Source: Comamonas antarctica (GTDB lineage Bacteria; Pseudomonadota; Gammaproteobacteria; Burkholderiales; Burkholderiaceae_C). From it: a DNA stretch of 64,000 nucleotides. The notes beneath the pieces were generated by a model. That model was not told where the DNA came from. It made no database searches and worked only from the letters and a program-made list of their open reading frames with translations. A program made the position numbers and the translations under genes. Position 1 is the stretch's first letter, and each line of letters starts with the position of its first letter. Of the stretch, positions 1 to 64,000 are shown in pieces. Location of the stretch: contig NZ_CP054840.1 of NCBI RefSeq assembly GCF_013363755.1, positions 3,465,501 to 3,529,500 on the forward strand. The letters are read 5' to 3'.

Positions 1-22
1 AATCGGTCGTGGCGGTCGTCAT
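1..22 (-). CDS. Start of a CcsA/ResC-type cytochrome c maturation gene (partial)
   Basis: Only the first seven codons are in the window (M-T-T-A-T-T-D). The ATG overlaps the TGA stop of the upstream resB gene in an ATGA arrangement, so the two are translationally coupled. In system II cytochrome c biogenesis the ResB/Ccs1 protein is followed by its haem-handling partner CcsA/ResC, so that identity is inferred from position only. No domain can be seen. Confidence 0.5.
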
Positions 23-2190
23 TTGTCGGCTCCCGGGCGGCGCGCGATCGGCTTCGCCCCAATGAGTTTTTCAGTCAGCAGGGCGAAATCCTTGTCGCCT
101 TCCATGGTCTGGCGGTTGGTGGATTGCGCCATGGTGGCGTGGCTTGCGCCTTCGCCGGCCGGGGCCAGCCAGATCCACAGGCGCCGGTCACGCACATAGA
201 GCATGGCAAAGATGCCCAGGATCAGGAACAGGCAGCCCAGATAGACTACGTTCTTGCCGGGCCCGCGCGTGACCTGGAAAACGCTGGCTTGCACATGCGT
301 GAAATCGTCGAGCATGAAGGTCATGGGCGCGGGATAGAACTGGGCATCGCTCAGCGAGAACACGGCCTGCGTCATGAACGCCAGCGTCTGCGCATCGTTT
401 TCCATGGGCTTGAGGCCGTTTTTCTCGCGCAGCGCCTGGGCCATCTCGAACAGCACGCCATTGAGGATGCGCACCAGCACCTCGCCGGCGCGCGCGCGCT
501 CGGCCTCGGGCACGTTCTGCTCCATGAAGCGCGAGACTGCCTGCAGGCCGCCGATCTTCACACCGGCCTCGTCCGTCGTGCCCGCATACATCTCGAGCGC
601 GCGCAGCGCCGACTGCATCAGCGGCTCGCGCAGGTCGGGGCGCGCGGCATCCACGGCCGTGGCCACATAGCGGCGCGCGGCCTGCTCGCGCAGCGCGGGA
701 TCGGCCAGCGCGGTGCGCAGGCGCAGGAAGGTGTCCATCGAGCCTTCGGCATCGGCCGGCACGCGCAGGAAGCGGAAGGCGTCGGCCGGGTTCTCGCGCA
801 CGCCCAGCAGGTACACCGGGTTGCCGTCGCCGGTGTCGACCGGCAGCATGTAGTTCTGGTATTCGCGCGCCTGGCCCGAGGCATCGCGCAGCTTGTAGCC
901 GATGCTCGGGCCGATGTTGCGCAGCTCCTTTTCGGTCGTGGTCTTGTGGCCCGCGCCCAGGCGCGCATCGATGGCCGCCTTCAGGTCGACCTTGCGCACA
1001 TCGGTGCCCGAATCCATGGCCCCCTTGGATGCGCCGAAGTTCTCGACGTTGATGGTGCGCAAGGCGGTGTATTCCAGCGTCAGCGTGTCCTGCGGGTCGC
1101 CGCGGCCCACGCCGGCGCGCGTGAATTCGCTGCTGCCGCCAATGGTGCCCTCGACCATGAAGGGCGTGCCCGTGCCGTCCATGGGCACGGCGCGCATCTT
1201 CACCGACGAGCCGCCATCATCGAAGCTCGACTGGTAGATCTCCACGCCCTTGTAATGCGCGGGATGGTTGACTTCGATGCGCTCGGCGGTCTGCTCGCCG
1301 GTGTGCTTGTCGTGAATGATCACTTCGCTGGCGAACAGCTTGGGCATGCCGGTCGAGTAGTACTCGACGATGAATTTCTTCAGCTCGACGGCGAACGGCA
1401 GCTCCTGCAGCAGCACGCCATCGGACTGGTTCAGGATGGCAGTGCTCGACTGCGTGCCCTCGGCCACCATCAGATTGCCGCGGAAGGTGGGGTTGCGTTC
1501 GGACAGGCGGTGTTCGGGCGCGACATCCGACACGCGGCCGCCGCCGGTGTAGGGCGTCTTGTCGCCAAACAGCATCTGCGCGCGCACGATCAGGTCGCCG
1601 TCGAACAGCCCGCCCAGGCAGATCAGCACGATGGCGCTGTGCGCCGCGATATAGCCCAGCTTGTGCGCCGCGCCGGCCTTGGCGGCCACCATCCAGCCTT
1701 CGCCCCCAGCGGTATCGCGCTGCTGCAGGCGGACTTTCCAGCCGCCCGTGGCCAGCAGCTTGCCCAGGCGCTCGGCCGCTTCGCGTGGCGTGCCGCGGAC
1801 CTCGGCCTGGGCCCGGTGGCGGAACGCTTCGAGGCTTTTCTCGCGGATGTTTTCCTTGTAGCTGCGCAGGTCGGCCAGGTATTTGGGCGTATGGCGCGCC
1901 ACGCACAGGCTGGTGCTGACCACGAGGAAGGCCAGGATCAGCAGGAACCACCAGGCGCTGTAGACCGCGTTGAGCTTGAGCGCGAGAAACAGCTGCGACC
2001 AGAACGGGCCGAACTGGTTCACGTAGTTGACGGCCGGCTCGTGCTGCTTGAGCACGGTGCCGATCACCGAGGCAATGCAGATGATGGTGAGCAATGCAAT
2101 GGCAAAGCGCATCGACGACAGCAACTCGACGGCCGCGCGCCAGGCCCGGGATCGAAAGGAGGAAGTCGCGCGGTGAGTGGTATCTGACAT
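19..2190 (-). CDS. resB: System II cytochrome c biogenesis protein ResB (Ccs1)
   Basis: This 723-residue inner-membrane protein belongs to the ResB/Ccs1 family, which with CcsA delivers haem to apocytochromes c in the periplasm. The N-terminus carries a hydrophobic segment (FAIALLTIICIASVIG), a second one near residue 85-105 (WWFLLILAFLVVS) and a third near 180-200 (YIAAHSAIVLICLGG). A long periplasmic region follows, and a final membrane segment lies near the C-terminus (YLGCLFLILGIFAML). This layout is typical of ResB. The start MSDTTH at 2190 is preferred; an in-frame ATG 15 codons upstream lies close to the terminator of the neighbouring gene. The stop overlaps the start of the next gene, so this is the first gene of a maturation operon. 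Confidence 0.93.
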   Translation of the reverse strand: MSDTTHRATSSFRSRAWRAAVELLSSMRFAIALLTIICIASVIGTVLKQHEPAVNYVNQFGPFWSQLFLALKLNAVYSAWWFLLILAFLVVSTSLCVARHTPKYLADLRSYKENIREKSLEAFRHRAQAEVRGTPREAAERLGKLLATGGWKVRLQQRDTAGGEGWMVAAKAGAAHKLGYIAAHSAIVLICLGGLFDGDLIVRAQMLFGDKTPYTGGGRVSDVAPEHRLSERNPTFRGNLMVAEGTQSSTAILNQSDGVLLQELPFAVELKKFIVEYYSTGMPKLFASEVIIHDKHTGEQTAERIEVNHPAHYKGVEIYQSSFDDGGSSVKMRAVPMDGTGTPFMVEGTIGGSSEFTRAGVGRGDPQDTLTLEYTALRTINVENFGASKGAMDSGTDVRKVDLKAAIDARLGAGHKTTTEKELRNIGPSIGYKLRDASGQAREYQNYMLPVDTGDGNPVYLLGVRENPADAFRFLRVPADAEGSMDTFLRLRTALADPALREQAARRYVATAVDAARPDLREPLMQSALRALEMYAGTTDEAGVKIGGLQAVSRFMEQNVPEAERARAGEVLVRILNGVLFEMAQALREKNGLKPMENDAQTLAFMTQAVFSLSDAQFYPAPMTFMLDDFTHVQASVFQVTRGPGKNVVYLGCLFLILGIFAMLYVRDRRLWIWLAPAGEGASHATMAQSTNRQTMEGDKDFALLTEKLIGAKPIARRPGADK

Positions 2191-2216
2191 GGGAAAAGAA
2201 TGCAAAGCCCGGAAGC

Positions 2217-2254
2217 AAAAAGGCGGGGCCATCACAGCAAAGGATGGACCCGCC
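2217..2254 (-). terminator. Rho-independent terminator of the dihaem cytochrome c gene
   Basis: Read on the minus strand, GGCGGG-T-CCATC pairs with GATGG-C-CCCGCC around a nine-base loop and is followed by a run of five T. It lies 67 bases past the cytochrome gene and just before resB, so resB probably has its own promoter. Confidence 0.8.
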
Positions 2255-2320
2255 CCTATTGGGTTTTGTTATCGGCGTTTGGTTCCTTGCGCAGCAGGCC
2301 ACAAGGATTCAATCAATCGT

Positions 2321-2962
2321 TCAGCGCAGGCCGGCGATGTAGTCCGCAACCGCCTTGATTTCACGGTCGTTGAGCTTGGCCGCCACCTGCGTCATCGGCA
2401 GACTGTTGCCACGCTTGCCATCCCGGAACTCTACCAGTTGTTTAATAGTGTAGTCAGCGTGCTGGCCGGCGAGGCGCGGGTACTGCACGGGCAGGCCGGC
2501 GCCGTTCGGGCTGTGGCAGCCGGCGCAGGCGGCAATGTTGCGGTCCTGGATGCCGCCGCGGAAGATGCGCTCGCCCAGTGCCACCAGTTCCTTGTCCTTG
2601 GCAAAGCCGCCCTTGGACTTCTGCGAGGCCAGCCAGCCGGCGATGTTCTGCATTTCCTGATCAGACAGCATCGAGGCAAAGCCCTGCATGACCGGGTCCT
2701 TGCGCGCACCGCTCTTGAAGTCGCGCAATTGCTTGACGAGGTACTCCGGATGCTGTTGGGCCAGCGCGGGATTAGCCACAATGGTCGAGTTGCCATCCGC
2801 TCCGTGGCATGCTACGCATACCTCAGCAAAGCGCGCAGCGCCTTGCGTTAGATCAAGCTTGACGTTTGCCTGCGGCGCCGCGGGCGTTTCGCCTGCCGCA
2901 ATGGCCGGGAGAACGGGTGCTGCCAGAAAGGCAGCCATCAGCATAGAGGCGAGCAACTTCAT
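2321..2962 (-). CDS. Dihaem cytochrome c, c4-like
   Basis: The product has 213 residues and a cleavable signal peptide ending near AIAAG, so it is exported to the periplasm. Two haem-binding CxxCH motifs are visible, CVACH near residue 49 and CAGCH near residue 145. They sit in two similar halves that each end in a helix with a conserved aromatic or basic pattern (MQNIAGWLAS; IKAVADYIAG). This is the two-domain layout of cytochrome c4, an electron donor to terminal oxidases. Downstream on the same strand lie the cytochrome maturation genes, a logical partnership, but a strong terminator separates them. It is divergent from engB. The exact electron partner is not visible. Confidence 0.9.
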   Translation of the reverse strand: MKLLASMLMAAFLAAPVLPAIAAGETPAAPQANVKLDLTQGAARFAEVCVACHGADGNSTIVANPALAQQHPEYLVKQLRDFKSGARKDPVMQGFASMLSDQEMQNIAGWLASQKSKGGFAKDKELVALGERIFRGGIQDRNIAACAGCHSPNGAGLPVQYPRLAGQHADYTIKQLVEFRDGKRGNSLPMTQVAAKLNDREIKAVADYIAGLR

Positions 2963-3035
2963 ATCGAGGGTCTGTTGTTAGGTGCACTGAACCGCCCAAT
3001 TCTACAATGAGGCCCCCAAGCATTGATACCCCCCC

Positions 3036-3776
3036 ATGACGAACTCCTCTCCCGCACCGGCTGCGGGCAAGCCTTCCCCCGCCATTGACGGCAAGCTCGC
3101 CATGGGCTGGATGCATACCGCACGCTTCCTGACCACCGCCGCACAGCTGCACCACCTGCCCCCGATCGACGTTCCCGAGATCGCCTTCGTCGGCCGCTCC
3201 AACGCCGGGAAATCCACCTGCATCAATACCCTGACGCAGCAAAAGCAGCTCGCGTTCGCGTCGAAGAAACCGGGCCGCACGCAGCACATCAACCTGTTCT
3301 CGCTGGGCCGCCAGGGCGTCACCGATGCGGTGCTGGCCGACCTGCCCGGCTATGGCTATGCCGCAGTGTCGCGCTCGGACAAGCTGCGCTGGCAACAGGT
3401 CATGGTCAACTACCTGATCAGCCGCAGCAGCCTCACCGGCATCGTGCTGCTGTGCGATCCGCGCCTGGGCCTGACCGAGCTCGACGAAGCGCTGCTCGAA
3501 GCCGTGCGCCCGCGCGTCGAGGACGGCCTCAAGTTCCTGATCCTGCTGACCAAGGCCGACAAGCTGACGCGCGCCGAACAGGCCAAGGCGCTGTCCATTG
3601 CGCGACTGCAGGCCGGCGGCGGCGAGGCAATGTTGTTCTCGGCACTGAAGAAACAGGGTGTGGAGGACGTGGCTCAGCTACTATGGCGTTGGTCGCATCC
3701 CGCAGAACCGGCGGCGGCCACGCCCGCAGTGCCGTCCGCAGCCGCGGACAGCGCTGGCGAACCCCAGGCCACCTAG
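3036..3776 (+). CDS. engB: Ribosome biogenesis GTPase EngB (YihA/YsxC)
   Basis: EngB is an essential TRAFAC GTPase acting in late assembly of the large ribosomal subunit. The 246-residue product shows the G1 loop GRSNAGKS at residues 53-60, the G2 segment KPGRTQ, G3 DLPGYG, G4 TKADKL and a G5-like SALKK. The family is usually 195-220 residues. The extra length is a low-complexity N-terminal tail and an Ala/Pro-rich C-terminal tail of about 30 residues. No clear Shine-Dalgarno precedes the ATG at 3036; a later in-frame ATG (MGWMHT, about residue 23) would also keep the whole GTPase domain. A TACAAT box at 3003-3008 may be its -10 element. Confidence 0.95.
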   Translation: MTNSSPAPAAGKPSPAIDGKLAMGWMHTARFLTTAAQLHHLPPIDVPEIAFVGRSNAGKSTCINTLTQQKQLAFASKKPGRTQHINLFSLGRQGVTDAVLADLPGYGYAAVSRSDKLRWQQVMVNYLISRSSLTGIVLLCDPRLGLTELDEALLEAVRPRVEDGLKFLILLTKADKLTRAEQAKALSIARLQAGGGEAMLFSALKKQGVEDVAQLLWRWSHPAEPAAATPAVPSAAADSAGEPQAT

Positions 3777-3827
3777 CTTCCAGCACCGGTCCCGTCAGGT
3801 GCCGGGAGCTACCGAGAGAGTAGTTCC

Positions 3828-4760
3828 ATGATCCAGACCTGCGACCATGTCCTGCCCCACGGCATCACGCTGCGCTGCCGCGCCGCGGGCACGCCCGGCC
3901 GGCCCGTGCTGATGTTCCTGCACGGGTTTCCCGAAGGCGCGTTCATCTGGGATGAATTGCTCACCCACTTTGCCGCGCCCGAGAACGGCGGTTTCCGCTG
4001 CGTGGCGCCGAATCTGCGCGGCTACGGCGGATCGAGCAGTCCCGCCGAGGTGACCGCCTACCACGCCAGGCATCTGGTCGAAGACATCCGCGCGCTGATC
4101 GAGGCCGAGAGCCCGCAGGCGCCGCTGGCCTGCCTGGTCGCGCATGACTGGGGCGGGGCCGTGGCGTGGAGCGTGGCCAGCCAGCACCCCGAAGGCATGC
4201 AGCGGCTGATGATCCTCAACGCCCCCCACGCGGGGGCGTTTTTGCGCGAACTGCGCGAACACGCCGAGCAGCGCCAGGCCAGCGACTACATGCGCTTCCT
4301 GCGCCGCGCCGATGCGCCGGTGCTGCTGGCCGAACATGGGTGGCGCCGCGCGCTGGGCTTCTTTGCGCAGGCCGATGGCCAGCTGCCGGCCTGGCTCACG
4401 CCTGCGCTGCAGCAGCGCTACCGCGAACACTGGGCGCTGGGCATGCAGGGCCCCTGCCATTACTACGGCGCCAGCCCGCTTTTTCCGCCCGCACCCGGCG
4501 CACCTGACCATCTGGCCACGCTGCAGCTGCCGGCCTCTGCGCTGCGGGTCGAGGTGCCGACGCTGATGCTCTGGGGCATGAACGACCCGGCGCTGCGTCC
4601 GGGGCTGCTCGAAGGCCTCGAGGAATGGGTGCCGCGGCTGCAGATCCAGCATCTGCGCAACACCTCGCACTGGGTGGTGCACGAGCGTCCGGCGCGCGTC
4701 ATCGACGAGCTGGAGCATTTCGTGCAGCAGCAGTTCAGCAGCGAAGACTTGACGGCTTGA
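3828..4760 (+). CDS. Alpha/beta hydrolase, epoxide-hydrolase-like
   Basis: This 310-residue cytoplasmic protein has the alpha/beta hydrolase fold. The oxyanion-hole motif HGFP is at residues 32-35, and the nucleophile elbow AHDWGG puts an aspartate (D107) where esterases have serine. The C-terminal segment contains a likely acid (WGMNDP) and the catalytic histidine (NTSHWV). An Asp nucleophile with HGxP is the signature of soluble epoxide hydrolases and haloalkane dehalogenases; the spacing and HGFPE favour epoxide hydrolase. The substrate is unknown. It starts 51 bases after engB and converges on the acyltransferase gene, with no gap after its stop codon. Confidence 0.85.
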   Translation: MIQTCDHVLPHGITLRCRAAGTPGRPVLMFLHGFPEGAFIWDELLTHFAAPENGGFRCVAPNLRGYGGSSSPAEVTAYHARHLVEDIRALIEAESPQAPLACLVAHDWGGAVAWSVASQHPEGMQRLMILNAPHAGAFLRELREHAEQRQASDYMRFLRRADAPVLLAEHGWRRALGFFAQADGQLPAWLTPALQQRYREHWALGMQGPCHYYGASPLFPPAPGAPDHLATLQLPASALRVEVPTLMLWGMNDPALRPGLLEGLEEWVPRLQIQHLRNTSHWVVHERPARVIDELEHFVQQQFSSEDLTA

Positions 4761-5630
4761 TCACCGGTAGACGGAGGGTTCGCCCTCGGGCCGGGTCTTG
4801 AAGCGCTTGTGCACCCAGTAATACTGCTCCGGCATGGTGTTGATCCAGTGCTCGAGTTCGCGGTTCATGCGCGCCGTGTCGGCCACCGCGTCGTCCGTGG
4901 GGAAGTCCTGCCAGGCCGGGGTGAGCTGGGCGACATAGCCTTCGGGCGTGAGCCGCGTGTACATGCCTATGACCTTGGCCCGGCCCAGGCGCGCGAAACG
5001 CGACAGCGAGGGAATGGTCGCCGCCGGAACGCCGAAGAAGGGCACGAACACCGAATCGTTCCTGCCGAAGTCCATGTCGGGCAGCAGGTACAGCAGCCCG
5101 CCGTGGCGCAGGCTGGAGATGATGGGCTTGACGCCATCGGCGCGGTTGAGCATGCGCACGTCGCCAAAGCGCTGGCGCCCGGTCATGAACCAGTCGTCGA
5201 TATCGGGATTGGGATGGGTCGAGAAGATCGAGGTGAAGGCGCGCGTCATGTGCAGCGGCAATGTCAGCCCGCCCGCATCCATGCCGTAGAAATGCGGCGC
5301 GAACACGATGATCGGCGTGTTGCCATCGAGTTCGTGCAGCGCGCCTTCGAGCTTCACGCGCGAGCGCACCACCGATTCGGGCGCCGACCAGAGCCAGCCG
5401 CGGTCCAGCCAGGCTTGGCAGAACACGACGAAATTCTGCTGCGCCAGCGCCTTGCGCCGCTCGGGTGACAGATCGGGAAAACACAGCTCGAGATTGCGCA
5501 GCGCAATGCGCCGGCGCGGCACGGCCACCACGAACAGCAGCCGCCCGAGCAACCAGCCCAGCGCGCGCAGCCAGCGCAGCGGCAGGCGCCCGAGCATGGC
5601 CATCAGCCAGATACCGAAGCGCGCGCTCAT
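4761..5630 (-). CDS. Lipid A biosynthesis acyltransferase (LpxL/HtrB family), copy A
   Basis: The 289-residue product belongs to the LpxL/LpxM (HtrB/MsbB) family, which adds secondary acyl chains to the lipid A precursor at the inner face of the inner membrane. A hydrophobic N-terminal helix (about residues 8-36) anchors it. The catalytic HX4D motif is HFYGMD at residues 113-118, followed by a conserved LPDMDFG segment that is typical of the family. It overlaps the upstream paralogue by ATGA, so the two are translationally coupled. Which acyl position or chain each enzyme uses cannot be told from sequence. Confidence 0.92.
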   Translation of the reverse strand: MSARFGIWLMAMLGRLPLRWLRALGWLLGRLLFVVAVPRRRIALRNLELCFPDLSPERRKALAQQNFVVFCQAWLDRGWLWSAPESVVRSRVKLEGALHELDGNTPIIVFAPHFYGMDAGGLTLPLHMTRAFTSIFSTHPNPDIDDWFMTGRQRFGDVRMLNRADGVKPIISSLRHGGLLYLLPDMDFGRNDSVFVPFFGVPAATIPSLSRFARLGRAKVIGMYTRLTPEGYVAQLTPAWQDFPTDDAVADTARMNRELEHWINTMPEQYYWVHKRFKTRPEGEPSVYR

Positions 5631-6499
5631 GGGGCCACCTGCCCGCCAGTGGACGCCGCGCTGGCGGCCTGCTCGGCACGCGGCTGCTTGTAGCGCGCAT
5701 AGCCCCAGAGGTATTGCGACGGGCTGCGGCGGATGGTCTGCTCCATGGCCTGGTTGAGCTGCAGCACAGCGGTTTCCAGCGAATCTGACAAAGGCAAGGG
5801 CAACTCCTCGAAATGCATCGTATAGCCGCGCCCCCAGGAGCGGCGCTCGCAGCGCGCGATGACGACGATCGCGCCGGTCTGCTGCACCAGCCGCGCGGCC
5901 AGCGTCATGGTGTAGGCGTCACGCCCGAAAAACGGCGACCACAGCCCCTGCCCCTCGGGCGGGACCTGGTCGGGCAGCAGGCCCACGGCCTCGCCGCGGC
6001 GCAGCGCCTTGATCATCTGGCGCACGCCCGACAGGTTGGTGGGCACGGCCTGCACGCCAGGGCGGTTGCGCGCGGTCTCCATGAGGCGGGCCAGCCAGGC
6101 CTGGCGCGCCGGGCGGTAGAGGATGGTGATCGGGCCGAACTGCGCGTGCCAGCGGTGCGCGGCGGCCTGCACCGACAGCTCGAAGCAGCCCAGGTGCGGT
6201 GTCAGGAAGACAATGCCCCGCCCCTGCGCCCAGGGCCGTTCGACGCGCTCGGGTTCGATCATCTCGCAGTGCGGCGGCTCGGGACGCAGCCACAGGCGCG
6301 GCAGCTCGGCCACCATGCGACCCGCATGGCCCACGGCCGCGCGCACGTCGGCGAAGCGGTAGCCCGCCTGGCGCGCATTGGCCAGGAAACGCCGGCGGTA
6401 GGTGCCCGAGGCCAGGAATACCACCCACCCCAGCACCGCACCCACACCATGCAAAAGCCACAAAGGCAGCAACGAGAACAAACGAAACAGGCTTGGCAT
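5627..6499 (-). CDS. Lipid A biosynthesis acyltransferase (LpxL/HtrB family), copy B
   Basis: This second LpxL-family acyltransferase has 290 residues, an N-terminal hydrophobic anchor (LLPLWLLHGVGAVLGWVVFL) and the active-site variant HX4E at HLGCFE, residues 102-107. A later LLPDQVPP segment matches the family's conserved LPDQ region. It is the first gene of the two-gene unit and is read divergently from metK. Only 12 bases separate its start from the metK riboswitch, so its promoter must lie within the DNA encoding that RNA. The pair probably adds two different secondary acyl chains; that division of labour is inferred. Confidence 0.92.
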   Translation of the reverse strand: MPSLFRLFSLLPLWLLHGVGAVLGWVVFLASGTYRRRFLANARQAGYRFADVRAAVGHAGRMVAELPRLWLRPEPPHCEMIEPERVERPWAQGRGIVFLTPHLGCFELSVQAAAHRWHAQFGPITILYRPARQAWLARLMETARNRPGVQAVPTNLSGVRQMIKALRRGEAVGLLPDQVPPEGQGLWSPFFGRDAYTMTLAARLVQQTGAIVVIARCERRSWGRGYTMHFEELPLPLSDSLETAVLQLNQAMEQTIRRSPSQYLWGYARYKQPRAEQAASAASTGGQVAP

Positions 6500-6505
6500 T
6501 AAAAT
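6500..6505 (+). promoter_or_regulatory. Probable -10 element of metK
   Basis: TAAAAT lies six bases before the first stem of the SAM-II-like RNA, so a transcript starting about seven bases downstream (around 6511-6512) would begin exactly at that stem. No convincing -35 hexamer is seen. The element overlaps the start codon of the divergent acyltransferase gene. Confidence 0.5.
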
Positions 6506-6510
6506 AGAAG

Positions 6511-6566
6511 GGTCGCTGAGTTAAATGAGCAACTTGCAGGGCGACGTTAAACAACTCTGCTAAAGC
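6511..6566 (+). promoter_or_regulatory. SAM-II (SAM_alpha) riboswitch upstream of metK
   Basis: The leader can fold into the H-type pseudoknot of SAM-II riboswitches. P1 is GTCGC (6512-6516) with GCGAC (6541-6545). P2 is GCAGG (6536-6540) with TCTGC (6556-6560), including one G-U pair. The positions conserved in the class are present: a GA-TTAAA-type first loop (6518-6524), CTTGCAG before the 3' strand of P1, GTTAAAC after it, and the terminal GCTAAA (6559-6564). The ligand of this class is S-adenosylmethionine, the product of the downstream enzyme, so feedback repression of metK is expected. A covariance search would settle it. Confidence 0.82.
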
Positions 6567-6583
6567 GTTCGCCGGAGCTCCGT

Positions 6584-6609
6584 CAGCTTGGGCAACGCCC
6601 CAAATGCTG
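6584..6609 (+). other. Stable hairpin between the metK riboswitch and its ribosome binding site
   Basis: CAGC (6584-6587) pairs with GCTG (6606-6609), and inside it TTGGGC pairs with GCCC plus CAA around a short loop. There is no T-run, so it is not a classical terminator. It ends seven bases before the AGGAG Shine-Dalgarno at 6616-6620 and could be part of the expression platform. Confidence 0.55.
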
Positions 6610-6628
6610 GAACACAGGAGTTTATTCA

Positions 6629-7813
6629 ATGGCGAACGATTTTCTTTTCACTTCGGAATCTGTCTCTGAAGGACACCCCGACAAGGTGGCCGACCAGATC
6701 TCCGACGCGATCCTGGATGCCATTTTCACCCAAGACCCCCATTCCCGTGTGGCAGCCGAGACGCTGACCAACACCGGCCTGGTGGTTCTCGCCGGCGAAA
6801 TCACGACCGGCGCGAATGTCGACTACATCCAGGTGGCGCGCGACACCATCAAGCGCATCGGCTACGACAACACCGAATACGGCATCGACCACAAGGGTTG
6901 CGCCGTGCTCGTCGCCTATGACAAGCAGAGCCAGGACATCGCCCAGGGCGTGGACCACGCCAGCGACGACGAGCTCAACACCGGCGCCGGCGACCAGGGC
7001 CTGATGTTCGGCTACGCCTGCGACGAGACGCCCGAGCTGATGCCCGCGCCGATCTATTACGCGCACCGCCTGGTCGAGCGCCAGGCCCAGCTGCGCAAGG
7101 ACGGCCGCCTGCCGTTCCTGCGCCCCGACGCCAAGAGCCAGGTGACGATGCGCTATGTCGACGGCAAGCCGCACAGCATCGACACCGTGGTGCTGTCGAC
7201 GCAGCACAGCCCCGACCAGTCGGAAACCGCGACCCGGATGAAGGCCAGCTTCACCGAAGCCATCATCGAGGAAATCATCAAGCCGGTGCTGCCCAGCGCG
7301 TGGCTGCAGGACACCAAGTACCTGATCAACCCCACGGGCCGCTTCGTCGTGGGCGGCCCGCAAGGCGATTGCGGCCTGACCGGCCGCAAGATCATCGTCG
7401 ACACCTACGGCGGCGCCTGCCCGCATGGCGGCGGCGCGTTCTCGGGCAAGGACCCAACCAAGGTCGACCGTTCGGCCGCCTACGCCGCGCGCTACGTGGC
7501 AAAGAACATCGTGGCCGCGGGCCTGGCGCGCCAGTGCCAGATCCAGGTCGCGTATGCGATCGGCGTCGCCCGCCCGATGAACATCACGGTCTATACCGAA
7601 GGCACGGGCGTGATTCCCGACGACCAGATCGCCAAGCTGGTGGCCGAGCATTTCGACCTGCGTCCCAAGGGGATCATCCAGATGCTGGACCTGCTGCGCC
7701 CGATCTACAGCAAGACCGCCGCCTATGGCCACTTCGGCCGCGAAGAGCCCGAATTCACCTGGGAAAAGACCGACAAGGCCGCACTGCTGCGCGCTGCCGC
7801 CGGACTGCGCTGA
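6629..7813 (+). CDS. metK: S-adenosylmethionine synthetase
   Basis: MetK makes S-adenosylmethionine from methionine and ATP in the cytoplasm. The 394-residue product has the family's full length. It has the ATP-binding [18 protein letters not shown] segment at the N-terminus, [12 protein letters not shown] in the middle and the phosphate-binding [19 protein letters not shown] region in the C-terminal half. A good Shine-Dalgarno (AGGAG) sits eight bases before the ATG. The leader contains a SAM-II-type riboswitch and a hairpin, so expression should fall when SAM is abundant. A strong terminator follows. The gene is divergent from the acyltransferase pair, an arrangement that is common in related bacteria. 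Confidence 0.98.
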
Positions 7814-7855
7814 AGCGCGCGCGGCAGGCGGCCGCGCCTGCCCGCAACCCTTGCC

Positions 7856-7882
7856 AAGGCCTGCCTGCGCGCAGGCCTTTTT
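7856..7882 (+). terminator. Rho-independent terminator of metK
   Basis: AAGGCCTGC (7856-7864) pairs with GCAGGCCTT (7871-7879) around a six-base loop and ends in a run of five T. Confidence 0.88.
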
Positions 7883-8007
7883 CATGGCAGGACGGTTCCT
7901 ACGCCATCAGCATCGGCCGGCCCACAAGCGGGCCGGGGCGCCGCGGATAACGTAGCACTGTCCCGTCGGCGCAGAGCCCGACAACCACTGATAACGAGGG
8001 AAACAAC

Positions 8008-8193
8008 ATGCTCAAGTACGCCATCATCTTCGCCATCATTTCGCTCCTGGCCGGTGCGCTGGGCTTCACCGGCGTTGCCGCGGGTGCCGCCGGCATCGCC
8101 AAGCTGCTGTTCATCGTCTTCCTGGTGCTGGCAGTGATCTTCGTGGTGCTGGCCGTGCTGGGCGTTGGCGCCGCACGCAAGGCGCTGAAGTAA
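8008..8193 (+). CDS. Small DUF1328 (YtjA-type) membrane protein
   Basis: This 61-residue protein is almost entirely two membrane helices ([15 protein letters not shown] and [20 protein letters not shown]) with a small Gly/Ala-rich linker. That is the signature of the DUF1328/YtjA family of tiny inner-membrane proteins of unknown function, often found among stress-induced genes. A Shine-Dalgarno-like GAGGG lies eight bases before the ATG. It stands alone between the metK terminator and a GC-rich hairpin, so it is probably a single-gene transcript. Confidence 0.9.
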
Positions 8194-8203
8194 CCCGCGC
8201 CTG

Positions 8204-8224
8204 CCCGGGGCGTCCCGCCCCGGG
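8204..8224 (+). other. Perfect GC hairpin after the DUF1328 gene
   Basis: CCCGGGGCG (8204-8212) pairs perfectly with CGCCCCGGG (8216-8224) around a three-base loop, 10 bases after the stop codon. It lacks the T-run of an intrinsic terminator; it may stabilise the 3' end of the small membrane-protein mRNA or cause pausing. Confidence 0.6.
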
Positions 8225-8283
8225 TTGCAGCGCAGGCCGCGGATGCGGGCCTACACTGGCCCTTTGCCTTGCGCTGGCTGCCC

Positions 8284-9117
8284 ATGCCCTCTTCCGTCCA
8301 ACTGCTGGCCATCGATCCGCAGAACGATTTCTGCGATCTTCCCGCCGCATACCTCCCCCCTTCGACCAAGCCCAGCCTGGCGGTTGCCGGCGCCCACCGC
8401 CACATGCAGCGGCTGGCGAACTGGCTGCGCCGCGAAGCCGCGCATGTCGATGCGATCACCATCACGCTGGACTCGCATCAGCGCTTCGATATCGCCCACC
8501 CCGATTTCTGGCAGCTGCCCGATGGCAGCGCGGTGGCGCCGTTCACGCCCATCACCGCCACGCAGGTGCGCGATGCGCAATTCATGCCGCGCCAGCCCGC
8601 CCATCTCGCGCGCACGCTCGACTATCTCGATGCGCTCGAGCGCCAGGGCCGCTATACGCTGATGGTCTGGCCCGTGCATTGCGAGCTGGGCAGCTGGGGC
8701 CATGGCATCCATGCCGACCTGCTCGCCGCCTGCGGCGCCTGGCAACTCGCGCACCAGCGCCCCATGCAGCATGTGCTCAAGGGCACGAACCCGTTCACCG
8801 AGCATTACAGCGCGCTGATGGCCGAAGTCGTCGACCCTGACGACCCCGGCACGGCGCTGAACCGTCCCCTGCTGCAGCGGCTGGCCCAATCCGACCTGCT
8901 GGTGATTGCCGGCGAGGCCAGCAGCCACTGCGTGCGCGCCAGCGTCGAGCATCTGGTCGAGCATCTGCCTGCGGACCATGCGCAGCGGCTGGTGCTGCTG
9001 ACCGACTGCATGGGCCCGGTCGCGGGCTTCGAGGCCGCCGAGCAGGACTTCTTCGCCGCGATGCGCATCCGCGGCGTGCAATTCGCCACCACCGACACGC
9101 TGCGGCTTGCCGACTGA
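8284..9117 (+). CDS. pncA: Nicotinamidase-like cysteine hydrolase
   Basis: This protein belongs to the isochorismatase-like cysteine hydrolases. The triad is visible: D11 in AIDPQNDF, K166 in VLKGTN and the nucleophile C216 in [21 protein letters not shown] supplies the Asp-x-His...His pattern that binds the metal in nicotinamidases. Nicotinamidase converts nicotinamide to nicotinate, the substrate of the gene that follows seven bases later, so the context makes this identification strong. At 277 residues it is longer than the usual PncA of about 210. ATG 8284 is preferred over an in-frame TTG 15 bases upstream; neither has a good Shine-Dalgarno. Confidence 0.85.
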
Positions 9118-9124
9118 GCCTTCC

Positions 9125-10339
9125 ATGCAACCCATCATTTCCAGCCTGCTCGACATCGACCTCTACAAGTTCACGATGTGGCAGGCCATGCTGCACCGCC
9201 ACCCGCAGACCCAGGCGCACTACGAGTTCGTCTGCCGCAACACGCCGGCATTCCCGCTGGCCGAACTGCTGCCCGAAGTCGAGGCCGAACTCGATGCGCT
9301 GTGCCAGCTGTCTTTCGCCAAGGACGAGCTCGATTACCTCGGCTCGCTGCGCTTCATCAAGAGCGATTTCATCGACTTCCTGCGCATCTTCCGCTTCCAG
9401 CGCGCATTCATAGAGGCGCGCGCCGAGGGCGACACCCTGCATGTCGTGGCGCACGGCCCGCAGGTGCATGTGATGGGGTTCGAGATCTATGTGCTGGCAA
9501 TCGTCAACGAGCTGTATTTCCGCCGCTTCGACGCGGCGGCGGCGCTGCGCGAAGGCCGCGAGCGCCTCGCGCACAAGGTCGAGCAGCTCAAGGCAATGGC
9601 CGGCCCGGCCCAGCGCCGCCATCCGTTCGAGATGTTTGATTTCGGCGTGCGCCGGCGCTTTTCCGGCGCCTGGCAGCGCGAGGTGGTGCAGCGCTTTGCC
9701 ACCGAGACGCCGCAATGGTTCAAGGGCACGTCCAACGTGCTGCTGGCACGCGACCTGCAGATCGTGCCCATCGGCACCATGGCGCACGAGTACCTGCAAA
9801 GTTACCAGGCGCTGGGCGTGCGGCTGCGCGACTTCCAGAACGCGGCGCTAGAGGACTGGGTGCAGGAATACCGCGGCGACCTGGGCATCGCGCTCACGGA
9901 CACCGTCGGCATGGAGGCTTTCCTGAAGGATTTCGACCTGTATTTCGCCAAGCTGTTCGACGGCCTGCGCCACGACTCGGGCGACCCGTTCGCGTGGGGC
10001 GAGAAGGCGCTGGCCCACTACCAGCGGCTGCGCATCGATGCGCACAGCAAGCGCCTGGTGTTTTCCGACGGGCTCGATCTCGACAGCGCGCTGGCGCTCT
10101 ACCACCGCTTTGCCGACCGCATCCAGCTGGGCTTCGGCATCGGCACGCGCCTGACCAACGACATGGGCCTCACGCCGCTGAACATCGTGATGAAGCTGAC
10201 CCATGCCAACGGCCAGCCCGTGGCCAAGATCTCGGACAGCCCGGGCAAGACGCTGTGCACCGATGAAACCTATCTGGCCTATCTGCGCCAGGTGTTCGGC
10301 ATTCCCGACCCCGTGCCCGCATCCCCGACGAACCACTGA
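9125..10339 (+). CDS. pncB: Nicotinate phosphoribosyltransferase
   Basis: PncB joins nicotinate and PRPP to give nicotinate mononucleotide, the committed step of the Preiss-Handler NAD salvage route. The 404-residue product has the usual length and the family segments: [11 protein letters not shown] at the N-terminus, [18 protein letters not shown] in the middle, [23 protein letters not shown] and the phosphate-binding [10 protein letters not shown] near the end. The start ATG lies seven bases after the nicotinamidase stop, so the two are co-transcribed. nadE starts 17 bases after its stop. Confidence 0.96.
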
Positions 10340-10356
10340 ACCGCAAGGAAACTGCC

Positions 10357-12057
10357 ATGCTGCGCATCACCCTGGCCCAACTCAACTACACCGTGGGCGA
10401 TATCGACGGCAATGTGCAGCGCATGCGCGCCGCCGCCCGCCAGGCCAGGGACGATGGCGCCCACATGGTGGTGTTCAGCGAGCTGTCGCTGTGCGGCTAT
10501 TACCCCGGCGACCTGCTGGACGAGCCGACCTTCATGCAGCGCGTGCAGGATGGCCTGGAGCAGCTGCGCCACGCTTCGGTCGACTACCCCGATCTCTACT
10601 GGGTGGTCGGCGCGCCGACGCGCTCGGAACTGCCGGGCAAGCCGCTCTACAACAGCCTGCTGGTGCTGCAGGGCGGCAAGCTGCGGCTGCAGTATGACAA
10701 GCAGCTGCTGCCGACCTACAACATCTTCGACGAGCGCCGGCATTTCGAGCCCGGCCCCGATGTGGCCAAGGTGCTGCGCATCGGCCAGATGCAGGTCGGC
10801 TTCCTGATCTGCGAAGACGGCTGGAACGACAGCGGCGCCGCCTACGCCACCAATCCCTTGCGGCGCATGGCCGATGCCGCGCCCGACCTGCTGGTCAGCA
10901 TCAACGCCAGCCCCAGCCATCTGGGCAAGCGCGAGTTGCGCCACCAGGTGTTCAGTGCCGCGGCCAGCCGCCATGCGCTGCCGCTGCTGTACGTCAACCA
11001 GATCGGCGGGCAGGACCAGATCGTGTTCGATGGCGCTTCGTTCGCGGTCGAGCCCGAGCGCGGCGTGGTGCTGGAGGCGCCGCGTTTCCAGGAATGCGTG
11101 AATACGCTGGTGTTCGACAATGGACGCTTTTCGCGCACCGATGGCGCGGCGCTGCCGCCCGTGCCGGCGCAGGGCCTGCAGACCATGGAGTTCTACCGCC
11201 AGCAGGTCGTGCTGGGCCTGCGCGACTATGCGCGCCGCTGCGGCTTCACGCAGGCCGTGGTCGGCAGCTCGGGCGGCATCGACAGCGCGCTGACGCTGGC
11301 GCTGGCGGCCGAAGCACTGGGTGCGGACAACGTCGTGGGCGTGACCATGCCCTCGGGCTTTTCCTCGGCCGGCTCGGTCGATGATTCGGTGGCGCTGTGC
11401 GAAAACCTGGGCATCCAGCTGCACCGCCACCCGATTGGCGAGCTTGTGGACGGCTATGCCCAGGGCTTCGAGCGCAGCTTCGGCCAGCCGCTGCAGGGCC
11501 TGCCGCTCGAGAACCTGCAGGCGCGCATCCGCGGCACGATACTGATGGAATATTCCAATGCCTTCGGCCACCTGCTGCTCACCACGGGCAACAAGTCCGA
11601 GGTCTCGGTCGGCTACTGCACGCTCTATGGCGACACCAATGGCGGCCTGGGCCTGCTCGGCGATATCTACAAGACCGAAGTGTTCGCGCTGTCGCGCCAC
11701 CTCAATGCCTGCGCCGGACGCGAGCTGATTCCGCAGGCCATCATCGACAAGCCGCCATCGGCCGAACTGTCTCCGGGACAGAAGGACGAGGACAGCCTGC
11801 CGCCCTATGCCTTGCTCGACGAAGTGCTCAAGCTGCTGATCGAAGGCCCGCACCTGTCGGGGCTGGAGTATGCGAGCGCGCGCCAGTTCGTCGACGCGCT
11901 GGTGCTCGAACCCGGCGGCCAGGCGCTGGTGGACAAGGTGCAGCGCATGATCTACCGCAGCGAATACAAGCGCCGCCAGGCACCGCCCATGCTGCGCGTG
12001 CGCCCGCGCGCTTTCGGCACCGGAAGGCAGATGCCGATAGCTGCTTTTTACCCGTGA
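10357..12057 (+). CDS. nadE: Glutamine-dependent NAD+ synthetase
   Basis: NadE amidates nicotinate adenine dinucleotide to NAD, taking ammonia from glutamine. The 566-residue protein has two domains. The N-terminal nitrilase-like glutaminase shows its Glu (FSELSLCGYYPGD), Lys (YDKQLLP) and Cys (C152 in LICEDGW). The C-terminal synthetase has the pyrophosphatase P-loop SSGGIDS at residues 304-310. The presence of both domains means it uses glutamine rather than free ammonia. An AAGGAA ribosome site precedes the ATG, and the gene belongs to the NAD salvage run. Confidence 0.97.
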   Translation: MLRITLAQLNYTVGDIDGNVQRMRAAARQARDDGAHMVVFSELSLCGYYPGDLLDEPTFMQRVQDGLEQLRHASVDYPDLYWVVGAPTRSELPGKPLYNSLLVLQGGKLRLQYDKQLLPTYNIFDERRHFEPGPDVAKVLRIGQMQVGFLICEDGWNDSGAAYATNPLRRMADAAPDLLVSINASPSHLGKRELRHQVFSAAASRHALPLLYVNQIGGQDQIVFDGASFAVEPERGVVLEAPRFQECVNTLVFDNGRFSRTDGAALPPVPAQGLQTMEFYRQQVVLGLRDYARRCGFTQAVVGSSGGIDSALTLALAAEALGADNVVGVTMPSGFSSAGSVDDSVALCENLGIQLHRHPIGELVDGYAQGFERSFGQPLQGLPLENLQARIRGTILMEYSNAFGHLLLTTGNKSEVSVGYCTLYGDTNGGLGLLGDIYKTEVFALSRHLNACAGRELIPQAIIDKPPSAELSPGQKDEDSLPPYALLDEVLKLLIEGPHLSGLEYASARQFVDALVLEPGGQALVDKVQRMIYRSEYKRRQAPPMLRVRPRAFGTGRQMPIAAFYP

Positions 12058-12129
12058 AGCCACAAGGCCCGCCGATTTTTTATCCGAAAATGGCGGATTG
12101 CGGCCTGGACCGCGTCAGAACAAGCAAGC

Positions 12130-13209
12130 ATGGCCATTTCCGCTGATCCCTCCCCATTGCCGCATACCGCCGTCCTGATCGGGCGCTTCCAGCCCTGGCA
12201 CAACGGCCATATGGCGCTGCTGGAGGCGGCACTGGCACAGGCGCAGCAGGTCGTCGTGGTGCTGGGCAGCGCGCACCAGGCGCGCACCCCCAAGAACCCG
12301 TTCACCTGGCAGGAACGCGCCCGCATGGTGCAGGCCTCGCTCGCGCCCGCCGAACGCGCACGCGTGCACTGCATTCCGGTGCGCGACCACTACAACGAAG
12401 CGCGCTGGGTCGAGGCCGTGCGCCAGGGCGTGCAGGCGCTGGTGCCGCCGGGCGCGGACATCGCGCTGGTGGGCCATTTCAAGGACCAGAGCAGCAGCTA
12501 CCTGCAGAGTTTTCCCGGCTGGAAGCTGCTGAGCCTGCCGCGGCTGGGCGCGTTCGACGCCACGCCGCTGCGCGAAATCTACTGGAATGCCGCGGGCGCG
12601 CCGCGCGCCGAAGTGCTGGCGCAGCTCGCGGCGCAACTGCCCGCGCCGGTGCTGGATTTCCTCGCATCCTGGATGGACACGCCCGATTACGCCGCGATGC
12701 AGGAAGAAGCCGCGGTGCTGCGCAACTACCACGCCTCCTGGGCCAGCGCTCCTTATCCACCCGTGCTGGTCACGGTCGACGCGGTCATCCTGTGCAACGG
12801 CCATCTGCTGCTGATCGAGCGCGGCCATGCACCCGGCAAGGGCCTGTGGGCGCTGCCCGGCGGCTTCGTCGAGCCGCGCGATACCTTGTGGCAGTCCTGC
12901 CTGCGCGAGCTGGAAGAGGAAACCGCCTGCGCCATCGATGCGCCCACGCTGGCCGCCGCGCTGCAGGGCGTACTGGTGTTCGACCACCCCGACCGCAGCC
13001 TGCGCGGGCGCGCCATCACCCATGTGCATGTTTTCGACCTGGGCGACCGCACGCAACTGCCTGCCGTGCAGGGCGGCGATGACGCGGCGCTCGCGCGCTG
13101 GGTGCCGCTGGCGCAGGTGCCGGCGCTCGAGACGCGCTTTTTCGAAGACCACTTCCATGTGGTGCAGAGCTGCCTCGAGCGCTTCTGCGCCATCCGCCTG
13201 CCGGTCTGA
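12130..13209 (+). CDS. nadM: Bifunctional NMN adenylyltransferase / Nudix hydrolase
   Basis: The 359-residue protein fuses two enzymes. The N-terminal nucleotidyltransferase has GRFQPWHNGH at about residues 18-27, the HxGH class signature, and a C-terminal PLRE motif in place of the usual ISGTxIR. The C-terminal half is a Nudix hydrolase with the Nudix box GGFVEP...RELEEET. This is the NadM-Nudix architecture, whose adenylyltransferase prefers nicotinamide mononucleotide and whose Nudix half attacks ADP-ribose-like compounds. It follows nadE after 72 bases that contain a weak AT-rich inverted repeat, so it may also have its own promoter. Substrate preference is inferred from the family. Confidence 0.93.
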   Translation: MAISADPSPLPHTAVLIGRFQPWHNGHMALLEAALAQAQQVVVVLGSAHQARTPKNPFTWQERARMVQASLAPAERARVHCIPVRDHYNEARWVEAVRQGVQALVPPGADIALVGHFKDQSSSYLQSFPGWKLLSLPRLGAFDATPLREIYWNAAGAPRAEVLAQLAAQLPAPVLDFLASWMDTPDYAAMQEEAAVLRNYHASWASAPYPPVLVTVDAVILCNGHLLLIERGHAPGKGLWALPGGFVEPRDTLWQSCLRELEEETACAIDAPTLAAALQGVLVFDHPDRSLRGRAITHVHVFDLGDRTQLPAVQGGDDAALARWVPLAQVPALETRFFEDHFHVVQSCLERFCAIRLPV

Positions 13210-13249
13210 TTTCCCGGCCGCGCCGCGGCCTGTTTCCCCCTGTTGCCTC

Positions 13250-13738
13250 ATGTCCGATCTGCATATCCGCCCCGCCGCCCTGGAAGACACCGACCAGATC
13301 CTGCGCTTCATCCGCGATCTCGCGATCTACGAGAAAGCCGAGCACGAGGTGCTGGCCACGCCGGAGCACATTCAGCGCACGCTGTTTTGCCCCGAGCCCA
13401 AGGTACACGGCCTGATGTGCCTGGCGGGCGACCGGCCGGTGGGCTTTGCGGTGTATTTCTTCAACTATTCCACCTGGCAGGGCCGGCACGGCCTCTACCT
13501 CGAGGACCTCTATGTCGCGCCCGAGCAGCGCGGCGCGGGCGCGGGCAAGGCCTTGCTGCGCCACTTGGCCCGGATTGCGCTGGACAACGACTGCGGCCGT
13601 TTCGAGTGGAGCGTGCTGGACTGGAATGCGCCGTCGATTGCTTTCTATGAAAGCCTGGGCGCCGAGGCGCAAAGCGAGTGGGTGCGCTATCGCCTGACGG
13701 GCGATGCCTTGCGCCGGCTTGCGGCGCCGGCGCATTGA
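13250..13738 (+). CDS. GNAT acetyltransferase, diamine (SSAT)-like
   Basis: The 162-residue protein is a Gcn5-related N-acetyltransferase. The acetyl-CoA-binding motif A appears as EDLYVAPEQRGAGAGKALLRHLA, split here by residues about 85-107, followed by WSVLDWNAPSIAFYESLGA, which matches motif B. The N-terminal part (IRPAALEDTDQILRFIRDLA) and the overall spacing resemble spermidine/spermine or thialysine acetyltransferases. The substrate is not proven. It lies 40 bases after nadM on the same strand and could be the last gene of that run, although it has no obvious role in NAD metabolism. Confidence 0.85.
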   Translation: MSDLHIRPAALEDTDQILRFIRDLAIYEKAEHEVLATPEHIQRTLFCPEPKVHGLMCLAGDRPVGFAVYFFNYSTWQGRHGLYLEDLYVAPEQRGAGAGKALLRHLARIALDNDCGRFEWSVLDWNAPSIAFYESLGAEAQSEWVRYRLTGDALRRLAAPAH

Positions 13739-13753
13739 GACCGGGTGGTGGCT

Positions 13754-13827
13754 GTAGGACATTCAACCACCTGCAACATAGCTTGCACTCACTAACCAAA
13801 AAACGCCTGTGGTCGGCCAAGTCCTAC
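13754..13827 (+). promoter_or_regulatory. Inverted GTAGGAC / GTCCTAC repeat before the Gln/Asn-rich gene
   Basis: The gap between the acetyltransferase and the small Gln/Asn-rich gene (13739-13909) holds GTAGGAC at 13754-13760 and its exact complement GTCCTAC at 13821-13827, 60 bases apart. GGTGGT (13744-13749) and ACCACC (13766-13771) form a hairpin that displays the first copy in its loop. The function is unknown; it may be an operator pair or a structured leader. Confidence 0.4.
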
Positions 13828-13909
13828 GTCCCAGGGTTTTCCAGGGGGGCACCATGCAATGGCGTTGATTGATGTCCAGTCAGCGGTTTAACTTTTTGGA
13901 GATATGACT

Positions 13910-14089
13910 ATGGTTCAGCAACACAACCAAGACAGCAACCAAAAGAATCAAAACCAGAACCAGGCTTCGAACAAGTCGCAAAAGCAGCAAGAGCAGCAAA
14001 GCGGCCAGAACCAGCAGACTGGTGGCAAAAGCTCCTCCGCGGGGCAACAGCAGCAATCCAACCCTTCTTCCGGCAAGCAGCAACGCTGA
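13910..14089 (+). CDS. Gln/Asn-rich low-complexity small protein
   Basis: A 59-residue, highly hydrophilic protein built almost only from Gln, Asn, Ser, Lys and Gly (MVQQHNQDSNQKNQNQNQ...). It has no signal peptide, membrane segment, cysteine or aromatic residue, and should be intrinsically disordered. The start at 13910 is chosen because GGAG at 13898-13901 is eight bases upstream; an ATG six bases earlier is too close to that site. A terminator follows at 14123. Its own leader and terminator make it a real single-gene unit. I recognise no family; the composition resembles small hydrophilic stress proteins. Confidence 0.75.
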   Translation: MVQQHNQDSNQKNQNQNQASNKSQKQQEQQSGQNQQTGGKSSSAGQQQQSNPSSGKQQR

Positions 14090-14122
14090 TTCCGGCAAGA
14101 TCAGGGCTGAGGCTCTGCTGAC

Positions 14123-14147
14123 AAAGGGCTCTGCGGAGCCCTTTTTT
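14123..14147 (+). terminator. Terminator between the Gln/Asn-rich gene and hglS
   Basis: GGGCTC (14126-14131) pairs with GAGCCC (14136-14141) around TGCG. Six T follow on the plus strand and three A precede it, so it mainly serves the small gene and may also stop the converging hglS transcript. Confidence 0.85.
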
Positions 14148-14166
14148 GCGCCCGCGCGCTGAGCAC

Positions 14167-15549
14167 TCAGGCCGGTTGCAGCGCCGCGTAGCGCTGGCGC
14201 AGCGCGTCGATCGAAGCCTGCTGGCTCTGCGCATACAGCGCGATCTCGTCGGCCACGGGCGCCTGCAGCGCGGCTTCGAACAGTTCCTGGGCGGCATTGG
14301 CCGCATAGCTTTTTTGCTCGGCGCCGCCCAGGTTGGACTGGAAGATGCCAGCCGCGCTCACCGGCAGGAAGTCCTCATAGACGATGGGATGGGCCTCGAC
14401 GATGCCGGCGCGGCGCAATGCCGCCAGGTCGAACGCCGCACCGCTGCCCGCGGCCTGGTCAAAGGCCGCCGCATCGCGCACGCGGTAGTGGAAGAAAGCC
14501 AGCTGCTGGTCGTGCAACGCATCGAGGTCGTCGGGAAATTCGGCAAACGCCGCTTCGAGCCGCGCCTGGTAGTCGCCGGCCGTGCTGCCGGCGCTGGCCA
14601 TCGAGCGCACCTGGCCCAGCAGGCGGTCATAGAGCGCGCGCCCGGCGCGGGTCAACGCCGCGCCGCGCTGCTCGATCTCGCCAAAGCGCGCGGTATGCGC
14701 GCCCGGCGTGCCGTCGCCTGCAAAAACGATGGCTTCTTCGAGCGCCTTGAAGCTGGTCTGGCGCAGCAGGATGGGATGGCGCCGGCGCGGCGGCCCTTCG
14801 ACCACATCCTTGGCGGCCACGCCGCGGCGCGGCATCTCGGCCTGCGCCGCGTCGATGTCCAGCGTGCGCGGGGTCAGGTGGTTGATGTGCGGGCCCTTGA
14901 AAGACACCACATCGGCCACCAGCCGGTGCGCGGCGTTGAGCTGCTGGTGGGTGTCGTGGCTCACGGTGGCCTCGGCATGCCAGCGGAAGGTCTGCGTGAC
15001 TTCGCGCACGAACTCGGCGGCTTGCGGCGCGTCGAGGCCGCCCGCGGATTCGGCCAGCTGCGTCAGCTCCAGCGCGCGCGGCGTGAAGATGCGCCGGCGC
15101 GCGAGGATCTGCCGGGCCTGGTCGCGCAGCTCCGGGTCGGCGATCAGCTCCAGGCGCAGCAGCGAGGTGAACACGCGGAACGGGTTGACGCGCAGCGCGG
15201 CGTCGTCGATGGGCCGGAAGGCCGTCGAATGCACCGGAACACCGGCCACCGACAGGTCGTAGTAACCCACCGGATGCATGCCCATGATGCGGAAGACGCG
15301 GCGCATGGTGGCCAGCTCCTCGGGCGTGCCCAGGCGGATGGCGCCGTGGCGCTCGAGATCGATGCGTTCGAGTTCGCCGGCTTCTTCGAGCTGGCGGCGC
15401 AGTTCGGGGTTCTGCTCCAGCGTGGCGCGGTTGATGTCCGCGACCAGGTCCAGCAGCGTGCCGTATTGCGGCACTTCCTGCCGGTACATCGCCGACATGG
15501 ACTGGGAGAACTGGGCGCGGATCTGGTCGGAGTTCACAAGGGAAGACAT
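14167..15549 (-). CDS. hglS: 2-oxoadipate dioxygenase/decarboxylase (hydroxyglutarate synthase, DUF1338)
   Basis: The 460-residue protein matches the HglS/YdcJ (DUF1338) family, an Fe(II) enzyme that turns 2-oxoadipate into D-2-hydroxyglutarate in the D-lysine route. Family features seen are VPVHSTAFRP (metal-site His at H107 with the nearby Arg), NHLTPRTLDIDAAQ in the middle and YEDFLPVSAAGIFQSNL near the C-terminus, where the third ligand (Glu) lies. ATG 15549 is preferred to an upstream in-frame TTG. The next gene upstream encodes a D-2-hydroxyglutarate dehydrogenase that would consume its product. It converges on the small Gln/Asn-rich gene. Confidence 0.88.
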   Translation of the reverse strand: MSSLVNSDQIRAQFSQSMSAMYRQEVPQYGTLLDLVADINRATLEQNPELRRQLEEAGELERIDLERHGAIRLGTPEELATMRRVFRIMGMHPVGYYDLSVAGVPVHSTAFRPIDDAALRVNPFRVFTSLLRLELIADPELRDQARQILARRRIFTPRALELTQLAESAGGLDAPQAAEFVREVTQTFRWHAEATVSHDTHQQLNAAHRLVADVVSFKGPHINHLTPRTLDIDAAQAEMPRRGVAAKDVVEGPPRRRHPILLRQTSFKALEEAIVFAGDGTPGAHTARFGEIEQRGAALTRAGRALYDRLLGQVRSMASAGSTAGDYQARLEAAFAEFPDDLDALHDQQLAFFHYRVRDAAAFDQAAGSGAAFDLAALRRAGIVEAHPIVYEDFLPVSAAGIFQSNLGGAEQKSYAANAAQELFEAALQAPVADEIALYAQSQQASIDALRQRYAALQPA

Positions 15550-15581
15550 GGTGGTCGTGGGAATGCTTGGCAATGGACGGG

Positions 15582-17006
15582 TCAGGCGCTCAGCACGCGG
15601 CCCGGATTCAAGGTGTTGTGCGGATCGAGCGCGGTCTTGATGCTGCGCATCAGCGCCAGCGCCGTCGCCGATTTGTGCTGCGGCAGCTTGTGCAGCTTGA
15701 GCTCGCCGATGCCATGCTCGGCCGAGATCGAGCCGCGGTATTGGCTCACGGTGTCGTAGACGATGGCGCTGACCTGGTCTTCATGCTGGGCGACAAAGGC
15801 CTTGGCATCGATGCCCGGCGGCGCCTGGATGTTGTAGTGCAGGTTGCCGTCGCCCAGATGGCCGAAGTTGACGAAGCGTATGCCTTCGAACGCGGCGCTC
15901 AGCGCGGCATCGGCGGCACGCACGAATTCGGGAATCAGCGAAATCGGAATCGAGACGTCATGCTTGACGTTGAAGCCCTCCTCGACCTGCGCCAGCGTGA
16001 TGCTCTCGCGGATGTGCCAGAGGTCGTGCGCCTGGCGCATGTTCTCGGCAATGATGGCATCGGCAATCACGCCCTGCTCCATCGCCGCTTCGAGCATCTG
16101 CTCGAACAGTCCGCGCGCATGCGCCTCGGATTCGGCGTCCGACACCTCGATCAGCACGCACCACGCGGTCTGCTGCCACAGCGGCACCCGCAGATGCGGG
16201 TAATGCTTGTCGACCAGGCCCAGCGCGAACTGGTTCATGACCTCGAAGCCGGTGAGGCCCGCGGCCAGGTGCTGGTGCGCCATGCCCAGCAGCGTGCAGG
16301 CCTGCTCGAGCGAGTCCACCGCCACCCAGGCCGTGAGCTGGGCCGCGGGCTTGGGGTACAGGCGCAGCGTGGCCGCGGTGATCACGCCCAGCGTGCCTTC
16401 GCTGCCGACATAGAGGTCGCGCAGGTCGTAGCCGGTGTTGTCCTTGCGCAGGCCCGACAGCCCGTCCCAGACCTCGCCCTGCGCCGTGACCACTTCCAGG
16501 CCCAGGCACAGTTCGCGCGCATTGCCGTAGCGCACCACCTGGGTGCCGCCGGCATTGGTCGCCAGGTTGCCGCCAATCGTGCAGCTGCCCTCGGCGCCCA
16601 GGCTCAGCGGGAACAGGAAGCCGGCCTGGTCGGCCGTGTCCTGCAGCGCCTGCAGGATATAGCCCGCCTCGACGGTGATGGTCATGTTCTGCGCATCGAT
16701 GGCACGCAGCGCGGCCATGCGGCGCAGGCTCAGCACCACCTGGGCGCCCGAGGCGTCGGGCACCGAGCCTGCGACCAGGCCGGTGTTGCCGCCCTGGGGC
16801 ACGAGGGACACGCGCGCGGCCGCGCAGGCCTGCACCACGCGCGCCACCTCATCGGTCGTGCCCGGGCGCACCACGCACAACGCGCGGCCCCTGGCGCGGC
16901 CGCGCCAGTCCTGCTCGTAGCTGGCGAGGTCGTCGCCGGTCAGCACATTGCCGGCGCCAACGATGGCGGCCAGCGTTTCAACGATCTCGGGAGCAGGCTT
17001 GCTCAT
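15582..17006 (-). CDS. FAD-linked D-2-hydroxyglutarate dehydrogenase
   Basis: The 474-residue enzyme belongs to the FAD-binding-4 / FAD-oxidase-C family (GlcD/D2HGDH type). The PP-loop-like FAD site appears as VPQGGNTGLVAGSVP and GAEGSCTIGGNLATNAGG. The C-terminal metal and substrate residues are in FGHLGDGNLHYN and SAEHGIGELK. D-lactate and glycolate oxidases look similar, but placement 32 bases upstream of hglS, whose product is D-2-hydroxyglutarate, favours oxidation of D-2-hydroxyglutarate to 2-oxoglutarate. Its start overlaps the stop of the Bug receptor gene by ATGA, so all three genes are one unit. Confidence 0.87.
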   Translation of the reverse strand: MSKPAPEIVETLAAIVGAGNVLTGDDLASYEQDWRGRARGRALCVVRPGTTDEVARVVQACAAARVSLVPQGGNTGLVAGSVPDASGAQVVLSLRRMAALRAIDAQNMTITVEAGYILQALQDTADQAGFLFPLSLGAEGSCTIGGNLATNAGGTQVVRYGNARELCLGLEVVTAQGEVWDGLSGLRKDNTGYDLRDLYVGSEGTLGVITAATLRLYPKPAAQLTAWVAVDSLEQACTLLGMAHQHLAAGLTGFEVMNQFALGLVDKHYPHLRVPLWQQTAWCVLIEVSDAESEAHARGLFEQMLEAAMEQGVIADAIIAENMRQAHDLWHIRESITLAQVEEGFNVKHDVSIPISLIPEFVRAADAALSAAFEGIRFVNFGHLGDGNLHYNIQAPPGIDAKAFVAQHEDQVSAIVYDTVSQYRGSISAEHGIGELKLHKLPQHKSATALALMRSIKTALDPHNTLNPGRVLSA

Positions 17007-17995
17007 TGCTTTTCCAGTTTTGCGGCCTGCACGATGCCCGCCCAGTGTTTGAATTCAGTGCGCGTGTAGTCACGGAACGCCGCCGAGCCCATCTGGCGCG
17101 GCTCGCCGCCCAGCGCCGCGACGCGGGCCTTGAACTCGGGGCTGGCCGCGACCTTGAGCAAGGCGGTCTCGACCTTCTGCACCACGGCGCGCGGCGTGCC
17201 CTTGGGCGCGAGCACGCCGTTCCAGGTGGCGGTCACGAACGCAGGAAAGCCGCTTTCCTTCATGGTCGGCACATTGGGCAGCAGCGGCAGGCGCTCGGCC
17301 GAGGTCACGGCCAGCGCCTTGAGCTTGCCGCCCTGGATGAAGGGCAGTGCCGGCGTGACGTTCTCGAAGATCAGGTCGATCTGGCCACCGATCAGGTCGG
17401 TGAGGGCCGGCGCGCTGCCCTTGTAGGGCACATGCACCAGATCCAGGCCGGCCGCGCTCTTGAACAGCTCGCCCGACAGATGCACGGTCGACCCCGTGCC
17501 CGGCGAGCCATAGCTCAGGCCGGTGCGGCGCTCCTTGGCATGCGCCACCAGCTCGGCCACCGACTTCACCGGCGTCTTGGTTTCGTTGACCACCAGCACG
17601 TTGGGGATCGAGGTGATCAGCGCCACGTACTCGAAATCATCGAGCGTCTTCTCGCTCTGGTTCTTGTAGAGGCTGGGGTTGATGGCCTGCGTGCCCGCGG
17701 TGCCGAACAGCAGCGTGTAGCCGTCATTGGCCGAGGTGGCCACGCGGCTCGCGCCGATCGAGCCGTTCGCCCCTGGAATGTTCTCGACGATCACCGGCTG
17801 GCCCAGGGCTTCGGTGAGGCCTTGCGCGGCCAGCCGTGCCACGACATCGGTGTTGCCGCCCGGCGCGAACGGCACCACCAGCTTGATCGGGCGGCTGGGG
17901 AAGGTGTCGGCCAGCGCCGGCAAGGCCATGGCGGCGCCAAGCAGCGCCAGCGAACCGAGGAATTGTTTGCGAGAAAGGATCTGGGGCACGGTCAT
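17003..17995 (-). CDS. Bug-family periplasmic solute-binding receptor
   Basis: A 330-residue extracytoplasmic receptor of the Bug (TctC-like) family, which is strongly expanded in Burkholderiales. The signal sequence begins with a basic stretch (SRKQFLGSLALLGAAMALPALA) and the mature protein starts FPSRPIKLVVPFAPGGNTDVVAR, the family hallmark. GYTLLFGTAG and VPYKGSAPALTDLIGGQID are further conserved segments. Bug proteins usually bind carboxylates. As the first gene of a unit with a D-2-hydroxyglutarate dehydrogenase and hglS, it may bind 2-oxoadipate, glutarate or a related diacid; that is inference. No TctA/TctB membrane partner is nearby, which is common for Bug proteins. Confidence 0.93.
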   Translation of the reverse strand: MTVPQILSRKQFLGSLALLGAAMALPALADTFPSRPIKLVVPFAPGGNTDVVARLAAQGLTEALGQPVIVENIPGANGSIGASRVATSANDGYTLLFGTAGTQAINPSLYKNQSEKTLDDFEYVALITSIPNVLVVNETKTPVKSVAELVAHAKERRTGLSYGSPGTGSTVHLSGELFKSAAGLDLVHVPYKGSAPALTDLIGGQIDLIFENVTPALPFIQGGKLKALAVTSAERLPLLPNVPTMKESGFPAFVTATWNGVLAPKGTPRAVVQKVETALLKVAASPEFKARVAALGGEPRQMGSAAFRDYTRTEFKHWAGIVQAAKLEKQ

Positions 17996-18066
17996 GTCTC
18001 TTTAGTTGTAGTCAAGCCGGGCATCATGGGCAGCGGGTTTCTTGACGTCAATCAATGGTTTGGAAC

Positions 18067-18093
18067 CCAGGCATTCGCAAATGGAATGCCTGG
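18067..18093. promoter_or_regulatory. LysR-type operator, perfect 10-base inverted repeat
   Basis: CCAGGCATTC and GAATGCCTGG form a perfect inverted repeat around seven bases, midway between the bug and lysR genes. The inner ATTC-N7-GAAT contains the T-N11-A pattern of LysR boxes. It is the probable recognition site for the divergent regulator. Confidence 0.8.
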
Positions 18094-18123
18094 ACCCACG
18101 GCGGCGTGCGGTGCCCCTCGATA

Positions 18124-18140
18124 GAATGCCAAACGCATTC
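18124..18140. promoter_or_regulatory. Second LysR-type operator, GAATGC-N5-GCATTC
   Basis: This repeat re-uses the same six-base unit as the first operator but in the opposite arrangement and with a five-base spacer. It ends nine bases before the lysR start codon, well placed for autoregulation or for co-operative binding. Confidence 0.7.
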
Positions 18141-18149
18141 CCCACGATC

Positions 18150-19064
18150 ATGAATTCACGGAAATATCTCCCGTCCATGGGGCTGCTCGTGGCCTTCGAG
18201 GCCTGCGCGCGGCTGCACAAGTTCACCACCGCCGCGCAGGAGCTGAGCCTGACGCAGAGCGCCATCAGCCGGCAGATCCGCGCGCTCGAGGAAATCGTCG
18301 GCGTGGCGCTGTTCGTGCGCGAGCGCCAGGCGGTGCGGCTCACGCCCGCGGGCGAGATCTACGCCGAGGAAATCCGCCATGCGCTGCGCGATATCTCGAA
18401 CTCGACGCTGCGCATCAAGGCCAGCCCGGGCACGGGCACGCTGAAGCTGGCCATCCTGCCGACCATGGGCACGCGCTGGCTCGCGCCGCTGCTGCCCGAC
18501 TTCGTGCGCCGCCACCCTGGCGTGACGCTGAACCTCGTCACGCGGCTCGAACCCTTCGACATGGATGCCGAGGACGTGCATGCGGCCATCCATTACGGCG
18601 CCCCCGAATGGCCGCGCGCGGAGCTGGATTTCCTGTTCGCGGAAACCACCTTTCCCGCCTGTTCCCAGGGCCTCAAGGCGCAATACGGTTTTTCAACGCC
18701 GCAGGACCTGCTGCAGGCGCCGCTGCTGCATCTGGCCTCGCGGCCGCAGGCCTGGGCGCAGTGGTTTGCCGCGCAGGGCGTCGCGGGCCCGCTCGCGGGT
18801 GGCACCAGCATCGACCAGTTCGCCACCGTGACCCAGGCGGCCTCGGCCGGGCTGGGCGTGGCGCTGCTGCCGGAATTCCTGTTCCGCGCCGAGCTCGAAC
18901 GCGGCGAGCTGGTATCGGCGCTCGATGTGCGCAGCCGCAGCCAGGGCAGCTATTACCTGGCCTGCGCCGCATCCAAGACCTGGTATCCGCCGCTGACGGC
19001 GTTTCGCCAGTGGCTCCAGGGTCAGGCGGCGGCCAGTGCCGCGATTGCTTCGAGCGTGACCTGA
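18150..19064 (+). CDS. LysR-family transcriptional regulator (GcvA-like)
   Basis: A 304-residue LysR regulator. The N-terminal winged helix-turn-helix runs over about residues 10-65 (FTTAAQELSLTQSAISRQIRALEE), followed by a linker helix and a periplasmic-binding-like effector domain (KLAILPTMGTRWLAPLLPDF...). The Leu-Pro-x-Met-x-x-Leu start and SLTQSAISRQI are typical of the GcvA-like subgroup. The start at 18150 gives the usual length; an ATG at 18126 would add eight residues and overlap an operator. It is divergent from the bug/dehydrogenase/hglS unit, its likely target. The effector may be a diacid of lysine breakdown, which is inferred. Confidence 0.93.
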   Translation: MNSRKYLPSMGLLVAFEACARLHKFTTAAQELSLTQSAISRQIRALEEIVGVALFVRERQAVRLTPAGEIYAEEIRHALRDISNSTLRIKASPGTGTLKLAILPTMGTRWLAPLLPDFVRRHPGVTLNLVTRLEPFDMDAEDVHAAIHYGAPEWPRAELDFLFAETTFPACSQGLKAQYGFSTPQDLLQAPLLHLASRPQAWAQWFAAQGVAGPLAGGTSIDQFATVTQAASAGLGVALLPEFLFRAELERGELVSALDVRSRSQGSYYLACAASKTWYPPLTAFRQWLQGQAAASAAIASSVT

Positions 19065-19076
19065 ACCTGCAATGAA

Positions 19077-19098
19077 AAAACCGCCCGAAGGCGGTTTT
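19077..19098. terminator. Bidirectional terminator between lysR and the PepSY gene
   Basis: AAAACCGCC (19077-19085) pairs with GGCGGTTTT (19090-19098) around CGAA. A-runs and T-runs flank the stem, so it can end both converging transcripts. Confidence 0.88.
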
Positions 19099-19101
19099 CT
19101 G

Positions 19102-20361
19102 TCAGGCGGCCGCGCTGGCGGCCAGCGTGCTGGCCACGGCTTTGCGCGCGCGCCGCTTGCGCTCCCAGATCACGATGCCGGTGATCGACAGCATCACCAC
19201 GAACACGCCCATGATGGACATCATGATGCGCCCGGTCAGGCCCAGGATGCGGCCCGAATGCAGCGGCAGCTGCAGCTGCACGAACACATCGGCGGCCGTG
19301 CCATGCCAGGGCCGGTGCATGCCCAGCACCGCGCCGTTGTCGGCGCTCACGTAGATGTTCGACATGCCCATGCCGGCCGGCCCCATCTCGTCGGTCGGAT
19401 CGAAGAACGAGATGTTGTAGAACGGGAAATCGCCGCCATACCAGATGCCGGCCGGCGGGAACTCGAAGCCCAGGCGCTGGCCTTCGGCGCGCGCGATATC
19501 GATGGCGGCGGCAAACGAGATCTTCGGTTCGATGAAGCTGCCGAACGGCGCCGGCTTGATGGTCTCGTAGGGGCCAGGCGTGGTGGTCGAGATCTGGCTC
19601 ATCACCGGATAGAACACCTCGCGGTAGAGGTTCAGCGAGAACGAGGTGAACGACACCACGATGATGATCAGCCAGACCCAGAGGCCGCCCGCGCGGTGCA
19701 GGTCGAAGTTGAGCTTGTAGCCGCCCGAGCGCCAGCGCACGACCCACGACGGCTGCCACCTCTTGAGCCAGCTGCGCCGGGGCGCCGCGGCCTTGGCCTC
19801 GCGGCGCGCGGCCAGGCGCCGCGGCAGCGTGAGGTAGAGCGCGACGAAGCTGTCGATCAGCCACATCAGCGCAATGCCGCCCATCAGCCAGAAGCCCCAG
19901 CGGTCGCTGCCCCAGAATGCCGGCATGTGCAGGCTTTCATGCAGATGGCGCAGCCACGACATCAGGTTGCGCTTGCTGAGCGCAATGCTCTTGGAGTCGC
20001 GCTGGCCGGTCACCTTCGCCGTCACCGGGTCGACGAACACGTTGTTGTAGCCCAGCACATAGGGCTTGCCCGTGGCCGGATCCTTCTTCGGCCGGACCAG
20101 GAAGGAAGCCGCATGCCCCTCTTCCAGGCCCAGCGTCATGTACGACACGTCGACGCGCGGGTCGCCGGCCTCGACGGCCGCGGCCAGCGCCAGCGGGCTT
20201 TGCAGCGCGCCGCGCCCCGGCGTGTGCATGATGTCGGCATTGAGCCATTCGTCGATCTCATGGTCCCACGAGATCACCGCGCCGGTCGCGCCGGCGACGA
20301 TCAGGAACAATGCCGCGGTCAGGCCCAGCCAGCGGTGGACGACGGTCCAGAACTCACGCAT
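19102..20361 (-). CDS. PepSY-associated transmembrane protein, siderophore-reductase-like
   Basis: A 419-residue inner-membrane protein of the PepSY_TM family. Membrane helices are seen near the N-terminus (LTAALFLIVAGATGAVISW), around residues 155-180 (GFWLMGGIALMWLIDSFVALYL), around 230-255 (LWVWLIIIVVSFTSFSLN) and near the C-terminus (IMMSIMGVFVVMLSITGIVIW). Several conserved His (FWTVVHRW, LRHLHESLH, DLHRAGG) could bind haem. Members next to TonB siderophore receptors are thought to reduce iron or process ferrisiderophores in the periplasm. The gene follows the receptor by only eight bases. The start at 20361 is chosen because the longer open frame runs antiparallel into the receptor gene without homology. 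Confidence 0.88.
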   Translation of the reverse strand: MREFWTVVHRWLGLTAALFLIVAGATGAVISWDHEIDEWLNADIMHTPGRGALQSPLALAAAVEAGDPRVDVSYMTLGLEEGHAASFLVRPKKDPATGKPYVLGYNNVFVDPVTAKVTGQRDSKSIALSKRNLMSWLRHLHESLHMPAFWGSDRWGFWLMGGIALMWLIDSFVALYLTLPRRLAARREAKAAAPRRSWLKRWQPSWVVRWRSGGYKLNFDLHRAGGLWVWLIIIVVSFTSFSLNLYREVFYPVMSQISTTTPGPYETIKPAPFGSFIEPKISFAAAIDIARAEGQRLGFEFPPAGIWYGGDFPFYNISFFDPTDEMGPAGMGMSNIYVSADNGAVLGMHRPWHGTAADVFVQLQLPLHSGRILGLTGRIMMSIMGVFVVMLSITGIVIWERKRRARKAVASTLAASAAA

Positions 20362-20369
20362 GCGCTGCC

Positions 20370-22544
20370 TCAGAAGTCGACGCTGGCGCTGATGGCGAAC
20401 GTGCGCGGTGCCGACTGCACCAGGTAGTTCGAGCCCGGATAGCCGCCGACCGACGCCCAGTACTGCTTGTCGAACACATTGTCGACACGCGCGCGCAGCG
20501 TCAGCAGGCGGTCGTTGCCGATGTCCATCAGGTAGCGCACGCCCAGGTCGGTACGCGTCCAAGCCTTGACGTTGAGCGTATTGGCGGCATTGGCATATTG
20601 GCTGCCGGTGTAGATCACGCGCGCGTTCAATGCCAGGCCCTGCACGCCGGGCACGTCCCAGTCGCCGCCCAGCGTCAGCTGGCGGCGCGGCACGCCGATC
20701 ACATCGTTGCCCTGGGCCACGCCACCTTGCGTTTCCTGGTACTTGGCATCCGTGAAGCTCATGCCGCCCAGCAGGCGCAGGCCCTTGACGGCCTCGCCAT
20801 AGAGGCTCAGCTCCAGGCCGCGGTAGCGCTGGGTGCCGAACTGGCCATAGACGTTGTTCTGCACATAGCTGACCGGCTTGTCGACCGTGTAGAGCGCGGC
20901 AGTCGCACCCAGGCCGCCCTGCTGCCACTTCACGCCGACTTCCTTCTGCTTGGCCTTGTAGGGCGAGAACACTTCGCCGGCATTGGTCACGGGCAGGCCG
21001 CCGGCCGTGGCAGGGGCGACATCACCCTTGATCAGGCCTTCGACATAGTTCGCATAGAGCGACACTTCGGGCGTGGCCTTGAACACCAGGCCGGCTACCG
21101 GCGTGGTGGCCGACTTCTTGTAGCTGCCGGTTTCCAGATCGGTGGCATTGCTGTAGCTCGTCTGCTCGATGGTCTGGTGGCGCAGGCCCAGCGTCAGCAG
21201 CACGCGGTCGTCATAGAACGACAGCGTATCGGCCAGCGCATAGCTTTGCAGGTTGTCCACCGCTGAACGCAGCGGATTGTTCATGTTCGGGCTGACCGTC
21301 GTGTTGGGCAGCGGTGGCGATCCCACGGGGTTGTAGATATTGATCGGCACCTGGGTGAAGTTGTACGACCAGGCATTGCGCTCCTCATGGCGGAACCACG
21401 AGGCCGAAGCCACGACCTGATGCTTGACAGCACCCGTGACGAAACGTCCACGCAGGCCGATTTCACCGGTTGCCGTGTCGTCCTCACGCTTGGTGTCGAA
21501 ACGCGTCGTGGTAGCGGCGCCCGAAGGATCGCGCACCGTCGGAGTGGTCAGCGAGTTGTCTTCCTTGCCACGCTTGAGGCCGCCTGCGGCCCAGGCCGTG
21601 ATCTGGTCGTTCAGATCCCATTCGGCACGCGCGGTGGCAAACACGTCTTCCGCATTGGAATAGGTCCAGGGCTGGGCGTAATTGGTCTTGTTGTCGGGTA
21701 CGGCAGGGATGAAGGTCGTTGGCGTGACGCTGGGGCGCGCGGCCTTGAGCTTGTCCTTCTGGTAGCCGAGGTCGGCCGACACGCGTACATCGCGGCTGCG
21801 CCAGTCCAGGCCGAGGCCCAACGCCGTCAGGCTGCGGTCTTCGCCGTCAATGGCGGTGCCGCCATCGCGGCGCACGGCGTTGAGGCGCACGCCAGTGTTG
21901 TTGTCCGGGCCGAAACGGCGCGACAGGTCTACCGCGGCAGACCCCTGACCGCCCGACTGCACGCCCAGATCGACCCGGCTCAAAGGCTCGTTGCCCGCGC
22001 GCTTTGGCATCAGATTGATCGAACCGCCGAGGTTGCTGCCGCCCGGGGCCGCGCCGTTGAGAAACGCGCTCGCGCCATGCAGCACCTCGACGCGCTCGAA
22101 GAATTCCGACGCCACATACTGGCGCGGCAGCAGGCCGTAAAGGCCGTTGTAGGCCAGGTCGTCCGAATACATGGGCTGGCCGCGCAGCACATAGAGTTCC
22201 TGGAAGTTGCCGAAACCGCGCGCGCCGCGCACCGACGGATCATTGAGCAGCACTTCGCCCACGCTCTTGGCCTGCTGGTCGCGGATCAGCGTGCTGGTAT
22301 AGCTGGTCTGGTTGAACGGCGTGTCCATGATGTCCTGCTGGCCCAGCAGGCCCACGCGTCCGCCGCGCGCGACCTGTCCACCCGCAAACGGTTTGGCCAG
22401 GCCTTCGGAAGATGCATCGGCGCTGGCTTCGACGGTCACGGTCTCCATCGTGGGCGCGGCAGTCTGGGCATTGGCAGCAGCGGCGACCGCCCACAGGGCA
22501 ATGGCGCCAACGGTCGGGCGCAGGACAAACGAGGGTTTTTTCAT
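20370..22544 (-). CDS. TonB-dependent siderophore receptor
   Basis: The 724-residue outer-membrane receptor has a signal peptide ending at ANAQ. A short TonB-box-like region (METVTVEA) precedes an N-terminal plug domain (GEVLLNDPSVRGARGFGNF, LRGQPMYSDDL, RVEVLHGASAFLNG, GGSINLMPKR). The 22-strand beta barrel ends in the usual aromatic residue (SASVDF). The plug pattern is that of ferric siderophore receptors. The PepSY gene follows immediately on the same strand, and a Fur-like sequence lies just upstream, so iron limitation probably induces both. The exact siderophore cannot be read from sequence. Confidence 0.94.
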   Translation of the reverse strand: MKKPSFVLRPTVGAIALWAVAAAANAQTAAPTMETVTVEASADASSEGLAKPFAGGQVARGGRVGLLGQQDIMDTPFNQTSYTSTLIRDQQAKSVGEVLLNDPSVRGARGFGNFQELYVLRGQPMYSDDLAYNGLYGLLPRQYVASEFFERVEVLHGASAFLNGAAPGGSNLGGSINLMPKRAGNEPLSRVDLGVQSGGQGSAAVDLSRRFGPDNNTGVRLNAVRRDGGTAIDGEDRSLTALGLGLDWRSRDVRVSADLGYQKDKLKAARPSVTPTTFIPAVPDNKTNYAQPWTYSNAEDVFATARAEWDLNDQITAWAAGGLKRGKEDNSLTTPTVRDPSGAATTTRFDTKREDDTATGEIGLRGRFVTGAVKHQVVASASWFRHEERNAWSYNFTQVPINIYNPVGSPPLPNTTVSPNMNNPLRSAVDNLQSYALADTLSFYDDRVLLTLGLRHQTIEQTSYSNATDLETGSYKKSATTPVAGLVFKATPEVSLYANYVEGLIKGDVAPATAGGLPVTNAGEVFSPYKAKQKEVGVKWQQGGLGATAALYTVDKPVSYVQNNVYGQFGTQRYRGLELSLYGEAVKGLRLLGGMSFTDAKYQETQGGVAQGNDVIGVPRRQLTLGGDWDVPGVQGLALNARVIYTGSQYANAANTLNVKAWTRTDLGVRYLMDIGNDRLLTLRARVDNVFDKQYWASVGGYPGSNYLVQSAPRTFAISASVDF

Positions 22545-22555
22545 GGAAATGGTAT

Positions 22556-22572
22556 TGGAAACGATTCGCGTT
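22556..22572 (-). promoter_or_regulatory. Candidate Fur box upstream of the siderophore receptor
   Basis: TGGAAACGATTCGCGTT resembles Fur-site sequences of the type TGATAACGATTCTCATT at 13 of 17 positions and begins 12 bases from the receptor start codon. AT-rich DNA follows (22573-22590). The match is imperfect and the call leans on the gene's function. Confidence 0.4.
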
Positions 22573-22892
22573 AAATTTTATAATTGGTTGATTTGCTTTC
22601 TGTAACAAGCAACCTTACTGTGCACGGTGTCTGCGGCTGGCTATTGACTTTTGCTTCAGCCGATGAAGTTATCTACCGGTTTTCAGTGAGAGGCCCGATG
22701 TGGCCCGACAAGACCCGGCGACCGCCGGTGCACTGCGCCTGCAGAGCCAGCGGCTTGTAGGCCGTTGGCGTTTTCACGGCCCGGCGCACGCAGAATCAGG
22801 ACAATATCGGTGCTGGCGAATATATTGAACCTGATTGGCCACCGCAGCGGCGATGTTGCCTGGAATGTGCTGCGGCCTCCTGCTTCCTGACC
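22573..22892. other. Non-coding gap between the siderophore receptor and the YbaN gene
   Basis: This 320-base stretch has no convincing gene. The first 100 bases are AT-rich and should hold the divergent promoters; TTGACT at 22644-22649 is a possible -35 for the rightward gene, without a well-spaced -10. The remaining GC-rich part holds a short inverted repeat (GGCCGT...ACGGCC, about 22760-22780) of unknown meaning. Confidence 0.5.
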
Positions 22893-23321
22893 ATGACCGA
22901 CCCGACTCCCACACCGGTGCGCCCCGGCTATCGCGTTCCCTCGTGGCCCGTGCGCTGCCTGCTGATGGCGTTTTCCGCGCTGTGCGTGCTGCTGGGCATG
23001 ATCGGCGCCGTGGTCCCGGGCATGCCGACCACGGTGTTCATCCTGATGGCGGCCTGGGCTGCGATGCGCAGTTCGCCGCGCATGCATGCCTGGCTCTATG
23101 CGCATGCGAGCTTCGGTCCTATGCTGCGCAACTGGGATGATGGCGGACGCGTGAGCCGGCGCGTCAAATGGATGGCGACGCTGAGCATGGCCGCCAGCAG
23201 CGCCTTGATCGTCTTTGTCAGCACCCGGCCCTGGCTGGCGGGGCTGGCGCTGGCGAGCATGGCTTGCGTGCTGGCTTGGCTCTGGCTGCGGCCCGAACCC
23301 GCGCCAGACCCGGAGGCATGA
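22893..23321 (+). CDS. YbaN-type DUF454 inner-membrane protein
   Basis: A 142-residue protein with the DUF454 (YbaN) layout: two N-terminal hydrophobic stretches (LLMAFSALCVLLGMIGAVVPGMPTT) and the conserved GxVxPGxPTTxFxLxAxW pattern. A polar section with SxRxHxWLxxHxxFGPxLRxW follows, then two C-terminal helices (STRPWLAGLALASMACVLAWLWL). The family's function is unknown; it is often found beside iron or haem uptake genes, and here a siderophore receptor is divergent from it. It appears to be a single-gene unit. Confidence 0.9.
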   Translation: MTDPTPTPVRPGYRVPSWPVRCLLMAFSALCVLLGMIGAVVPGMPTTVFILMAAWAAMRSSPRMHAWLYAHASFGPMLRNWDDGGRVSRRVKWMATLSMAASSALIVFVSTRPWLAGLALASMACVLAWLWLRPEPAPDPEA

Positions 23322-23446
23322 AAGCGCGGCGGGAACGCATCGGCGTGCCGGCCCGCGACCGGGCCTGTCCAGATGCCCGTGTTGATATCAGGGAATAGGT
23401 CCCGCCTGCCACCCCGCTCAGCCATCACGCACCCCATCTGCCTCCT

Positions 23447-25870
23447 ATGATGCTGCGGATGAGCTGGATCCAACGCTGCACCCTTGCCCTTGCCTTCCTG
23501 TGCTGCCTCGCACTGCCCGCCGTCCAGGCGGCGCCTGCCGCCGCGGCACCGGCGCCCGCTGCAACTGGCACACAGACCCCGGCCACGGCGCCTGCCGCCG
23601 AGGAGCCGCTGCCCGACGTCGAGTCGCTGCGCCGCCAGCTTGACGCGCTGCCCGCGACGGCCGAGGGAAATGACGCCGTGCGCGCGCTGCAGTCCAGCTA
23701 TGCCGCGCTGAACGCCGGCGCCAACCGCATCATCGATGCGCGCACCGGCGAGCTCAACGACCTGAATGCGCGGCTGGGCGAACTGGGCGCGGCCCCGGCG
23801 CCCGGCACCAGCGAAGACGCCGACATCAAGCGCCAGCGCCAGACGCTGATCCGCGACCGCAATGCGGTGGATGCGGAAATCCGCCTGGCCCGGCTGATCG
23901 TGGTCGATGCGAAGCAGCGCAGCGAGGCGCTGCGCACGCGCGAACGCGACCAGCTGCAGGCGCAGCTCACCGACCGCGCACCGTCGCCGCTGAGCGCGGC
24001 ATTCTGGCGCGAACTGGGTCAGTCCTGGCCGGACGATCGTGCGCGGCTCGCGCCCATGGCCGAAGAAATGCAGGATGCGGCCGCGCGCCTGGCCGTGCCC
24101 GGCCACCGCGGCCCGGTGCTGCTGGCGCTGGTGCTGGCGCTGCTGGCGGTCACCGTCGGCGACCTGCTGGCCGAACGCGGCCTGGCGCGCCTGGCGCAGC
24201 GCGTGCTGCCCGGCGGGCGGCTGCGGCGCTCCTTGCTGGTCATTGCCATCGTCGCCGTCAACATGGCCGTGGTGGCGCTGGCGCTGCAGGGCTTTTTGCA
24301 GACGCTGCGCGCGCACGCCGACTTCGGCCCGCAGTCGAGCAAGCTCGTGGCGCTGGTCGACGAATCGGTGCTGTACATCGTCTTCGTGACCAGCCTGGGC
24401 CGCGCGCTGCTGGCCAATGCCCGGCCCTCATGGCGGCTGGCGCCGCTGTCCGATGCGCTGGCGCTGCGGCTGCGGCCCTATCCCTGGCTGGTGGCGCTGG
24501 TCGGCGTGCTGGTCTGGGTGCCCATGCAGGTCGCCGCCATCTCCGAGCTCAGCCTGCCCGCGCTGCGCGTGTGCCAGGGCATCACCGCGCTGGCGCTGGT
24601 GCTGCTGATGGCCGCGATGCTCACGCGCCTGAACCAGCCGCAGCCCGGCGACCCGGCAGAGCCGCCTGCGCCGCGTCCGCTGTGGGAGGGCCTGGTGCTG
24701 ACGGTGGTCACGCTGTCGCTGGTGGGCGTGGTGCTGCTGGTGGTCATCGGCTATATCAGCGTGGCCAGCGTGGTGGCCATGCAGCTGGCCTGGACCGGCC
24801 TCGTCGGCCTGAGCTTCTACGTGCTGTTCAAGTTTGCCGACGACCTGTTCATGGCGCTGGTTTCCTCGCGCGGCGACTTCGGCCAGCGCCTGCAAAAGAG
24901 CTTCGGCTTCGCGCCGTCCACGCTGGACCAGGCGGCCGTGGTGCTGTCGGCGCTGGCGCGCGTGCTGCTGTTCCTCTACATGCTGATCGCGCTGGGCGCG
25001 CAGCTGGGCACGCGGCCCGAGGAGGTGCTGCAGCAGACCGACCGCATCAGCGCCGGCCTCACCATCGGCGAATTCCAGATCAAGCCCGCGGCGATCTTCA
25101 GCGCGCTGGCGGTGCTGGTGGGCGGTTTCGTCGCCCTGCGCGTGTTCCGCAACTGGCTGCGCGAACGCTACCTGCCCACCACCACCATGGAGCCGGGCAT
25201 GCAGAGCTCGCTGGCCACGCTGCTCAACTACGTGGGCATCGTGCTGGTGGTCGCGGCCGGGCTGTCGGCCATGGGCATAGGCATCAACCGCATCGCCTGG
25301 ATCGCCAGCGCCCTGTCGGTGGGTATCGGCTTCGGCCTGCAGGCCATCGTGCAGAACTTCATTTCCGGGCTGATCCTGCTGGCCGAGCGGCCCGTCAAGG
25401 TCGGCGACTGGGTGGTGCTGGGCACGACCGAAGGCGACATCAAGCGCATCAACGTGCGCGCCACCGAGATCCAGCTTGGCGACCGCTCCACCGTCATCGT
25501 GCCGAACTCCGAGTTCATCACCAAGACGGTGCGCAACATGACGCTGACCGCCGCCGAGGGCCGCGTGCTGATCCGCCTGCCGCTGCCGCTGTCGACCGAT
25601 GCCAAGCAGGTGCGCGAACTCATGCTGGCCGCGTGCCGTGCGCATCCCGGCGTGCTGGAAACGCCGGAGCCGTCGCTGAGCCTCGAGGGCATAGAGAACG
25701 GCAGCCTGATCTTCCAGGCCATTGCCTATGTCTCCAGCCCGCGCCTGGCCAGCGGCGTGCGCAGCGACCTGCTGTTCACGATATTGGATGACTTCAAGAC
25801 CGCCGGCCTGCCGCTGGCCGTTCCGACCATGATGATGGCCAGCCCGCCGCCGGCACCGGGGGCGGCTTGA
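23447..25870 (+). CDS. Large mechanosensitive (MscS) channel with DUF3772 domain
   Basis: The 807-residue inner-membrane protein has a signal peptide (cleavage near VQA-AP) and an Ala/Pro-rich periplasmic stretch. A coiled, charged region ([15 protein letters not shown]... to about residue 215) matches DUF3772. About ten membrane helices follow. The last 200 residues form an MscS domain: a pore-lining helix ([28 protein letters not shown]), then [21 protein letters not shown] of the beta domain and a C-terminal mixed domain. Such MscK/MscM-like channels release solutes on osmotic downshock. In-frame ATGs at 23450 and 23459 are alternative starts. It precedes groES, which has its own heat-shock promoter. 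Confidence 0.92.
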
Positions 25871-25946
25871 GCCTGGTCTTGCAGGAAGGGCGCGGATGGT
25901 CAATAGGCCGCTGTCCCATCCAGTCCCAGGCTCTTTGCGCAAAACA

Positions 25947-25972
25947 CTTGAAACTGCGAAAAACCCCCTTAT
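25947..25972 (+). promoter_or_regulatory. Sigma-32 heat-shock promoter of groESL
   Basis: CTTGAAA (25947-25953) is a perfect sigma-32 -35 box. After 11 bases comes CCCCTTAT (25965-25972), close to the CCCCATnT -10 consensus. It lies just before the CIRCE operator. Confidence 0.85.
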
Positions 25973-25974
25973 GA

Positions 25975-26001
25975 TTAGCACTCAGCGGGACCGAGTGCTA
26001 A
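25975..26001. promoter_or_regulatory. CIRCE operator (HrcA site) of groESL
   Basis: TTAGCACTC-N9-GAGTGCTAA is an exact match to the CIRCE consensus. HrcA binding here represses groESL until heat or misfolded protein titrates the GroE machine. The operator starts three bases after the sigma-32 -10 box, so both controls act on one promoter. Confidence 0.97.
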
Positions 26002-26081
26002 CAGCAACGGTTCCCCATGATTTCCTGCCGAGCTCCGGCTTGGCAGTGTTGTTTCAACCTGTTGATGTATTTGGAGATGTT

Positions 26082-26372
26082 ATGCAACTTCGTCCTCTGC
26101 ACGATCGCGTGATCGTCAAGCGCCTGGAAAACGAAACCAAGACTGCTTCGGGCATCTATATCCCCGACAACGCTGCCGAAAAGCCCGATCAGGGCGAGAT
26201 CCTGGCCGTCGGCCCGGGCAAGAAGAACGACAAGGGCGAACTGATCGCCCTGAACGTCAAGGTCGGCGACCGCGTTCTGTTCGGCAAGTACAGCGGCCAG
26301 ACCGTCAAGGTCGATGGCGACGAACTGCTGGTGATGAAGGAAGACGACCTGTTCGCAGTCGTCGAGAAGTAA
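26082..26372 (+). CDS. groES: Co-chaperonin GroES
   Basis: GroES is the heptameric lid of the GroEL folding chamber. The 96-residue product has the standard length and family segments: [14 protein letters not shown] at the N-terminus, the mobile loop [27 protein letters not shown] in the roof region and [16 protein letters not shown] longer open frame exists upstream, but it would run through the CIRCE element, and the ATG at 26082 with GGAG just before it fits all homologues. groEL follows after 45 bases. Confidence 0.98.
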
Positions 26373-26399
26373 ATCTTCTCTTCCCAGCATTCCTGTTAA

Positions 26400-28073
<1,674 letters not shown>

Positions 28074-28126
28074 TTGCCCAGGTCCCCGCTGTCCCGCAGG
28101 CCGCAAGGCCTGCCAGCCTCAGCCAG

Positions 28127-28162
28127 AAAAAACCCGCAGACCGAAAGGCCTGCGGGTTTTTT
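28127..28162. terminator. Bidirectional terminator between groEL and pgi
   Basis: AAAAAACCCGCAG (28127-28139) pairs with CTGCGGGTTTTTT (28150-28162) across a ten-base loop. It is symmetric, so it can end groEL and the converging pgi-tal transcript. Confidence 0.9.
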
Positions 28163-28183
28163 CATGTGCGCAGCAAGGCGGCG

Positions 28184-29794
28184 CTAAGGCAGATCGGCCG
28201 CGATCAGGCGCCGCATCAGGCCCGCGGTCGACGCGTCGACATCCTGCCAATCGCCGCGGTCCTGGCGCGCGGCCAGGTCACGCGCCAGGTTCTTGCCCAG
28301 CTCGACGCCCCACTGGTCGAAGCTGTTGATGCCCCAGACCGCGCCCGTGACGAACACCCGGTGTTCATAGAGCGCGATCAGCGCGCCCAGCGATGCCGGG
28401 TCGAGCTGCTGCAGCAGCAAGAAGCTGCTGGGCCGGTTGCCCGGGCAGTACTTCTCGCTGCATTCCTCGCGCCGCCCGACCATCAGCGCCTGCGCCTGGG
28501 CCACGGCGTTGATCAGCAGGCTTTGCTGGTGCGCGCCCAGGTACTTGCCGCCGCCGCGCATGGCGATGAACTCCACCGGAATCACGTCCGGACCCTGGTG
28601 CAGCATCTGGAAGAACGCATGCTGGCCGTTGGTGCCGGGCTCGCCCCACACCACGGCCGAAGTTGCTGCGGTAAGGCGCCGCCCCTGCGCGTCGACCTGC
28701 TTGCCATTGCTCTCCATTTCCAGCTGCTGCAGGTAGGCCGTGAGCCGCCGCAGCCCATGGCTGTAGGGCGCGATGCAGCGGCTGCCGTAGCCATGGAAGT
28801 TGCGGTACCAGATGTCGATCAGGCCCAGGCGCACCGGCAGGTTGCGCGCCAGCGGTGCGGTGACGAAATGCGTGTCCATCGCATGCGCGCCCGCCAGCAG
28901 CGCGCGGAAATGCGCGGGACCGACGGCAATCGCGATCGGCAGGCCGATGGCCGACCACAGCGAGTAGCGCCCGCCCACCCAGTCCCAGAACCCCAGCGTG
29001 CGCTCGATGCCAAATTCGGCGGCCGCGGCGACGTTGGTCGTGAGCGCGATGAAATGGTCGGCAATGCGGCATGCCGCACCCGCGTCCTCGGACCCGCCCT
29101 GCGCCAGGAACCAGGCGCGCGCCGAATGCGCATTGAGCATGGTCTCGGCCGTGGTGAACGACTTCGAGGCCACCAGGAACAACGTGCTTTGCGGGCGCAC
29201 GCGCGACAGCACATGGCCCAGCTCATGGCCGTCGACATTCGAGACGAAATGAAAGCGCTTGCCGGGATCGCACCAGTCCTCGAGCGCATTGACCACGACT
29301 TCAGGTCCCAGATGCGAGCCGCCGATACCGATGTTGACGATGTCGGTGATCTCCGGCCGGGCGCGCACCTGCGCGGCCAGCTCCAGCATCGCATCCAGCG
29401 TCACGTGCACCGCATCCAGGGCTTCGCGCACCGGCGCGGCCATCGCGGTCACCACGCCCTGCTCGCGCAGCAGGCCGCCGTCGCGCGGCATGCGCAGCAG
29501 CCAGTGCATGACGGCACGCGCCTCGGAGGTATTGATCGGCGCCCCCGCGAACATCTGGTCGCGCCGGTCTGCAACGCCGCATTCCTGCGCCAGCGCCACG
29601 AGCAGCTGCTCGGTACGCGGCGTGACGCGGTTCTTGGACAGATCGGCAAACACATGCGGCGCCTGCTGGCTCAATGCGGCAAGGCGGCCGGGATCGGCCG
29701 CAAAACCGGCGGCGATATCGAAATCCGCCATTTCCTCCCGGTAGTGGCGCTCGAGCGCCCGCCAGGCGGCGGTTTCATGGCACAGCTCGCTCAT
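28184..29794 (-). CDS. pgi: Glucose-6-phosphate isomerase
   Basis: Pgi interconverts glucose-6-phosphate and fructose-6-phosphate in the cytoplasm. The 536-residue product is of usual length. It contains the sugar-phosphate binding segments NIGIGGSHLGPEVV and VASKSFTTAETMLN, the active-site stretch SVVWGEPGTNGQHAFFQMLHQG-type region near residue 370 (read in parts as VWGEPGTNGQ and FFQMLHQG) and the C-terminal INSFDQWGVELGK signature with its catalytic Lys. It starts one base before the tal stop, so the two are one transcript with tal first. A HexR-like regulator is divergent from that unit. Confidence 0.97.
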   Translation of the reverse strand: MSELCHETAAWRALERHYREEMADFDIAAGFAADPGRLAALSQQAPHVFADLSKNRVTPRTEQLLVALAQECGVADRRDQMFAGAPINTSEARAVMHWLLRMPRDGGLLREQGVVTAMAAPVREALDAVHVTLDAMLELAAQVRARPEITDIVNIGIGGSHLGPEVVVNALEDWCDPGKRFHFVSNVDGHELGHVLSRVRPQSTLFLVASKSFTTAETMLNAHSARAWFLAQGGSEDAGAACRIADHFIALTTNVAAAAEFGIERTLGFWDWVGGRYSLWSAIGLPIAIAVGPAHFRALLAGAHAMDTHFVTAPLARNLPVRLGLIDIWYRNFHGYGSRCIAPYSHGLRRLTAYLQQLEMESNGKQVDAQGRRLTAATSAVVWGEPGTNGQHAFFQMLHQGPDVIPVEFIAMRGGGKYLGAHQQSLLINAVAQAQALMVGRREECSEKYCPGNRPSSFLLLQQLDPASLGALIALYEHRVFVTGAVWGINSFDQWGVELGKNLARDLAARQDRGDWQDVDASTAGLMRRLIAADLP

Positions 29795-29795
29795 C

Positions 29796-30749
29796 CTAGG
29801 CAGCCGCCTTCTGCATCAAGGATTCGAGCTTCAGCGTATCGGCCACAAACGCGCGTATGCCTTCGGCCAGCTTCTCGGTGGCCATTGCATCCTCGTTGAG
29901 CGCAAAGCGAAAACCCGCTTCGTCATAGTGCAGTGCGGGCAGGTCGAGCGCCTGCACCGCCTCGGGCGCCAGTGCCCGCTCCAGCGGCGCCTCGCTGGCC
30001 GCCAGCTGGCCCAGTAGGTCGGGGGCGATCGTCAACAGATCGCAACCCGCCAGCGCGGTGATCTGGCCCAGATTGCGAAAGCTCGCGCCCATGACTTCGG
30101 TGGCGATGCCAAAGCGCTTGTAATGCGCGTAGATGGCGCGCACCGAGCGCACGCCAGGGTCGTTGGCGCCGGCCATCGCGGCTTCGTCCCAGGAGGCGCC
30201 GGCCTGCTTCTTGTACCAGTCGTAGATGCGTCCGACGAACGGCGAAACCAGCTGCACCTTCGCCTGGCCGCAGGCCACGGCCTGGCACAGCGAGAACATC
30301 AAGGTCAGATTGGTATGGATGCCGCGCTGCTCGAGCCGGCGCGCGGCCTCGATGCCCTCCCAGGTCGCGGCGATCTTGATCAGCACGCGGCTGATGTCCA
30401 CGCCCTCGGCCTGGTACAGCTCGATGATGCGCTCGGCACGTGTCACCGTGGCCTCGGTGTCGAACGACAGGCGTGCATCGACTTCGGTGGATACGCGTCC
30501 GGGCACCAGCGCCAGGATCTCGCAGCCAAAGCGCACCAGCAAGCGGTCCATGACCTCGTCCAGCGGTCGCCCCCGGCGCTGGACCACGGTGGCCTTGAGC
30601 AGCGGCGCATACTCGGGCATCTGCACCGCCTTGAGGATCAGCGACGGGTTGGTGGTCGCATCCTGCGGCAAGTATTGTGCAATCTGGCGAAAATCGCCGG
30701 TGTCCGCCACCACGGTGGTGAACTGTCGAAGCGCGTCGAGCTGACTCAT
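29796..30749 (-). CDS. tal: Transaldolase
   Basis: Tal transfers dihydroxyacetone units between sugar phosphates in the pentose phosphate pathway. The 317-residue protein is the TalB type: [10 protein letters not shown] near the N-terminus, the Schiff-base lysine K125 in [12 protein letters not shown], and the downstream NLTLMFS and [10 protein letters not shown] segments. The start MSQLDALRQ at 30749 matches the family; four codons upstream another ATG is possible, and the longer frame beyond it has no homology. pgi follows after one base. A HexR-type regulator gene is divergent, so sugar-phosphate control is likely. Confidence 0.97.
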
Positions 30750-30795
30750 GACCTGTCCCATCTTGAAAAGCACCCATCTCGCAGGATGCCGAAGC

Positions 30796-30811
30796 CTTGT
30801 TATCTTACAAG
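30796..30811. promoter_or_regulatory. Candidate HexR operator between tal and hexR
   Basis: CTTGTTATCTTACAAG is an inverted repeat with five perfect outer pairs (CTTGT/ACAAG) placed between the divergent tal-pgi unit and the RpiR-family gene. It resembles the TGTA-TACA-type half-sites reported for HexR. GCGCATGCGC follows directly. Confidence 0.45.
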
Positions 30812-30911
30812 CGCATGCGCTGCAAATGCGCAGTGTAGGCGCACGCTGCTGCGGCGCCCGCAACTGCGGTTACATTGGCGCTGCTCCCGCGCCTTTGCCA
30901 CCAGGATTCCC

Positions 30912-31757
30912 ATGTTAGATCGCATCACCGCCTCCCTGCCGTCGCTGGCCCCCGCCGAACAGCGCGTGGCGCGCCTCGTGCTGGCCGACCCGCAGGCCTT
31001 TGCCCAGCTGCCCGTGCGGCTGCTGGCCGAGCGTGCGCATGTCAGCAAACCCACGGTGGTGCGCTTTTGCCGCAGCATGGGCTATGACGGCCTGGCCGAC
31101 TTCAAGGTAAAGCTGGCCAACAACGCCAACGAAGGCGTGCCCTTCATCCACCGCAGCGTCGACAGCGATGACAAGACCGGCGACGTGCTGGTCAAGGTCG
31201 TCGACAACGCAGTCGCAGCCTTCCTGCAATACCGCAATGCCGCGAAAGTGGCGGATCTGGAGCGCGCGGCGCTGGCCGTGGTCAGCAGCTGGCAACAGGG
31301 CCGGCGCATTGAATTCTATGGCGCCGGCAACTCCGGCATCGTCGCGCAGGATGCGCAGCACAAGTTCTTCCGCCTGGGCGTGACCAGCCTGGCGAGCAGC
31401 GACGGCCATATCCAGGTGATGAGCGCCACCCTGCTCGGGCCCGGCGACTGCGCGCTGATCATCTCGAACTCGGGCCGCACGCGCGATCTGATGGACGCCG
31501 CCGGCATTGCGCGCCAGCGCGGCGCCACGACCATCGCGATCACCGCCAGCGGTTCGCCGCTGGCCCATGCCTGCGACATCGTGCTGGCTGCCGACCATCC
31601 CGAGGGCTACGACCGCTACAGTCCGATGGTCTCGCGGCTGATGCACCTGCTGATCATCGATGTGCTGGCCACCTGCGTGGCGCTGCGCATCGGCGAGCCA
31701 TTGCAACCCGTCTTACAGCAAATGAAAGACAGCCTGCATGCCAAGCGATATACCTGA
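30912..31757 (+). CDS. hexR: RpiR-family regulator, HexR-like
   Basis: A 281-residue transcription factor with an N-terminal RpiR helix-turn-helix (AERAHVSKPTVVRFCRSMGYDGLADFK, about residues 38-65) and a C-terminal SIS sugar-phosphate-binding domain (FYGAGNSGIVAQDAQHKFFRLG; ISNSGRTRDLMDAAGIARQRG). HexR of proteobacteria senses 2-keto-3-deoxy-6-phosphogluconate and controls glucose genes. The divergent tal-pgi unit is a fitting target, and an inverted repeat lies between them. The name rests on family and context; another RpiR subgroup is possible. Confidence 0.88.
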   Translation: MLDRITASLPSLAPAEQRVARLVLADPQAFAQLPVRLLAERAHVSKPTVVRFCRSMGYDGLADFKVKLANNANEGVPFIHRSVDSDDKTGDVLVKVVDNAVAAFLQYRNAAKVADLERAALAVVSSWQQGRRIEFYGAGNSGIVAQDAQHKFFRLGVTSLASSDGHIQVMSATLLGPGDCALIISNSGRTRDLMDAAGIARQRGATTIAITASGSPLAHACDIVLAADHPEGYDRYSPMVSRLMHLLIIDVLATCVALRIGEPLQPVLQQMKDSLHAKRYT

Positions 31758-31769
31758 ATACCAGTAAAA

Positions 31770-31815
31770 CAGGGCGCAGATATTCGATGGACAAGCCGTC
31801 GAACCCTGCGCCCTG
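31770..31815 (+). other. Long perfect-stem hairpin downstream of hexR
   Basis: CAGGGCGCAG (31770-31779) pairs perfectly with CTGCGCCCTG (31806-31815). Inside, TTCGA pairs with TCGAA, giving an extended rod. It lies 12 bases after the hexR stop and before the intrinsic terminator at 31849. It could stabilise the 3' end or be a processed small RNA. Confidence 0.6.
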
Positions 31816-31848
31816 CGGATATGTACCCTGATTGAAGGGTAATCATGT

Positions 31849-31871
31849 AAATCCCCTCGCGGGGATTTTTT
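31849..31871. terminator. Bidirectional terminator between hexR and porin 1
   Basis: AAATCCCC (31849-31856) pairs with GGGGATTT (31861-31868) around TCGC and is followed by further T. The symmetric A/T flanks suit both converging genes. Confidence 0.87.
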
Positions 31872-31873
31872 AT

Positions 31874-32983
31874 TTAGAAGCGGTGGCGCAGACCCACGGT
31901 AATACCCGTGCGATCGCGTGCCCGGCTCACGGGATCCAGAACGACATTCTCACCGTCCCGGATCTTGGTGTAATCGATGCCGAAATACGCATCGGTGCGC
32001 TTGGAGAACGCGTAATCGATCACGCCGACGATGAAGTTGGTATTGCCGTTGTCGGCCGACGCCGGGCTGCCCGACTGCTTGGCATAGTAGTAGTGCAGGC
32101 CGGCATTGATCTGCGGCGTGAACTGGTAGCCGAAACCGATCTTGGCCATCTGGCGCTTGTTGGCCTGGCCGCGCGTGAAGCCGCCGTTGGTGTCGCCGCT
32201 CCACATGTTGGCGATGACCGCCGAATCGATCGCACCCGGCGTGCCGTCGATCTTGTTCTCGCCATAGCCGACGTTCAGGTACAGCGCGTTCATGCGGTAG
32301 GAGCCGCCCAGGGTCCAGGCCTCGATGGTCGAGCCTTGCGGCAGCTGGTAGTTCTGGTAGCCCACGCCGGCGGAAATGCCGTTGGCCGAGTAGCGCAGAT
32401 AGCCGCCTGCGGTGCGCGCGTTGGCGGGATTGCCGTCCTTCTCATCGAACGAATACTGCAATGCGCCACGGAACGCACCGACCTCGGCCATGTACTTGAG
32501 CATGTTGTTGGCGCGCGCGCCCAGCGACATGCCGATTTCCGGCTTGTAGGCTTCCATGTAGGGCGAATACGGGAACGACGAATAGGTCGAGGTCACCAGG
32601 TCGAACAGGACGTTGTACTGGCGCCCCATGGTCAGGCGCCCGAAGCCGCCCTGCATGCCCACCCACGACTGTTGCCAGTAATTGGTCGTGGCCGAATTAC
32701 CGGAGTCGGTGAGGAAACGGTTTTCCAGGTTGGCAATGGCCTTCAGGCCGCCGCCCAGGTCCTCGGTCACATTGATACCCCAGCGGCTTTGCGACATGCC
32801 CCCGCCAATCATTTTGGTCAGCGAGGAATTACCGCCCGCGCCTTCATTATTGGTATGACGCAATGCAGCATCGACAATACCGTAAATCTGTACACTGCTG
32901 CCGCCTTGCTGTGCAAATACCGCGGGCGCAGAAACCACCAGGGCGGCCAAGGCAATGGCACTTTTCACAAACGATTTTTGCAT
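31874..32983 (-). CDS. Outer-membrane porin 1
   Basis: A 369-residue general porin of the Burkholderiales type (Porin_4). The signal peptide ends at VFAQ, and the mature protein begins SSVQIYGIVDAALR. The first strands show RWGINVTEDLGGGLKAIANLENRF and the conserved GRLTMGRQYN turn, and the barrel ends in a C-terminal Phe (GLRHRF) for BAM recognition. Trimers of this family allow passive diffusion of small solutes. The start is placed at the Met with the signal peptide; 15 further in-frame codons upstream are not expected to be translated. Its mRNA leader carries a hairpin at 33012-33041. A second, more distant porin follows. Confidence 0.93.
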   Translation of the reverse strand: MQKSFVKSAIALAALVVSAPAVFAQQGGSSVQIYGIVDAALRHTNNEGAGGNSSLTKMIGGGMSQSRWGINVTEDLGGGLKAIANLENRFLTDSGNSATTNYWQQSWVGMQGGFGRLTMGRQYNVLFDLVTSTYSSFPYSPYMEAYKPEIGMSLGARANNMLKYMAEVGAFRGALQYSFDEKDGNPANARTAGGYLRYSANGISAGVGYQNYQLPQGSTIEAWTLGGSYRMNALYLNVGYGENKIDGTPGAIDSAVIANMWSGDTNGGFTRGQANKRQMAKIGFGYQFTPQINAGLHYYYAKQSGSPASADNGNTNFIVGVIDYAFSKRTDAYFGIDYTKIRDGENVVLDPVSRARDRTGITVGLRHRF

Positions 32984-33011
32984 GCTGCTGTCTCTCTTTA
33001 TGAATAAAAAT

Positions 33012-33041
33012 GTGGCTGGGAAGTCCATTTTATGGAGCCAC
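33012..33041 (-). other. Hairpin in the leader of porin 1
   Basis: GTGGCT (33012-33017) and AGCCAC (33036-33041) are perfect complements around an 18-base loop, flanked by A/T-rich DNA. In the porin 1 transcript this would form a 5' leader stem about 30 bases before the start codon, or it could be an operator. Confidence 0.45.
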
Positions 33042-33135
33042 TTTTATTACGACTAGATACCAGTGCAGCATCACAACACAGGTTTTCCCTGCCGGATTTT
33101 CCCTAGCTAGTGCAATCCCTTGGCATGAAAAAGGC

Positions 33136-33163
33136 AAAAAAAAGCCAGTCCGAAGACTGGCTT
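33136..33163 (-). terminator. Rho-independent terminator of porin 2
   Basis: On the minus strand AAGCCAGTC pairs with GACTGGCTT around TTCG and is followed by eight T (plus-strand A-run 33136-33143). The UUCG loop makes it very stable. Confidence 0.9.
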
Positions 33164-33203
33164 TTTTATTTTCTAAGAAAAGCTGAGCGGACTCAGCCCG
33201 TCA

Positions 33204-34268
33204 TTAGAACGAGTGGCGCACGCCGACTTGCACGCCGGTTTGCTTTTGGTTCACAGCAGCGGTGGTGTTGATACCCTTGGACTGCAGACCCAGCGACGAG
33301 CCGTCCTTGTTCTTCAGGTAAGCAACGGTGCCGTACACAGCAGTGCGCTTCGACAGGTTGTGGACATAGCCCAGCGACAGCTGGTCGGCTTCGCCGCTGG
33401 TGGCCTTCTGGTCGTAGCGAGCGTATTGCAGCTTGACTTCGCCAGCGCCGCCGACAGGTGCAGCAACACCCAGGGCGTAGTTGTTGAACTTGCGGTCAGC
33501 GCCGCCAGCGTCGTACGAGTACTGTTGCTGTTGAGCGATACCGATCAGCTTGGCCACGCCGAAGTTGTACGAACCAGCCAGCGTGACGTTGTCACGGTCG
33601 CCCAGGCCACGTGCGGGCTGGGAGATTTCCAGGCGGTCATACGACAGGGCCACGCTGAAGGGGCCGTTGTCATAGGAAACGTTGCCGCCGATGTAACGGC
33701 CGGCGTTGGACTCGCCTTGCACTTCGTCGAAGCCGTAGCTGATGCCAGCCTTGAAGCCGCTGAAGTTGGGGGTGTAGTAGCTGACCAGGTTGTTCGCGCG
33801 GATGCCGTTTTCGTCGCCGACGTTGCCGGTGTTGACAGCGCCGTCCCAGTTGCGCCAGCCCATGAACTGGCCGACACCGGTTTGACCGAACAGGTCGTAC
33901 GAGCTGGTCTTGTTGTAGCCGGCGACTTGGTCGCGGCCCAGGCGCACTTCACCGAAGTTGCCTTCCAGGCCCACGGTCGAACGGCGACGGAAGTTCAGGC
34001 CGCCGGCATTGCCGTCGTCGCCGAACACTTCGCCTTCGAGCCAGAAGCCAGCCTTCAGGCCACCACCCAGGTCTTCCACGCCGCGGAAACCGATGCGGCT
34101 GGTAGCGTTGCCGCTGGTGCCGACGCCCCACTTGTTGCCGTTGGCGGGGGTAGCGTTGTCAATGTAGCCGATGCCGGTGTCGATGATACCGAACAGGGAC
34201 ACGGAAGATTGAGCCATTGCAGCGCCGGAAGCAGCCAACACGGCCAGGGCAATCAGGGATTTTTTCAT
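33204..34268 (-). CDS. Outer-membrane porin 2
   Basis: A 354-residue Porin_4 family protein. The signal peptide MKKSLIALAVLAASGAAMAQ is followed by SSVSLFGIIDTGIGYID, the strand pair SRIGFRGVEDLGGGLKAGFWLEGEVF, the loop region GEVRLGRDQVAGYNKTSSYDLFGQ and a C-terminal Phe (VGVRHSF). This is the classical Comamonadaceae/Burkholderia porin, usually the most abundant outer-membrane protein. TTGGAG lies upstream of the ATG. Codon use is strongly biased to a few codons, in line with very high expression. It has its own strong terminator and a 300-base upstream region. Confidence 0.96.
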   Translation of the reverse strand: MKKSLIALAVLAASGAAMAQSSVSLFGIIDTGIGYIDNATPANGNKWGVGTSGNATSRIGFRGVEDLGGGLKAGFWLEGEVFGDDGNAGGLNFRRRSTVGLEGNFGEVRLGRDQVAGYNKTSSYDLFGQTGVGQFMGWRNWDGAVNTGNVGDENGIRANNLVSYYTPNFSGFKAGISYGFDEVQGESNAGRYIGGNVSYDNGPFSVALSYDRLEISQPARGLGDRDNVTLAGSYNFGVAKLIGIAQQQQYSYDAGGADRKFNNYALGVAAPVGGAGEVKLQYARYDQKATSGEADQLSLGYVHNLSKRTAVYGTVAYLKNKDGSSLGLQSKGINTTAAVNQKQTGVQVGVRHSF

Positions 34269-34570
34269 TGCGAATTACTCCAAGGTTTAACAGAGGGCGT
34301 CGGGGGCAGAAAAGCAGGTTCAAACCCTGGATTCGCCGGTTACCCGCGCCAACCTCCTGGTGGGGAAGCTTTTGCTATTGCAACAGACCACCGCCGGATG
34401 CGCAAAGCAATTCACCCACAAGCGGCCGGATTCGAGGATTTCGTTGCTAGGTTGCAACACCGCTTCAATGCGCGGCACAATCCATGCACGAGGACCCCAT
34501 TCGGCCCTGGGGGCGCGCGGTCCGGCACCCGCCAACCCACGCTTTTCGTCAGGCAGAAGTTTTTAACGCT
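34269..34570. other. Intergenic region between porin 2 and coq7
   Basis: About 300 bases without a convincing gene. It must hold the divergent promoters of the porin and coq7. GTTGCAAC (34452-34459) is a short palindrome of unknown role. An in-frame start for coq7 at 34484 would add 29 residues without homology and was not used. I see no terminator, RNA gene or repeat. Confidence 0.5.
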
Positions 34571-35188
34571 ATGGACAAGATCTTGATGGCAGCGGACGCT
34601 GCGCTCCGCACCCTGTTTGCCCGCCCTGCGGCCTCTCAGCCATCGCCCGCGCAGGGCCTGGCCGAAGCGCCGATGAGCGAGGCCGAGCAGCGCCTGTCCG
34701 GCGCGCTGATGCGCGTCAACCATGTGGGCGAGGTCTGTGCCCAGGCGCTCTACAGCGCCCAGGCCATGGTCACGCGCGACGACCATCTGCGCGCCCACCT
34801 GATCGAGGCGGCGCGCGAGGAAACCGACCACCTCGCCTGGTGCCGCAGCCGGCTCGATGCCCTGGGCCAGCGCCCCAGCCTGCTCAATCCCCTGTGGTTC
34901 GCGGGCGCGTTTGCCATCGGCGTGGCTGCAGCCAAGGTCAGCGACAAGGTCAGCCTGGGCTTTGTGGTCGAAACCGAAAACCAGGTATCGGCGCACCTGG
35001 GCAGCCACCTGGGCCGCCTGCCCGACCAGGACCTGGCTTCGCGCGCCGTGGTGCAGCGCATGAAGGAAGACGAGGAGCGGCATGCGGCCGACGCGCTCGA
35101 AGCCGGCGCCGTGCTGCTGCCCGCGCCGGTGCAGCAGCTAATGCGCGCGGCCGCCAAGGTCATGACGACAACTGCGCATTACATCTGA
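34571..35188 (+). CDS. coq7: Demethoxyubiquinone hydroxylase Coq7
   Basis: Coq7 is the membrane-bound di-iron enzyme that performs the last ring hydroxylation of ubiquinone synthesis. The 205-residue protein has the ferritin-like di-iron motifs: an N-terminal Glu in [23 protein letters not shown] (ExxH) and the C-terminal ENQVSAHL and EDEERHA. Its length and motif spacing match the family. The C-terminal part ([33 protein letters not shown], read in parts) is typical. It is transcribed alone and converges on the OsmC gene. It is needed for aerobic respiration in species that lack UbiF. Confidence 0.95.
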
Positions 35189-35196
35189 GGCCCGCC

Positions 35197-35646
35197 TCAG
35201 GCTTCGATGATCTCGAAGCCCGTCGTGATCTCGGCGGTCTTGCCCAGCATGATGCTGGCCGAGCAGTATTTCTCGTGGCTCATGGCGATGGCGCGCTCCA
35301 CGGCGCCGGCTGGCACGCCCTTGCCGGTCACGGTGAACTGCATGTGGATCCTGGTGAACACCTTGGGGTCGGTGTCCGCGCGCTCCGAACTGAGCTTGAC
35401 GCTGCAGCCGCGCACGTCGTGGCGGCCGCGCTTGAGAATCAGCACCACGTCATAGGCGGTGCAGCCGCCGGTGCCGGCCAGCAGCGCCTCCATGGGGCGC
35501 GGCGCAAGATTGCGGCCGCCGTTGGCGGGATTCTTTTCATCCGGAGCGCCGTCCATGGCCAGGATATGGCCGCTACCGGTCTCGGCCACAAAGCCCATGC
35601 CGGACCGGGTTCCGCTGGCGCCGGTCCAACTCACTGTGCATTCCAT
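35197..35646 (-). CDS. OsmC-family peroxiredoxin-like protein
   Basis: A 149-residue protein of the OsmC/Ohr superfamily. The two redox cysteines are visible in LLAGTGGCTAYDVVLIL and in HEKYCSASIMLGKTAE, as in the YhfA/OsmC subgroup that reduces organic hydroperoxides or sulfur compounds. The start MECTVSW at 35646 matches the family; the longer frame upstream adds 23 residues without homology. It converges with coq7, eight bases between the stop codons. The substrate is uncertain. Confidence 0.9.
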   Translation of the reverse strand: MECTVSWTGASGTRSGMGFVAETGSGHILAMDGAPDEKNPANGGRNLAPRPMEALLAGTGGCTAYDVVLILKRGRHDVRGCSVKLSSERADTDPKVFTRIHMQFTVTGKGVPAGAVERAIAMSHEKYCSASIMLGKTAEITTGFEIIEA

Positions 35647-35744
35647 GTCGTTTCCTTTTGTATTAACTGTTGCGAAATGGCATCGCCATCCCGGTAAACC
35701 CTCATTTTGCTGCAACGCAGCATGATTTGCGCTACAATTGCGTC

Positions 35745-35874
35745 AAGCGTTACCTGATGTGATTGTATTTTTCAGGCGGACCGCAGGACATTCTTTCTGC
35801 ATCGCACCCTTTGTCTCCTCCACCTCCTCTAATGGTGGATTCAGCCCCAGGCCTTACCGCCTGGGGCTTTTTTT
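35745..35874 (+). ncRNA. Candidate small RNA with CU-rich anti-Shine-Dalgarno motif
   Basis: A -10-like TACAAT (35733-35738) would start a transcript of about 130 bases that ends at a strong intrinsic terminator (35843-35874), 125 bases before the ilvA start. The body contains CTCCTCC-ACCTCCTCT (about 35814-35830), two tandem CCTCC units that can pair with Shine-Dalgarno sequences of mRNAs, as in known CU-rich riboregulators. The -35 box is weak. It may instead be a leader that attenuates ilvA, although no Ile/Leu/Val-rich leader peptide is seen. Confidence 0.5.
35843..35874 (+). terminator. Strong intrinsic terminator upstream of ilvA
   Basis: AGCCCCAGGC (35843-35852) pairs with GCCTGGGGCT (35859-35868) around CTTACC, followed by seven T (35868-35874). 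There is no gene on this strand immediately before it, which supports a short non-coding transcript or an attenuator. The interval 35647-35998 otherwise holds only promoters. Confidence 0.9.
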
Positions 35875-35998
35875 GCCTTTTTCCATCTGCTACCCCGTCG
35901 GCGCCAGTGGAACAGCAGTGTCCGACCGCGCACCCCGGCGCGCGCTAAAGCCTATGATGGCGGCCCGACCTCCCCGCGGGCCTGCCTCTTTGCCGACC

Positions 35999-37552
35999 AT
36001 GACGAAACACCTGACTCCCGCCGACTATCTCACCCGCATCCTGACCGCCCGCGTCTATGACGTGGCCGTGGAATCGGAGCTGCAGCCTGCCAGGAACCTG
36101 AGCCGGCGCCTGCACAACAAGGTGCTGTTCAAGCGCGAAGACCAGCAGCCGGTGTTCAGCTTCAAGCTGCGCGGCGCCTATAACAAGATGGCGCACCTGA
36201 GCCAGGAGCAGTTGCAGCGCGGCGTGATCTGTGCCTCGGCCGGCAACCATGCCCAGGGCGTGGCGATGAGCGCGCGCAAGCTCGGCTGCCGCGCGGTGAT
36301 CGTGATGCCCACCACCACGCCCCAGGTCAAGATCGATGCCGTGCAGGCGCTCGGCGGCGAGGTGGTGCTGGCCGGCGAAAGCTATTCCGATGCCTACAAG
36401 CACTCGCTGCAACTGCAGCAGGAGCAGGGCCTGACCTTCGTGCACCCGTTCGACGACCCGGACGTCATTGCGGGCCAGGGCACGATTGCGATGGAAATGT
36501 TGAGCCAGCTGCAAAAGCTCGGCAGCCAGCGCCTCGATGCGGTGTTTGTCGCCATTGGCGGCGGCGGCCTGATCTCGGGCGTGGCGAACTATCTCAAGGC
36601 GGTGCGCCCCGACATCAAGGTGATCGGCGTGCAGACGCGCGACTCGGATGCGATGGCGCAGTCGGTGCAGACCGGAGAACGCGTGGAATTGAGCGACGTC
36701 GGGCTGTTTTCCGACGGCACGGCGGTGAAGCTGGTGGGCGAGGAAACCTTCCGCATCGCACGCGACCTGGTCGACGAATATGTGGTGGTCGATACCGACG
36801 CGGTCTGCGCCGCGATCAAAGACGTGTTCGTCGACACCCGCGCCATCGTCGAGCCTTCGGGCGCGCTGGCCGTGGCCGCGATCAAGCAGTACGTCGCGAC
36901 GCACAAGACCAAGGGCGAGACCTATGCCGCCATCCTCTGCGGCGCGAACATGAATTTCGACCGGCTGCGCTTCGTCGCCGAGCGTGCCGAGGTCGGCGAG
37001 GAGCGCGAGGCGCTGTTCGCGGTGACCATTCCCGAGGAGCGCGGCAGCTTCAAGCGCTTTTGCGAGGTCGTGGGCCGGCTGCCCGGCGGCCAGCGCAACG
37101 TGACCGAGTTCAACTACCGCATCAGCCACCAGCAGCGCGCGCATGTGTTCGTCGGCCTGACCACGGCGGCCAAGGGCGAGTCGGAGAAGATCGCCAAGAA
37201 CTTCCAGAAGAACGGCTTCGATGCGCTGGACCTGACCTTCGACGAGATGGCCAAGGAGCACCTGCGCCATATGGTGGGCGGCCATTCGCCGCTGGCGCAG
37301 GATGAGCGCCTGCTGCGCTTCGTGTTCCCCGAGCGCCCGGGCGCGCTGTTCAAGTTCCTGAGCATGATGGCGCCGACCTGGAACATCTCGCTGTTCCATT
37401 ACCGCAACCAGGGCGCGGACTATGGCCGCATCCTGGTCGGCATGCAGGTGCCGGCCGAGGATGCGCAGGCCTTCGACGCCTTCCTGGCCTCGGTGGGCTA
37501 CCCCTGGGTCGAGGAAACGCACAATCCCGCCTACCGGCTCTTCCTGCAGTAG
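35999..37552 (+). CDS. ilvA: Threonine ammonia-lyase, biosynthetic (threonine deaminase)
   Basis: IlvA converts threonine to 2-oxobutyrate, the first step of isoleucine synthesis. The 517-residue protein has the PLP-binding Lys in VFSFKLRGAYNKM, the substrate loop CASAGNHAQGVA and the phosphate-binding AIGGGGLISGV. Two C-terminal regulatory ACT-like domains follow (ALFAVTIPEERGSFKRFCEVV and LRFVFPERPGALFKFLSMMA, read in parts). The double regulatory domain marks the biosynthetic, isoleucine-inhibited form. The start MTKHLTPADYL at 35999 fits homologues; an ATG pair 15 codons upstream is an alternative. A strong terminator lies in its leader. cobS starts 14 bases after its stop. Confidence 0.97.
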   Translation: MTKHLTPADYLTRILTARVYDVAVESELQPARNLSRRLHNKVLFKREDQQPVFSFKLRGAYNKMAHLSQEQLQRGVICASAGNHAQGVAMSARKLGCRAVIVMPTTTPQVKIDAVQALGGEVVLAGESYSDAYKHSLQLQQEQGLTFVHPFDDPDVIAGQGTIAMEMLSQLQKLGSQRLDAVFVAIGGGGLISGVANYLKAVRPDIKVIGVQTRDSDAMAQSVQTGERVELSDVGLFSDGTAVKLVGEETFRIARDLVDEYVVVDTDAVCAAIKDVFVDTRAIVEPSGALAVAAIKQYVATHKTKGETYAAILCGANMNFDRLRFVAERAEVGEEREALFAVTIPEERGSFKRFCEVVGRLPGGQRNVTEFNYRISHQQRAHVFVGLTTAAKGESEKIAKNFQKNGFDALDLTFDEMAKEHLRHMVGGHSPLAQDERLLRFVFPERPGALFKFLSMMAPTWNISLFHYRNQGADYGRILVGMQVPAEDAQAFDAFLASVGYPWVEETHNPAYRLFLQ

Positions 37553-37565
37553 GCCGGCGCGCGGC

Positions 37566-38378
37566 ATGCAAGCCCTGCGCCACTATCTGCTGGCCCTGCA
37601 GTTCTTCACCCGCATTCCGGTGACCGGGCGGCTCGCGGCCTGGGTCGGCTTCAGCCCGGACATGCTGCGCGCCAGCGCCGCGCATTTTCCCGGCATCGGC
37701 TGGATCGTGGGGGCCGCCGGTGCGGGGAGCTATGCGGCAGCGCATGCGGCGCTCGCGCCCAGCCCGTTCGCGCCGCTCGCGGCCGCCGTGCTGTGCTGCG
37801 CGGCCACGGCGTGGATGACGGGTGGATTCCATGAGGACGGCCTCGCCGATGTGGCCGATGGCCTGGGCGGCAGCGCCGAGCGCGAGCGCGCGCTCGACAT
37901 CATGAAGGACTCGCGCCTAGGCGCCTATGGCGCGCTGGCGCTGGTGCTGGCGCTGCTGGCCAAGATCAGCCTGCTGGCCGTGCTGGGCAGCCACAGCCTG
38001 GCCGCGGCCGCGGCCGCCCTGGCGCTCGCGCACGTGGTCTCGCGCTTTTGGCCGCTGTGCCTGGTGCGCACGCTGGCGCATGTCGGCGACACCGCACGCT
38101 CCAAGAGCAAGCCGCTGGCGGAGCGCATCACGGCGCGCGCGCTGGCCGCGGCCGGCCTGTGGTGCGTGGCGCCGCTCGCGCTTTACGCCGGGCTCCAGCC
38201 GCCGGGGGCGCTTGCCCTGGGCCTGCTGGGCAGCGCGCTCGCGGCGCTGTGGATGGCGCGCTGGTTTGCGCGGCGCCTGCAGGGCTTTACCGGCGACTGC
38301 CTGGGCGCGACCCAGCAGGTCTGCGAAATTGCGTTCTATCTGGGCGCGGCCATTGGCGTGCTGCGCAGCGCCGCATGA
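37566..38378 (+). CDS. cobS: Cobalamin synthase (adenosylcobinamide-GDP ribazoletransferase)
   Basis: CobS joins adenosylcobinamide-GDP and alpha-ribazole in the inner membrane, late in vitamin B12 assembly. The 270-residue protein has several hydrophobic helices and the metal-binding signature GGFHEDGLADVADGLGG near residues 82-98, followed by IMKDSRLGAYGALAL. The start ATG lies 14 bases after the ilvA stop. Its stop overlaps the cobC start (ATGA), so the two B12 genes are coupled. No cobalamin riboswitch is visible upstream, so it probably relies on ilvA read-through or an internal promoter. Confidence 0.95.
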   Translation: MQALRHYLLALQFFTRIPVTGRLAAWVGFSPDMLRASAAHFPGIGWIVGAAGAGSYAAAHAALAPSPFAPLAAAVLCCAATAWMTGGFHEDGLADVADGLGGSAERERALDIMKDSRLGAYGALALVLALLAKISLLAVLGSHSLAAAAAALALAHVVSRFWPLCLVRTLAHVGDTARSKSKPLAERITARALAAAGLWCVAPLALYAGLQPPGALALGLLGSALAALWMARWFARRLQGFTGDCLGATQQVCEIAFYLGAAIGVLRSAA

Positions 38379-38920
38379 CACCGCGGCTGTGGCTGGTGCG
38401 GCATGCCGCGCCGCTGGTGGCGCCCGGCCTCTGTTACGGCCGGCTCGACGTCGAGGCGGACGCGCTGGCCACGCAGCGGGCGGCACAGGCGCTGGCCGAG
38501 GCCCTGCCGGCGCAGGCACGCGTGCGGCATTCGCCGCTGCGCCGCTGCGCCCAACTGGCGCAGGCCTTGCAGGCCCTGCGGCCCGAACTGCGCAGCCTGC
38601 CGGACGCACGCCTGCAGGAAATGGATTTCGGCGCCTGGGAAGGCCGGCCCTGGGAGAGCTTGGCGCGCACCGAGGTCGATGCCTGGGCTGGCGACCTGCA
38701 CGGCCATGCGCCCGGCGGCGGCGAGCCGCTATCGGCGATGCTGCAACGGGTGCAGGCCGCACTGGGGGGAATCGCCGGCCTGCCAGGAGACATGGTGTGG
38801 ATCACCCATGCGGGCGTGGCGCGCTGCGTGCACTGGCTGCGCGCGCATCCCGCGCAGGTGCCTACCGCCGCGCAATGGACCCAGGCAGCACCCGCACCGG
38901 GTGAGTGGTTTATTTCTTGA
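38375..38920 (+). CDS. cobC: Alpha-ribazole phosphatase
   Basis: A 181-residue histidine phosphatase. The phosphate-accepting motif LVRHAAP carries R8-H9; the family consensus RHG has become RHA. The second His is in WITHAGVARC, and LQEMDFGAWEGRPW is a conserved acid-base region. CobC removes phosphate from alpha-ribazole-phosphate before or after CobS action. It is translationally coupled to cobS. Its last 11 bases overlap the end of gspC on the other strand, so the B12 and secretion genes are tail to tail. Confidence 0.9.
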   Translation: MTPRLWLVRHAAPLVAPGLCYGRLDVEADALATQRAAQALAEALPAQARVRHSPLRRCAQLAQALQALRPELRSLPDARLQEMDFGAWEGRPWESLARTEVDAWAGDLHGHAPGGGEPLSAMLQRVQAALGGIAGLPGDMVWITHAGVARCVHWLRAHPAQVPTAAQWTQAAPAPGEWFIS

Positions 38921-39353
38921 TCGGCAATTCAAGCGTCACCGTGGCCGAACCCTGCTGCGACGGACCCAGCCGGGCTTGCTGCACCCCGACGGACTGAAGC
39001 ACCAGGCCTTCGTCCACCTGCGCGCCCACGGGGAAGGCCCTGGCCGGTTGGCCGTTGACGCCAATGACCGCCGCGCCGCGTCCACTGTCGCGCCCCGCCA
39101 ACAGCCCGTGCAGCGTATAGCGGCTTGGCGCGGCGGGCGCCTGGGCCACCGGCAGCGCCGGGCCGGCACCAAGCACCTGCGCCATGGCCTGCAGGTCCAC
39201 CGAGACGGGCGCGGGCGCGGCAACCGGCACCATGGCCGCGCCTGCCGGCGTGGCCAGACGCAGCGCCCAGAACACCACGCAGGCGCCCGCGGAGGCCCAC
39301 AGAATCAGTGTGCCCGTACGCACGCGCCAGATTTGAAGCGAATTTGTCACCAT
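38910..39353 (-). CDS. gspC: Type II secretion protein GspC (short form)
   Basis: GspC links the inner-membrane platform to the secretin. The 147-residue protein has a short cytoplasmic start, one membrane helix (TLILWASAGACVVFWALRL, about residues 14-32), a Pro/Ala linker and the HR domain (YTLHGLLAGRDSGRGAAVIGVNGQPA...). It stops after that domain: the PDZ or coiled-coil domain of longer GspC proteins is absent, as in some other betaproteobacteria. It is divergent from gspG, with only 21 bases between the two start codons. Confidence 0.88.
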   Translation of the reverse strand: MVTNSLQIWRVRTGTLILWASAGACVVFWALRLATPAGAAMVPVAAPAPVSVDLQAMAQVLGAGPALPVAQAPAAPSRYTLHGLLAGRDSGRGAAVIGVNGQPARAFPVGAQVDEGLVLQSVGVQQARLGPSQQGSATVTLELPIKK

Positions 39354-39374
39354 GACCTATTATCATGAACTCAT

Positions 39375-39851
39375 ATGACATTACAGCAAATGAATTTCAT
39401 TACCGCGCCCAGTCGCCCAGCCGCGCGCTCCCTGCGCCAATCCGCGCAACGCGGCTTCACCCTGATCGAGTTGATGGTCGTGCTTGTCATCATCGGCGTG
39501 CTGGGCGCGCTGATCGTGCCCAACCTGCTGAGCCGCGCCGACGATGCGCGCCGCACGGCGGCACGCACCGACATCACCAACATCATGCAGGCGCTCAAGC
39601 TCTACCGACTGGACAACCAGCGCTATCCAACGACGGAGCAGGGACTGCAGTCGCTGGTCGCCCGCCCCACATCCGGCCCCCAGCCCAACAACTGGAAGCC
39701 GTACATCGAGAAACTGCCCAACGACCCTTGGGGCAATCCCTATCAGTACCTGAACCCTGGCATCAAGGGTGAAGTCGACGTAATGTCACTGGGCGCCAAC
39801 GGCCAGCCCGGCGGCGAAGGCAACGACGCCGACATCGGCAGCTGGCAGTAA
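39375..39851 (+). CDS. gspG: Major pseudopilin GspG
   Basis: GspG is the main subunit of the type II secretion pseudopilus. The 158-residue precursor has the prepilin site QRGFTLIELMVVLVIIGVLG, cut after Gly by the prepilin peptidase. The body has the calcium-binding C-terminal region RYPTTEQGLQSLV, PNDPWGNPYQYLNPG and the final GxGxDADIGSW. All family features are present. The start at 39375 gives a leader of 27 residues; an ATG at 39390 is an alternative. It is the first gene of a long unit and overlaps the promoter space of the divergent gspC. Confidence 0.97.
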   Translation: MTLQQMNFITAPSRPAARSLRQSAQRGFTLIELMVVLVIIGVLGALIVPNLLSRADDARRTAARTDITNIMQALKLYRLDNQRYPTTEQGLQSLVARPTSGPQPNNWKPYIEKLPNDPWGNPYQYLNPGIKGEVDVMSLGANGQPGGEGNDADIGSWQ

Positions 39852-39907
39852 AGCGCCCTGCGGGGTAGCGCTCCTGGCGCCCTCCCCCTGCTTGACCGGA
39901 TCCGGTG

Positions 39908-40333
39908 ATGACACGCGCACGCGGTTTTTCCCTGTTGGAGTTGCTGGTGGTAATCAGCATCATGGCACTGGCCACGGCCGGGGTCGCGCTGTCGCTGCGC
40001 GACACCGGGCAAAGCCGTCTCGAGCGCGAAGGCCAGCGGCTGGCCGCCCTGCTCGAAGCCGGCCGGGCGCAGGCGCGCGCCAGCGGCACGCTGGTGCGCT
40101 GGCAGGTCCAGGGCAACGGTTTTCGTTTCGTCGGCTTGCCACCCGGCAGCACCCTGCCCACGCAGTGGCTCGATGCGGGCACGCGCGTCGCCGACGGTAC
40201 CGTGCTGGTTCTCGGCCCCGATCCGCTGCTGCCACCGCAGCGCACGCTTTTGACGCATGTGGACACCCCCGAACTGCGCCTGGCCATCGGCACCGACGGC
40301 CTGCGGCCGTTCGGGCCCGAAGGCAGCCAATGA
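39908..40333 (+). CDS. gspH: Minor pseudopilin GspH
   Basis: A 141-residue prepilin-like protein with the cleavage site ARGFSLLELLVVISIMALA close to the N-terminus (Glu at +5) and a beta-rich C-terminal domain with RWQVQGNGFRFVGLPP. This matches GspH, a minor pseudopilin of the secretion piston. A GTG three bases upstream could also start it. Its stop codon overlaps the gspI start (ATGA). Confidence 0.9.
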   Translation: MTRARGFSLLELLVVISIMALATAGVALSLRDTGQSRLEREGQRLAALLEAGRAQARASGTLVRWQVQGNGFRFVGLPPGSTLPTQWLDAGTRVADGTVLVLGPDPLLPPQRTLLTHVDTPELRLAIGTDGLRPFGPEGSQ

Positions 40334-40698
40334 GGCCGCTGCCGCGCCGCGCCCGCGGCTTCACGCTGATCGAAGTTCTGGTCGCGCTGGGCATCGTCGC
40401 GATCGCGCTGCTCGCGGGCACCCAGGCGACCTCGGCGTTGACGCGCAACGCCCAGCGCCAGACCGACATGCTGCTGGGCCAGCTGTGCGCCGAAAATGAA
40501 CTGGTGCGCATGCGCCTGTCGCAGCAGATGCCGCCAGTGGGCGACAGCAGCGGCACCTGCGAGCAGGCGGGCAAGCTGTTCAATGTCACGCTGGTCGTGC
40601 GGCCCACGCCCAACCCGAGTTTCCGCCGCGCCGACGTCAAGGTCAGCGACGGCCAGTATCCGGTGCTGAGCATCACCTCCATCGTGGGACGGTTCTGA
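40330..40698 (+). CDS. gspI: Minor pseudopilin GspI
   Basis: The 122-residue GspI precursor has the prepilin motif RARGFTLIEVLVALGIVAIA and the conserved tip-complex region ENELVRMRL. GspI nucleates the GspI-J-K tip that caps the pseudopilus. The gene overlaps gspH by ATGA and gspJ by TGATG. Confidence 0.93.
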   Translation: MRPLPRRARGFTLIEVLVALGIVAIALLAGTQATSALTRNAQRQTDMLLGQLCAENELVRMRLSQQMPPVGDSSGTCEQAGKLFNVTLVVRPTPNPSFRRADVKVSDGQYPVLSITSIVGRF

Positions 40699-41579
40699 TG
40701 GAGTACTCCCTGCGCGTCTCGGACCGTTGCGTTTTCAAAGGCGGTGGAACCACGGGAGCATCGCAGCGCACCAAGCACCGGTGCCGCATCCCTCGCCCCC
40801 ATGCCCATGCCCGCGGTTTCACGCTCGTGGAACTGCTGGTCGCCCTGGTGGCCATGGCGCTGATGGCATTGATGGGCTGGCGCGGGCTGGACAGCATGAT
40901 GCGCTCGCAGCAGTACACCCAGGCCCATACCGATGCGCATGCGGTGATGCAGACCGCGCTGGCGCAATGGAGCGCTGACCTCGACGGCCTGATGGCGCTG
41001 GACAACACCCAGGCCATCGCCTGGGACGGCCAGGCACTGCGCATGACGCGGCGCAACGCCGTGGCGCCCGAAGCCGGGGCCCTGGTGGTGGCGTGGACGC
41101 GGCGCACCAGCCAGGGCAGCGACCAATGGCTGCGCTGGCAGTCGCCGCCGGTGCGCACCCGCAACGAGTGGAACGATGCCTGGAACCAGGCCGGGCTCTG
41201 GGCGCGCAATCCCAGCGCGGAGCAGCGCACCCGCGAAACCGCGCTGTTCCCGCTGGCCAACTGGTCGATCTACTTCTTCCGCGATGGCGCCTGGAGCAAT
41301 CCGCAATCCAGCGATGCCTCGACCAGCGCGGCTTCGGATGCGGCCAGTGCGGCAGCGGCTGCGGCGGCGGCCGCCGCCGCCTCGACCACCGGCACCACGA
41401 CCGACGCCACGACCACCAACACCGGCACCATGGCCGGCACCACCGCCGCCAGCGGCACGGCGGCGAATGCGATCCCCGATGGCGTGCGCATCGTGCTCGA
41501 ACTGGCGCCCGGCAGCGGCCTGTCCGGGCGGCTGATCCGCGACTGGGTCAATCCGCTGCGCCAGAACATGCGCTCATGA
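40698..41579 (+). CDS. gspJ: Minor pseudopilin GspJ with long leader and Ala/Thr tract
   Basis: A 293-residue GspJ precursor. The prepilin site HARGFTLVELLVALVAMAL is intact, but the leader before the cleavage site is 40 residues long and basic, and no in-frame ATG, GTG or TTG lies between the coupled start and the site. The globular domain shows YFFRDGAWSNP and a typical C-terminus (GVRIVLELAPGSGLSGRLIRDWV). Between them, about residues 203-255, lies a low-complexity Ser/Ala/Thr insert including 11 Ala in a row. Homologues are usually near 200-220 residues. GspJ forms the tip complex with GspI and GspK. Confidence 0.9.
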   Translation: MEYSLRVSDRCVFKGGGTTGASQRTKHRCRIPRPHAHARGFTLVELLVALVAMALMALMGWRGLDSMMRSQQYTQAHTDAHAVMQTALAQWSADLDGLMALDNTQAIAWDGQALRMTRRNAVAPEAGALVVAWTRRTSQGSDQWLRWQSPPVRTRNEWNDAWNQAGLWARNPSAEQRTRETALFPLANWSIYFFRDGAWSNPQSSDASTSAASDAASAAAAAAAAAAASTTGTTTDATTTNTGTMAGTTAASGTAANAIPDGVRIVLELAPGSGLSGRLIRDWVNPLRQNMRS

Positions 41580-42592
41580 AGCTGTTTCACCTGCGCCATC
41601 GCACCCCCATCCCGCGCCGCCCGGCGCGCGGTGCCGCGCTGCTCACGGCCATGCTGACCGTGACGCTGGTGGCGACGTTTGCCGCCACCGCGCTGTGGCA
41701 GCAATGGCGCGCGGTGGAGATCGAAACCGCCGAGCGCGCGCGCAGCCAGGCCGGCTGGATCCTGCTGGGCGCGCTCGACTGGTCGCGCGTGGTGCTGCGC
41801 GAAGACGGGCGCGCGGGCGGTCCCGACCATCTGGCCGAACCCTGGGCGGTGCCGCTGCAGGAAGCCAAGCTCTCGACCTTCCTGGCCGCCGAAGGCAATG
41901 TGAGCCAGGTCGATGACGGCTCGAGCGAAACCACCAATGCCTTCCTCTCCGGCGAGATCATCGACCTGCAGTCGCGCATGAACCTGCGCAACCTGCTGCA
42001 GGACAACGAGGCCAACGACCAGGCCTTCGCGCGGCTGTTCGACCGCCTGGGCGTGCCCGCGAGCTACCTGCAGCAGATCACGGTCAACCTGCGCACGGCC
42101 CAGGCCGCGGGCAGCAACCCCGAAACCACGGCACCGCTCATGCCGCGCACGCTGGCCCAGCTCGGCTGGATGGGTATCCCGCGCGAAATCATCGCCCGGC
42201 TGGAGCCGCATGTGACGATGCTGCCCGTGGTCACGCCCGTCAACCTCAACACCGCCAGCGCCGAAGTGATCTGGGCCAGCCTCGAGGGCCTCGACTGGGC
42301 CAAGGCCAGCCAGTTCATCCAGGCGCGCGAGGCCAGCCCGCTGCGCAACACCATCGAAGCCCGCGCCCGCCTCGGGCTCGCCTCCGACGCGCCGCTGAAC
42401 AATCTCGGCATCTCATCGACCTTCTTCGAGATCCGCGGCCGGCTGCGGCTCGGTGAAACGCTGGTCAGCGAGCGCTCGCTGGTGCAGCGCACCGGCATGA
42501 ACGTCGTCACGCTGTGGCGCGAGCGCGGCAACTGGACCTCTTCGAACCTGCCCCTGGCCGAACGGCCCGCGGCACGCAACAACCCTTTATGA
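41576..42592 (+). CDS. gspK: Minor pseudopilin GspK
   Basis: The 338-residue tip pseudopilin GspK has a prepilin-like start (PARGAALLTAMLTVTLVATF) that lacks Glu at +5, as is normal for GspK because it sits at the very tip. The body contains FLSGEIIDLQSRMNLRNLL and the helix-hairpin-helix-like PVNLNTASAEVIWASL, both family hallmarks. It overlaps gspJ and gspL by ATGA on each side. Confidence 0.94.
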   Translation: MKLFHLRHRTPIPRRPARGAALLTAMLTVTLVATFAATALWQQWRAVEIETAERARSQAGWILLGALDWSRVVLREDGRAGGPDHLAEPWAVPLQEAKLSTFLAAEGNVSQVDDGSSETTNAFLSGEIIDLQSRMNLRNLLQDNEANDQAFARLFDRLGVPASYLQQITVNLRTAQAAGSNPETTAPLMPRTLAQLGWMGIPREIIARLEPHVTMLPVVTPVNLNTASAEVIWASLEGLDWAKASQFIQAREASPLRNTIEARARLGLASDAPLNNLGISSTFFEIRGRLRLGETLVSERSLVQRTGMNVVTLWRERGNWTSSNLPLAERPAARNNPL

Positions 42593-43821
42593 GCCTTTTG
42601 ATCATCCAACTGCCGCTGGCGTCCGCGGACCCCGAAGGGCAATACGCCTATGCGCTGAGCCTCGACCGGCAGAGCGTCGCGCGCCATGCCTCGGCCGTGG
42701 CCGGCGAACTGCCGCCCGCCGGGCGCGCGGTCGAAGTCGTGGCCGTCGTGCCGCACCACGCGCTGTCCTGGCACAGCATCACGCTGCCCGCAGGCATTGC
42801 CGTGGGCGCCCGCAATGCCACCACGCGGCTGCGCTCGGTCGTCGAGGGCCTGGTCGAGGAGCATCTGCTGGACGAACCCGAAACCATGCACTTCGCGTTG
42901 CAGCCGGGCGCGCGCGCGGGGCAGCAGGCATGGGTTGCGGCCTGCGACCGGGCCTGGCTGCGCTCGCACCTGCAGGCGCTCGAGGCCGCCGAACGGCGCG
43001 TGGACCGCATCGTGCCGCAGTTCGCGCCCGCAGGCGAAGGCGCGGCGGCGCAGCTGTGGGCCGTGGGCACGCCCGAATCGCCCTGGCTGCTGGCCACCGG
43101 CGTGCATCCCGACCAGGGCGTGGCGTGCGCGCCGCTGGACAGCGAAGGCCTGGCGCTGCTGAGCGTGCCCGCCGAGCTTGCCGTCGATGCCTCCCCGGCG
43201 GTGTCGGCGCTGGCCGAACAGCGCCTGCAGCGGCCGGTGCGGCTGTCGGGCCTGGCCGAGCACCTGCTGGAGGCCAGCCGCGGCGCCTGGGACCTGGCGC
43301 AGTTCGACCTGGCGGTCGGCGGCCGCAGCCATGCGCTGCGGCGCCTGGCCGGCGCCACCCAGTCGCTGCTGCGCGCGCCGCAGTGGCGCGCGGCGCGCTG
43401 GGCGGTCGTCGTGCTGGCGGTGGCGCAGCTGGTCGGGCTCAATGCCTGGGCCTGGAAGGAGCGCCAGGCGCTTGCCGCCAAGCAGGCCGCGGTCCGCTCC
43501 AGCCTGCTTGAAGCCTTTCCGCGCATCCAGCTGGTGGTCGATGCGCCCGTGCAGATGGAGCGTGAAGTCGCCCAGTTGCGCCAGCGCACCGGCAGCCTGT
43601 CGGCGCAGGCGCTCGAACCCATGCTGTCGGCCGCAGGCCAGGCATTGCCCAAGGGCCTGCGTCCGCAGGGCATCGAATACGGCAACCAGGAACTGCGCCT
43701 GCTCGGCGTCCGCATCGACGCCGCGGCGCAGCCGCAGGTGCAGTCGCAACTGGGCACGCTGGGCTATGCCGCGCGCTTCGACGCTCAGGGCCTGGTACTG
43801 CATGCAAAGGAACAACCATGA
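42589..43821 (+). CDS. gspL: Type II secretion inner-membrane protein GspL
   Basis: GspL recruits the ATPase GspE to the membrane. The 410-residue protein has an actin-like cytoplasmic part (about residues 1-265), one membrane helix (AVVVLAVAQLVGLNAWAWKE) and a periplasmic ferredoxin-like domain that pairs with GspM. Sequence in the cytoplasmic part is diverged, but length, topology and position between gspK and gspM make the call secure. The start ATG overlaps the gspK stop. Confidence 0.9.
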   Translation: MSLLIIQLPLASADPEGQYAYALSLDRQSVARHASAVAGELPPAGRAVEVVAVVPHHALSWHSITLPAGIAVGARNATTRLRSVVEGLVEEHLLDEPETMHFALQPGARAGQQAWVAACDRAWLRSHLQALEAAERRVDRIVPQFAPAGEGAAAQLWAVGTPESPWLLATGVHPDQGVACAPLDSEGLALLSVPAELAVDASPAVSALAEQRLQRPVRLSGLAEHLLEASRGAWDLAQFDLAVGGRSHALRRLAGATQSLLRAPQWRAARWAVVVLAVAQLVGLNAWAWKERQALAAKQAAVRSSLLEAFPRIQLVVDAPVQMEREVAQLRQRTGSLSAQALEPMLSAAGQALPKGLRPQGIEYGNQELRLLGVRIDAAAQPQVQSQLGTLGYAARFDAQGLVLHAKEQP

Positions 43822-44399
43822 ATACCGCGCGCAATAACTCCGCGGCGCAGCTCAAGGCCTGGCGCGCGCGCTGGGCCGCCCTCGCGCCGCGCGAACGCCA
43901 GGCACTGGCCCTGGCACTCGGCACCATCGGCCTGGCCCTGGTCTGGTGGGTGCTGCTGGCGCCGGCGCTGCAGACGCTGCGCGCGGCCCCGGCCCAGCAC
44001 GCGCTGCTGGACCAGCAGCTGCAGCGCATGCAACGTCTCGAAGCCGAAGCCCTGCGCCTGCAGGCCGATCTGCCGCCGCCGGCGGCCGAGGGCGGCGAGG
44101 CGCTGCCGGCAGCGCGGCCGGACCTGCAGCGCGCGCTGCAGGAATCGGTGGCCAACCAGCTGGGCGCGGCGGCGCGGCTGGTGCTGCAGGGCGAACGCGC
44201 GCAGCTCACGCTGACCCGGGTGCCGGCGCCGGCGCTGGCCGCCTGGCTGGGCCAGGCACGGCAGAACTTCAAGGTCGCCACGGTGGAGATGAAGCTCACC
44301 GCGGCCACCGGCGCGGCCCCCGCCGCGGCCGCGGCCGGCGATCAGCACTGGGATGGCAATCTGGTGCTGAGCCTGCCGCCCACGGAAGCCGCGCCATGA
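43818..44399 (+). CDS. gspM: Type II secretion inner-membrane protein GspM
   Basis: The 193-residue GspM has a short basic cytoplasmic N-terminus (RARWAALAPRERQALALA), one membrane helix (ALGTIGLALVWWVLLAPAL), a coiled-coil stretch rich in Gln/Leu and a small periplasmic domain. GspM stabilises GspL and the platform. It overlaps gspL and gspN by ATGA. Confidence 0.9.
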   Translation: MNTARNNSAAQLKAWRARWAALAPRERQALALALGTIGLALVWWVLLAPALQTLRAAPAQHALLDQQLQRMQRLEAEALRLQADLPPPAAEGGEALPAARPDLQRALQESVANQLGAAARLVLQGERAQLTLTRVPAPALAAWLGQARQNFKVATVEMKLTAATGAAPAAAAAGDQHWDGNLVLSLPPTEAAP

Positions 44400-45211
44400 G
44401 GAGCCTGCGCCGTCCCGTGCGCGGCCGCGCGGCAGCGGCCTCCTCGCTGTCGACCAGCCCCTGGGCCCTCGCCGGTGCGCTTTCAGGTGCGCTGTTGACG
44501 CTGGTGCTGGCGCTGCCCGCGCACTGGCTGGCCGCGGGCATCGAGCGCGCCACCGCGGGCCAGCTGCAGCTGCGCGACGCACGCGGCACGGTCTGGACCG
44601 GCTCGGCACGCCTGGTGCTCAGCGGCGGCGCGGGCAGCCGCGATCCGCTGGCCCTGCCCTCGCGCGTGCAGTGGCAGTTGCGCCCCGACTGGCGTGGCGT
44701 GCGGCTGCAGCTGACCGCCGACTGCTGCACGCCGCAGCCGCTGCAGGCGCGCATCCTGCTGCACTGGCAGGGCGTCGAGGCGCGCATCCAGGACCAGCAG
44801 AGCGAATGGCCTGCCGGCCTGCTCACGGGCCTGGGCACGCCCTGGAACACGGCGCAGATCCAGGGCCAGCTGCTGCTGCGCACGCAGGGGCTGCGCCTCG
44901 AATGGATTGCGGGCCGGGCGCGCAGCGAAGGCCAGCTGCAGCTGGACGCGCTGGGCGTGTCCTCGCGGCTTTCGACGCTGCGCCCCATGGGCAGCTACCG
45001 CCTGGTCTTCGCCGGCGGCGATACGCCGCAACTCACGCTGAGCACCCTCGAAGGCCACCTGCAGCTGAGCGGGTCGGGCCAATGGGTCGGCCAGCGCCTG
45101 CGCTTTCGCGGCGAGGCCAGCGCCTCGCCCGAGCGCGAGGCGGCGCTGGCCAACTTCCTCAACATCATCGGGCGGCGCAGCGGCGCGCGCTCTATCATTT
45201 CCCTGGGCTGA
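44396..45211 (+). CDS. gspN: Type II secretion protein GspN
   Basis: A 271-residue bitopic protein with an N-terminal membrane helix (WALAGALSGALLTLVLALPAHWLAAGIE) and a periplasmic beta-rich domain with GTVWTGSARLVLSGG, a pattern typical of GspN. GspN is present only in some secretion systems and its role is unclear. It overlaps gspM by ATGA and precedes gspD by five bases. Confidence 0.88.
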   Translation: MRSLRRPVRGRAAAASSLSTSPWALAGALSGALLTLVLALPAHWLAAGIERATAGQLQLRDARGTVWTGSARLVLSGGAGSRDPLALPSRVQWQLRPDWRGVRLQLTADCCTPQPLQARILLHWQGVEARIQDQQSEWPAGLLTGLGTPWNTAQIQGQLLLRTQGLRLEWIAGRARSEGQLQLDALGVSSRLSTLRPMGSYRLVFAGGDTPQLTLSTLEGHLQLSGSGQWVGQRLRFRGEASASPEREAALANFLNIIGRRSGARSIISLG

Positions 45212-45216
45212 ATTCC

Positions 45217-47496
45217 ATGACCTTCCTCACTGCACGCGGCCTGCGCGTCGCCCTCCACTCCGTTGCCGCTGCCGCCTTGCTGGCCTGTGCCGGCGCCCAT
45301 GCCCAGACCGCGCCGCGCAGCAATGAACCGGTGACGCTGAACTTCTCGGCGGCCGAGATCGAGGCCGTGGCGCGTTCCATGGCCACCATCACCGGCCGCA
45401 ACGTCGTGGTCGACCCGCGCGTCAAGGGCACCATGACGCTGATCAGCGAGAAGCCGCTGGCCCCGGCCCAGGCCTTCCAGCAATTCCTGGCCGCGCTGCG
45501 CCTGCAGGGTTTCACCGTGGTCGAGGCCGCGGGCCTGTACAAGGTGATTCCCGAAGCCGATGCCAAGCTGCAGACCGGCAGCGTCGCCGTGTCCCAGGGC
45601 GGGCGCGGCGGCGCGCCGGGCGGCGGCCAGATCGTGACGCAGATCTTCAAGATGAATTTCGAGAGCGCGGCCAACCTGGTGCCGGTGCTGCGGCCGCTGA
45701 TCAGCCCGAACAACACCATCAACGTGAACCCGGGCAACAACTCGCTGGTCATCACCGACTACGCCGACAACGTGCAGCGCCTGTCGCGCATCATTGCCGC
45801 GATGGACGTGTCGAACGCCACCGACGTCGAAGTGATTCCGCTGCAGCATGCCGTGGCTTCCGAGATGGCGGTGCTGATCGGCCGGCTGATCGAAGGCGGC
45901 AGCGCGGGCGCGGCGCCCGGCACCGTGGCCCAGGGCCAGACCGACACCGCCTACAAGACCACGCTGATGGCCGAGCCGCGCAGCAACGCGCTGGTGGTGC
46001 GCGCCGCCAACCCGTCGCGGCTGGCCCAGGTGCGCTCGCTGATCGCGCGCCTCGACCAACCGGCCTATGCGACTTCCGATGCGGCCACCGGCAACATCCA
46101 TGTGGTCTACCTGAAGAATGCCGATGCGGTGACGCTGGCCACCACGCTGCGCGCCGCGCTGGCCAGCGACGGCGGCGTCGGCGGCAACGCCGCCACGGGC
46201 AGCACGGCCACGGGCGGCATGCGCACCACCAGCAGCACCAGCAACAGCACGCAAAACAGCAGCAGCGGCCTGTCGGGCAGCAGCACCGGCCTGGGCAGCA
46301 GCGGCGGGCTGGGCAGCAGCAGCGACAGCGGCAGCCTGGGCAGCAGCAACCAGCCCTCGACCGGCGGCCAGATCCAGGCCGACCCGTCGACCAACTCGCT
46401 GATCATCAGCGCCTCGCCGCCGGTCTACCGCCAGCTGCGCGCGGTCATCGACCAGCTCGACGGCCGCCGCGCGCAGGTTCTGGTCGAGAGCCTGATCGTC
46501 GAGGTCACGGCCAACAAGCTGGCGCAGTTCGGCATCCAATGGCAATCGCTGGTCGGCAACACCGGCGGCACCATGGGCGTGATCGGCACCAACTCCGGCA
46601 CCAGCGGCGCCAACATCCTAGGCGTGGCCGCAGGGCTTGCCAGCGGCACGACCGCGGCGGCGGCGGCGCTGGGCAACCTGGGCGCGGGCCTGAACGTCGG
46701 CATCGCGCCGCGCATCAACGGCCGCTACTACCTGGGCGCGCTCGCGAACTTCCTGGAAAACAGCGGCGATGCCAACGTGCTGTCCACTCCCAACCTGATG
46801 ACGCTCGACAACGAGGAAGCGAAGATCATCATCGGCAACAACGTGCCCTTCGTGACCGGCTCCTACGCCAGCACCACCGGCACCTCGACGGTGAACCCGT
46901 TCACCACCGTGCAGCGCCAGGACGTGGGCCTGATGCTGCGCGTGCGCCCGCAGATCAACGAGAACGGCACCGTGAAGATGTCGGTCTACCAGGAAGTCTC
47001 GAAGATCGACGCCTCGACGCTCAAGGACACCAACGGCCCGACCACCAGCAAGCGCTCCATCGAATCGAACGTGCTGGTCGAGGACGGCAGCATCATCGTG
47101 CTCGGCGGCCTGCTGCAAGACGATTACTCGCAGGCCGAGGACAAGGTGCCCTTTCTGGGCGACATCCCCGGCGTGGGCAACCTGTTTCGCAGCGAGAACC
47201 GCTCGCGCCGCAAGACCAATCTGATGGTGTTCCTGCGCCCGGTGGTGGTGCGCGATGCGGCCGCGGCCGATGCGCTGATGGCCGACCGCTACGAGGTCAT
47301 CCGCGCGGCGCAGCAGGGCCTGCAGCCGCGCCCCAGCGTGGTGCTCGACAGCGTCACCGGCGCGCCGGTGCTGCCCACCCTGCAGCCCGGCGGCCCGGCC
47401 CAGCCGCTGGCCACCGTGCCGTTCGCACCCGAGGTGGCGCCGCGCCCGCGCATCCAGCCGATCTCCGCGACCGACAGCGCCTACAGCGCGCCCTGA
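45217..47496 (+). CDS. gspD: Type II secretion secretin GspD
   Basis: GspD forms the outer-membrane secretin pore. The 759-residue protein has a signal peptide (to AHAQ), the N0 domain (VTLNFSAAEIEAVARSMATITGRNVVVDPRVKG, read in parts), N1-N3 domains, and a C-terminal secretin core with VPFLGDIPGVGNLFR and NLMVFLRPVVV. Within the N3 domain, residues about 318-384, lies a 67-residue Ser/Gly/Thr-rich linker that is longer than usual. A further Pro-rich tail follows the core. No lipobox is seen, so it may need a pilotin or insert by itself. Confidence 0.95.
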   Translation: MTFLTARGLRVALHSVAAAALLACAGAHAQTAPRSNEPVTLNFSAAEIEAVARSMATITGRNVVVDPRVKGTMTLISEKPLAPAQAFQQFLAALRLQGFTVVEAAGLYKVIPEADAKLQTGSVAVSQGGRGGAPGGGQIVTQIFKMNFESAANLVPVLRPLISPNNTINVNPGNNSLVITDYADNVQRLSRIIAAMDVSNATDVEVIPLQHAVASEMAVLIGRLIEGGSAGAAPGTVAQGQTDTAYKTTLMAEPRSNALVVRAANPSRLAQVRSLIARLDQPAYATSDAATGNIHVVYLKNADAVTLATTLRAALASDGGVGGNAATGSTATGGMRTTSSTSNSTQNSSSGLSGSSTGLGSSGGLGSSSDSGSLGSSNQPSTGGQIQADPSTNSLIISASPPVYRQLRAVIDQLDGRRAQVLVESLIVEVTANKLAQFGIQWQSLVGNTGGTMGVIGTNSGTSGANILGVAAGLASGTTAAAAALGNLGAGLNVGIAPRINGRYYLGALANFLENSGDANVLSTPNLMTLDNEEAKIIIGNNVPFVTGSYASTTGTSTVNPFTTVQRQDVGLMLRVRPQINENGTVKMSVYQEVSKIDASTLKDTNGPTTSKRSIESNVLVEDGSIIVLGGLLQDDYSQAEDKVPFLGDIPGVGNLFRSENRSRRKTNLMVFLRPVVVRDAAAADALMADRYEVIRAAQQGLQPRPSVVLDSVTGAPVLPTLQPGGPAQPLATVPFAPEVAPRPRIQPISATDSAYSAP

Positions 47497-47505
47497 GTTC
47501 CCGCC

Positions 47506-48867
47506 ATGCGCTATCCCCTGCCCTATGCCTATGCCCGCAGCGCGCAGCTGCTGATCGAAGACGACGGCCACCAGCCCGTGCTGTGGCACGGGCCCGCGCC
47601 CGACTTCCAGGCCCTGTCCGAAGTGCAGCGCAAGTTCGCCGTGCAGCAGTGGCAGTCCACCGATGCGACGCTGCTGGCGCAGCGCATCAGCGCCGCCTAT
47701 GCCCAGGGCGAATCGAACGCGGCGCGCATCGTGAGCGAGGTCGAGTCCGATGCCGACCTGTCGCGCATGATGCAGGACCTGCCCGCGGTCGAGGATCTGC
47801 TGGAGACCGCCGACGACGCGCCCATCATCCGCATGCTCAACGCGCTGCTGACCCAGGCCGCGCGCGACGGCGCCAGCGACATCCACATCGAGCCCTACGA
47901 GCGCCACTCGAGCGTGCGCTTTCGCGTCGACGGCGACCTGCGCGAAGTGGTGCAGCCGAACCGTGCGCTGCACGCGGCGCTGATCTCGCGGCTGAAGATC
48001 ATGGCCGATCTCGACATCTCGGAAAAGCGCCTGCCGCAGGACGGGCGCATCAGCCTGCGCCTGGGCACGCGCGCCATCGACGTGCGCGTCTCGACGCTGC
48101 CCAGCGCCCATGGCGAGCGCGCCGTGCTGCGTCTGCTCGACAAGAGCGGCTCCAAGCTCACGCTTGAAGCCGTGGGCATGCAGGGCGAGACGCTGGAGCG
48201 CATCGAATCGCTGATCCGCCAGCCGCACGGCATCATCCTGGTCACCGGGCCGACTGGTTCGGGCAAGACCACGACGCTCTACGCGGCGCTGCAGCGGCTC
48301 GATGCGACCAGCGGCAACATCATGACCGTCGAGGACCCGATCGAGTACGAGCTGCCCGGCATCGGCCAGACGCAGGTCAATTCCAAGATCGACCTGACGT
48401 TCGCCAAGGCGCTGCGCGCCATCCTGCGCCAGGATCCAGACGTGATCATGATCGGCGAAATCCGCGACTTCGAGACCGCGCAGATCGCCATCCAGGCCTC
48501 GCTGACGGGCCACCTGGTGCTGGCCACGCTGCACACCAACGACGCGCCCAGCGCCGTCACGCGGCTGATCGACATGGGTGTCGAGCCCTTCCTGCTGAGC
48601 AGCTCGCTGCTGGGCGTGCTGGCGCAGCGGCTGGTGCGCAAGCTGGACGCGTCCGAACCCAGCGGCTACAAGGGCCGCACCGGCGTGTTCGAGCTGCTGG
48701 TGGTTGACGACGCGATCCGCAGCCAGATCCATGCCCAGGCCAGCGAGGCCGACATCCGCGCCGCGGCGCTGGCCAGCGGCATGACGCTGATGCGCGACGA
48801 CGGCGAACGCCTGGTGCGCTCGGGCATCACCACGCCGGAAGAAGTGCTGCGCGTCACGCGCGACTGA
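47506..48867 (+). CDS. gspE: Type II secretion ATPase GspE lacking the tetracysteine loop
   Basis: GspE is the cytoplasmic hexameric ATPase that drives the pseudopilus. The 453-residue protein has an N-terminal GspL-binding part, Walker [12 protein letters not shown] at residues 247-257, the Asp box DPIEYE, Walker [13 protein letters not shown] and the His box ATLHTND. Homologues carry a zinc-binding CxxC...CxxC loop between QRLVR and GYxGRTG. Here [20 protein letters not shown] joins these directly (about residues 374-393), so the loop is gone and the protein is some 40 residues short. The reading frame is intact. A terminator follows, cutting gspE from gspF. Confidence 0.94.
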
Positions 48868-48890
48868 TTCCGGTCCGTTGCCCGCCGGAC

Positions 48891-48917
48891 GGCACGCCCT
48901 GGGCGTGCCTTTTTTTT
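48891..48917 (+). terminator. Terminator after gspE
   Basis: GGCACGC (48891-48897) pairs with GCGTGCC (48903-48909) around CCTGG and leads into a run of eight T. It ends the gspG-to-gspE transcript before gspF, so gspF needs another promoter. Confidence 0.9.
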
Positions 48918-49065
48918 GCCGCGCCGGCCTGAAGCAGGCGACGGCGGTCGCACAAGGAACCGTGGCGCGGTTCGCGGTTACCCATCACGCACGGGCTGGG
49001 TCATGCTTCCTGCGGGCAAGCATGTCCGGCAATGGATCAACCGCTCGCCACTGGACCCATCCGCA

Positions 49066-50436
49066 ATGAAACACGCCTCCCTCTGCGACTTTCAGCCGAT
49101 CGCCCTCGCCACCGTGCTGGCATTGACCCTGACCGCCTGCGGCAGCGGCAACGTCGGCAGCAGTGCCAGCAGTGACAACGGCGGTGGCGGCGATGCAGGC
49201 GGGGGCGTCACCCGGTCGGTCGCGCGCTCCGGCCAGGTCTATACCCACCAGCTGGAGAGCCATGCGCTGGTTTGCGTGGACGTGCAGGGCGCCGGCGCCT
49301 GTTCCGCCAATGCCGCCACCGCCATCCGCACCGGCGCCGACGGCAGCTTCCAGATCAGTGTCCAGGCAGCCGACGAGGCCGCGGCCCAACAGTTTCTCGC
49401 GGCACCGCTGGTCGCCGAAGTCGACGATGGCTATGGCAGGTTGACGCTGACCGCGCCTGGCGTGGCGCCACAGATCAATCCATTGACCACCTTGGTGCAA
49501 CGCCATATGCAGCGCACCGGGGCCGAACTGGCGGATGCCGAGCAGGCCGTCGCGCAGCAGCTGGGCATCGAACGCGGCCAGATCTACCAATACCAGCAAC
49601 AGGCCTCCGCGCCCTCCGACAACGCGCGTACCGCAGCGAACTTGACGCGGTTGGGGCTGCATCTTGGCGCCCCCCTGCGCACCCACGCCCCGGGCGACGT
49701 GGAAGACAGCGGCGCGCGGCTGACATCGCTCAATTTCCTGGACGAAGGCAACTTCGACTTCTACCTGTATGGCACCGATGGCGCGGCCGACAGCGCGAGC
49801 TAGTGGAAATGGAATGCCACCTACGGTGGAAGGATCTCGGGCGTTGACCGCAGCGTCGACAATGCCGGTCTGGCCTATGAAATCCGCAGCACGGCCGGAT
49901 ATAGCGGCCGCGCCGAATACCTGCGCAGCCGCGGCAACCCGGCCCGGGTTCAGATTCCGCTGCACAACCAGTTCACCCAAGGAAAATGGGCTGCACTGGC
50001 GGCAGGCCTCAAGAGTGACGCAGCGCTGTTTGAAATGGTGATCGAGGAGATCGACATTTCCAACCGGCCCATGGGCGAGGTCGTGCGCGAGATGCAGGAT
50101 TATGAAAAGGCCTCGCCGCTTCCCATCCAGTACAGCCTGTTCACGCTGGATGCAACGGCATTGGACCAGGGCGCATTCCCGGCGGGATCGCGTCTCTACC
50201 GGACACTGCGCACCCGTTTCGCCCCGACCCCGGCGCCGGCTGCCACGCCGGGCAGCAGCATCGAGTCCACAAGCTATGCCAGGTACCCCAATGACTTGCC
50301 CGACCCCGCGGCGGTACTGGGCGGCTTCGAGCAGCCGGTGCGCCTGCAGCAGTCCATCAACGGTCCCGCCTGGGAAGGCCTGCGTGCGCAGCTGAAGCTG
50401 GCGGAAAAGCCGACCGAGGAAAGCCACGTCAATTGA
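49066..50436 (+). pseudogene. Lipoprotein gene interrupted by one in-frame amber codon
   Basis: The frame from 49066 to 50436 would encode 456 residues but has a single TAG at 49801-49803 (codon 246). The product starts with a lipoprotein signal (ALATVLALTLTAC, Cys at about residue 25) and a Gly/Ser spacer. Both halves align with the intact neighbour at 50503: SLNF...FYLYGTDG before the stop, and SRGNPARVQI, EIDISNRPMGEVVREMQ and QYSLFTLDATAL after it. The amber aligns with a Gln codon in the neighbour (CAG to TAG). This looks like a recent nonsense mutation; suppression or a sequence error is also possible. The family is unknown to me. Confidence 0.85.
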
Positions 50437-50502
50437 CAGGCAACCGTTGTTTTTAACTATCAATAAAACATTTTTTATAAATAAATGCTATTAATTGCGA
50501 GA

Positions 50503-51600
50503 ATGGCAGCCATGATCAATAACTTCATCGCATGGCCCAGCCGCCTCACGGGGACCCTGCTGCTGCCGCTGCTGCTGGCGGCTTGCAGCGTGGGCGAGGA
50601 CACTGCAAGGGACCGCGGCGCGGGCGCGGCGCCCGATGGCGCCGCCACGTCCGGCAACCCGCTGGAAACCCTGGCCCAAAGCCACGCCAAGCGCGCGGGC
50701 ATATCGGTGGGCGAGGCCCGCCAGGCGGCGGCAAGGCAGCTGGGTATCCCGGTGGCCGACCTGCGCAACTACCAGAATCAACCCGAAGTCACGCTGGTGG
50801 GCACCCAGGGCATTGGCGACAATGCGCGCACCGCGGCGGCGCTGCTGGACAAGGGCCTGGTGCAGAGCGGGCAGTCGCTGCTGCGCGTGGGCAGCGATGT
50901 GGCGGACGAATCGCCGCGGCTGGTGTCGCTGAACTTCAAGAATGCCACCAATTACGAGTTCTATCTGGACAGCACCGACGGCACGGTCAACGCGGCCGGA
51001 CAGCTGCGCTGGGACCCGGTCTATGGCGGCCTGATCAAGGGCAATCCCCGGACGCTCGACAATGCGCGGATCTGCCATGAAAGCGTCAACGGCTTCAACT
51101 ACACCGGGCGCGAGGACTATCTGCGCACCCGCGGCAACCCGGCAAGGATCGAGATCTCCGGCAGCAACAAGCTGTCCTCCTTGCTGCAGGGGCGCGGCGT
51201 GGCGGTGGAGCCCACACCCAAGGTGGCGCTGTTTGAATTCACGTTCAAGGAGCAGGATATTTCCAACCGGTCGATGGCGGATTTCGTCAGGGAACTGCAG
51301 GCCAACGAGCACGAATTCGGCAGCGTGGTGCACAGCCTGTTCACGCTCAATCCCAAGGCGCTGGGCGCGTCCACCTTCCCCCCCGGCTCGCGCTTCTACG
51401 TTCACTGGCAGACGCATTTCGCCAAGGCGGGTGGCGCGCAAACCATGGCCGGATTCCAAGGGACGTTCGACTGCAAGAGCGAGAACGACCTGGACAAGCC
51501 GCGCGACACGCTCGGCGCCTTCATGCAGCCGGTGCGCGTGCGGCATTCGATCAATGCCACGGCCTGGAACGCGATGAAGAGTGCGCTCAACATCCCCTGA
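50503..51600 (+). CDS. Lipoprotein of unknown family, paralogue of the interrupted gene
   Basis: A 365-residue protein with a lipoprotein signal (TGTLLLPLLLAAC) and a charged, Gly/Ala-rich spacer. A helical part with AGISVGEARQAAARQLGIP is followed by DNARTAAALL, and then a likely beta-rich part (PRLVSLNFKNATNYEFYLDSTDG, read in parts; DPVYGG; RGNPARIEI; QDISNRSMADFVRELQ; SLFTLNPKAL; FPPGSRFYVHWQTHFA). Alternative starts are 50485 and 50512. The lipobox residue at +2 is Ser, which suits outer-membrane sorting. It lies in the segment splitting gspE from gspF. A 48-base AT-rich gap precedes it, perhaps its promoter. I recognise no family; a role as secretion substrate is only a guess. Confidence 0.8.
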   Translation: MAAMINNFIAWPSRLTGTLLLPLLLAACSVGEDTARDRGAGAAPDGAATSGNPLETLAQSHAKRAGISVGEARQAAARQLGIPVADLRNYQNQPEVTLVGTQGIGDNARTAAALLDKGLVQSGQSLLRVGSDVADESPRLVSLNFKNATNYEFYLDSTDGTVNAAGQLRWDPVYGGLIKGNPRTLDNARICHESVNGFNYTGREDYLRTRGNPARIEISGSNKLSSLLQGRGVAVEPTPKVALFEFTFKEQDISNRSMADFVRELQANEHEFGSVVHSLFTLNPKALGASTFPPGSRFYVHWQTHFAKAGGAQTMAGFQGTFDCKSENDLDKPRDTLGAFMQPVRVRHSINATAWNAMKSALNIP

Positions 51601-51651
51601 AGCCGCGGGGGCCGCCCTTGCGCGCGGTGCCCGAGCGGTGACAATGGCCGG

Positions 51652-51939
51652 ATGATCGAAAACCTTCGCACCTGGAGCGCGCCCTACGGCGGCGAGACCT
51701 TTTTGCTGTTGACCCTGCTGGCAATCGCCAGCTACGGGCTGCTTATCTTCTACAAGGCCCGACTGTCGGAAAGCCAGCTGCGCCGCTGCATCCGGCTGGC
51801 CGCGCTGATCGCGCTGCCGCTGTCCTTCATCGCCATGGAAATGGGCGCCAACAATTGGGGGATTGCCGTGCTGTCCTTCGTCTGGTGCATCGTGGTCGGT
51901 ATAACGTGCAAGAACGAAATGACCCGCCGCTTGCGCTGA
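51652..51939 (+). CDS. Small membrane protein of unknown function
   Basis: A 95-residue protein with three hydrophobic stretches ([34 protein letters not shown] and [18 protein letters not shown]) and a short basic C-terminus. The pattern Lys/Arg-rich loops between helices suggests an inner-membrane protein with the N-terminus outside. It lies 51 bases after the lipoprotein gene and 11 bases before the flavin monooxygenase, so it is probably co-transcribed with the latter. I recognise no family. Confidence 0.75.
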
Positions 51940-51950
51940 AGGACCTGCAC

Positions 51951-52955
51951 ATGCTGAAGAATCTCCAAGACATCCGCCTTTCCCTTCTTGACCTGGTCGC
52001 CGTGCGTGAAGGCATGGGCGTGGGCGAGTCCCTCGAGATCGCGCTGCGCACCGCGCAAAAAGCCGAGGAACTGGGCTTTGCGCGCTACTGGCTGGCCGAG
52101 CACCACAACATGCCGGGCATCGCCAGCTCGGCCACCGCGGTGCTGATCGGCCATATTGCCGGCGGCACCAAAAGCATCCGCGTGGGTTCGGGCGGCGTGA
52201 TGCTGCCCAACCATGCGCCGCTGGTCGTGGCCGAGGCTTTCGGCACGCTGGCCGAGCTGTACCCAGGCCGCATCGACCTGGGCCTGGGCCGCGCGCCCGG
52301 CACCGACGGCCCGACCATGCGCGCGCTGCGCCGCGACCGCGTGGAAACCGAACAGGACTTCCCGCGCGACGTCGCCGAGCTCCAGCAACTGCTGGGCCCG
52401 GCCACGCCCGGCCAGCGCATCATTGCCATGCCGGGCGCCGGCACCAATGTGCCGATCTGGCTGCTGGGCTCGAGCCTGTTCTCGGCGCAGCTGGCCGCGC
52501 ACATGGGCCTGCCCTATGCGTTTGCGTCGCACTTCGCGCCGCGCATGCTGTACCAGGCACTGGAGTTGTACCGCGACCTGTTCCGGCCCTCGGCGACGCT
52601 CGACAAGCCGTACGTGATCGTCGGCGTGCCGGTGGTGGCCGCGCCGACCGACGAGGAAGCCGAGTTCCTGGCCAGCAGTACGTACCAGCGCATCCTGGGC
52701 ATCCTCACCGGCAACCGCACGCGGCTGCAGCCGCCGGTGGCCGACTATGCGGCCCAGCTGTCGCCTTCCGAGAGCGCCGCGATCCATGACTTCCTGCGCC
52801 TGGGCGTGGTCGGCAGCCGCGACACCGTGCGCCGGCACTTCCAGTCCGTGGCCGAATCCACGCAGGCCGATGAGTTCATGCTGGTCAGCGATGTCTACGA
52901 TCCGGCGCTGCGCCTGCGCTCGCTGGAGATCGCCGCCGCGGCCATGGCCGGCTGA
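51951..52955 (+). CDS. Luciferase-like flavin-dependent monooxygenase (LLM class)
   Basis: The 334-residue protein is a bacterial luciferase-like monooxygenase. [22 protein letters not shown] near residue 45 and the flavin-binding [16 protein letters not shown] with [14 protein letters not shown] are the hallmarks of the YhbW/MsnO8 subgroup. Such enzymes use reduced FMN and oxygen; the substrate here is unknown. The start ATG follows an AAGGACC site. It sits between the small membrane protein and gspF and has no known role in secretion. Confidence 0.92.
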
Positions 52956-53031
52956 AAGAGCGGATCACGGCGTATCCGGAATGTCACCACCAGCGGCTAA
53001 CATGTGCTGAATTCCTTCGCGCCTCTTTTCC

Positions 53032-54258
53032 ATGCCTGCTTTTTCCTATGAAGCCATCGACGCCCAGGGCGCCTCCCGCAAGGGAACGCTCGAGGCCGAT
53101 ACCGCCAAATCCGCGCGCAACCTGCTGCGCGCCCAGGCGCTGGTGCCGCTGTCGGTGGCCCCGCTGGGCTCGGGCAGCGCGCCCGGTGCCGAGCTGAGCT
53201 GGCAGGAGCGCTGGTTCACGCGGCCGGTGTTCAATGCCGGCGCGCTCGCGGTCTGGACGCGCCAGCTGTCCGGGCTGGTGACCTCGGGGCTGCCGCTGGA
53301 ACGCGCCCTGAGCGCGCTCGCCGACGAGGCCGAGGAGCCGCGCCAGCACCATCTGCTGGCCACGCTGCGCGCCGAAGTCAACGCCGGCTCGACCTTTGCG
53401 CGCGCGCTGCAGCAGCACCCGCGCGAGTTCTCCGAGATCTACTGCGCGGTGATCGGCGCGGGCGAATCGAGCGGCAGCCTGGGACTGGTGCTTTCGAGCC
53501 TGGCCGACGACCTCGAGGCGCGCCAGGCGCTGCAATCCAAGCTGATCGGCGCCGCGCTGTACCCGGCCATCGTCTCGCTGGTGGCGGTGGTGATCGTGCT
53601 GTTTCTCGTCAGCTACGTCGTGCCGCAGGTGGCCGGCGTGTTCGTTGGCACCAAGCGCGCGCTGCCCGTGCTCACGGTGGCGCTGCTGGCGATCAGCGAT
53701 TTCGTGCGCGCCTACGGCTGGCTGATGCTGGGCATGCTGGTGGCCGGCGCATTGATCGGCCGCCACCTGCTGCGCATTCCGGCCACGCGCGAGCGCTTCG
53801 ACGCGGCCTGGCTGCGGCTGCCGCTGATCGGCCGGCTCGCGCGCAGCTACAACGCGGCGCGCTTTGCCAGCACGCTGGCCATGCTGGCCGGCGCGGGCGT
53901 TCCCATTCTGCGCGCGCTGCAGGCCGCGGCCGAGACGCTGGGCAACCGCGCGCTGCGCGCCGACGCGCTCGACGCGCTGGTGCTGGTGCGCGAAGGCGCG
54001 CCGCTGGCCTCGGCGTTGGCGAAGAAGCGCTTTCCAGGCCTGCTGGCGATGTTCGCGCGCCTGGGTGAGCAGACCGGCCAGCTGCCGGTCATGCTGCAGC
54101 GCGCGGCCATCCAGCTGTCGACCGAAGTCCAGCGCCGCGCGATGCACCTGGCGACGATTCTCGAGCCGCTGCTGATCGTCGTGATGGGCCTGGTGGTGAT
54201 GCTGATCGTGCTGGCGGTGCTCATGCCCATCATCGAGCTCAACCAGTTCGTCAAATAG
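53032..54258 (+). CDS. gspF: Type II secretion platform protein GspF
   Basis: GspF is the polytopic platform protein that couples the GspE motor to the pseudopilus. The 408-residue protein starts MPAFSYEAIDAQGASRKGTLEAD, as all GspF do, has the two repeated T2SSF domains (LSGLVTSGLPLERALSALADEA and ARFASTLAMLAGAGVPILRAL, read in parts) and three membrane helices (SLVAVVIVLFLVSYVVPQV; WLMLGMLVAGALIG; PLLIVVMGLVVMLIVLAVLMPI). It is separated from gspE by 4.2 kb holding unrelated genes and a terminator, and follows the monooxygenase by 76 bases. Confidence 0.95.
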   Translation: MPAFSYEAIDAQGASRKGTLEADTAKSARNLLRAQALVPLSVAPLGSGSAPGAELSWQERWFTRPVFNAGALAVWTRQLSGLVTSGLPLERALSALADEAEEPRQHHLLATLRAEVNAGSTFARALQQHPREFSEIYCAVIGAGESSGSLGLVLSSLADDLEARQALQSKLIGAALYPAIVSLVAVVIVLFLVSYVVPQVAGVFVGTKRALPVLTVALLAISDFVRAYGWLMLGMLVAGALIGRHLLRIPATRERFDAAWLRLPLIGRLARSYNAARFASTLAMLAGAGVPILRALQAAAETLGNRALRADALDALVLVREGAPLASALAKKRFPGLLAMFARLGEQTGQLPVMLQRAAIQLSTEVQRRAMHLATILEPLLIVVMGLVVMLIVLAVLMPIIELNQFVK

Positions 54259-54276
54259 CGGCCGGCGGCTTTCGAC

Positions 54277-55224
54277 ATGCCCATCACCCTGGCCGACAAG
54301 CTGGTCGTCGCGATCTCCTCGCGCGCACTGTTTGATTTCGAGGAAGAAAACCGGCTGTTCGAGCGCAGCGATGCGGCCACCTACCTGCAGTTGCAGCGCG
54401 AGCGGCTGGAAGTGCCGGCGCAGCGCGGCATTGCGTTCTCGCTGGTGCAAAAGCTGCTGGCCTTCAACACGCCGCAGATGCAGCGCGTCGAAGTGGTCAT
54501 CCTGTCGCGCAACGACCCGGTCAGCGGCCTGCGCGTGTTCCATTCGGCCGAGGCAGCGGGCATTGCGCTGCAGCGCGGCGTGTTCACGCAGGGCCGTCCG
54601 CCCTTTGGCTATCTGCGGCCGCTGGGCGCGCACCTGTTTCTCTCGGCCAATGCCGACGATGTGACCGAGGCGCTGGGCCTGGGCTATCCCGCGGCCCATG
54701 TCTATACCGATTCGGTGCAGGCCAGCCTGGCGCATCCCAACGAGCTGCGCATTGCCTTCGACGGCGACGCCGTGCTGTTTTCCGACGAGGCCGAACGCAT
54801 CTACCAGGCCGAGGGCCTCGAAGCCTTCCAGCGCCATGAAACCGACCGCCATGGCCAGCCGCTGCCCGACGGCCCGTTCAAACCGTTGCTGGCCGCGCTG
54901 CACCGGCTGCAGCAGATCGCCGACGCCGTGCCGGGCATGCGCATCCGCACCGCGCTGGTCACGGCGCGCAGCGCGCCCGCGCACAAGCGCGCGATCCAGA
55001 CGCTGATGAGCTGGGACATCGCGGTGGATGAGGCGATGTTTCTCGGCGGCCTCAGCAAGGGGCCGTTCCTGAAGGAGTTCGAGCCGGACTTCTTCTTCGA
55101 CGACCAGACCGGCCATGTGCACAACGCCGCGCAGCATGTGCCCGCCGGCCATGTGCGCAGCGGGTTCGCTTCGGCCATGGTGGAAACAACTGCAACCATC
55201 CGCAAGCATCAGGACCAAGGGTAA
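54277..55224 (+). CDS. 5'-nucleotidase (cN-I type)
   Basis: The 315-residue protein fits the cytosolic 5'-nucleotidase family (cN-I-like). It starts LADKLVVAISSRALFDFEEEN, contains VVILSRNDPVSGLRVF, YTDSV and the HAD-like nucleophile region RIAFDGDAVLFSDEAERIY, and ends with EPDFFFDDQTGHV. These enzymes remove phosphate from nucleoside monophosphates such as AMP or IMP. It begins 18 bases after gspF and is probably co-transcribed with it. There is no functional link to secretion that I can see. Confidence 0.9.
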   Translation: MPITLADKLVVAISSRALFDFEEENRLFERSDAATYLQLQRERLEVPAQRGIAFSLVQKLLAFNTPQMQRVEVVILSRNDPVSGLRVFHSAEAAGIALQRGVFTQGRPPFGYLRPLGAHLFLSANADDVTEALGLGYPAAHVYTDSVQASLAHPNELRIAFDGDAVLFSDEAERIYQAEGLEAFQRHETDRHGQPLPDGPFKPLLAALHRLQQIADAVPGMRIRTALVTARSAPAHKRAIQTLMSWDIAVDEAMFLGGLSKGPFLKEFEPDFFFDDQTGHVHNAAQHVPAGHVRSGFASAMVETTATIRKHQDQG

Positions 55225-55264
55225 TTGGCGCGGCCCCTGCCACGGCCCTTCCCGTCGTGGCACC

Positions 55265-55678
55265 ATGGTCCGTATGGCTGATACCAATTTCCCTCTTTCG
55301 CTGTCTCAACGCGCGGCGGGGCTGCTTTGCGGGCTGGTGCTGTTGACCGCCTGCGGGCTGGGTCTGGCGCAGACGCCAGCCGATGCCGCCGCTGCGGGTG
55401 CGGCCGCCGATGCCGCCGCGCCCAACGGCGCTGCCGCACCGCTGACCAAAGGCGAGATCAAGGCGCGGCGCGATTTCCAGATGCTGGATTTCAACAAGGA
55501 CGGCAAGCTGAGCCGCGCCGAGGTGGCGCTGTTCCCGCGCCTGGCCGCGGCGTTCGACACCGCCGATACCGACAAGGACGGCTTCGTGTCGTTCGAGGAG
55601 GTCGAGGTGTTCGCGGTGCAGTACCGGGCCGAGCGCGCCGCGGCCAAGGCGGCGGAGCAGGAAGCCGGGAAAAAGTGA
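55265..55678 (+). CDS. Exported EF-hand protein
   Basis: A 137-residue protein with an N-terminal signal (AAGLLCGLVLLTACGLGLAQ). LTAC could be a lipobox, making it a lipoprotein, or cleavage may follow LAQ. An Ala-rich spacer is followed by a pair of EF-hands, DFNKDGKLSRAE and DTDKDGFVSFEE, both with complete calcium ligands, and a charged Ala/Glu tail. It is probably a periplasmic calcium sensor or buffer. GspG-type pseudopilins need calcium, so a link to the secretion genes is conceivable but unproven. A Met at 55274 is an alternative start. Confidence 0.8.
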   Translation: MVRMADTNFPLSLSQRAAGLLCGLVLLTACGLGLAQTPADAAAAGAAADAAAPNGAAAPLTKGEIKARRDFQMLDFNKDGKLSRAEVALFPRLAAAFDTADTDKDGFVSFEEVEVFAVQYRAERAAAKAAEQEAGKK

Positions 55679-55798
55679 TGCGGGTTTGAGGGCGGGCCGT
55701 TCCTCCTTCGACGCGGCCGGTCAGGCAGCTCAGGACGAACAGTTTCCTGAAGTGACCAGGGCTTGAAGGGGGCCGCTCAAGCCGAATGGGCCGAAGCG

Positions 55799-56230
55799 TC
55801 AGAGACCTTGCGTGCGCTTGATCTTGGGCTCGGAATAGGTCAGCGGCTCTTCTTTGACCAGCAGCTTGTTGCGCTCGATCTCGTCGCTCTTGTTGACCTG
55901 CTCGGCGTGTTCGACCACGTGCCTGCTGGCCAGCCACAGCGACTGGAAGTGTTCGATCAGCTGCTTGTGGATCGGCTCCTTGGGCGGCTCCTCGACTTCC
56001 TCGAGCTGCTTCTTCTCCTCGACCATGGTCCAGTCGCGGTTGGACTTGTCCGGTGCGGAAGGTTCGTTCGGCTCGCGCACGATCGCGCCTTCGCCGATCT
56101 TGTCGGTGGACTCGACCGGGTTGACCGGGTTGATCGGGCGTACCGGCACGGCGCCGGAAGCGCCGGTGGAATACAAATCAGCGCCCTGAGGTCGCCAGGC
56201 GGACGAGCGTTCGATGGGTGTGATTGGCAT
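55799..56230 (-). CDS. Hypothetical acidic protein
   Basis: A 143-residue, hydrophilic, acidic protein with a Pro/Asn/Val-rich N-terminal third (PVRPINPVNPVEST), a Glu/Lys-rich middle (EEKKQLEEVEEPPKEP) and a helical stretch (IHKQLIEHFQSLWLASRHVVEHAEQVNK). No signal peptide, membrane segment or motif is seen. It lies between the EF-hand gene and the cyanophycin locus and is read in the same direction as the DUF1854 gene, behind a 170-base AT-rich gap containing inverted repeats. Function unknown. Confidence 0.65.
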   Translation of the reverse strand: MPITPIERSSAWRPQGADLYSTGASGAVPVRPINPVNPVESTDKIGEGAIVREPNEPSAPDKSNRDWTMVEEKKQLEEVEEPPKEPIHKQLIEHFQSLWLASRHVVEHAEQVNKSDEIERNKLLVKEEPLTYSEPKIKRTQGL

Positions 56231-56266
56231 GGTGCATCCTCGGGTGGCTCAAAAAATGGGGCAGAG

Positions 56267-56283
56267 GGCGGAAATTTCCCGCC
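56267..56283. promoter_or_regulatory. Palindrome GGCGG-AAATTTC-CCGCC upstream of the hypothetical gene
   Basis: Five-base arms flank an AAATTT core, 37 bases before the start codon at 56230. The ten-base unit GCGGAAATTT occurs again at 56349-56358. It may be an operator. Confidence 0.45.
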
Positions 56284-56321
56284 TTCGTACCGTCATCGGC
56301 AGCGTTCGCGAAAAATAAAGG

Positions 56322-56357
56322 AATTTCTGCAAAAAAACCGGATTTTTCGCGGAAATT
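56322..56357 (-). terminator. AT-rich hairpin after the DUF1854 gene
   Basis: AATTTCTGC (56322-56330) pairs with GCGGAAATT (56349-56357), with one G-U pair. Inside it an A-run faces a T-run around CCGG. It lies 44 bases past the DUF1854 stop on the minus strand and may end that transcript, although it lacks a classic GC stem. The interval 56231-56400 otherwise holds only promoter-like AT-rich DNA. Confidence 0.45.
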
Positions 56358-56400
56358 TTCACCACGCCCGTGCAAAGCCAAGCCGCAAGGGGCCCGGCTG

Positions 56401-56892
56401 CTATAGAAATCGCTCCAGCAGGCGCTGCGAGGCGCGGTCGAGCGCGCCGGTGTCGGGAATCGAGAACTGCAGCGCGTCGCTGCCCGTGATGCGCAGCCGC
56501 GTGCGGCCCTGGAGCTTGCGGATGTCCTCCTCGCCCTTGAGCACCAGCTGCGTCGGGCCGCGGTCGGTGTCGACCTGCCAGGTGCTGGGCGTGGAGTAGC
56601 TCGAGACGCTGCGGATCTTCACGATCGTCGGCACGAACTCGCGCGCCGCCAGCTCCTGCTCGACGAGCGCGCGCGCGGCGGGTGCCAGCTGGTCCAGGCG
56701 GTCAATCCACAGCGCTTCCTTGCCGTCGCCTCCCATCAGCGACAGGCCTTCGTCGGGAGCGGCAATGGGAAATGCGCGCACCGGCACCACGCCGGCATGG
56801 CGCGTGCCGTCAGGCAAGGTCAGCACCAGGCAGCCATGGGCGTCGCGCTGCAGGTTCAGCTCCAGCAGGGTCGTTTGCAGTGTGTCGGCCAT
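56401..56892 (-). CDS. Cyanophycin-associated DUF1854 protein
   Basis: A 163-residue DUF1854 protein. Visible features are LVLTLPDGTRHAGVVPVRAFPIAAPDEGLSL (read in parts), the pattern GKEALWIDRLDQL and FVPTIVKIRSVSSYSTPSTWQVDTDRG, which are typical of the family. It has no signal or membrane segment. DUF1854 proteins occur with cyanophycin synthetases and an ABC exporter in betaproteobacteria; their activity is not known. It starts four bases after the ABC gene's stop, so both are one operon, divergent from cphA. Confidence 0.85.
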   Translation of the reverse strand: MADTLQTTLLELNLQRDAHGCLVLTLPDGTRHAGVVPVRAFPIAAPDEGLSLMGGDGKEALWIDRLDQLAPAARALVEQELAAREFVPTIVKIRSVSSYSTPSTWQVDTDRGPTQLVLKGEEDIRKLQGRTRLRITGSDALQFSIPDTGALDRASQRLLERFL

Positions 56893-56896
56893 GGTT

Positions 56897-59194
56897 TCAG
56901 TCCTTGATCAGCGGGGTTTGCAGCACCAGGCCCGCGGCCTGCGCGTCTTCTTCGGCGCGCCGGGCCTGGGCTTCGTAGAGCCGCCAGTAGGCGCCGCGCA
57001 GCGCGATCAGTTCGTCGTGCGGACCGACCTCGACGATCTCGCCGCGGTCCATGACCACCAGGCGGTCGGCCTTGCGCAGCGTCGAGAGGCGGTGGGCAAT
57101 GGCAATCGTGGTCCGGCCCTGCACCAGGTTGTCGAGTGCCTTCTGGATTTCCTTTTCGGTCTCGGTATCGACGGCCGAGGTGGCTTCGTCGAGGATCAGG
57201 ATGCGCGGGTCGATCAGCAGCGCGCGCGCAATGCTGATGCGCTGGCGCTCGCCGCCCGAAAGGCTCTGGCCGCGCTCGCCGACCAGCGAGTCGTAGCCTT
57301 GCGGCAGGCGCAGGATGAACTCGTGCGCATGCGCGGCGCGCGCCGCGGCGACGATCTCGGCGCGCGTGGCCTCGGGCTTGCCATAGGCGATGTTCTCGGC
57401 AATCGTGCCGAAGAACAGGAACGGCTCCTGCAGCACCAGGCCGATATTGCGCCGGTAATCGGACACCGCGATGCGGCGCACGTCAACGCCGTCGAGCTGG
57501 ATCGAGCCGCTCGAGACATCGAAGAAACGGCAGATCAGGTTGACCAGCGTGCTCTTGCCCGAGCCGCTGTGGCCGACCAGGCCGATCATCTCGCCGGGCT
57601 GGATGTGCAGGTCCAGGTGCTTGATGACGCTGCGGCTGCCGTAGCGAAAGCCCACGTCCTTCATGGTGATCGCGCCCTGCACCTGGTTCATCTTCACCGG
57701 GTTGGCCGGCTGGGGCACATTGCTCACATGGTCCAGGATGTCGAAGATGCGCTTGGCGCCGGCCGCGGCCTTCTGCGTGACCGAAACGATGCGGCTCATG
57801 GAATCAAGGCGCGTGTAGAAGCGGCCGATGTAGGCGATGAATGCGGTCAGCACGCCGACGGTGATCGAGCCGCCCGCGACCAGGTAGATGCCGAAGGCCC
57901 AGACGATCAACAGGCCGATTTCGGTCAGCAGCGTCACCGTGGGCGTGAACAGCGACCAGGTCTTGTTGACCTTGTCGTTGGCTTCGAGGTTGACCTGATT
58001 GGCCTCCTCGAAGCGCGCGGCTTCGCGGCGTTCCTGCGCGAACGCCTTCACGACGCGGATGCCGGGAATGGTGTCGGCCAGCACGTTGGTGACTTCGGAC
58101 CAGACGCGGTCGATCTTCTCGAAGCCGGTGCGCAGGCGGTCGCGCACGGTGTGGATCATCCATCCGATGAACGGCAGCGGCACCAGCGTGACCAGCGCCA
58201 GCCAGGGATTGATCGAGAACAGGATCACCGAGGTCATCACGATCATCAGCACATCGGTGACGAAATCCAGCGCGTTGAGTGACAGAAACAGGTTGATGCG
58301 GTCGGTTTCGGCACCGATGCGCGCCATCAGATCGCCGGTGCGCTTGCTGCCGTAGTAGTCGAGCGACAGGGTCAGCAGGTGGTTGTAGGTCGTGGTGCGC
58401 AGGTTGGCGCCAATGCGCTCGGAGACCTTGGCCAGCACGAAGGTGCGCGCCCAGCCCAGCGCCCAGGCCAGCAGGGCCGACAGCAGCAGCGCGCCCAGAT
58501 AGAAGCGCACCAGCGCCGGATCGATCTGCTCGCCGTTCTGGAACGGGATCAGGATCTTGTCCATGAGCGGAATGGCCAGGTAGGGCGCGACCAGCTGCGC
58601 CCCGGTGGTGGCCAGCGTCAGCAGGAAGCCCAGCAGCAGCTGGCCCTGGTAGGGCTTGGCAAAGCGCCACAGGCGCAGCAGCACCCAGGTCGAGGTCTGC
58701 GGCGCCTGCTGGCGCGCGCAGGCCGGGCATTCTTCGGTGTCGGGCGGCAGCGGTGCATTGCAGGCCGGGCAATGCGCGGCTTCCTCGTCGACGACGGCGC
58801 TGTAGGCCAGCTGGCGCGCGATGCGCTCGCGCTGGCGGTCGAACTGCTGCTGCAGCAGCACCATGGCCGCCTGGTGGCTCAGCGTGATGTACCAGTGCGC
58901 AAGGCGTGCGTCGTGGTTGTGCAGCGCCAGGTTGCCGACCCCGCCGTGGTCCTGCAGGCGCAGGCTCTGGTCCACCGCCAGCGGCCACTCGCGCCACTCC
59001 CGGGTCTGCGGATCGCAGGCCAGCAACCTTTCTTGCGTCAGGGCCAATAGACCATTGCCAAACTGCAAATCAGCACTCAGGTCAACCGGGACGATGGCGA
59101 GGACGTTCTCATCAGAAGCGAGCCTGGCTCGCAATTCGTCCCCCAGAGGGCCGGCAAAGACTGCCGAAGCGTCCACAGTATGGTGATGTTGCAT
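56897..59194 (-). CDS. Cyanophycin-associated ABC exporter with N-terminal zinc-ribbon module
   Basis: The 765-residue half-transporter has three parts. Residues 1-165 are an unusual N-terminal module with two CPAC motifs (142-145 and 156-159), a likely zinc ribbon (HCPACNAPLPPDTEECPAC). A six-helix export domain follows (about 175-480). The C-terminal ATPase shows Walker A GHSGSGKST, signature LSGGERQR and Walker B ILILDEATSAVD. It resembles MsbA-type exporters and should act as a homodimer. Its neighbours, DUF1854 and two cyanophycin synthetases, tie it to cyanophycin metabolism; the transported molecule is not known. Confidence 0.9.
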   Translation of the reverse strand: MQHHHTVDASAVFAGPLGDELRARLASDENVLAIVPVDLSADLQFGNGLLALTQERLLACDPQTREWREWPLAVDQSLRLQDHGGVGNLALHNHDARLAHWYITLSHQAAMVLLQQQFDRQRERIARQLAYSAVVDEEAAHCPACNAPLPPDTEECPACARQQAPQTSTWVLLRLWRFAKPYQGQLLLGFLLTLATTGAQLVAPYLAIPLMDKILIPFQNGEQIDPALVRFYLGALLLSALLAWALGWARTFVLAKVSERIGANLRTTTYNHLLTLSLDYYGSKRTGDLMARIGAETDRINLFLSLNALDFVTDVLMIVMTSVILFSINPWLALVTLVPLPFIGWMIHTVRDRLRTGFEKIDRVWSEVTNVLADTIPGIRVVKAFAQERREAARFEEANQVNLEANDKVNKTWSLFTPTVTLLTEIGLLIVWAFGIYLVAGGSITVGVLTAFIAYIGRFYTRLDSMSRIVSVTQKAAAGAKRIFDILDHVSNVPQPANPVKMNQVQGAITMKDVGFRYGSRSVIKHLDLHIQPGEMIGLVGHSGSGKSTLVNLICRFFDVSSGSIQLDGVDVRRIAVSDYRRNIGLVLQEPFLFFGTIAENIAYGKPEATRAEIVAAARAAHAHEFILRLPQGYDSLVGERGQSLSGGERQRISIARALLIDPRILILDEATSAVDTETEKEIQKALDNLVQGRTTIAIAHRLSTLRKADRLVVMDRGEIVEVGPHDELIALRGAYWRLYEAQARRAEEDAQAAGLVLQTPLIKD

Positions 59195-59398
59195 GTTGAA
59201 TTATTTTCCTCCGCCGCTGGCGGCGCCAAGAGTCGTACGGGCCACCGCAGCCGCATGGTAAACCGGGCAGCGCCGCACGCTTGTTACCCATTGCTCAACG
59301 CGCGAGCCTGAATCCAGGCTGACACGCGGCACAATGCCTCTCATTCCCGGACAGGATGGGACATCCTGTTCTCCCCACATTCTTACCCGCTGAATGCC
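59195..59398. promoter_or_regulatory. Divergent promoter region of the cyanophycin locus
   Basis: These 204 bases separate the ABC exporter and the first synthetase gene, so both transcripts must start here. AT-poor DNA makes promoter boxes hard to read, and no convincing inverted repeat or RNA structure was found. Confidence 0.45.
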
Positions 59399-61588
59399 AT
59401 GGCGAAACTCAACGATATCCAACTCCTGCGCACCAACTTCCTGCGAGGCCCCAGTGTCTGGACCTATCGCCCGGTGCTCGAGGTCTGGTTGGATCTGGGA
59501 GAACTCGAAGACTATCCGTCCAACAAGATCCCTGGCCTCAACGAGCGCCTGACGAGCTGGCTGCCCGACCTGATCGAGCATACCTGCGGCGTCGGCGAGC
59601 GCGGGGGTTTCATCCAGCGCCTCGAAGGCGGCACCTGGATGGGCCATGTGCTCGAGCACGTGATCATCGAGCTGCTGAACCTGGCCGGCTTGCCCGCCGA
59701 GTTCGGCCAGACGCGTGAGATCTCGCAGCGCGGCGTCTACCGCATGGTGTTCCGCTGCCCCGAGGAGGCCGTGGCGCGCGTGGCCCTGGAATACGGCCAC
59801 AAGCTGCTGATGGCGGCCATCAACGACGAGCCGTTCGACCTCAAGCCGGCGATCCACGCCATCAAGACCGCGATCAACGACCGCTACCTGGGCCCCTCGA
59901 CCGGCTGCATCGTCGACGCCGCGGCCGAGCGCCGCATTCCGCATATCCGGCTCAACGACGGCAACCTGGTGCAGCTCGGCTATGGCGCCGCCCAGCGCCG
60001 CATCTGGACGGCCGAATCCGACCAGACCAGCGCCATCGCCGAAGGCATCGCCCAGGACAAGGACTTCACCAAGCGCCTGCTGGCCGCGTGCGGCGTGCCC
60101 GTGCCCGAAGGCCAGGTCGTGGCCAACGCCGATGAAGCCTGGGAAGTCGCGCAGGAGATCGGCACGCCCGTGACCGTCAAGCCGTCCGACGGCAACCATG
60201 CGCGCGGCGTGACGCTGGAGCTGCATGACGAGGCCGACATCAAGGCCGCATTTGCACTGGCCGAACCCGAAGGCTCGGAGGTGATCGTCGAGAGGTTCAT
60301 CGATGGCGTCGAGCACCGCATCCTGGTGGTCGGCGGCAAGGTCGTTGCCGCGACCAAGGGCGAGACCGTGAGCGTCTACGGCAACGGCACGGCGACGCTG
60401 GGCGAGCTGGTCGACGTGCTCAACCAGGACCCGCGCCGCGGCCCCGAGCAGGAATACCCGCTCGACTGGATCAACCTCGAGGCCGGCGCCGTGAAGCTCG
60501 AACTCAAGCGCCAGAACGTCACGGCCGGCTCGGTCATTCCCAAGGGCCAGGCGGTGCTGCTGCAGCGCAACGGCAACATGGCCATCGACTGCACCGACGA
60601 AGTGCACCCCGATGTCGCGTACTACGCGGCGCTGGCGGCGAAGATCGTCGGGCTCGACATCGCCGGCATGGACATGATCCTCAAGGACGTGTCCCAGCCC
60701 ATGCAGGGCCAGGGTGCGATCCTCGAAGTCAACGCCGGCCCGGGCCTGCTGATGCACCTCAAGCCGACCAACGGCGCGCCGCGCCCGGTGGGCATGGCCA
60801 TTGCCGACCACCTGTTCCCGCGCAGCGAGGAAGACAACGACGCGGGCCGCATTCCAATCGTCGGCGTGGTCGGCACGCGCGAGAACGCGTTTGTCGCCCG
60901 CCTGGTCGGCTGGCTGCTGCAGCTGTCGGGCAAGCGCACCGGCGTGGCCAGCAGCGAAGGCATGTTCCTGGCCAACCGCCAGACGCAGAAGACCGATACC
61001 GCCAACTGGGCCGGAGCGCACCGCCTGCTGACCAACCGCCTGGCCGAGGCCGCGGTGATCCAGACCACCTCGCGCTCGATTCTCGAGGAAGGCCTGGCCT
61101 ATGACCGCTGCCTGATCGGCGTGGTCACCGACATGGACGGCTACGAAACCCTGACCGACCACGACGTGCACGAAGCCGGCCAGATGCGCCGCGTGATCCG
61201 CACGCAGATCGACGTGGTGCTGTCGCATGGCGCGGGCGTGCTCAATGCCGACCTGCCCGAAGTCGCCGAACTGGCCGAGCTGTGCGACGGCGAAGTCATC
61301 CTCTACACGCTGGACGCGGACAATGCCGCCGTGGCCGCGCACCGCCAGGCGCAGGAAAACGGCCGCGCGGTGCTGGTCAAGGGCCATAACGTGGTGCTGG
61401 CCACGGGCGCGCAGGAGCGCGTGCTCGGCACGCTGGACACGCTGGCGCTGCCCGGCGGCCGACGCCCCGACACGCCGGCCCTGCTGGCGGCCATTGCCAC
61501 CGCCTGGGCGCTCGATATCTCGCCCGACCTGATCGGCGCCGGCATCAAGACCTTCGAATACTCCACGGCCGCAGGCGCCACGGCCTGA
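59399..61588 (+). CDS. Cyanophycin synthetase-like protein with degenerate Mur-ligase half
   Basis: The 729-residue protein has the N-terminal cyanophycin synthetase domain and a complete ATP-grasp domain (TVKPSDGNHARGVTLEL; ILEVNAGPGLLMHL). In the C-terminal Mur-ligase-like part the ATP loop GTNGKTT has become GTRENA (residues 492-497), and the protein ends before the Mur C-terminal lobe. CphA proteins are normally near 870 residues with both halves active. This one should add only one of the two amino acids, or act with the next protein, or use preformed dipeptides as CphA2 does. cphA follows after 24 bases. Confidence 0.9.
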   Translation: MAKLNDIQLLRTNFLRGPSVWTYRPVLEVWLDLGELEDYPSNKIPGLNERLTSWLPDLIEHTCGVGERGGFIQRLEGGTWMGHVLEHVIIELLNLAGLPAEFGQTREISQRGVYRMVFRCPEEAVARVALEYGHKLLMAAINDEPFDLKPAIHAIKTAINDRYLGPSTGCIVDAAAERRIPHIRLNDGNLVQLGYGAAQRRIWTAESDQTSAIAEGIAQDKDFTKRLLAACGVPVPEGQVVANADEAWEVAQEIGTPVTVKPSDGNHARGVTLELHDEADIKAAFALAEPEGSEVIVERFIDGVEHRILVVGGKVVAATKGETVSVYGNGTATLGELVDVLNQDPRRGPEQEYPLDWINLEAGAVKLELKRQNVTAGSVIPKGQAVLLQRNGNMAIDCTDEVHPDVAYYAALAAKIVGLDIAGMDMILKDVSQPMQGQGAILEVNAGPGLLMHLKPTNGAPRPVGMAIADHLFPRSEEDNDAGRIPIVGVVGTRENAFVARLVGWLLQLSGKRTGVASSEGMFLANRQTQKTDTANWAGAHRLLTNRLAEAAVIQTTSRSILEEGLAYDRCLIGVVTDMDGYETLTDHDVHEAGQMRRVIRTQIDVVLSHGAGVLNADLPEVAELAELCDGEVILYTLDADNAAVAAHRQAQENGRAVLVKGHNVVLATGAQERVLGTLDTLALPGGRRPDTPALLAAIATAWALDISPDLIGAGIKTFEYSTAAGATA

Positions 61589-61612
61589 GCCCGCACGCAG
61601 AAAGAACCCACT

Positions 61613-64000
61613 ATGCAGATCACCCGCATCCGCGCCTTGCGTGGCCCCAACCTCTGGACCCGCAGCACCGCCATCGAAGCCATCGTGCAGTGCGAGCCCA
61701 ACGAGCAGTGCTACACCGAGATTTCGGGTTTCGAGGAAAAGCTGCGCGCGCGCTTTCCCACCATCGCGCCGCTGCAGCCGCATGGCGCCGACCAGCGCCT
61801 GTCGCTGGCGCATGTGCTCGAAGTCGCGGCGCTGTCGCTGCAGGCCCAGGCCGGCTGCCCCGTGACCTTCAGCCGCACCCACGCCACGATCGAGGACCGG
61901 ACCTTCCAGGTCATCGTCGAGTACACCGAGGAGGCCGTGGGCAAGCTGGCCGTGGAGAAGGCGCTGGCGCTGATCGACGCAGCGCAGAACGAAACCGCGT
62001 TCGACGCCGAGAAAGCCATTGCCGAGCTGCGCGAACTCGATGAGGACGAGCGCATCGGCCCCTCGACCGGCGCGATCGTCGACGCCGCCGTCGCGCGCGG
62101 CATTCCGTTCCGCCGCCTGACCACGGGTTCGCTGGTGCAGCTGGGCTGGGGCGCGAAGGCGCGCCGCATCCAGGCCGCCGAGATCGACAGCACCAGCGCC
62201 GTCGCCGAATCGATTGCCCAGGACAAGGACCTGACCAAGCGCCTGCTGCACTCGGCGGGCGTGCCCGTGCCGCTGGGCCGGCCGGTCGAGTCGGTCGACG
62301 AAGCCTGGGAGGTCGCGCTCGAAGTCGGCCTGCCGGTCGTGGTCAAGCCCCAGGACGGCAACCAGGGCAAGGGCGTCACGGTCAACCTCACCGAGCGCAG
62401 CCAGCTGGCCGCGGCCTATGCCTCGGCGTCCAAATACGGCACGGTGATGGTCGAGCGCTTCCTGCCCGGCCATGATTTCCGCCTGCTGGTCGTGGGCGAC
62501 CAGCTGGTCGCGGCCGCGCGCCGCGAGCCGCCCCAGGTGCTGGGCGACGGCCAGCACACGGTGCGCGAGCTGGTCGACATCGTCAACCAGGACCCGCGCC
62601 GCGGCACGGGCCACGGCACGGCGCTGACCAAGATCCGCCTCGACGACATTGCCGTGGCGCACATTGCCGCCGAGGGCCTGAACCCCGAATCGGTGCCGGC
62701 CCAGGGCCAGCGCGTGGTGCTGCGCAACAACGCCAACCTGTCGACCGGCGGCAGCGCCACCGACGTCACCGACGACGTGCACCCCGAGATCGCGGCGCGC
62801 GCGGTCGAGGCCGCGCAGACCATCGGCCTGCACATCTGCGGTGTCGACGTGGTCTGCGAAACCATGCTGCGTCCGCTCGAGGAGCAAAACGGCGGCGTGG
62901 TCGAGGTCAATGCCGCGCCCGGCCTGCGCATGCACCTCGCCCCCTCGTTCGGCCGGCCGCGCAATGTCGGCGTGCCCATGGTCGACCAGCTGTTCGCCCA
63001 TGGCCAGGACGGCCGCATCCCGGTGATCGCGGTCACCGGCACCAACGGCAAGACCACCACCGCGCGCATCATCGGCCACCTGTTCGCGGCCCATGGCATG
63101 CGCGTGGGCATGACCAACACCGACGGTGTCTACGTCAACGGCCGCCAGATCGACAGCGGCGACTGCTCGGGTCCGCGCAGCGCGCGCAACGTGCTGGCGC
63201 ATCCCGAAGTCGATGCCGCAGTGCTCGAATGCGCGCGCGGCGGCATCCTGCGCGAAGGCCTGGGCTTCGACCGCTGCCAGGTCGCCGTGGTCACCAACGT
63301 CGGCGAAGGCGACCACCTGGGCCTGAACTTCATCACCACCGTCGAAGACCTGGCCGTGCTCAAGCGCGTGATCGTGCAGAACGTCGCGCCCACCGGCTAT
63401 GGCGTGCTCAATGCCATCGACCCGCACGTCGCGGCCATGGCCAGCGTCTGCCCGGGCAAGATCATCTACTTCGCCGCCGACCGCCACCACCCGGTGATGG
63501 CCACGCACCGCGCGCAGGGCAACCGCGTGGTCTATGTCGACGGCGACTCCATCGTCGCGGCCGAAGGCTCGTGGCGCGAGACCATTCCGCTGCGCGACGT
63601 GCCGATCACGCGCGCCGGCACCATCGGCTTCCAGGTCGAGAACGTCATGGCCGCCACGGCCGCGGCCTGGGGCGCCAACCTGCCCTGGGAAACCATCCGC
63701 CGCGGCCTGTCGGGCTTCGTCAACGACAGCGACAACGCGCCCGGCCGCTTCAACGTCATGGACTACCGCGGTGCAACCATCATTGCCGACTACGGCCACA
63801 ACCCGGACGCCATGCGCGCGCTGGTCCAGGCCGTCGAAGCCATGCCGGCGAAAAAGCGCAGCGTGGTGATCAGCGGCGCCGGCGACCGCCGCGACCAGGA
63901 CATCAGCGAGCAGACCAAGATCCTGGGCCAGGCGTTTGACGATGTGATCCTCTACCAGGATGCCTGCCAGCGCGGCCGTGCCGACGGCGAAGTGCTGCAG
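61613..64000 (+). CDS. cphA: Cyanophycin synthetase CphA (partial, runs off the window)
   Basis: CphA builds multi-L-arginyl-poly-L-aspartate without a ribosome. The 796 codons present cover the N-terminal domain (ITRIRALRGPNLWTRSTAIE), the ATP-grasp domain (VVKPQDGNQGKGVTVNL; VEVNAAPGLRMHL) and most of the Mur-ligase-like domain, with an intact ATP loop VTGTNGKTTT at residues 474-483 and DYGHNPDAM further on. The end of the gene lies outside. AGAAAG precedes the ATG at 61613. It is co-transcribed with the degenerate paralogue. The stored polymer is a nitrogen reserve; a cyanophycinase gene is not in view. Confidence 0.96.
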   Translation, partial: MQITRIRALRGPNLWTRSTAIEAIVQCEPNEQCYTEISGFEEKLRARFPTIAPLQPHGADQRLSLAHVLEVAALSLQAQAGCPVTFSRTHATIEDRTFQVIVEYTEEAVGKLAVEKALALIDAAQNETAFDAEKAIAELRELDEDERIGPSTGAIVDAAVARGIPFRRLTTGSLVQLGWGAKARRIQAAEIDSTSAVAESIAQDKDLTKRLLHSAGVPVPLGRPVESVDEAWEVALEVGLPVVVKPQDGNQGKGVTVNLTERSQLAAAYASASKYGTVMVERFLPGHDFRLLVVGDQLVAAARREPPQVLGDGQHTVRELVDIVNQDPRRGTGHGTALTKIRLDDIAVAHIAAEGLNPESVPAQGQRVVLRNNANLSTGGSATDVTDDVHPEIAARAVEAAQTIGLHICGVDVVCETMLRPLEEQNGGVVEVNAAPGLRMHLAPSFGRPRNVGVPMVDQLFAHGQDGRIPVIAVTGTNGKTTTARIIGHLFAAHGMRVGMTNTDGVYVNGRQIDSGDCSGPRSARNVLAHPEVDAAVLECARGGILREGLGFDRCQVAVVTNVGEGDHLGLNFITTVEDLAVLKRVIVQNVAPTGYGVLNAIDPHVAAMASVCPGKIIYFAADRHHPVMATHRAQGNRVVYVDGDSIVAAEGSWRETIPLRDVPITRAGTIGFQVENVMAATAAAWGANLPWETIRRGLSGFVNDSDNAPGRFNVMDYRGATIIADYGHNPDAMRALVQAVEAMPAKKRSVVISGAGDRRDQDISEQTKILGQAFDDVILYQDACQRGRADGEVLQ

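Follow-up and report, generated by a model that had tools for sequence, protein, structure and literature searches.

The leader of metK in the stretch of Comamonas antarctica DNA analysed here (64,000 nt, hereafter the window) carries an element that, judged from its sequence and pairing, is a variant subtype of the SAM-II riboswitch and not a standard member of the class, and that recurs in metK leaders of the Burkholderiales. The variant aptamer most likely binds SAM and would lower the translation of metK when SAM is high. A first-pass annotation of the window had proposed an aptamer of SAM-II type in a beta-proteobacterial metK leader; for this organism, Comamonadaceae-like in that its MetK resembles those of named Acidovorax, Comamonas and Paracidovorax loci, the proposal is supported by the leaders of relatives, by covariation and by the placement of the promoter. 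The element had also been described as a clear copy; the SAM-II-type aptamer stands, but it is a variant whose score under the Rfam SAM_alpha model lies at background.

Architecture of the metK leader

A leader of 117 nt lies between the start of P1 (6512) and the metK start codon. From 6512 it reads GUCGCU-GAGUUA-AAU-GAGC-AAC-UUGCAG-GGCGAC-GUUAAACAACU-CU-GCUAAA-GC-GUUC-GCC, and its parts are the following (window positions).

6500..6505, + strand: metK promoter, -10 box TAAAAT; 6 nt separate it from P1
6512..6517, + strand: P1 5' strand GUCGCU; both-side changes in four of the six P1 pairs
6518..6523, + strand: L1 third strand GAGUUA (GAUUU in classic SAM-II; G6520 replaces U10)
6527..6530, + strand: 5' strand GAGC of a further P2 segment (P2b), pairing with 6567-6570; covariation
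6534..6539, + strand: P2 5' strand UUGCAG; covariation
6540..6545, + strand: P1 3' strand GGCGAC, with the downstream UUCGCC as alternative partner (anti-P1)
6557..6564, + strand: P2 3' strand and pocket, CU and GCUAAA (G42 to A47 in SAM-II numbering)
6566..6574, + strand: shoulder CGUUCGCCG, able to pair, one G-U included, with the metK start at 6630-6638 (UGGCGAACG)
6567..6570, + strand: 3' strand GUUC of the further P2 segment; covariation
6575..6581, + strand: anti-Shine-Dalgarno (anti-SD) GAGCUCC, predicted partner 6617-6623
6616..6620, + strand: Shine-Dalgarno (SD) AGGAG
6629..7813, + strand: metK, methionine adenosyltransferase, 394 aa (TIGR01034, 583.8 bits, cut-off 309.4)

The full pairing consists of P1 (6512-6517 with 6540-6545) and P2 (6534-6539 with 6557-6560, 6562 and 6563). 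Both stems of the first-pass annotation, P1 at 6512-6516/6541-6545 (GUCGC/GCGAC) and P2 as GCAGG 6536-6540 with UCUGC 6556-6560, are present, but G6540 belongs rather to P1, where it forms a sixth pair, U6517-G6540; among 90 relatives this pair is C-G in 64, U-G in 23, U-A in 2 and G-A in 1. P2 is extended by U6534-A6563 and U6535-A6562, and a helix overlooked at first, 6527-6530/6567-6570, makes up the further P2 segment. The gap between this segment and the GC/GC pairs of P2 is 5 nt on one side and 6 nt on the other, which equals the spacing of the SAM_alpha consensus in our own reading of its pseudoknot strands, whose pairing Rfam does not draw. The loop sequences GUUAAAC and GCUAAA (6559-6564) occur in the leader as had been claimed.

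The -10 box at 6500-6505 was likewise correctly placed at P1. Its T-A-N-A-A-T is invariant in the 16 leaders of set A1, window included, and a -10-like hexamer stands 6-7 nt 5' of P1 in 94 of 121 distinct metK leaders, with counts of at most 2 at control offsets. A consensus scan gave no -35 element for the metK promoter and no full sigma-70 match. Placed by the -10 box, the metK transcript start at P1 is probable, and a promoter just 5' of P1 was described for SAM-II in the consulted part of the 2005 discovery paper. A divergent acyltransferase-like gene (named by eye; window 5627-6499, - strand) would start at 6499, adjoining the -10 box, and a metK -35 element would thus fall within its coding sequence.

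Scores under the SAM_alpha model

Against SAM_alpha (RF00521), the metK leader scored 18.5 bits (E 0.05; cmscan on 301 bases) relative to a gathering score of 36 bits, which is a detection threshold and not a structural definition. In a genome-wide search it ranked third among the eight matches listed (E 0.20), and SAM_alpha reached the gathering score nowhere in the window. The first-pass annotation had named a background-level score under this model as grounds for giving the assignment up, and 18.5 bits is such a score; since the leader alone stands at background, the case rests on the relatives. One relative's metK leader (L286) scored 41.7 bits, above gathering, directly 5' of metK, so that SAM-II before metK occurs in the Burkholderiales by Rfam's own standard. 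In a mixed test of 20 leaders, a SAM_alpha match at E<=5 was obtained for only one of eight other variant metK leaders (16.6 bits); L321, canonical in appearance, had no match at that level. In the cases tested, the variant subtype is mostly invisible at the current Rfam threshold, and its variant form explains why model-based annotation misses the metK element.

The best SAM_alpha match in the same genome (L001, 23.3 bits) sits at a terminator-like stretch 5' of a HipA-like frame and was judged by eye to be a chance match.

Occurrence in relatives

A motif of 15 fixed bases taken from the metK leader was searched for in 150 genomes of the family and found in 18, of which 16 are metK leaders of one pattern, the window's included, and two (L019, L023) are not. 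GAGUUA and GCUAAAG, absent from the motif, were yet present in 16 of the 16 leaders. From these a covariance model, R1, was built, which finds the window's leader, itself one of the 16, at E 2.0e-17 and has matches at E<=0.1 in 203 of 399 Burkholderiales genomes, many of the matches preceding genes other than metK. A pattern scan of named genomes returned at least 119 stretches; among the matches listed, metK lay downstream in 69 of 80, the metK-linked ones included loci of Comamonas, Acidovorax, Polaromonas, Roseateles, Polynucleobacter, Dechloromonas and Bordetella, and the 80 loci all look beta-proteobacterial, as judged from their titles. The hits collected number 186 with repeats, in part drawn from among the matches listed: metK lies at most 500 nt downstream in 125, metX in 1 and neither in 60, a count in which the window appears twice (also as L028) and L174, near a contig end, is scored as lacking metK. 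Of one search, 85 of 91 hits were carried, six being dropped, namely one fragment and the repeats of a single array; another contributed all 86 of its 86, six of them partial with ends extended by hand. A class-level search covered 84 of 184 genomes of the class, from which 10 loci were fetched and 9 inspected.

An unselected sample was obtained by searching 110 Burkholderiales genomes for MetK itself (110/110 positive) and taking 400-420 nt 5' of one metK per genome, second MetK matches being left out in three genomes. A descriptor that asks for L1 (with G or U at position 10), UUGC and GCUAA, together with five or more P1 pairs, was passed by 30 of these 110 leaders, compared with 3 of 2200 shuffled leaders and none of 110 reverse complements; by this descriptor, the remaining 80 leaders hold no element. 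Since the descriptor itself demands UUGC, GCUAA and one of two bases (G or U) at pocket position 10, the conservation of those bases cannot be read from it.

Copies before metK with long L3 inserts between P1 and GCUAAA were seen at L041, L043, L090, L226, L234 and L236. Rfam has a 'SAM-II long loops' family; L236, the sole long-insert locus scanned, gave no Rfam match.

Covariation of the pseudoknot

Across the Burkholderiales, P1, P2 and the further P2 segment all covary in metK leaders, so the conservation among relatives that the first-pass annotation had proposed to look for is found. In alignment A3, which holds 47 distinct metK RNAs drawn from a set of 90, 94.1% of pseudoknot cells are paired and 8 of 16 pairs have changed on both sides, a number reached in 3 of 500 shuffles. 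The covariation score is 0.289 versus 0.149 +/- 0.010 after shuffling (none of 500 reaches it) and at most 0.092 for slid structures, although the shuffle controls here and elsewhere ignore the relatedness of the sequences. One of five measures, the number of further pair types, was not above the shuffles (18 versus 17.8). In the 90 distinct short RNAs, Watson-Crick cells number 495 of 540 in P1 (shuffle maximum 438), 158 of 168 in the P2 extension (138) and 286 of 360 in the further P2 segment (251), whose outermost pair is poorly kept (52/90). This set was cut by a pattern fixing L1, UUGC and GCUAAAGCG, so that its pocket pairs are present at 100%, and its inner four P2 pairs invariant, by construction; 22 of 112 distinct RNAs were excluded from it for exceeding 64 nt, as were three whose L3 holds a long insert.

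A low SAM_alpha score is also what would be expected if there were no riboswitch and a protein-acting conserved leader, an SD hairpin or an sRNA precursor resembled SAM-II by chance. Given the covariation of the pseudoknot, the identity of the pocket, the association with metK and the gathering-level SAM_alpha match before metK in L286, such an origin is extremely improbable.

The ligand pocket and the U10 to G change

The SAM-II register was set by the positions in PMC3764141 together with the 2QWY sequence. In PMC3764141, complete conservation within SAM-II is ascribed to U10-U12, U20, U21, G22, C23 and G42-A47, and direct contact with SAM to U11, U21, G22, U44 and A47. The window keeps 12 of the 13 pocket nucleotides, the exception being U10, which is G6520, and it keeps all five of the reported contact residues. 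G10 is present in 16 of the 16 A1 leaders, window included, in 122 of the 125 metK-linked hits of the biased set (in part from among the matches listed) and in 22 of the 30 MetK-chosen positives, the other 8 of which, L286 among them, have U10. Since R1 derives from G10 leaders and the scan pattern called for GAGTTA, the shares of G10 are inflated outside the MetK-chosen sample. The idea that G10 marks metK proved false, G10 being found in 29 of 60 hits with neither metK nor metX.

Owing to this change, the RNA could be SAM-II in shape and yet recognize a different or broader ligand, for instance SAH or another SAM-derived compound. The prevalence of G10 before metK in both samples, biased and MetK-chosen, would agree with this, as would SAM-V, in which, in the source as consulted, only one hydrogen bond connects the counterpart of U10 with the uridine paired to the adenine of SAM. 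However, the residues reported to touch SAM are all kept, and U10 (8) and G10 (22) alternate before the same gene and in the same architecture, under a descriptor that allowed only G or U; a change of ligand is thus unlikely. The interchange among metK leaders of one design is read as a tolerated change with SAM as the ligand throughout, and U10 to G may alter affinity or specificity.

Relation to known classes

The metK leader is like SAM-II (RF00521) in its H-type P1/P2 pseudoknot with covarying P1 and P2, its L1 third strand, its UUGC and GCUAAA pocket strands, its P2 spacing, its promoter just 5' of P1 and the methionine/SAM gene downstream, here metK. It differs in having G for U10, a P2 with two more covarying pairs next to P1, a score far under gathering, no terminator found, an anti-SD and start-codon complementarity downstream, and metK as its target. 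The consulted part of a 2014 survey reports SAM_alpha only from Rhizobiales and Rhodobacterales, mainly on metY and in some on hom, metA, metX, metC and metW, and states that none was found to regulate metK in beta-proteobacteria (Leyn et al., 2014; PMC4239095). No later report on such a regulator was found in the open-access literature, and the element offers a specific candidate for a sizeable share of the beta-proteobacterial genomes that the survey left without one. As such, SAM-II is no novelty in a beta-proteobacterium, since Bordetella bronchiseptica appears in a figure legend of the 2005 SAM-II discovery paper, as far as consulted. That paper already placed the class beyond the alpha-proteobacteria, and the metK copy does not stand alone, as the element recurs in Burkholderiales metK leaders and a second copy, canonical in appearance, lies 5' of metX in the same genome.

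The same survey, in the part consulted, describes a beta-proteobacterial metXZ RNA element with a possible two-helix pseudoknot before metX or metZ (Leyn et al., 2014; PMC4239095). Both are beta-proteobacterial leaders with a possible two-helix pseudoknot and a methionine gene downstream, whereas the metXZ element lies on metX/metZ with a terminator and has no ligand assigned, and the window copy precedes metK with no terminator found. The metX leader of the same genome (L002 1501-1573; C1:20642-20714) looks canonical, with all 13 SAM-II pocket nucleotides and, by eye, a terminator-like hairpin with a T run; it scores 19.6 bits under SAM_alpha and E 0.009 under model R2. A relative's metX leader (L089), the sole SAM_alpha match among 20 loci scanned, reaches 37.5 bits, above gathering. 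Because L002 fits the metXZ description with a full pocket and L089 exceeds gathering, the metXZ element, compared here by its description, is probably SAM-II itself.

SAM-V shares the core fold and translational control and binds SAM in nearly the same way as SAM-II, according to the parts of the sources consulted; there, its SD falls within the short last helix or directly behind it, whereas the SD of the metK leader lies about 45 nt beyond, and the SAM-V family model gave no match to this leader at E<=10. The SAM/SAH riboswitch is likewise a pseudoknot immediately 5' of metK, but it is reported, in the same partial sense, from Rhodobacterales only, and its family model also had no match to the metK leader at E<=10. 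Further sources, each consulted in part, are PMC6061858, PMC1273637 and PMC2864571.

Expression platform

A terminator filter was passed by 17 of 29 distinct U10 RNAs and 10 of 143 distinct G10 RNAs (shuffled controls, 0/87 and 7/429); among non-metK G10 RNAs it was passed by 3 of 24 distinct ones. Control of metK by a terminator was rejected, as no + strand terminator was found in 6420-6700 and the filter was passed by only 7 of 119 G10 metK leaders, some of which are perhaps SD hairpins. U10 RNAs, often with terminators, and G10 RNAs, mostly without, sometimes in one leader, form a natural comparison of transcriptional and translational SAM-II control.

In the metK type, an anti-SD lies directly 3' of the aptamer (in the window, 6575-6581 with 6617-6623). 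Over 102 distinct leaders, the mean P(unpaired) of the SD is 0.145, versus 0.266 with the intervening leader shuffled. Removal of the aptamer makes no difference (0.145 with it removed versus 0.153 at full length); the SD is predicted to be paired either way, and thus folding gives no demonstration of the switch. Taken by itself, the SD hairpin is of unexceptional stability (z -0.45), and the full leader has z -2.10. A pairing of GAGUU in L1 with the anti-SD looks attractive in Comamonadaceae-like leaders and was rejected as an off/on exchange, since by eye it is not kept in the printed leaders.

The shoulder can also pair with the start of metK. Among 57 distinct leaders of the GUUC type, 48 have nine contiguous pairs between the two (G-U allowed), and the mean pairing is 8.4 with their own starts versus 4.7 with starts from the other group; for the remaining 42 leaders the means are 4.3 (own starts) and 5.7 (GUUC-type starts), the start-codon match being absent outside the GUUC type. 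Codon 2 of GUUC-type genes is Ala in 53 of 56, and GCG in 49 of these 53, whereas across the rest of the same genes 604 of the 2247 Ala codons are GCG, and GCC, the most frequent Ala codon in that part, is never used at codon 2. This bias is attributed to GCG completing the shoulder match, although the genes are related and other causes are possible. In the window, the shoulder helix (6566-6574/6630-6638) runs on continuously into the anti-SD helix. In predicted folds, an RNA ending at 6575 forms anti-P1, the shoulder pairing with the P1 3' strand; one ending at 6585 forms neither P1 nor anti-P1, and from 6612 on P1 is formed. For the full leader, P1 with a long hairpin over SD and AUG gives -43.3 kcal/mol, versus -36.4 kcal/mol with anti-P1 enforced.

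Proposed mechanism

Translational SAM-II control by SD sequestration is reported from reporter fusions for metA of Sinorhizobium meliloti in the consulted part of PMC9373788. For the metK leader, we propose that in the absence of SAM the shoulder would be held by the P1 3' strand as anti-P1 and the start would be open to ribosomes. Binding of SAM would fix P1 and P2 and free the shoulder, which could then close on the start codon beside the anti-SD helix and turn translation off. The clamp step would apply to the window's own branch only; elsewhere, the anti-SD helix alone would remain. Against this sign speaks the further P2 segment, which draws on the same shoulder and alone would favour the opposite one.

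Conversely, the same aptamer and ligand could form an ON switch in which the SAM-bound RNA captures GUUC off the start codon and metK translation rises. Positions 6567-6570 take part in both the start helix and the further P2 segment, only one of which can form at a time, and the minimum free energy fold of the full leader, which cannot include the pseudoknot, covers both SD and AUG. However, metK makes SAM, so that feedback by SAM is expected to repress; moreover, the further P2 segment has only four pairs, one of them G-U here, the anti-SD would keep the SD paired, and the start match is confined to one branch. Activation is accordingly judged improbable, and repression of metK translation at high SAM is the preferred reading. 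A broader proposal, conceivable though doubtful, is that the metK subtype is a distinct SAM-II offshoot in which U10 to G alters the affinity for or choice of ligand, the 3' strand clamps the start, and the nine-base shoulder is contested by P1, the start codon and the further P2 segment; the sign in such an offshoot may be reversed, with SAM activating.

Other RNAs in the window and in relatives

At L036-L039, L044-L048, L066, L074, L138, L154 and L171, SAM-II-like RNAs occur in tandem, with a U10 copy first and a G10 copy after it; the U10 copy passed the terminator filter in 8 of 9 distinct cases tested, and the G10 copy is without a terminator. Downstream of L036, L045, L048 and L074 lie genes for a protein of about 100 aa ('MYDC') and a MATE-family transporter, and three MYDC/MFDC proteins tried had no Pfam match. 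A SAM-regulated transporter, if true, would be new to us. SAM-II-like RNAs also stand 5' of an AAA ATPase, MoxR-like by eye, at L330, L328 and L068, the first being a tandem by eye; one 120-aa ATPase stretch from L330 had no NCBIfam match.

Below-gathering matches to RF02424 (Burkholderia sRNA candidate Bp2_287) lie on the strand opposite the SAM-II leader at L286 266-384 (- strand) and L089 1489-1557 (+ strand), with none in L002; judged by these positions, RF02424 may be a wrong-strand copy of the riboswitch leader. The window's only gathering-level Rfam match is a Betaproteobacteria toxic small RNA (RF02278, 70.4 bits, 35812-35874, + strand), and a manganese (yybP-ykoY) riboswitch of 52.4 bits lies near metX in the same genome (L002 722-902). 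In two relatives, gathering-level SAH riboswitches lie just 3' of metK (L050 139-216 and L097 2452-2563), which places SAM-type and SAH-type sensors around one gene cluster.
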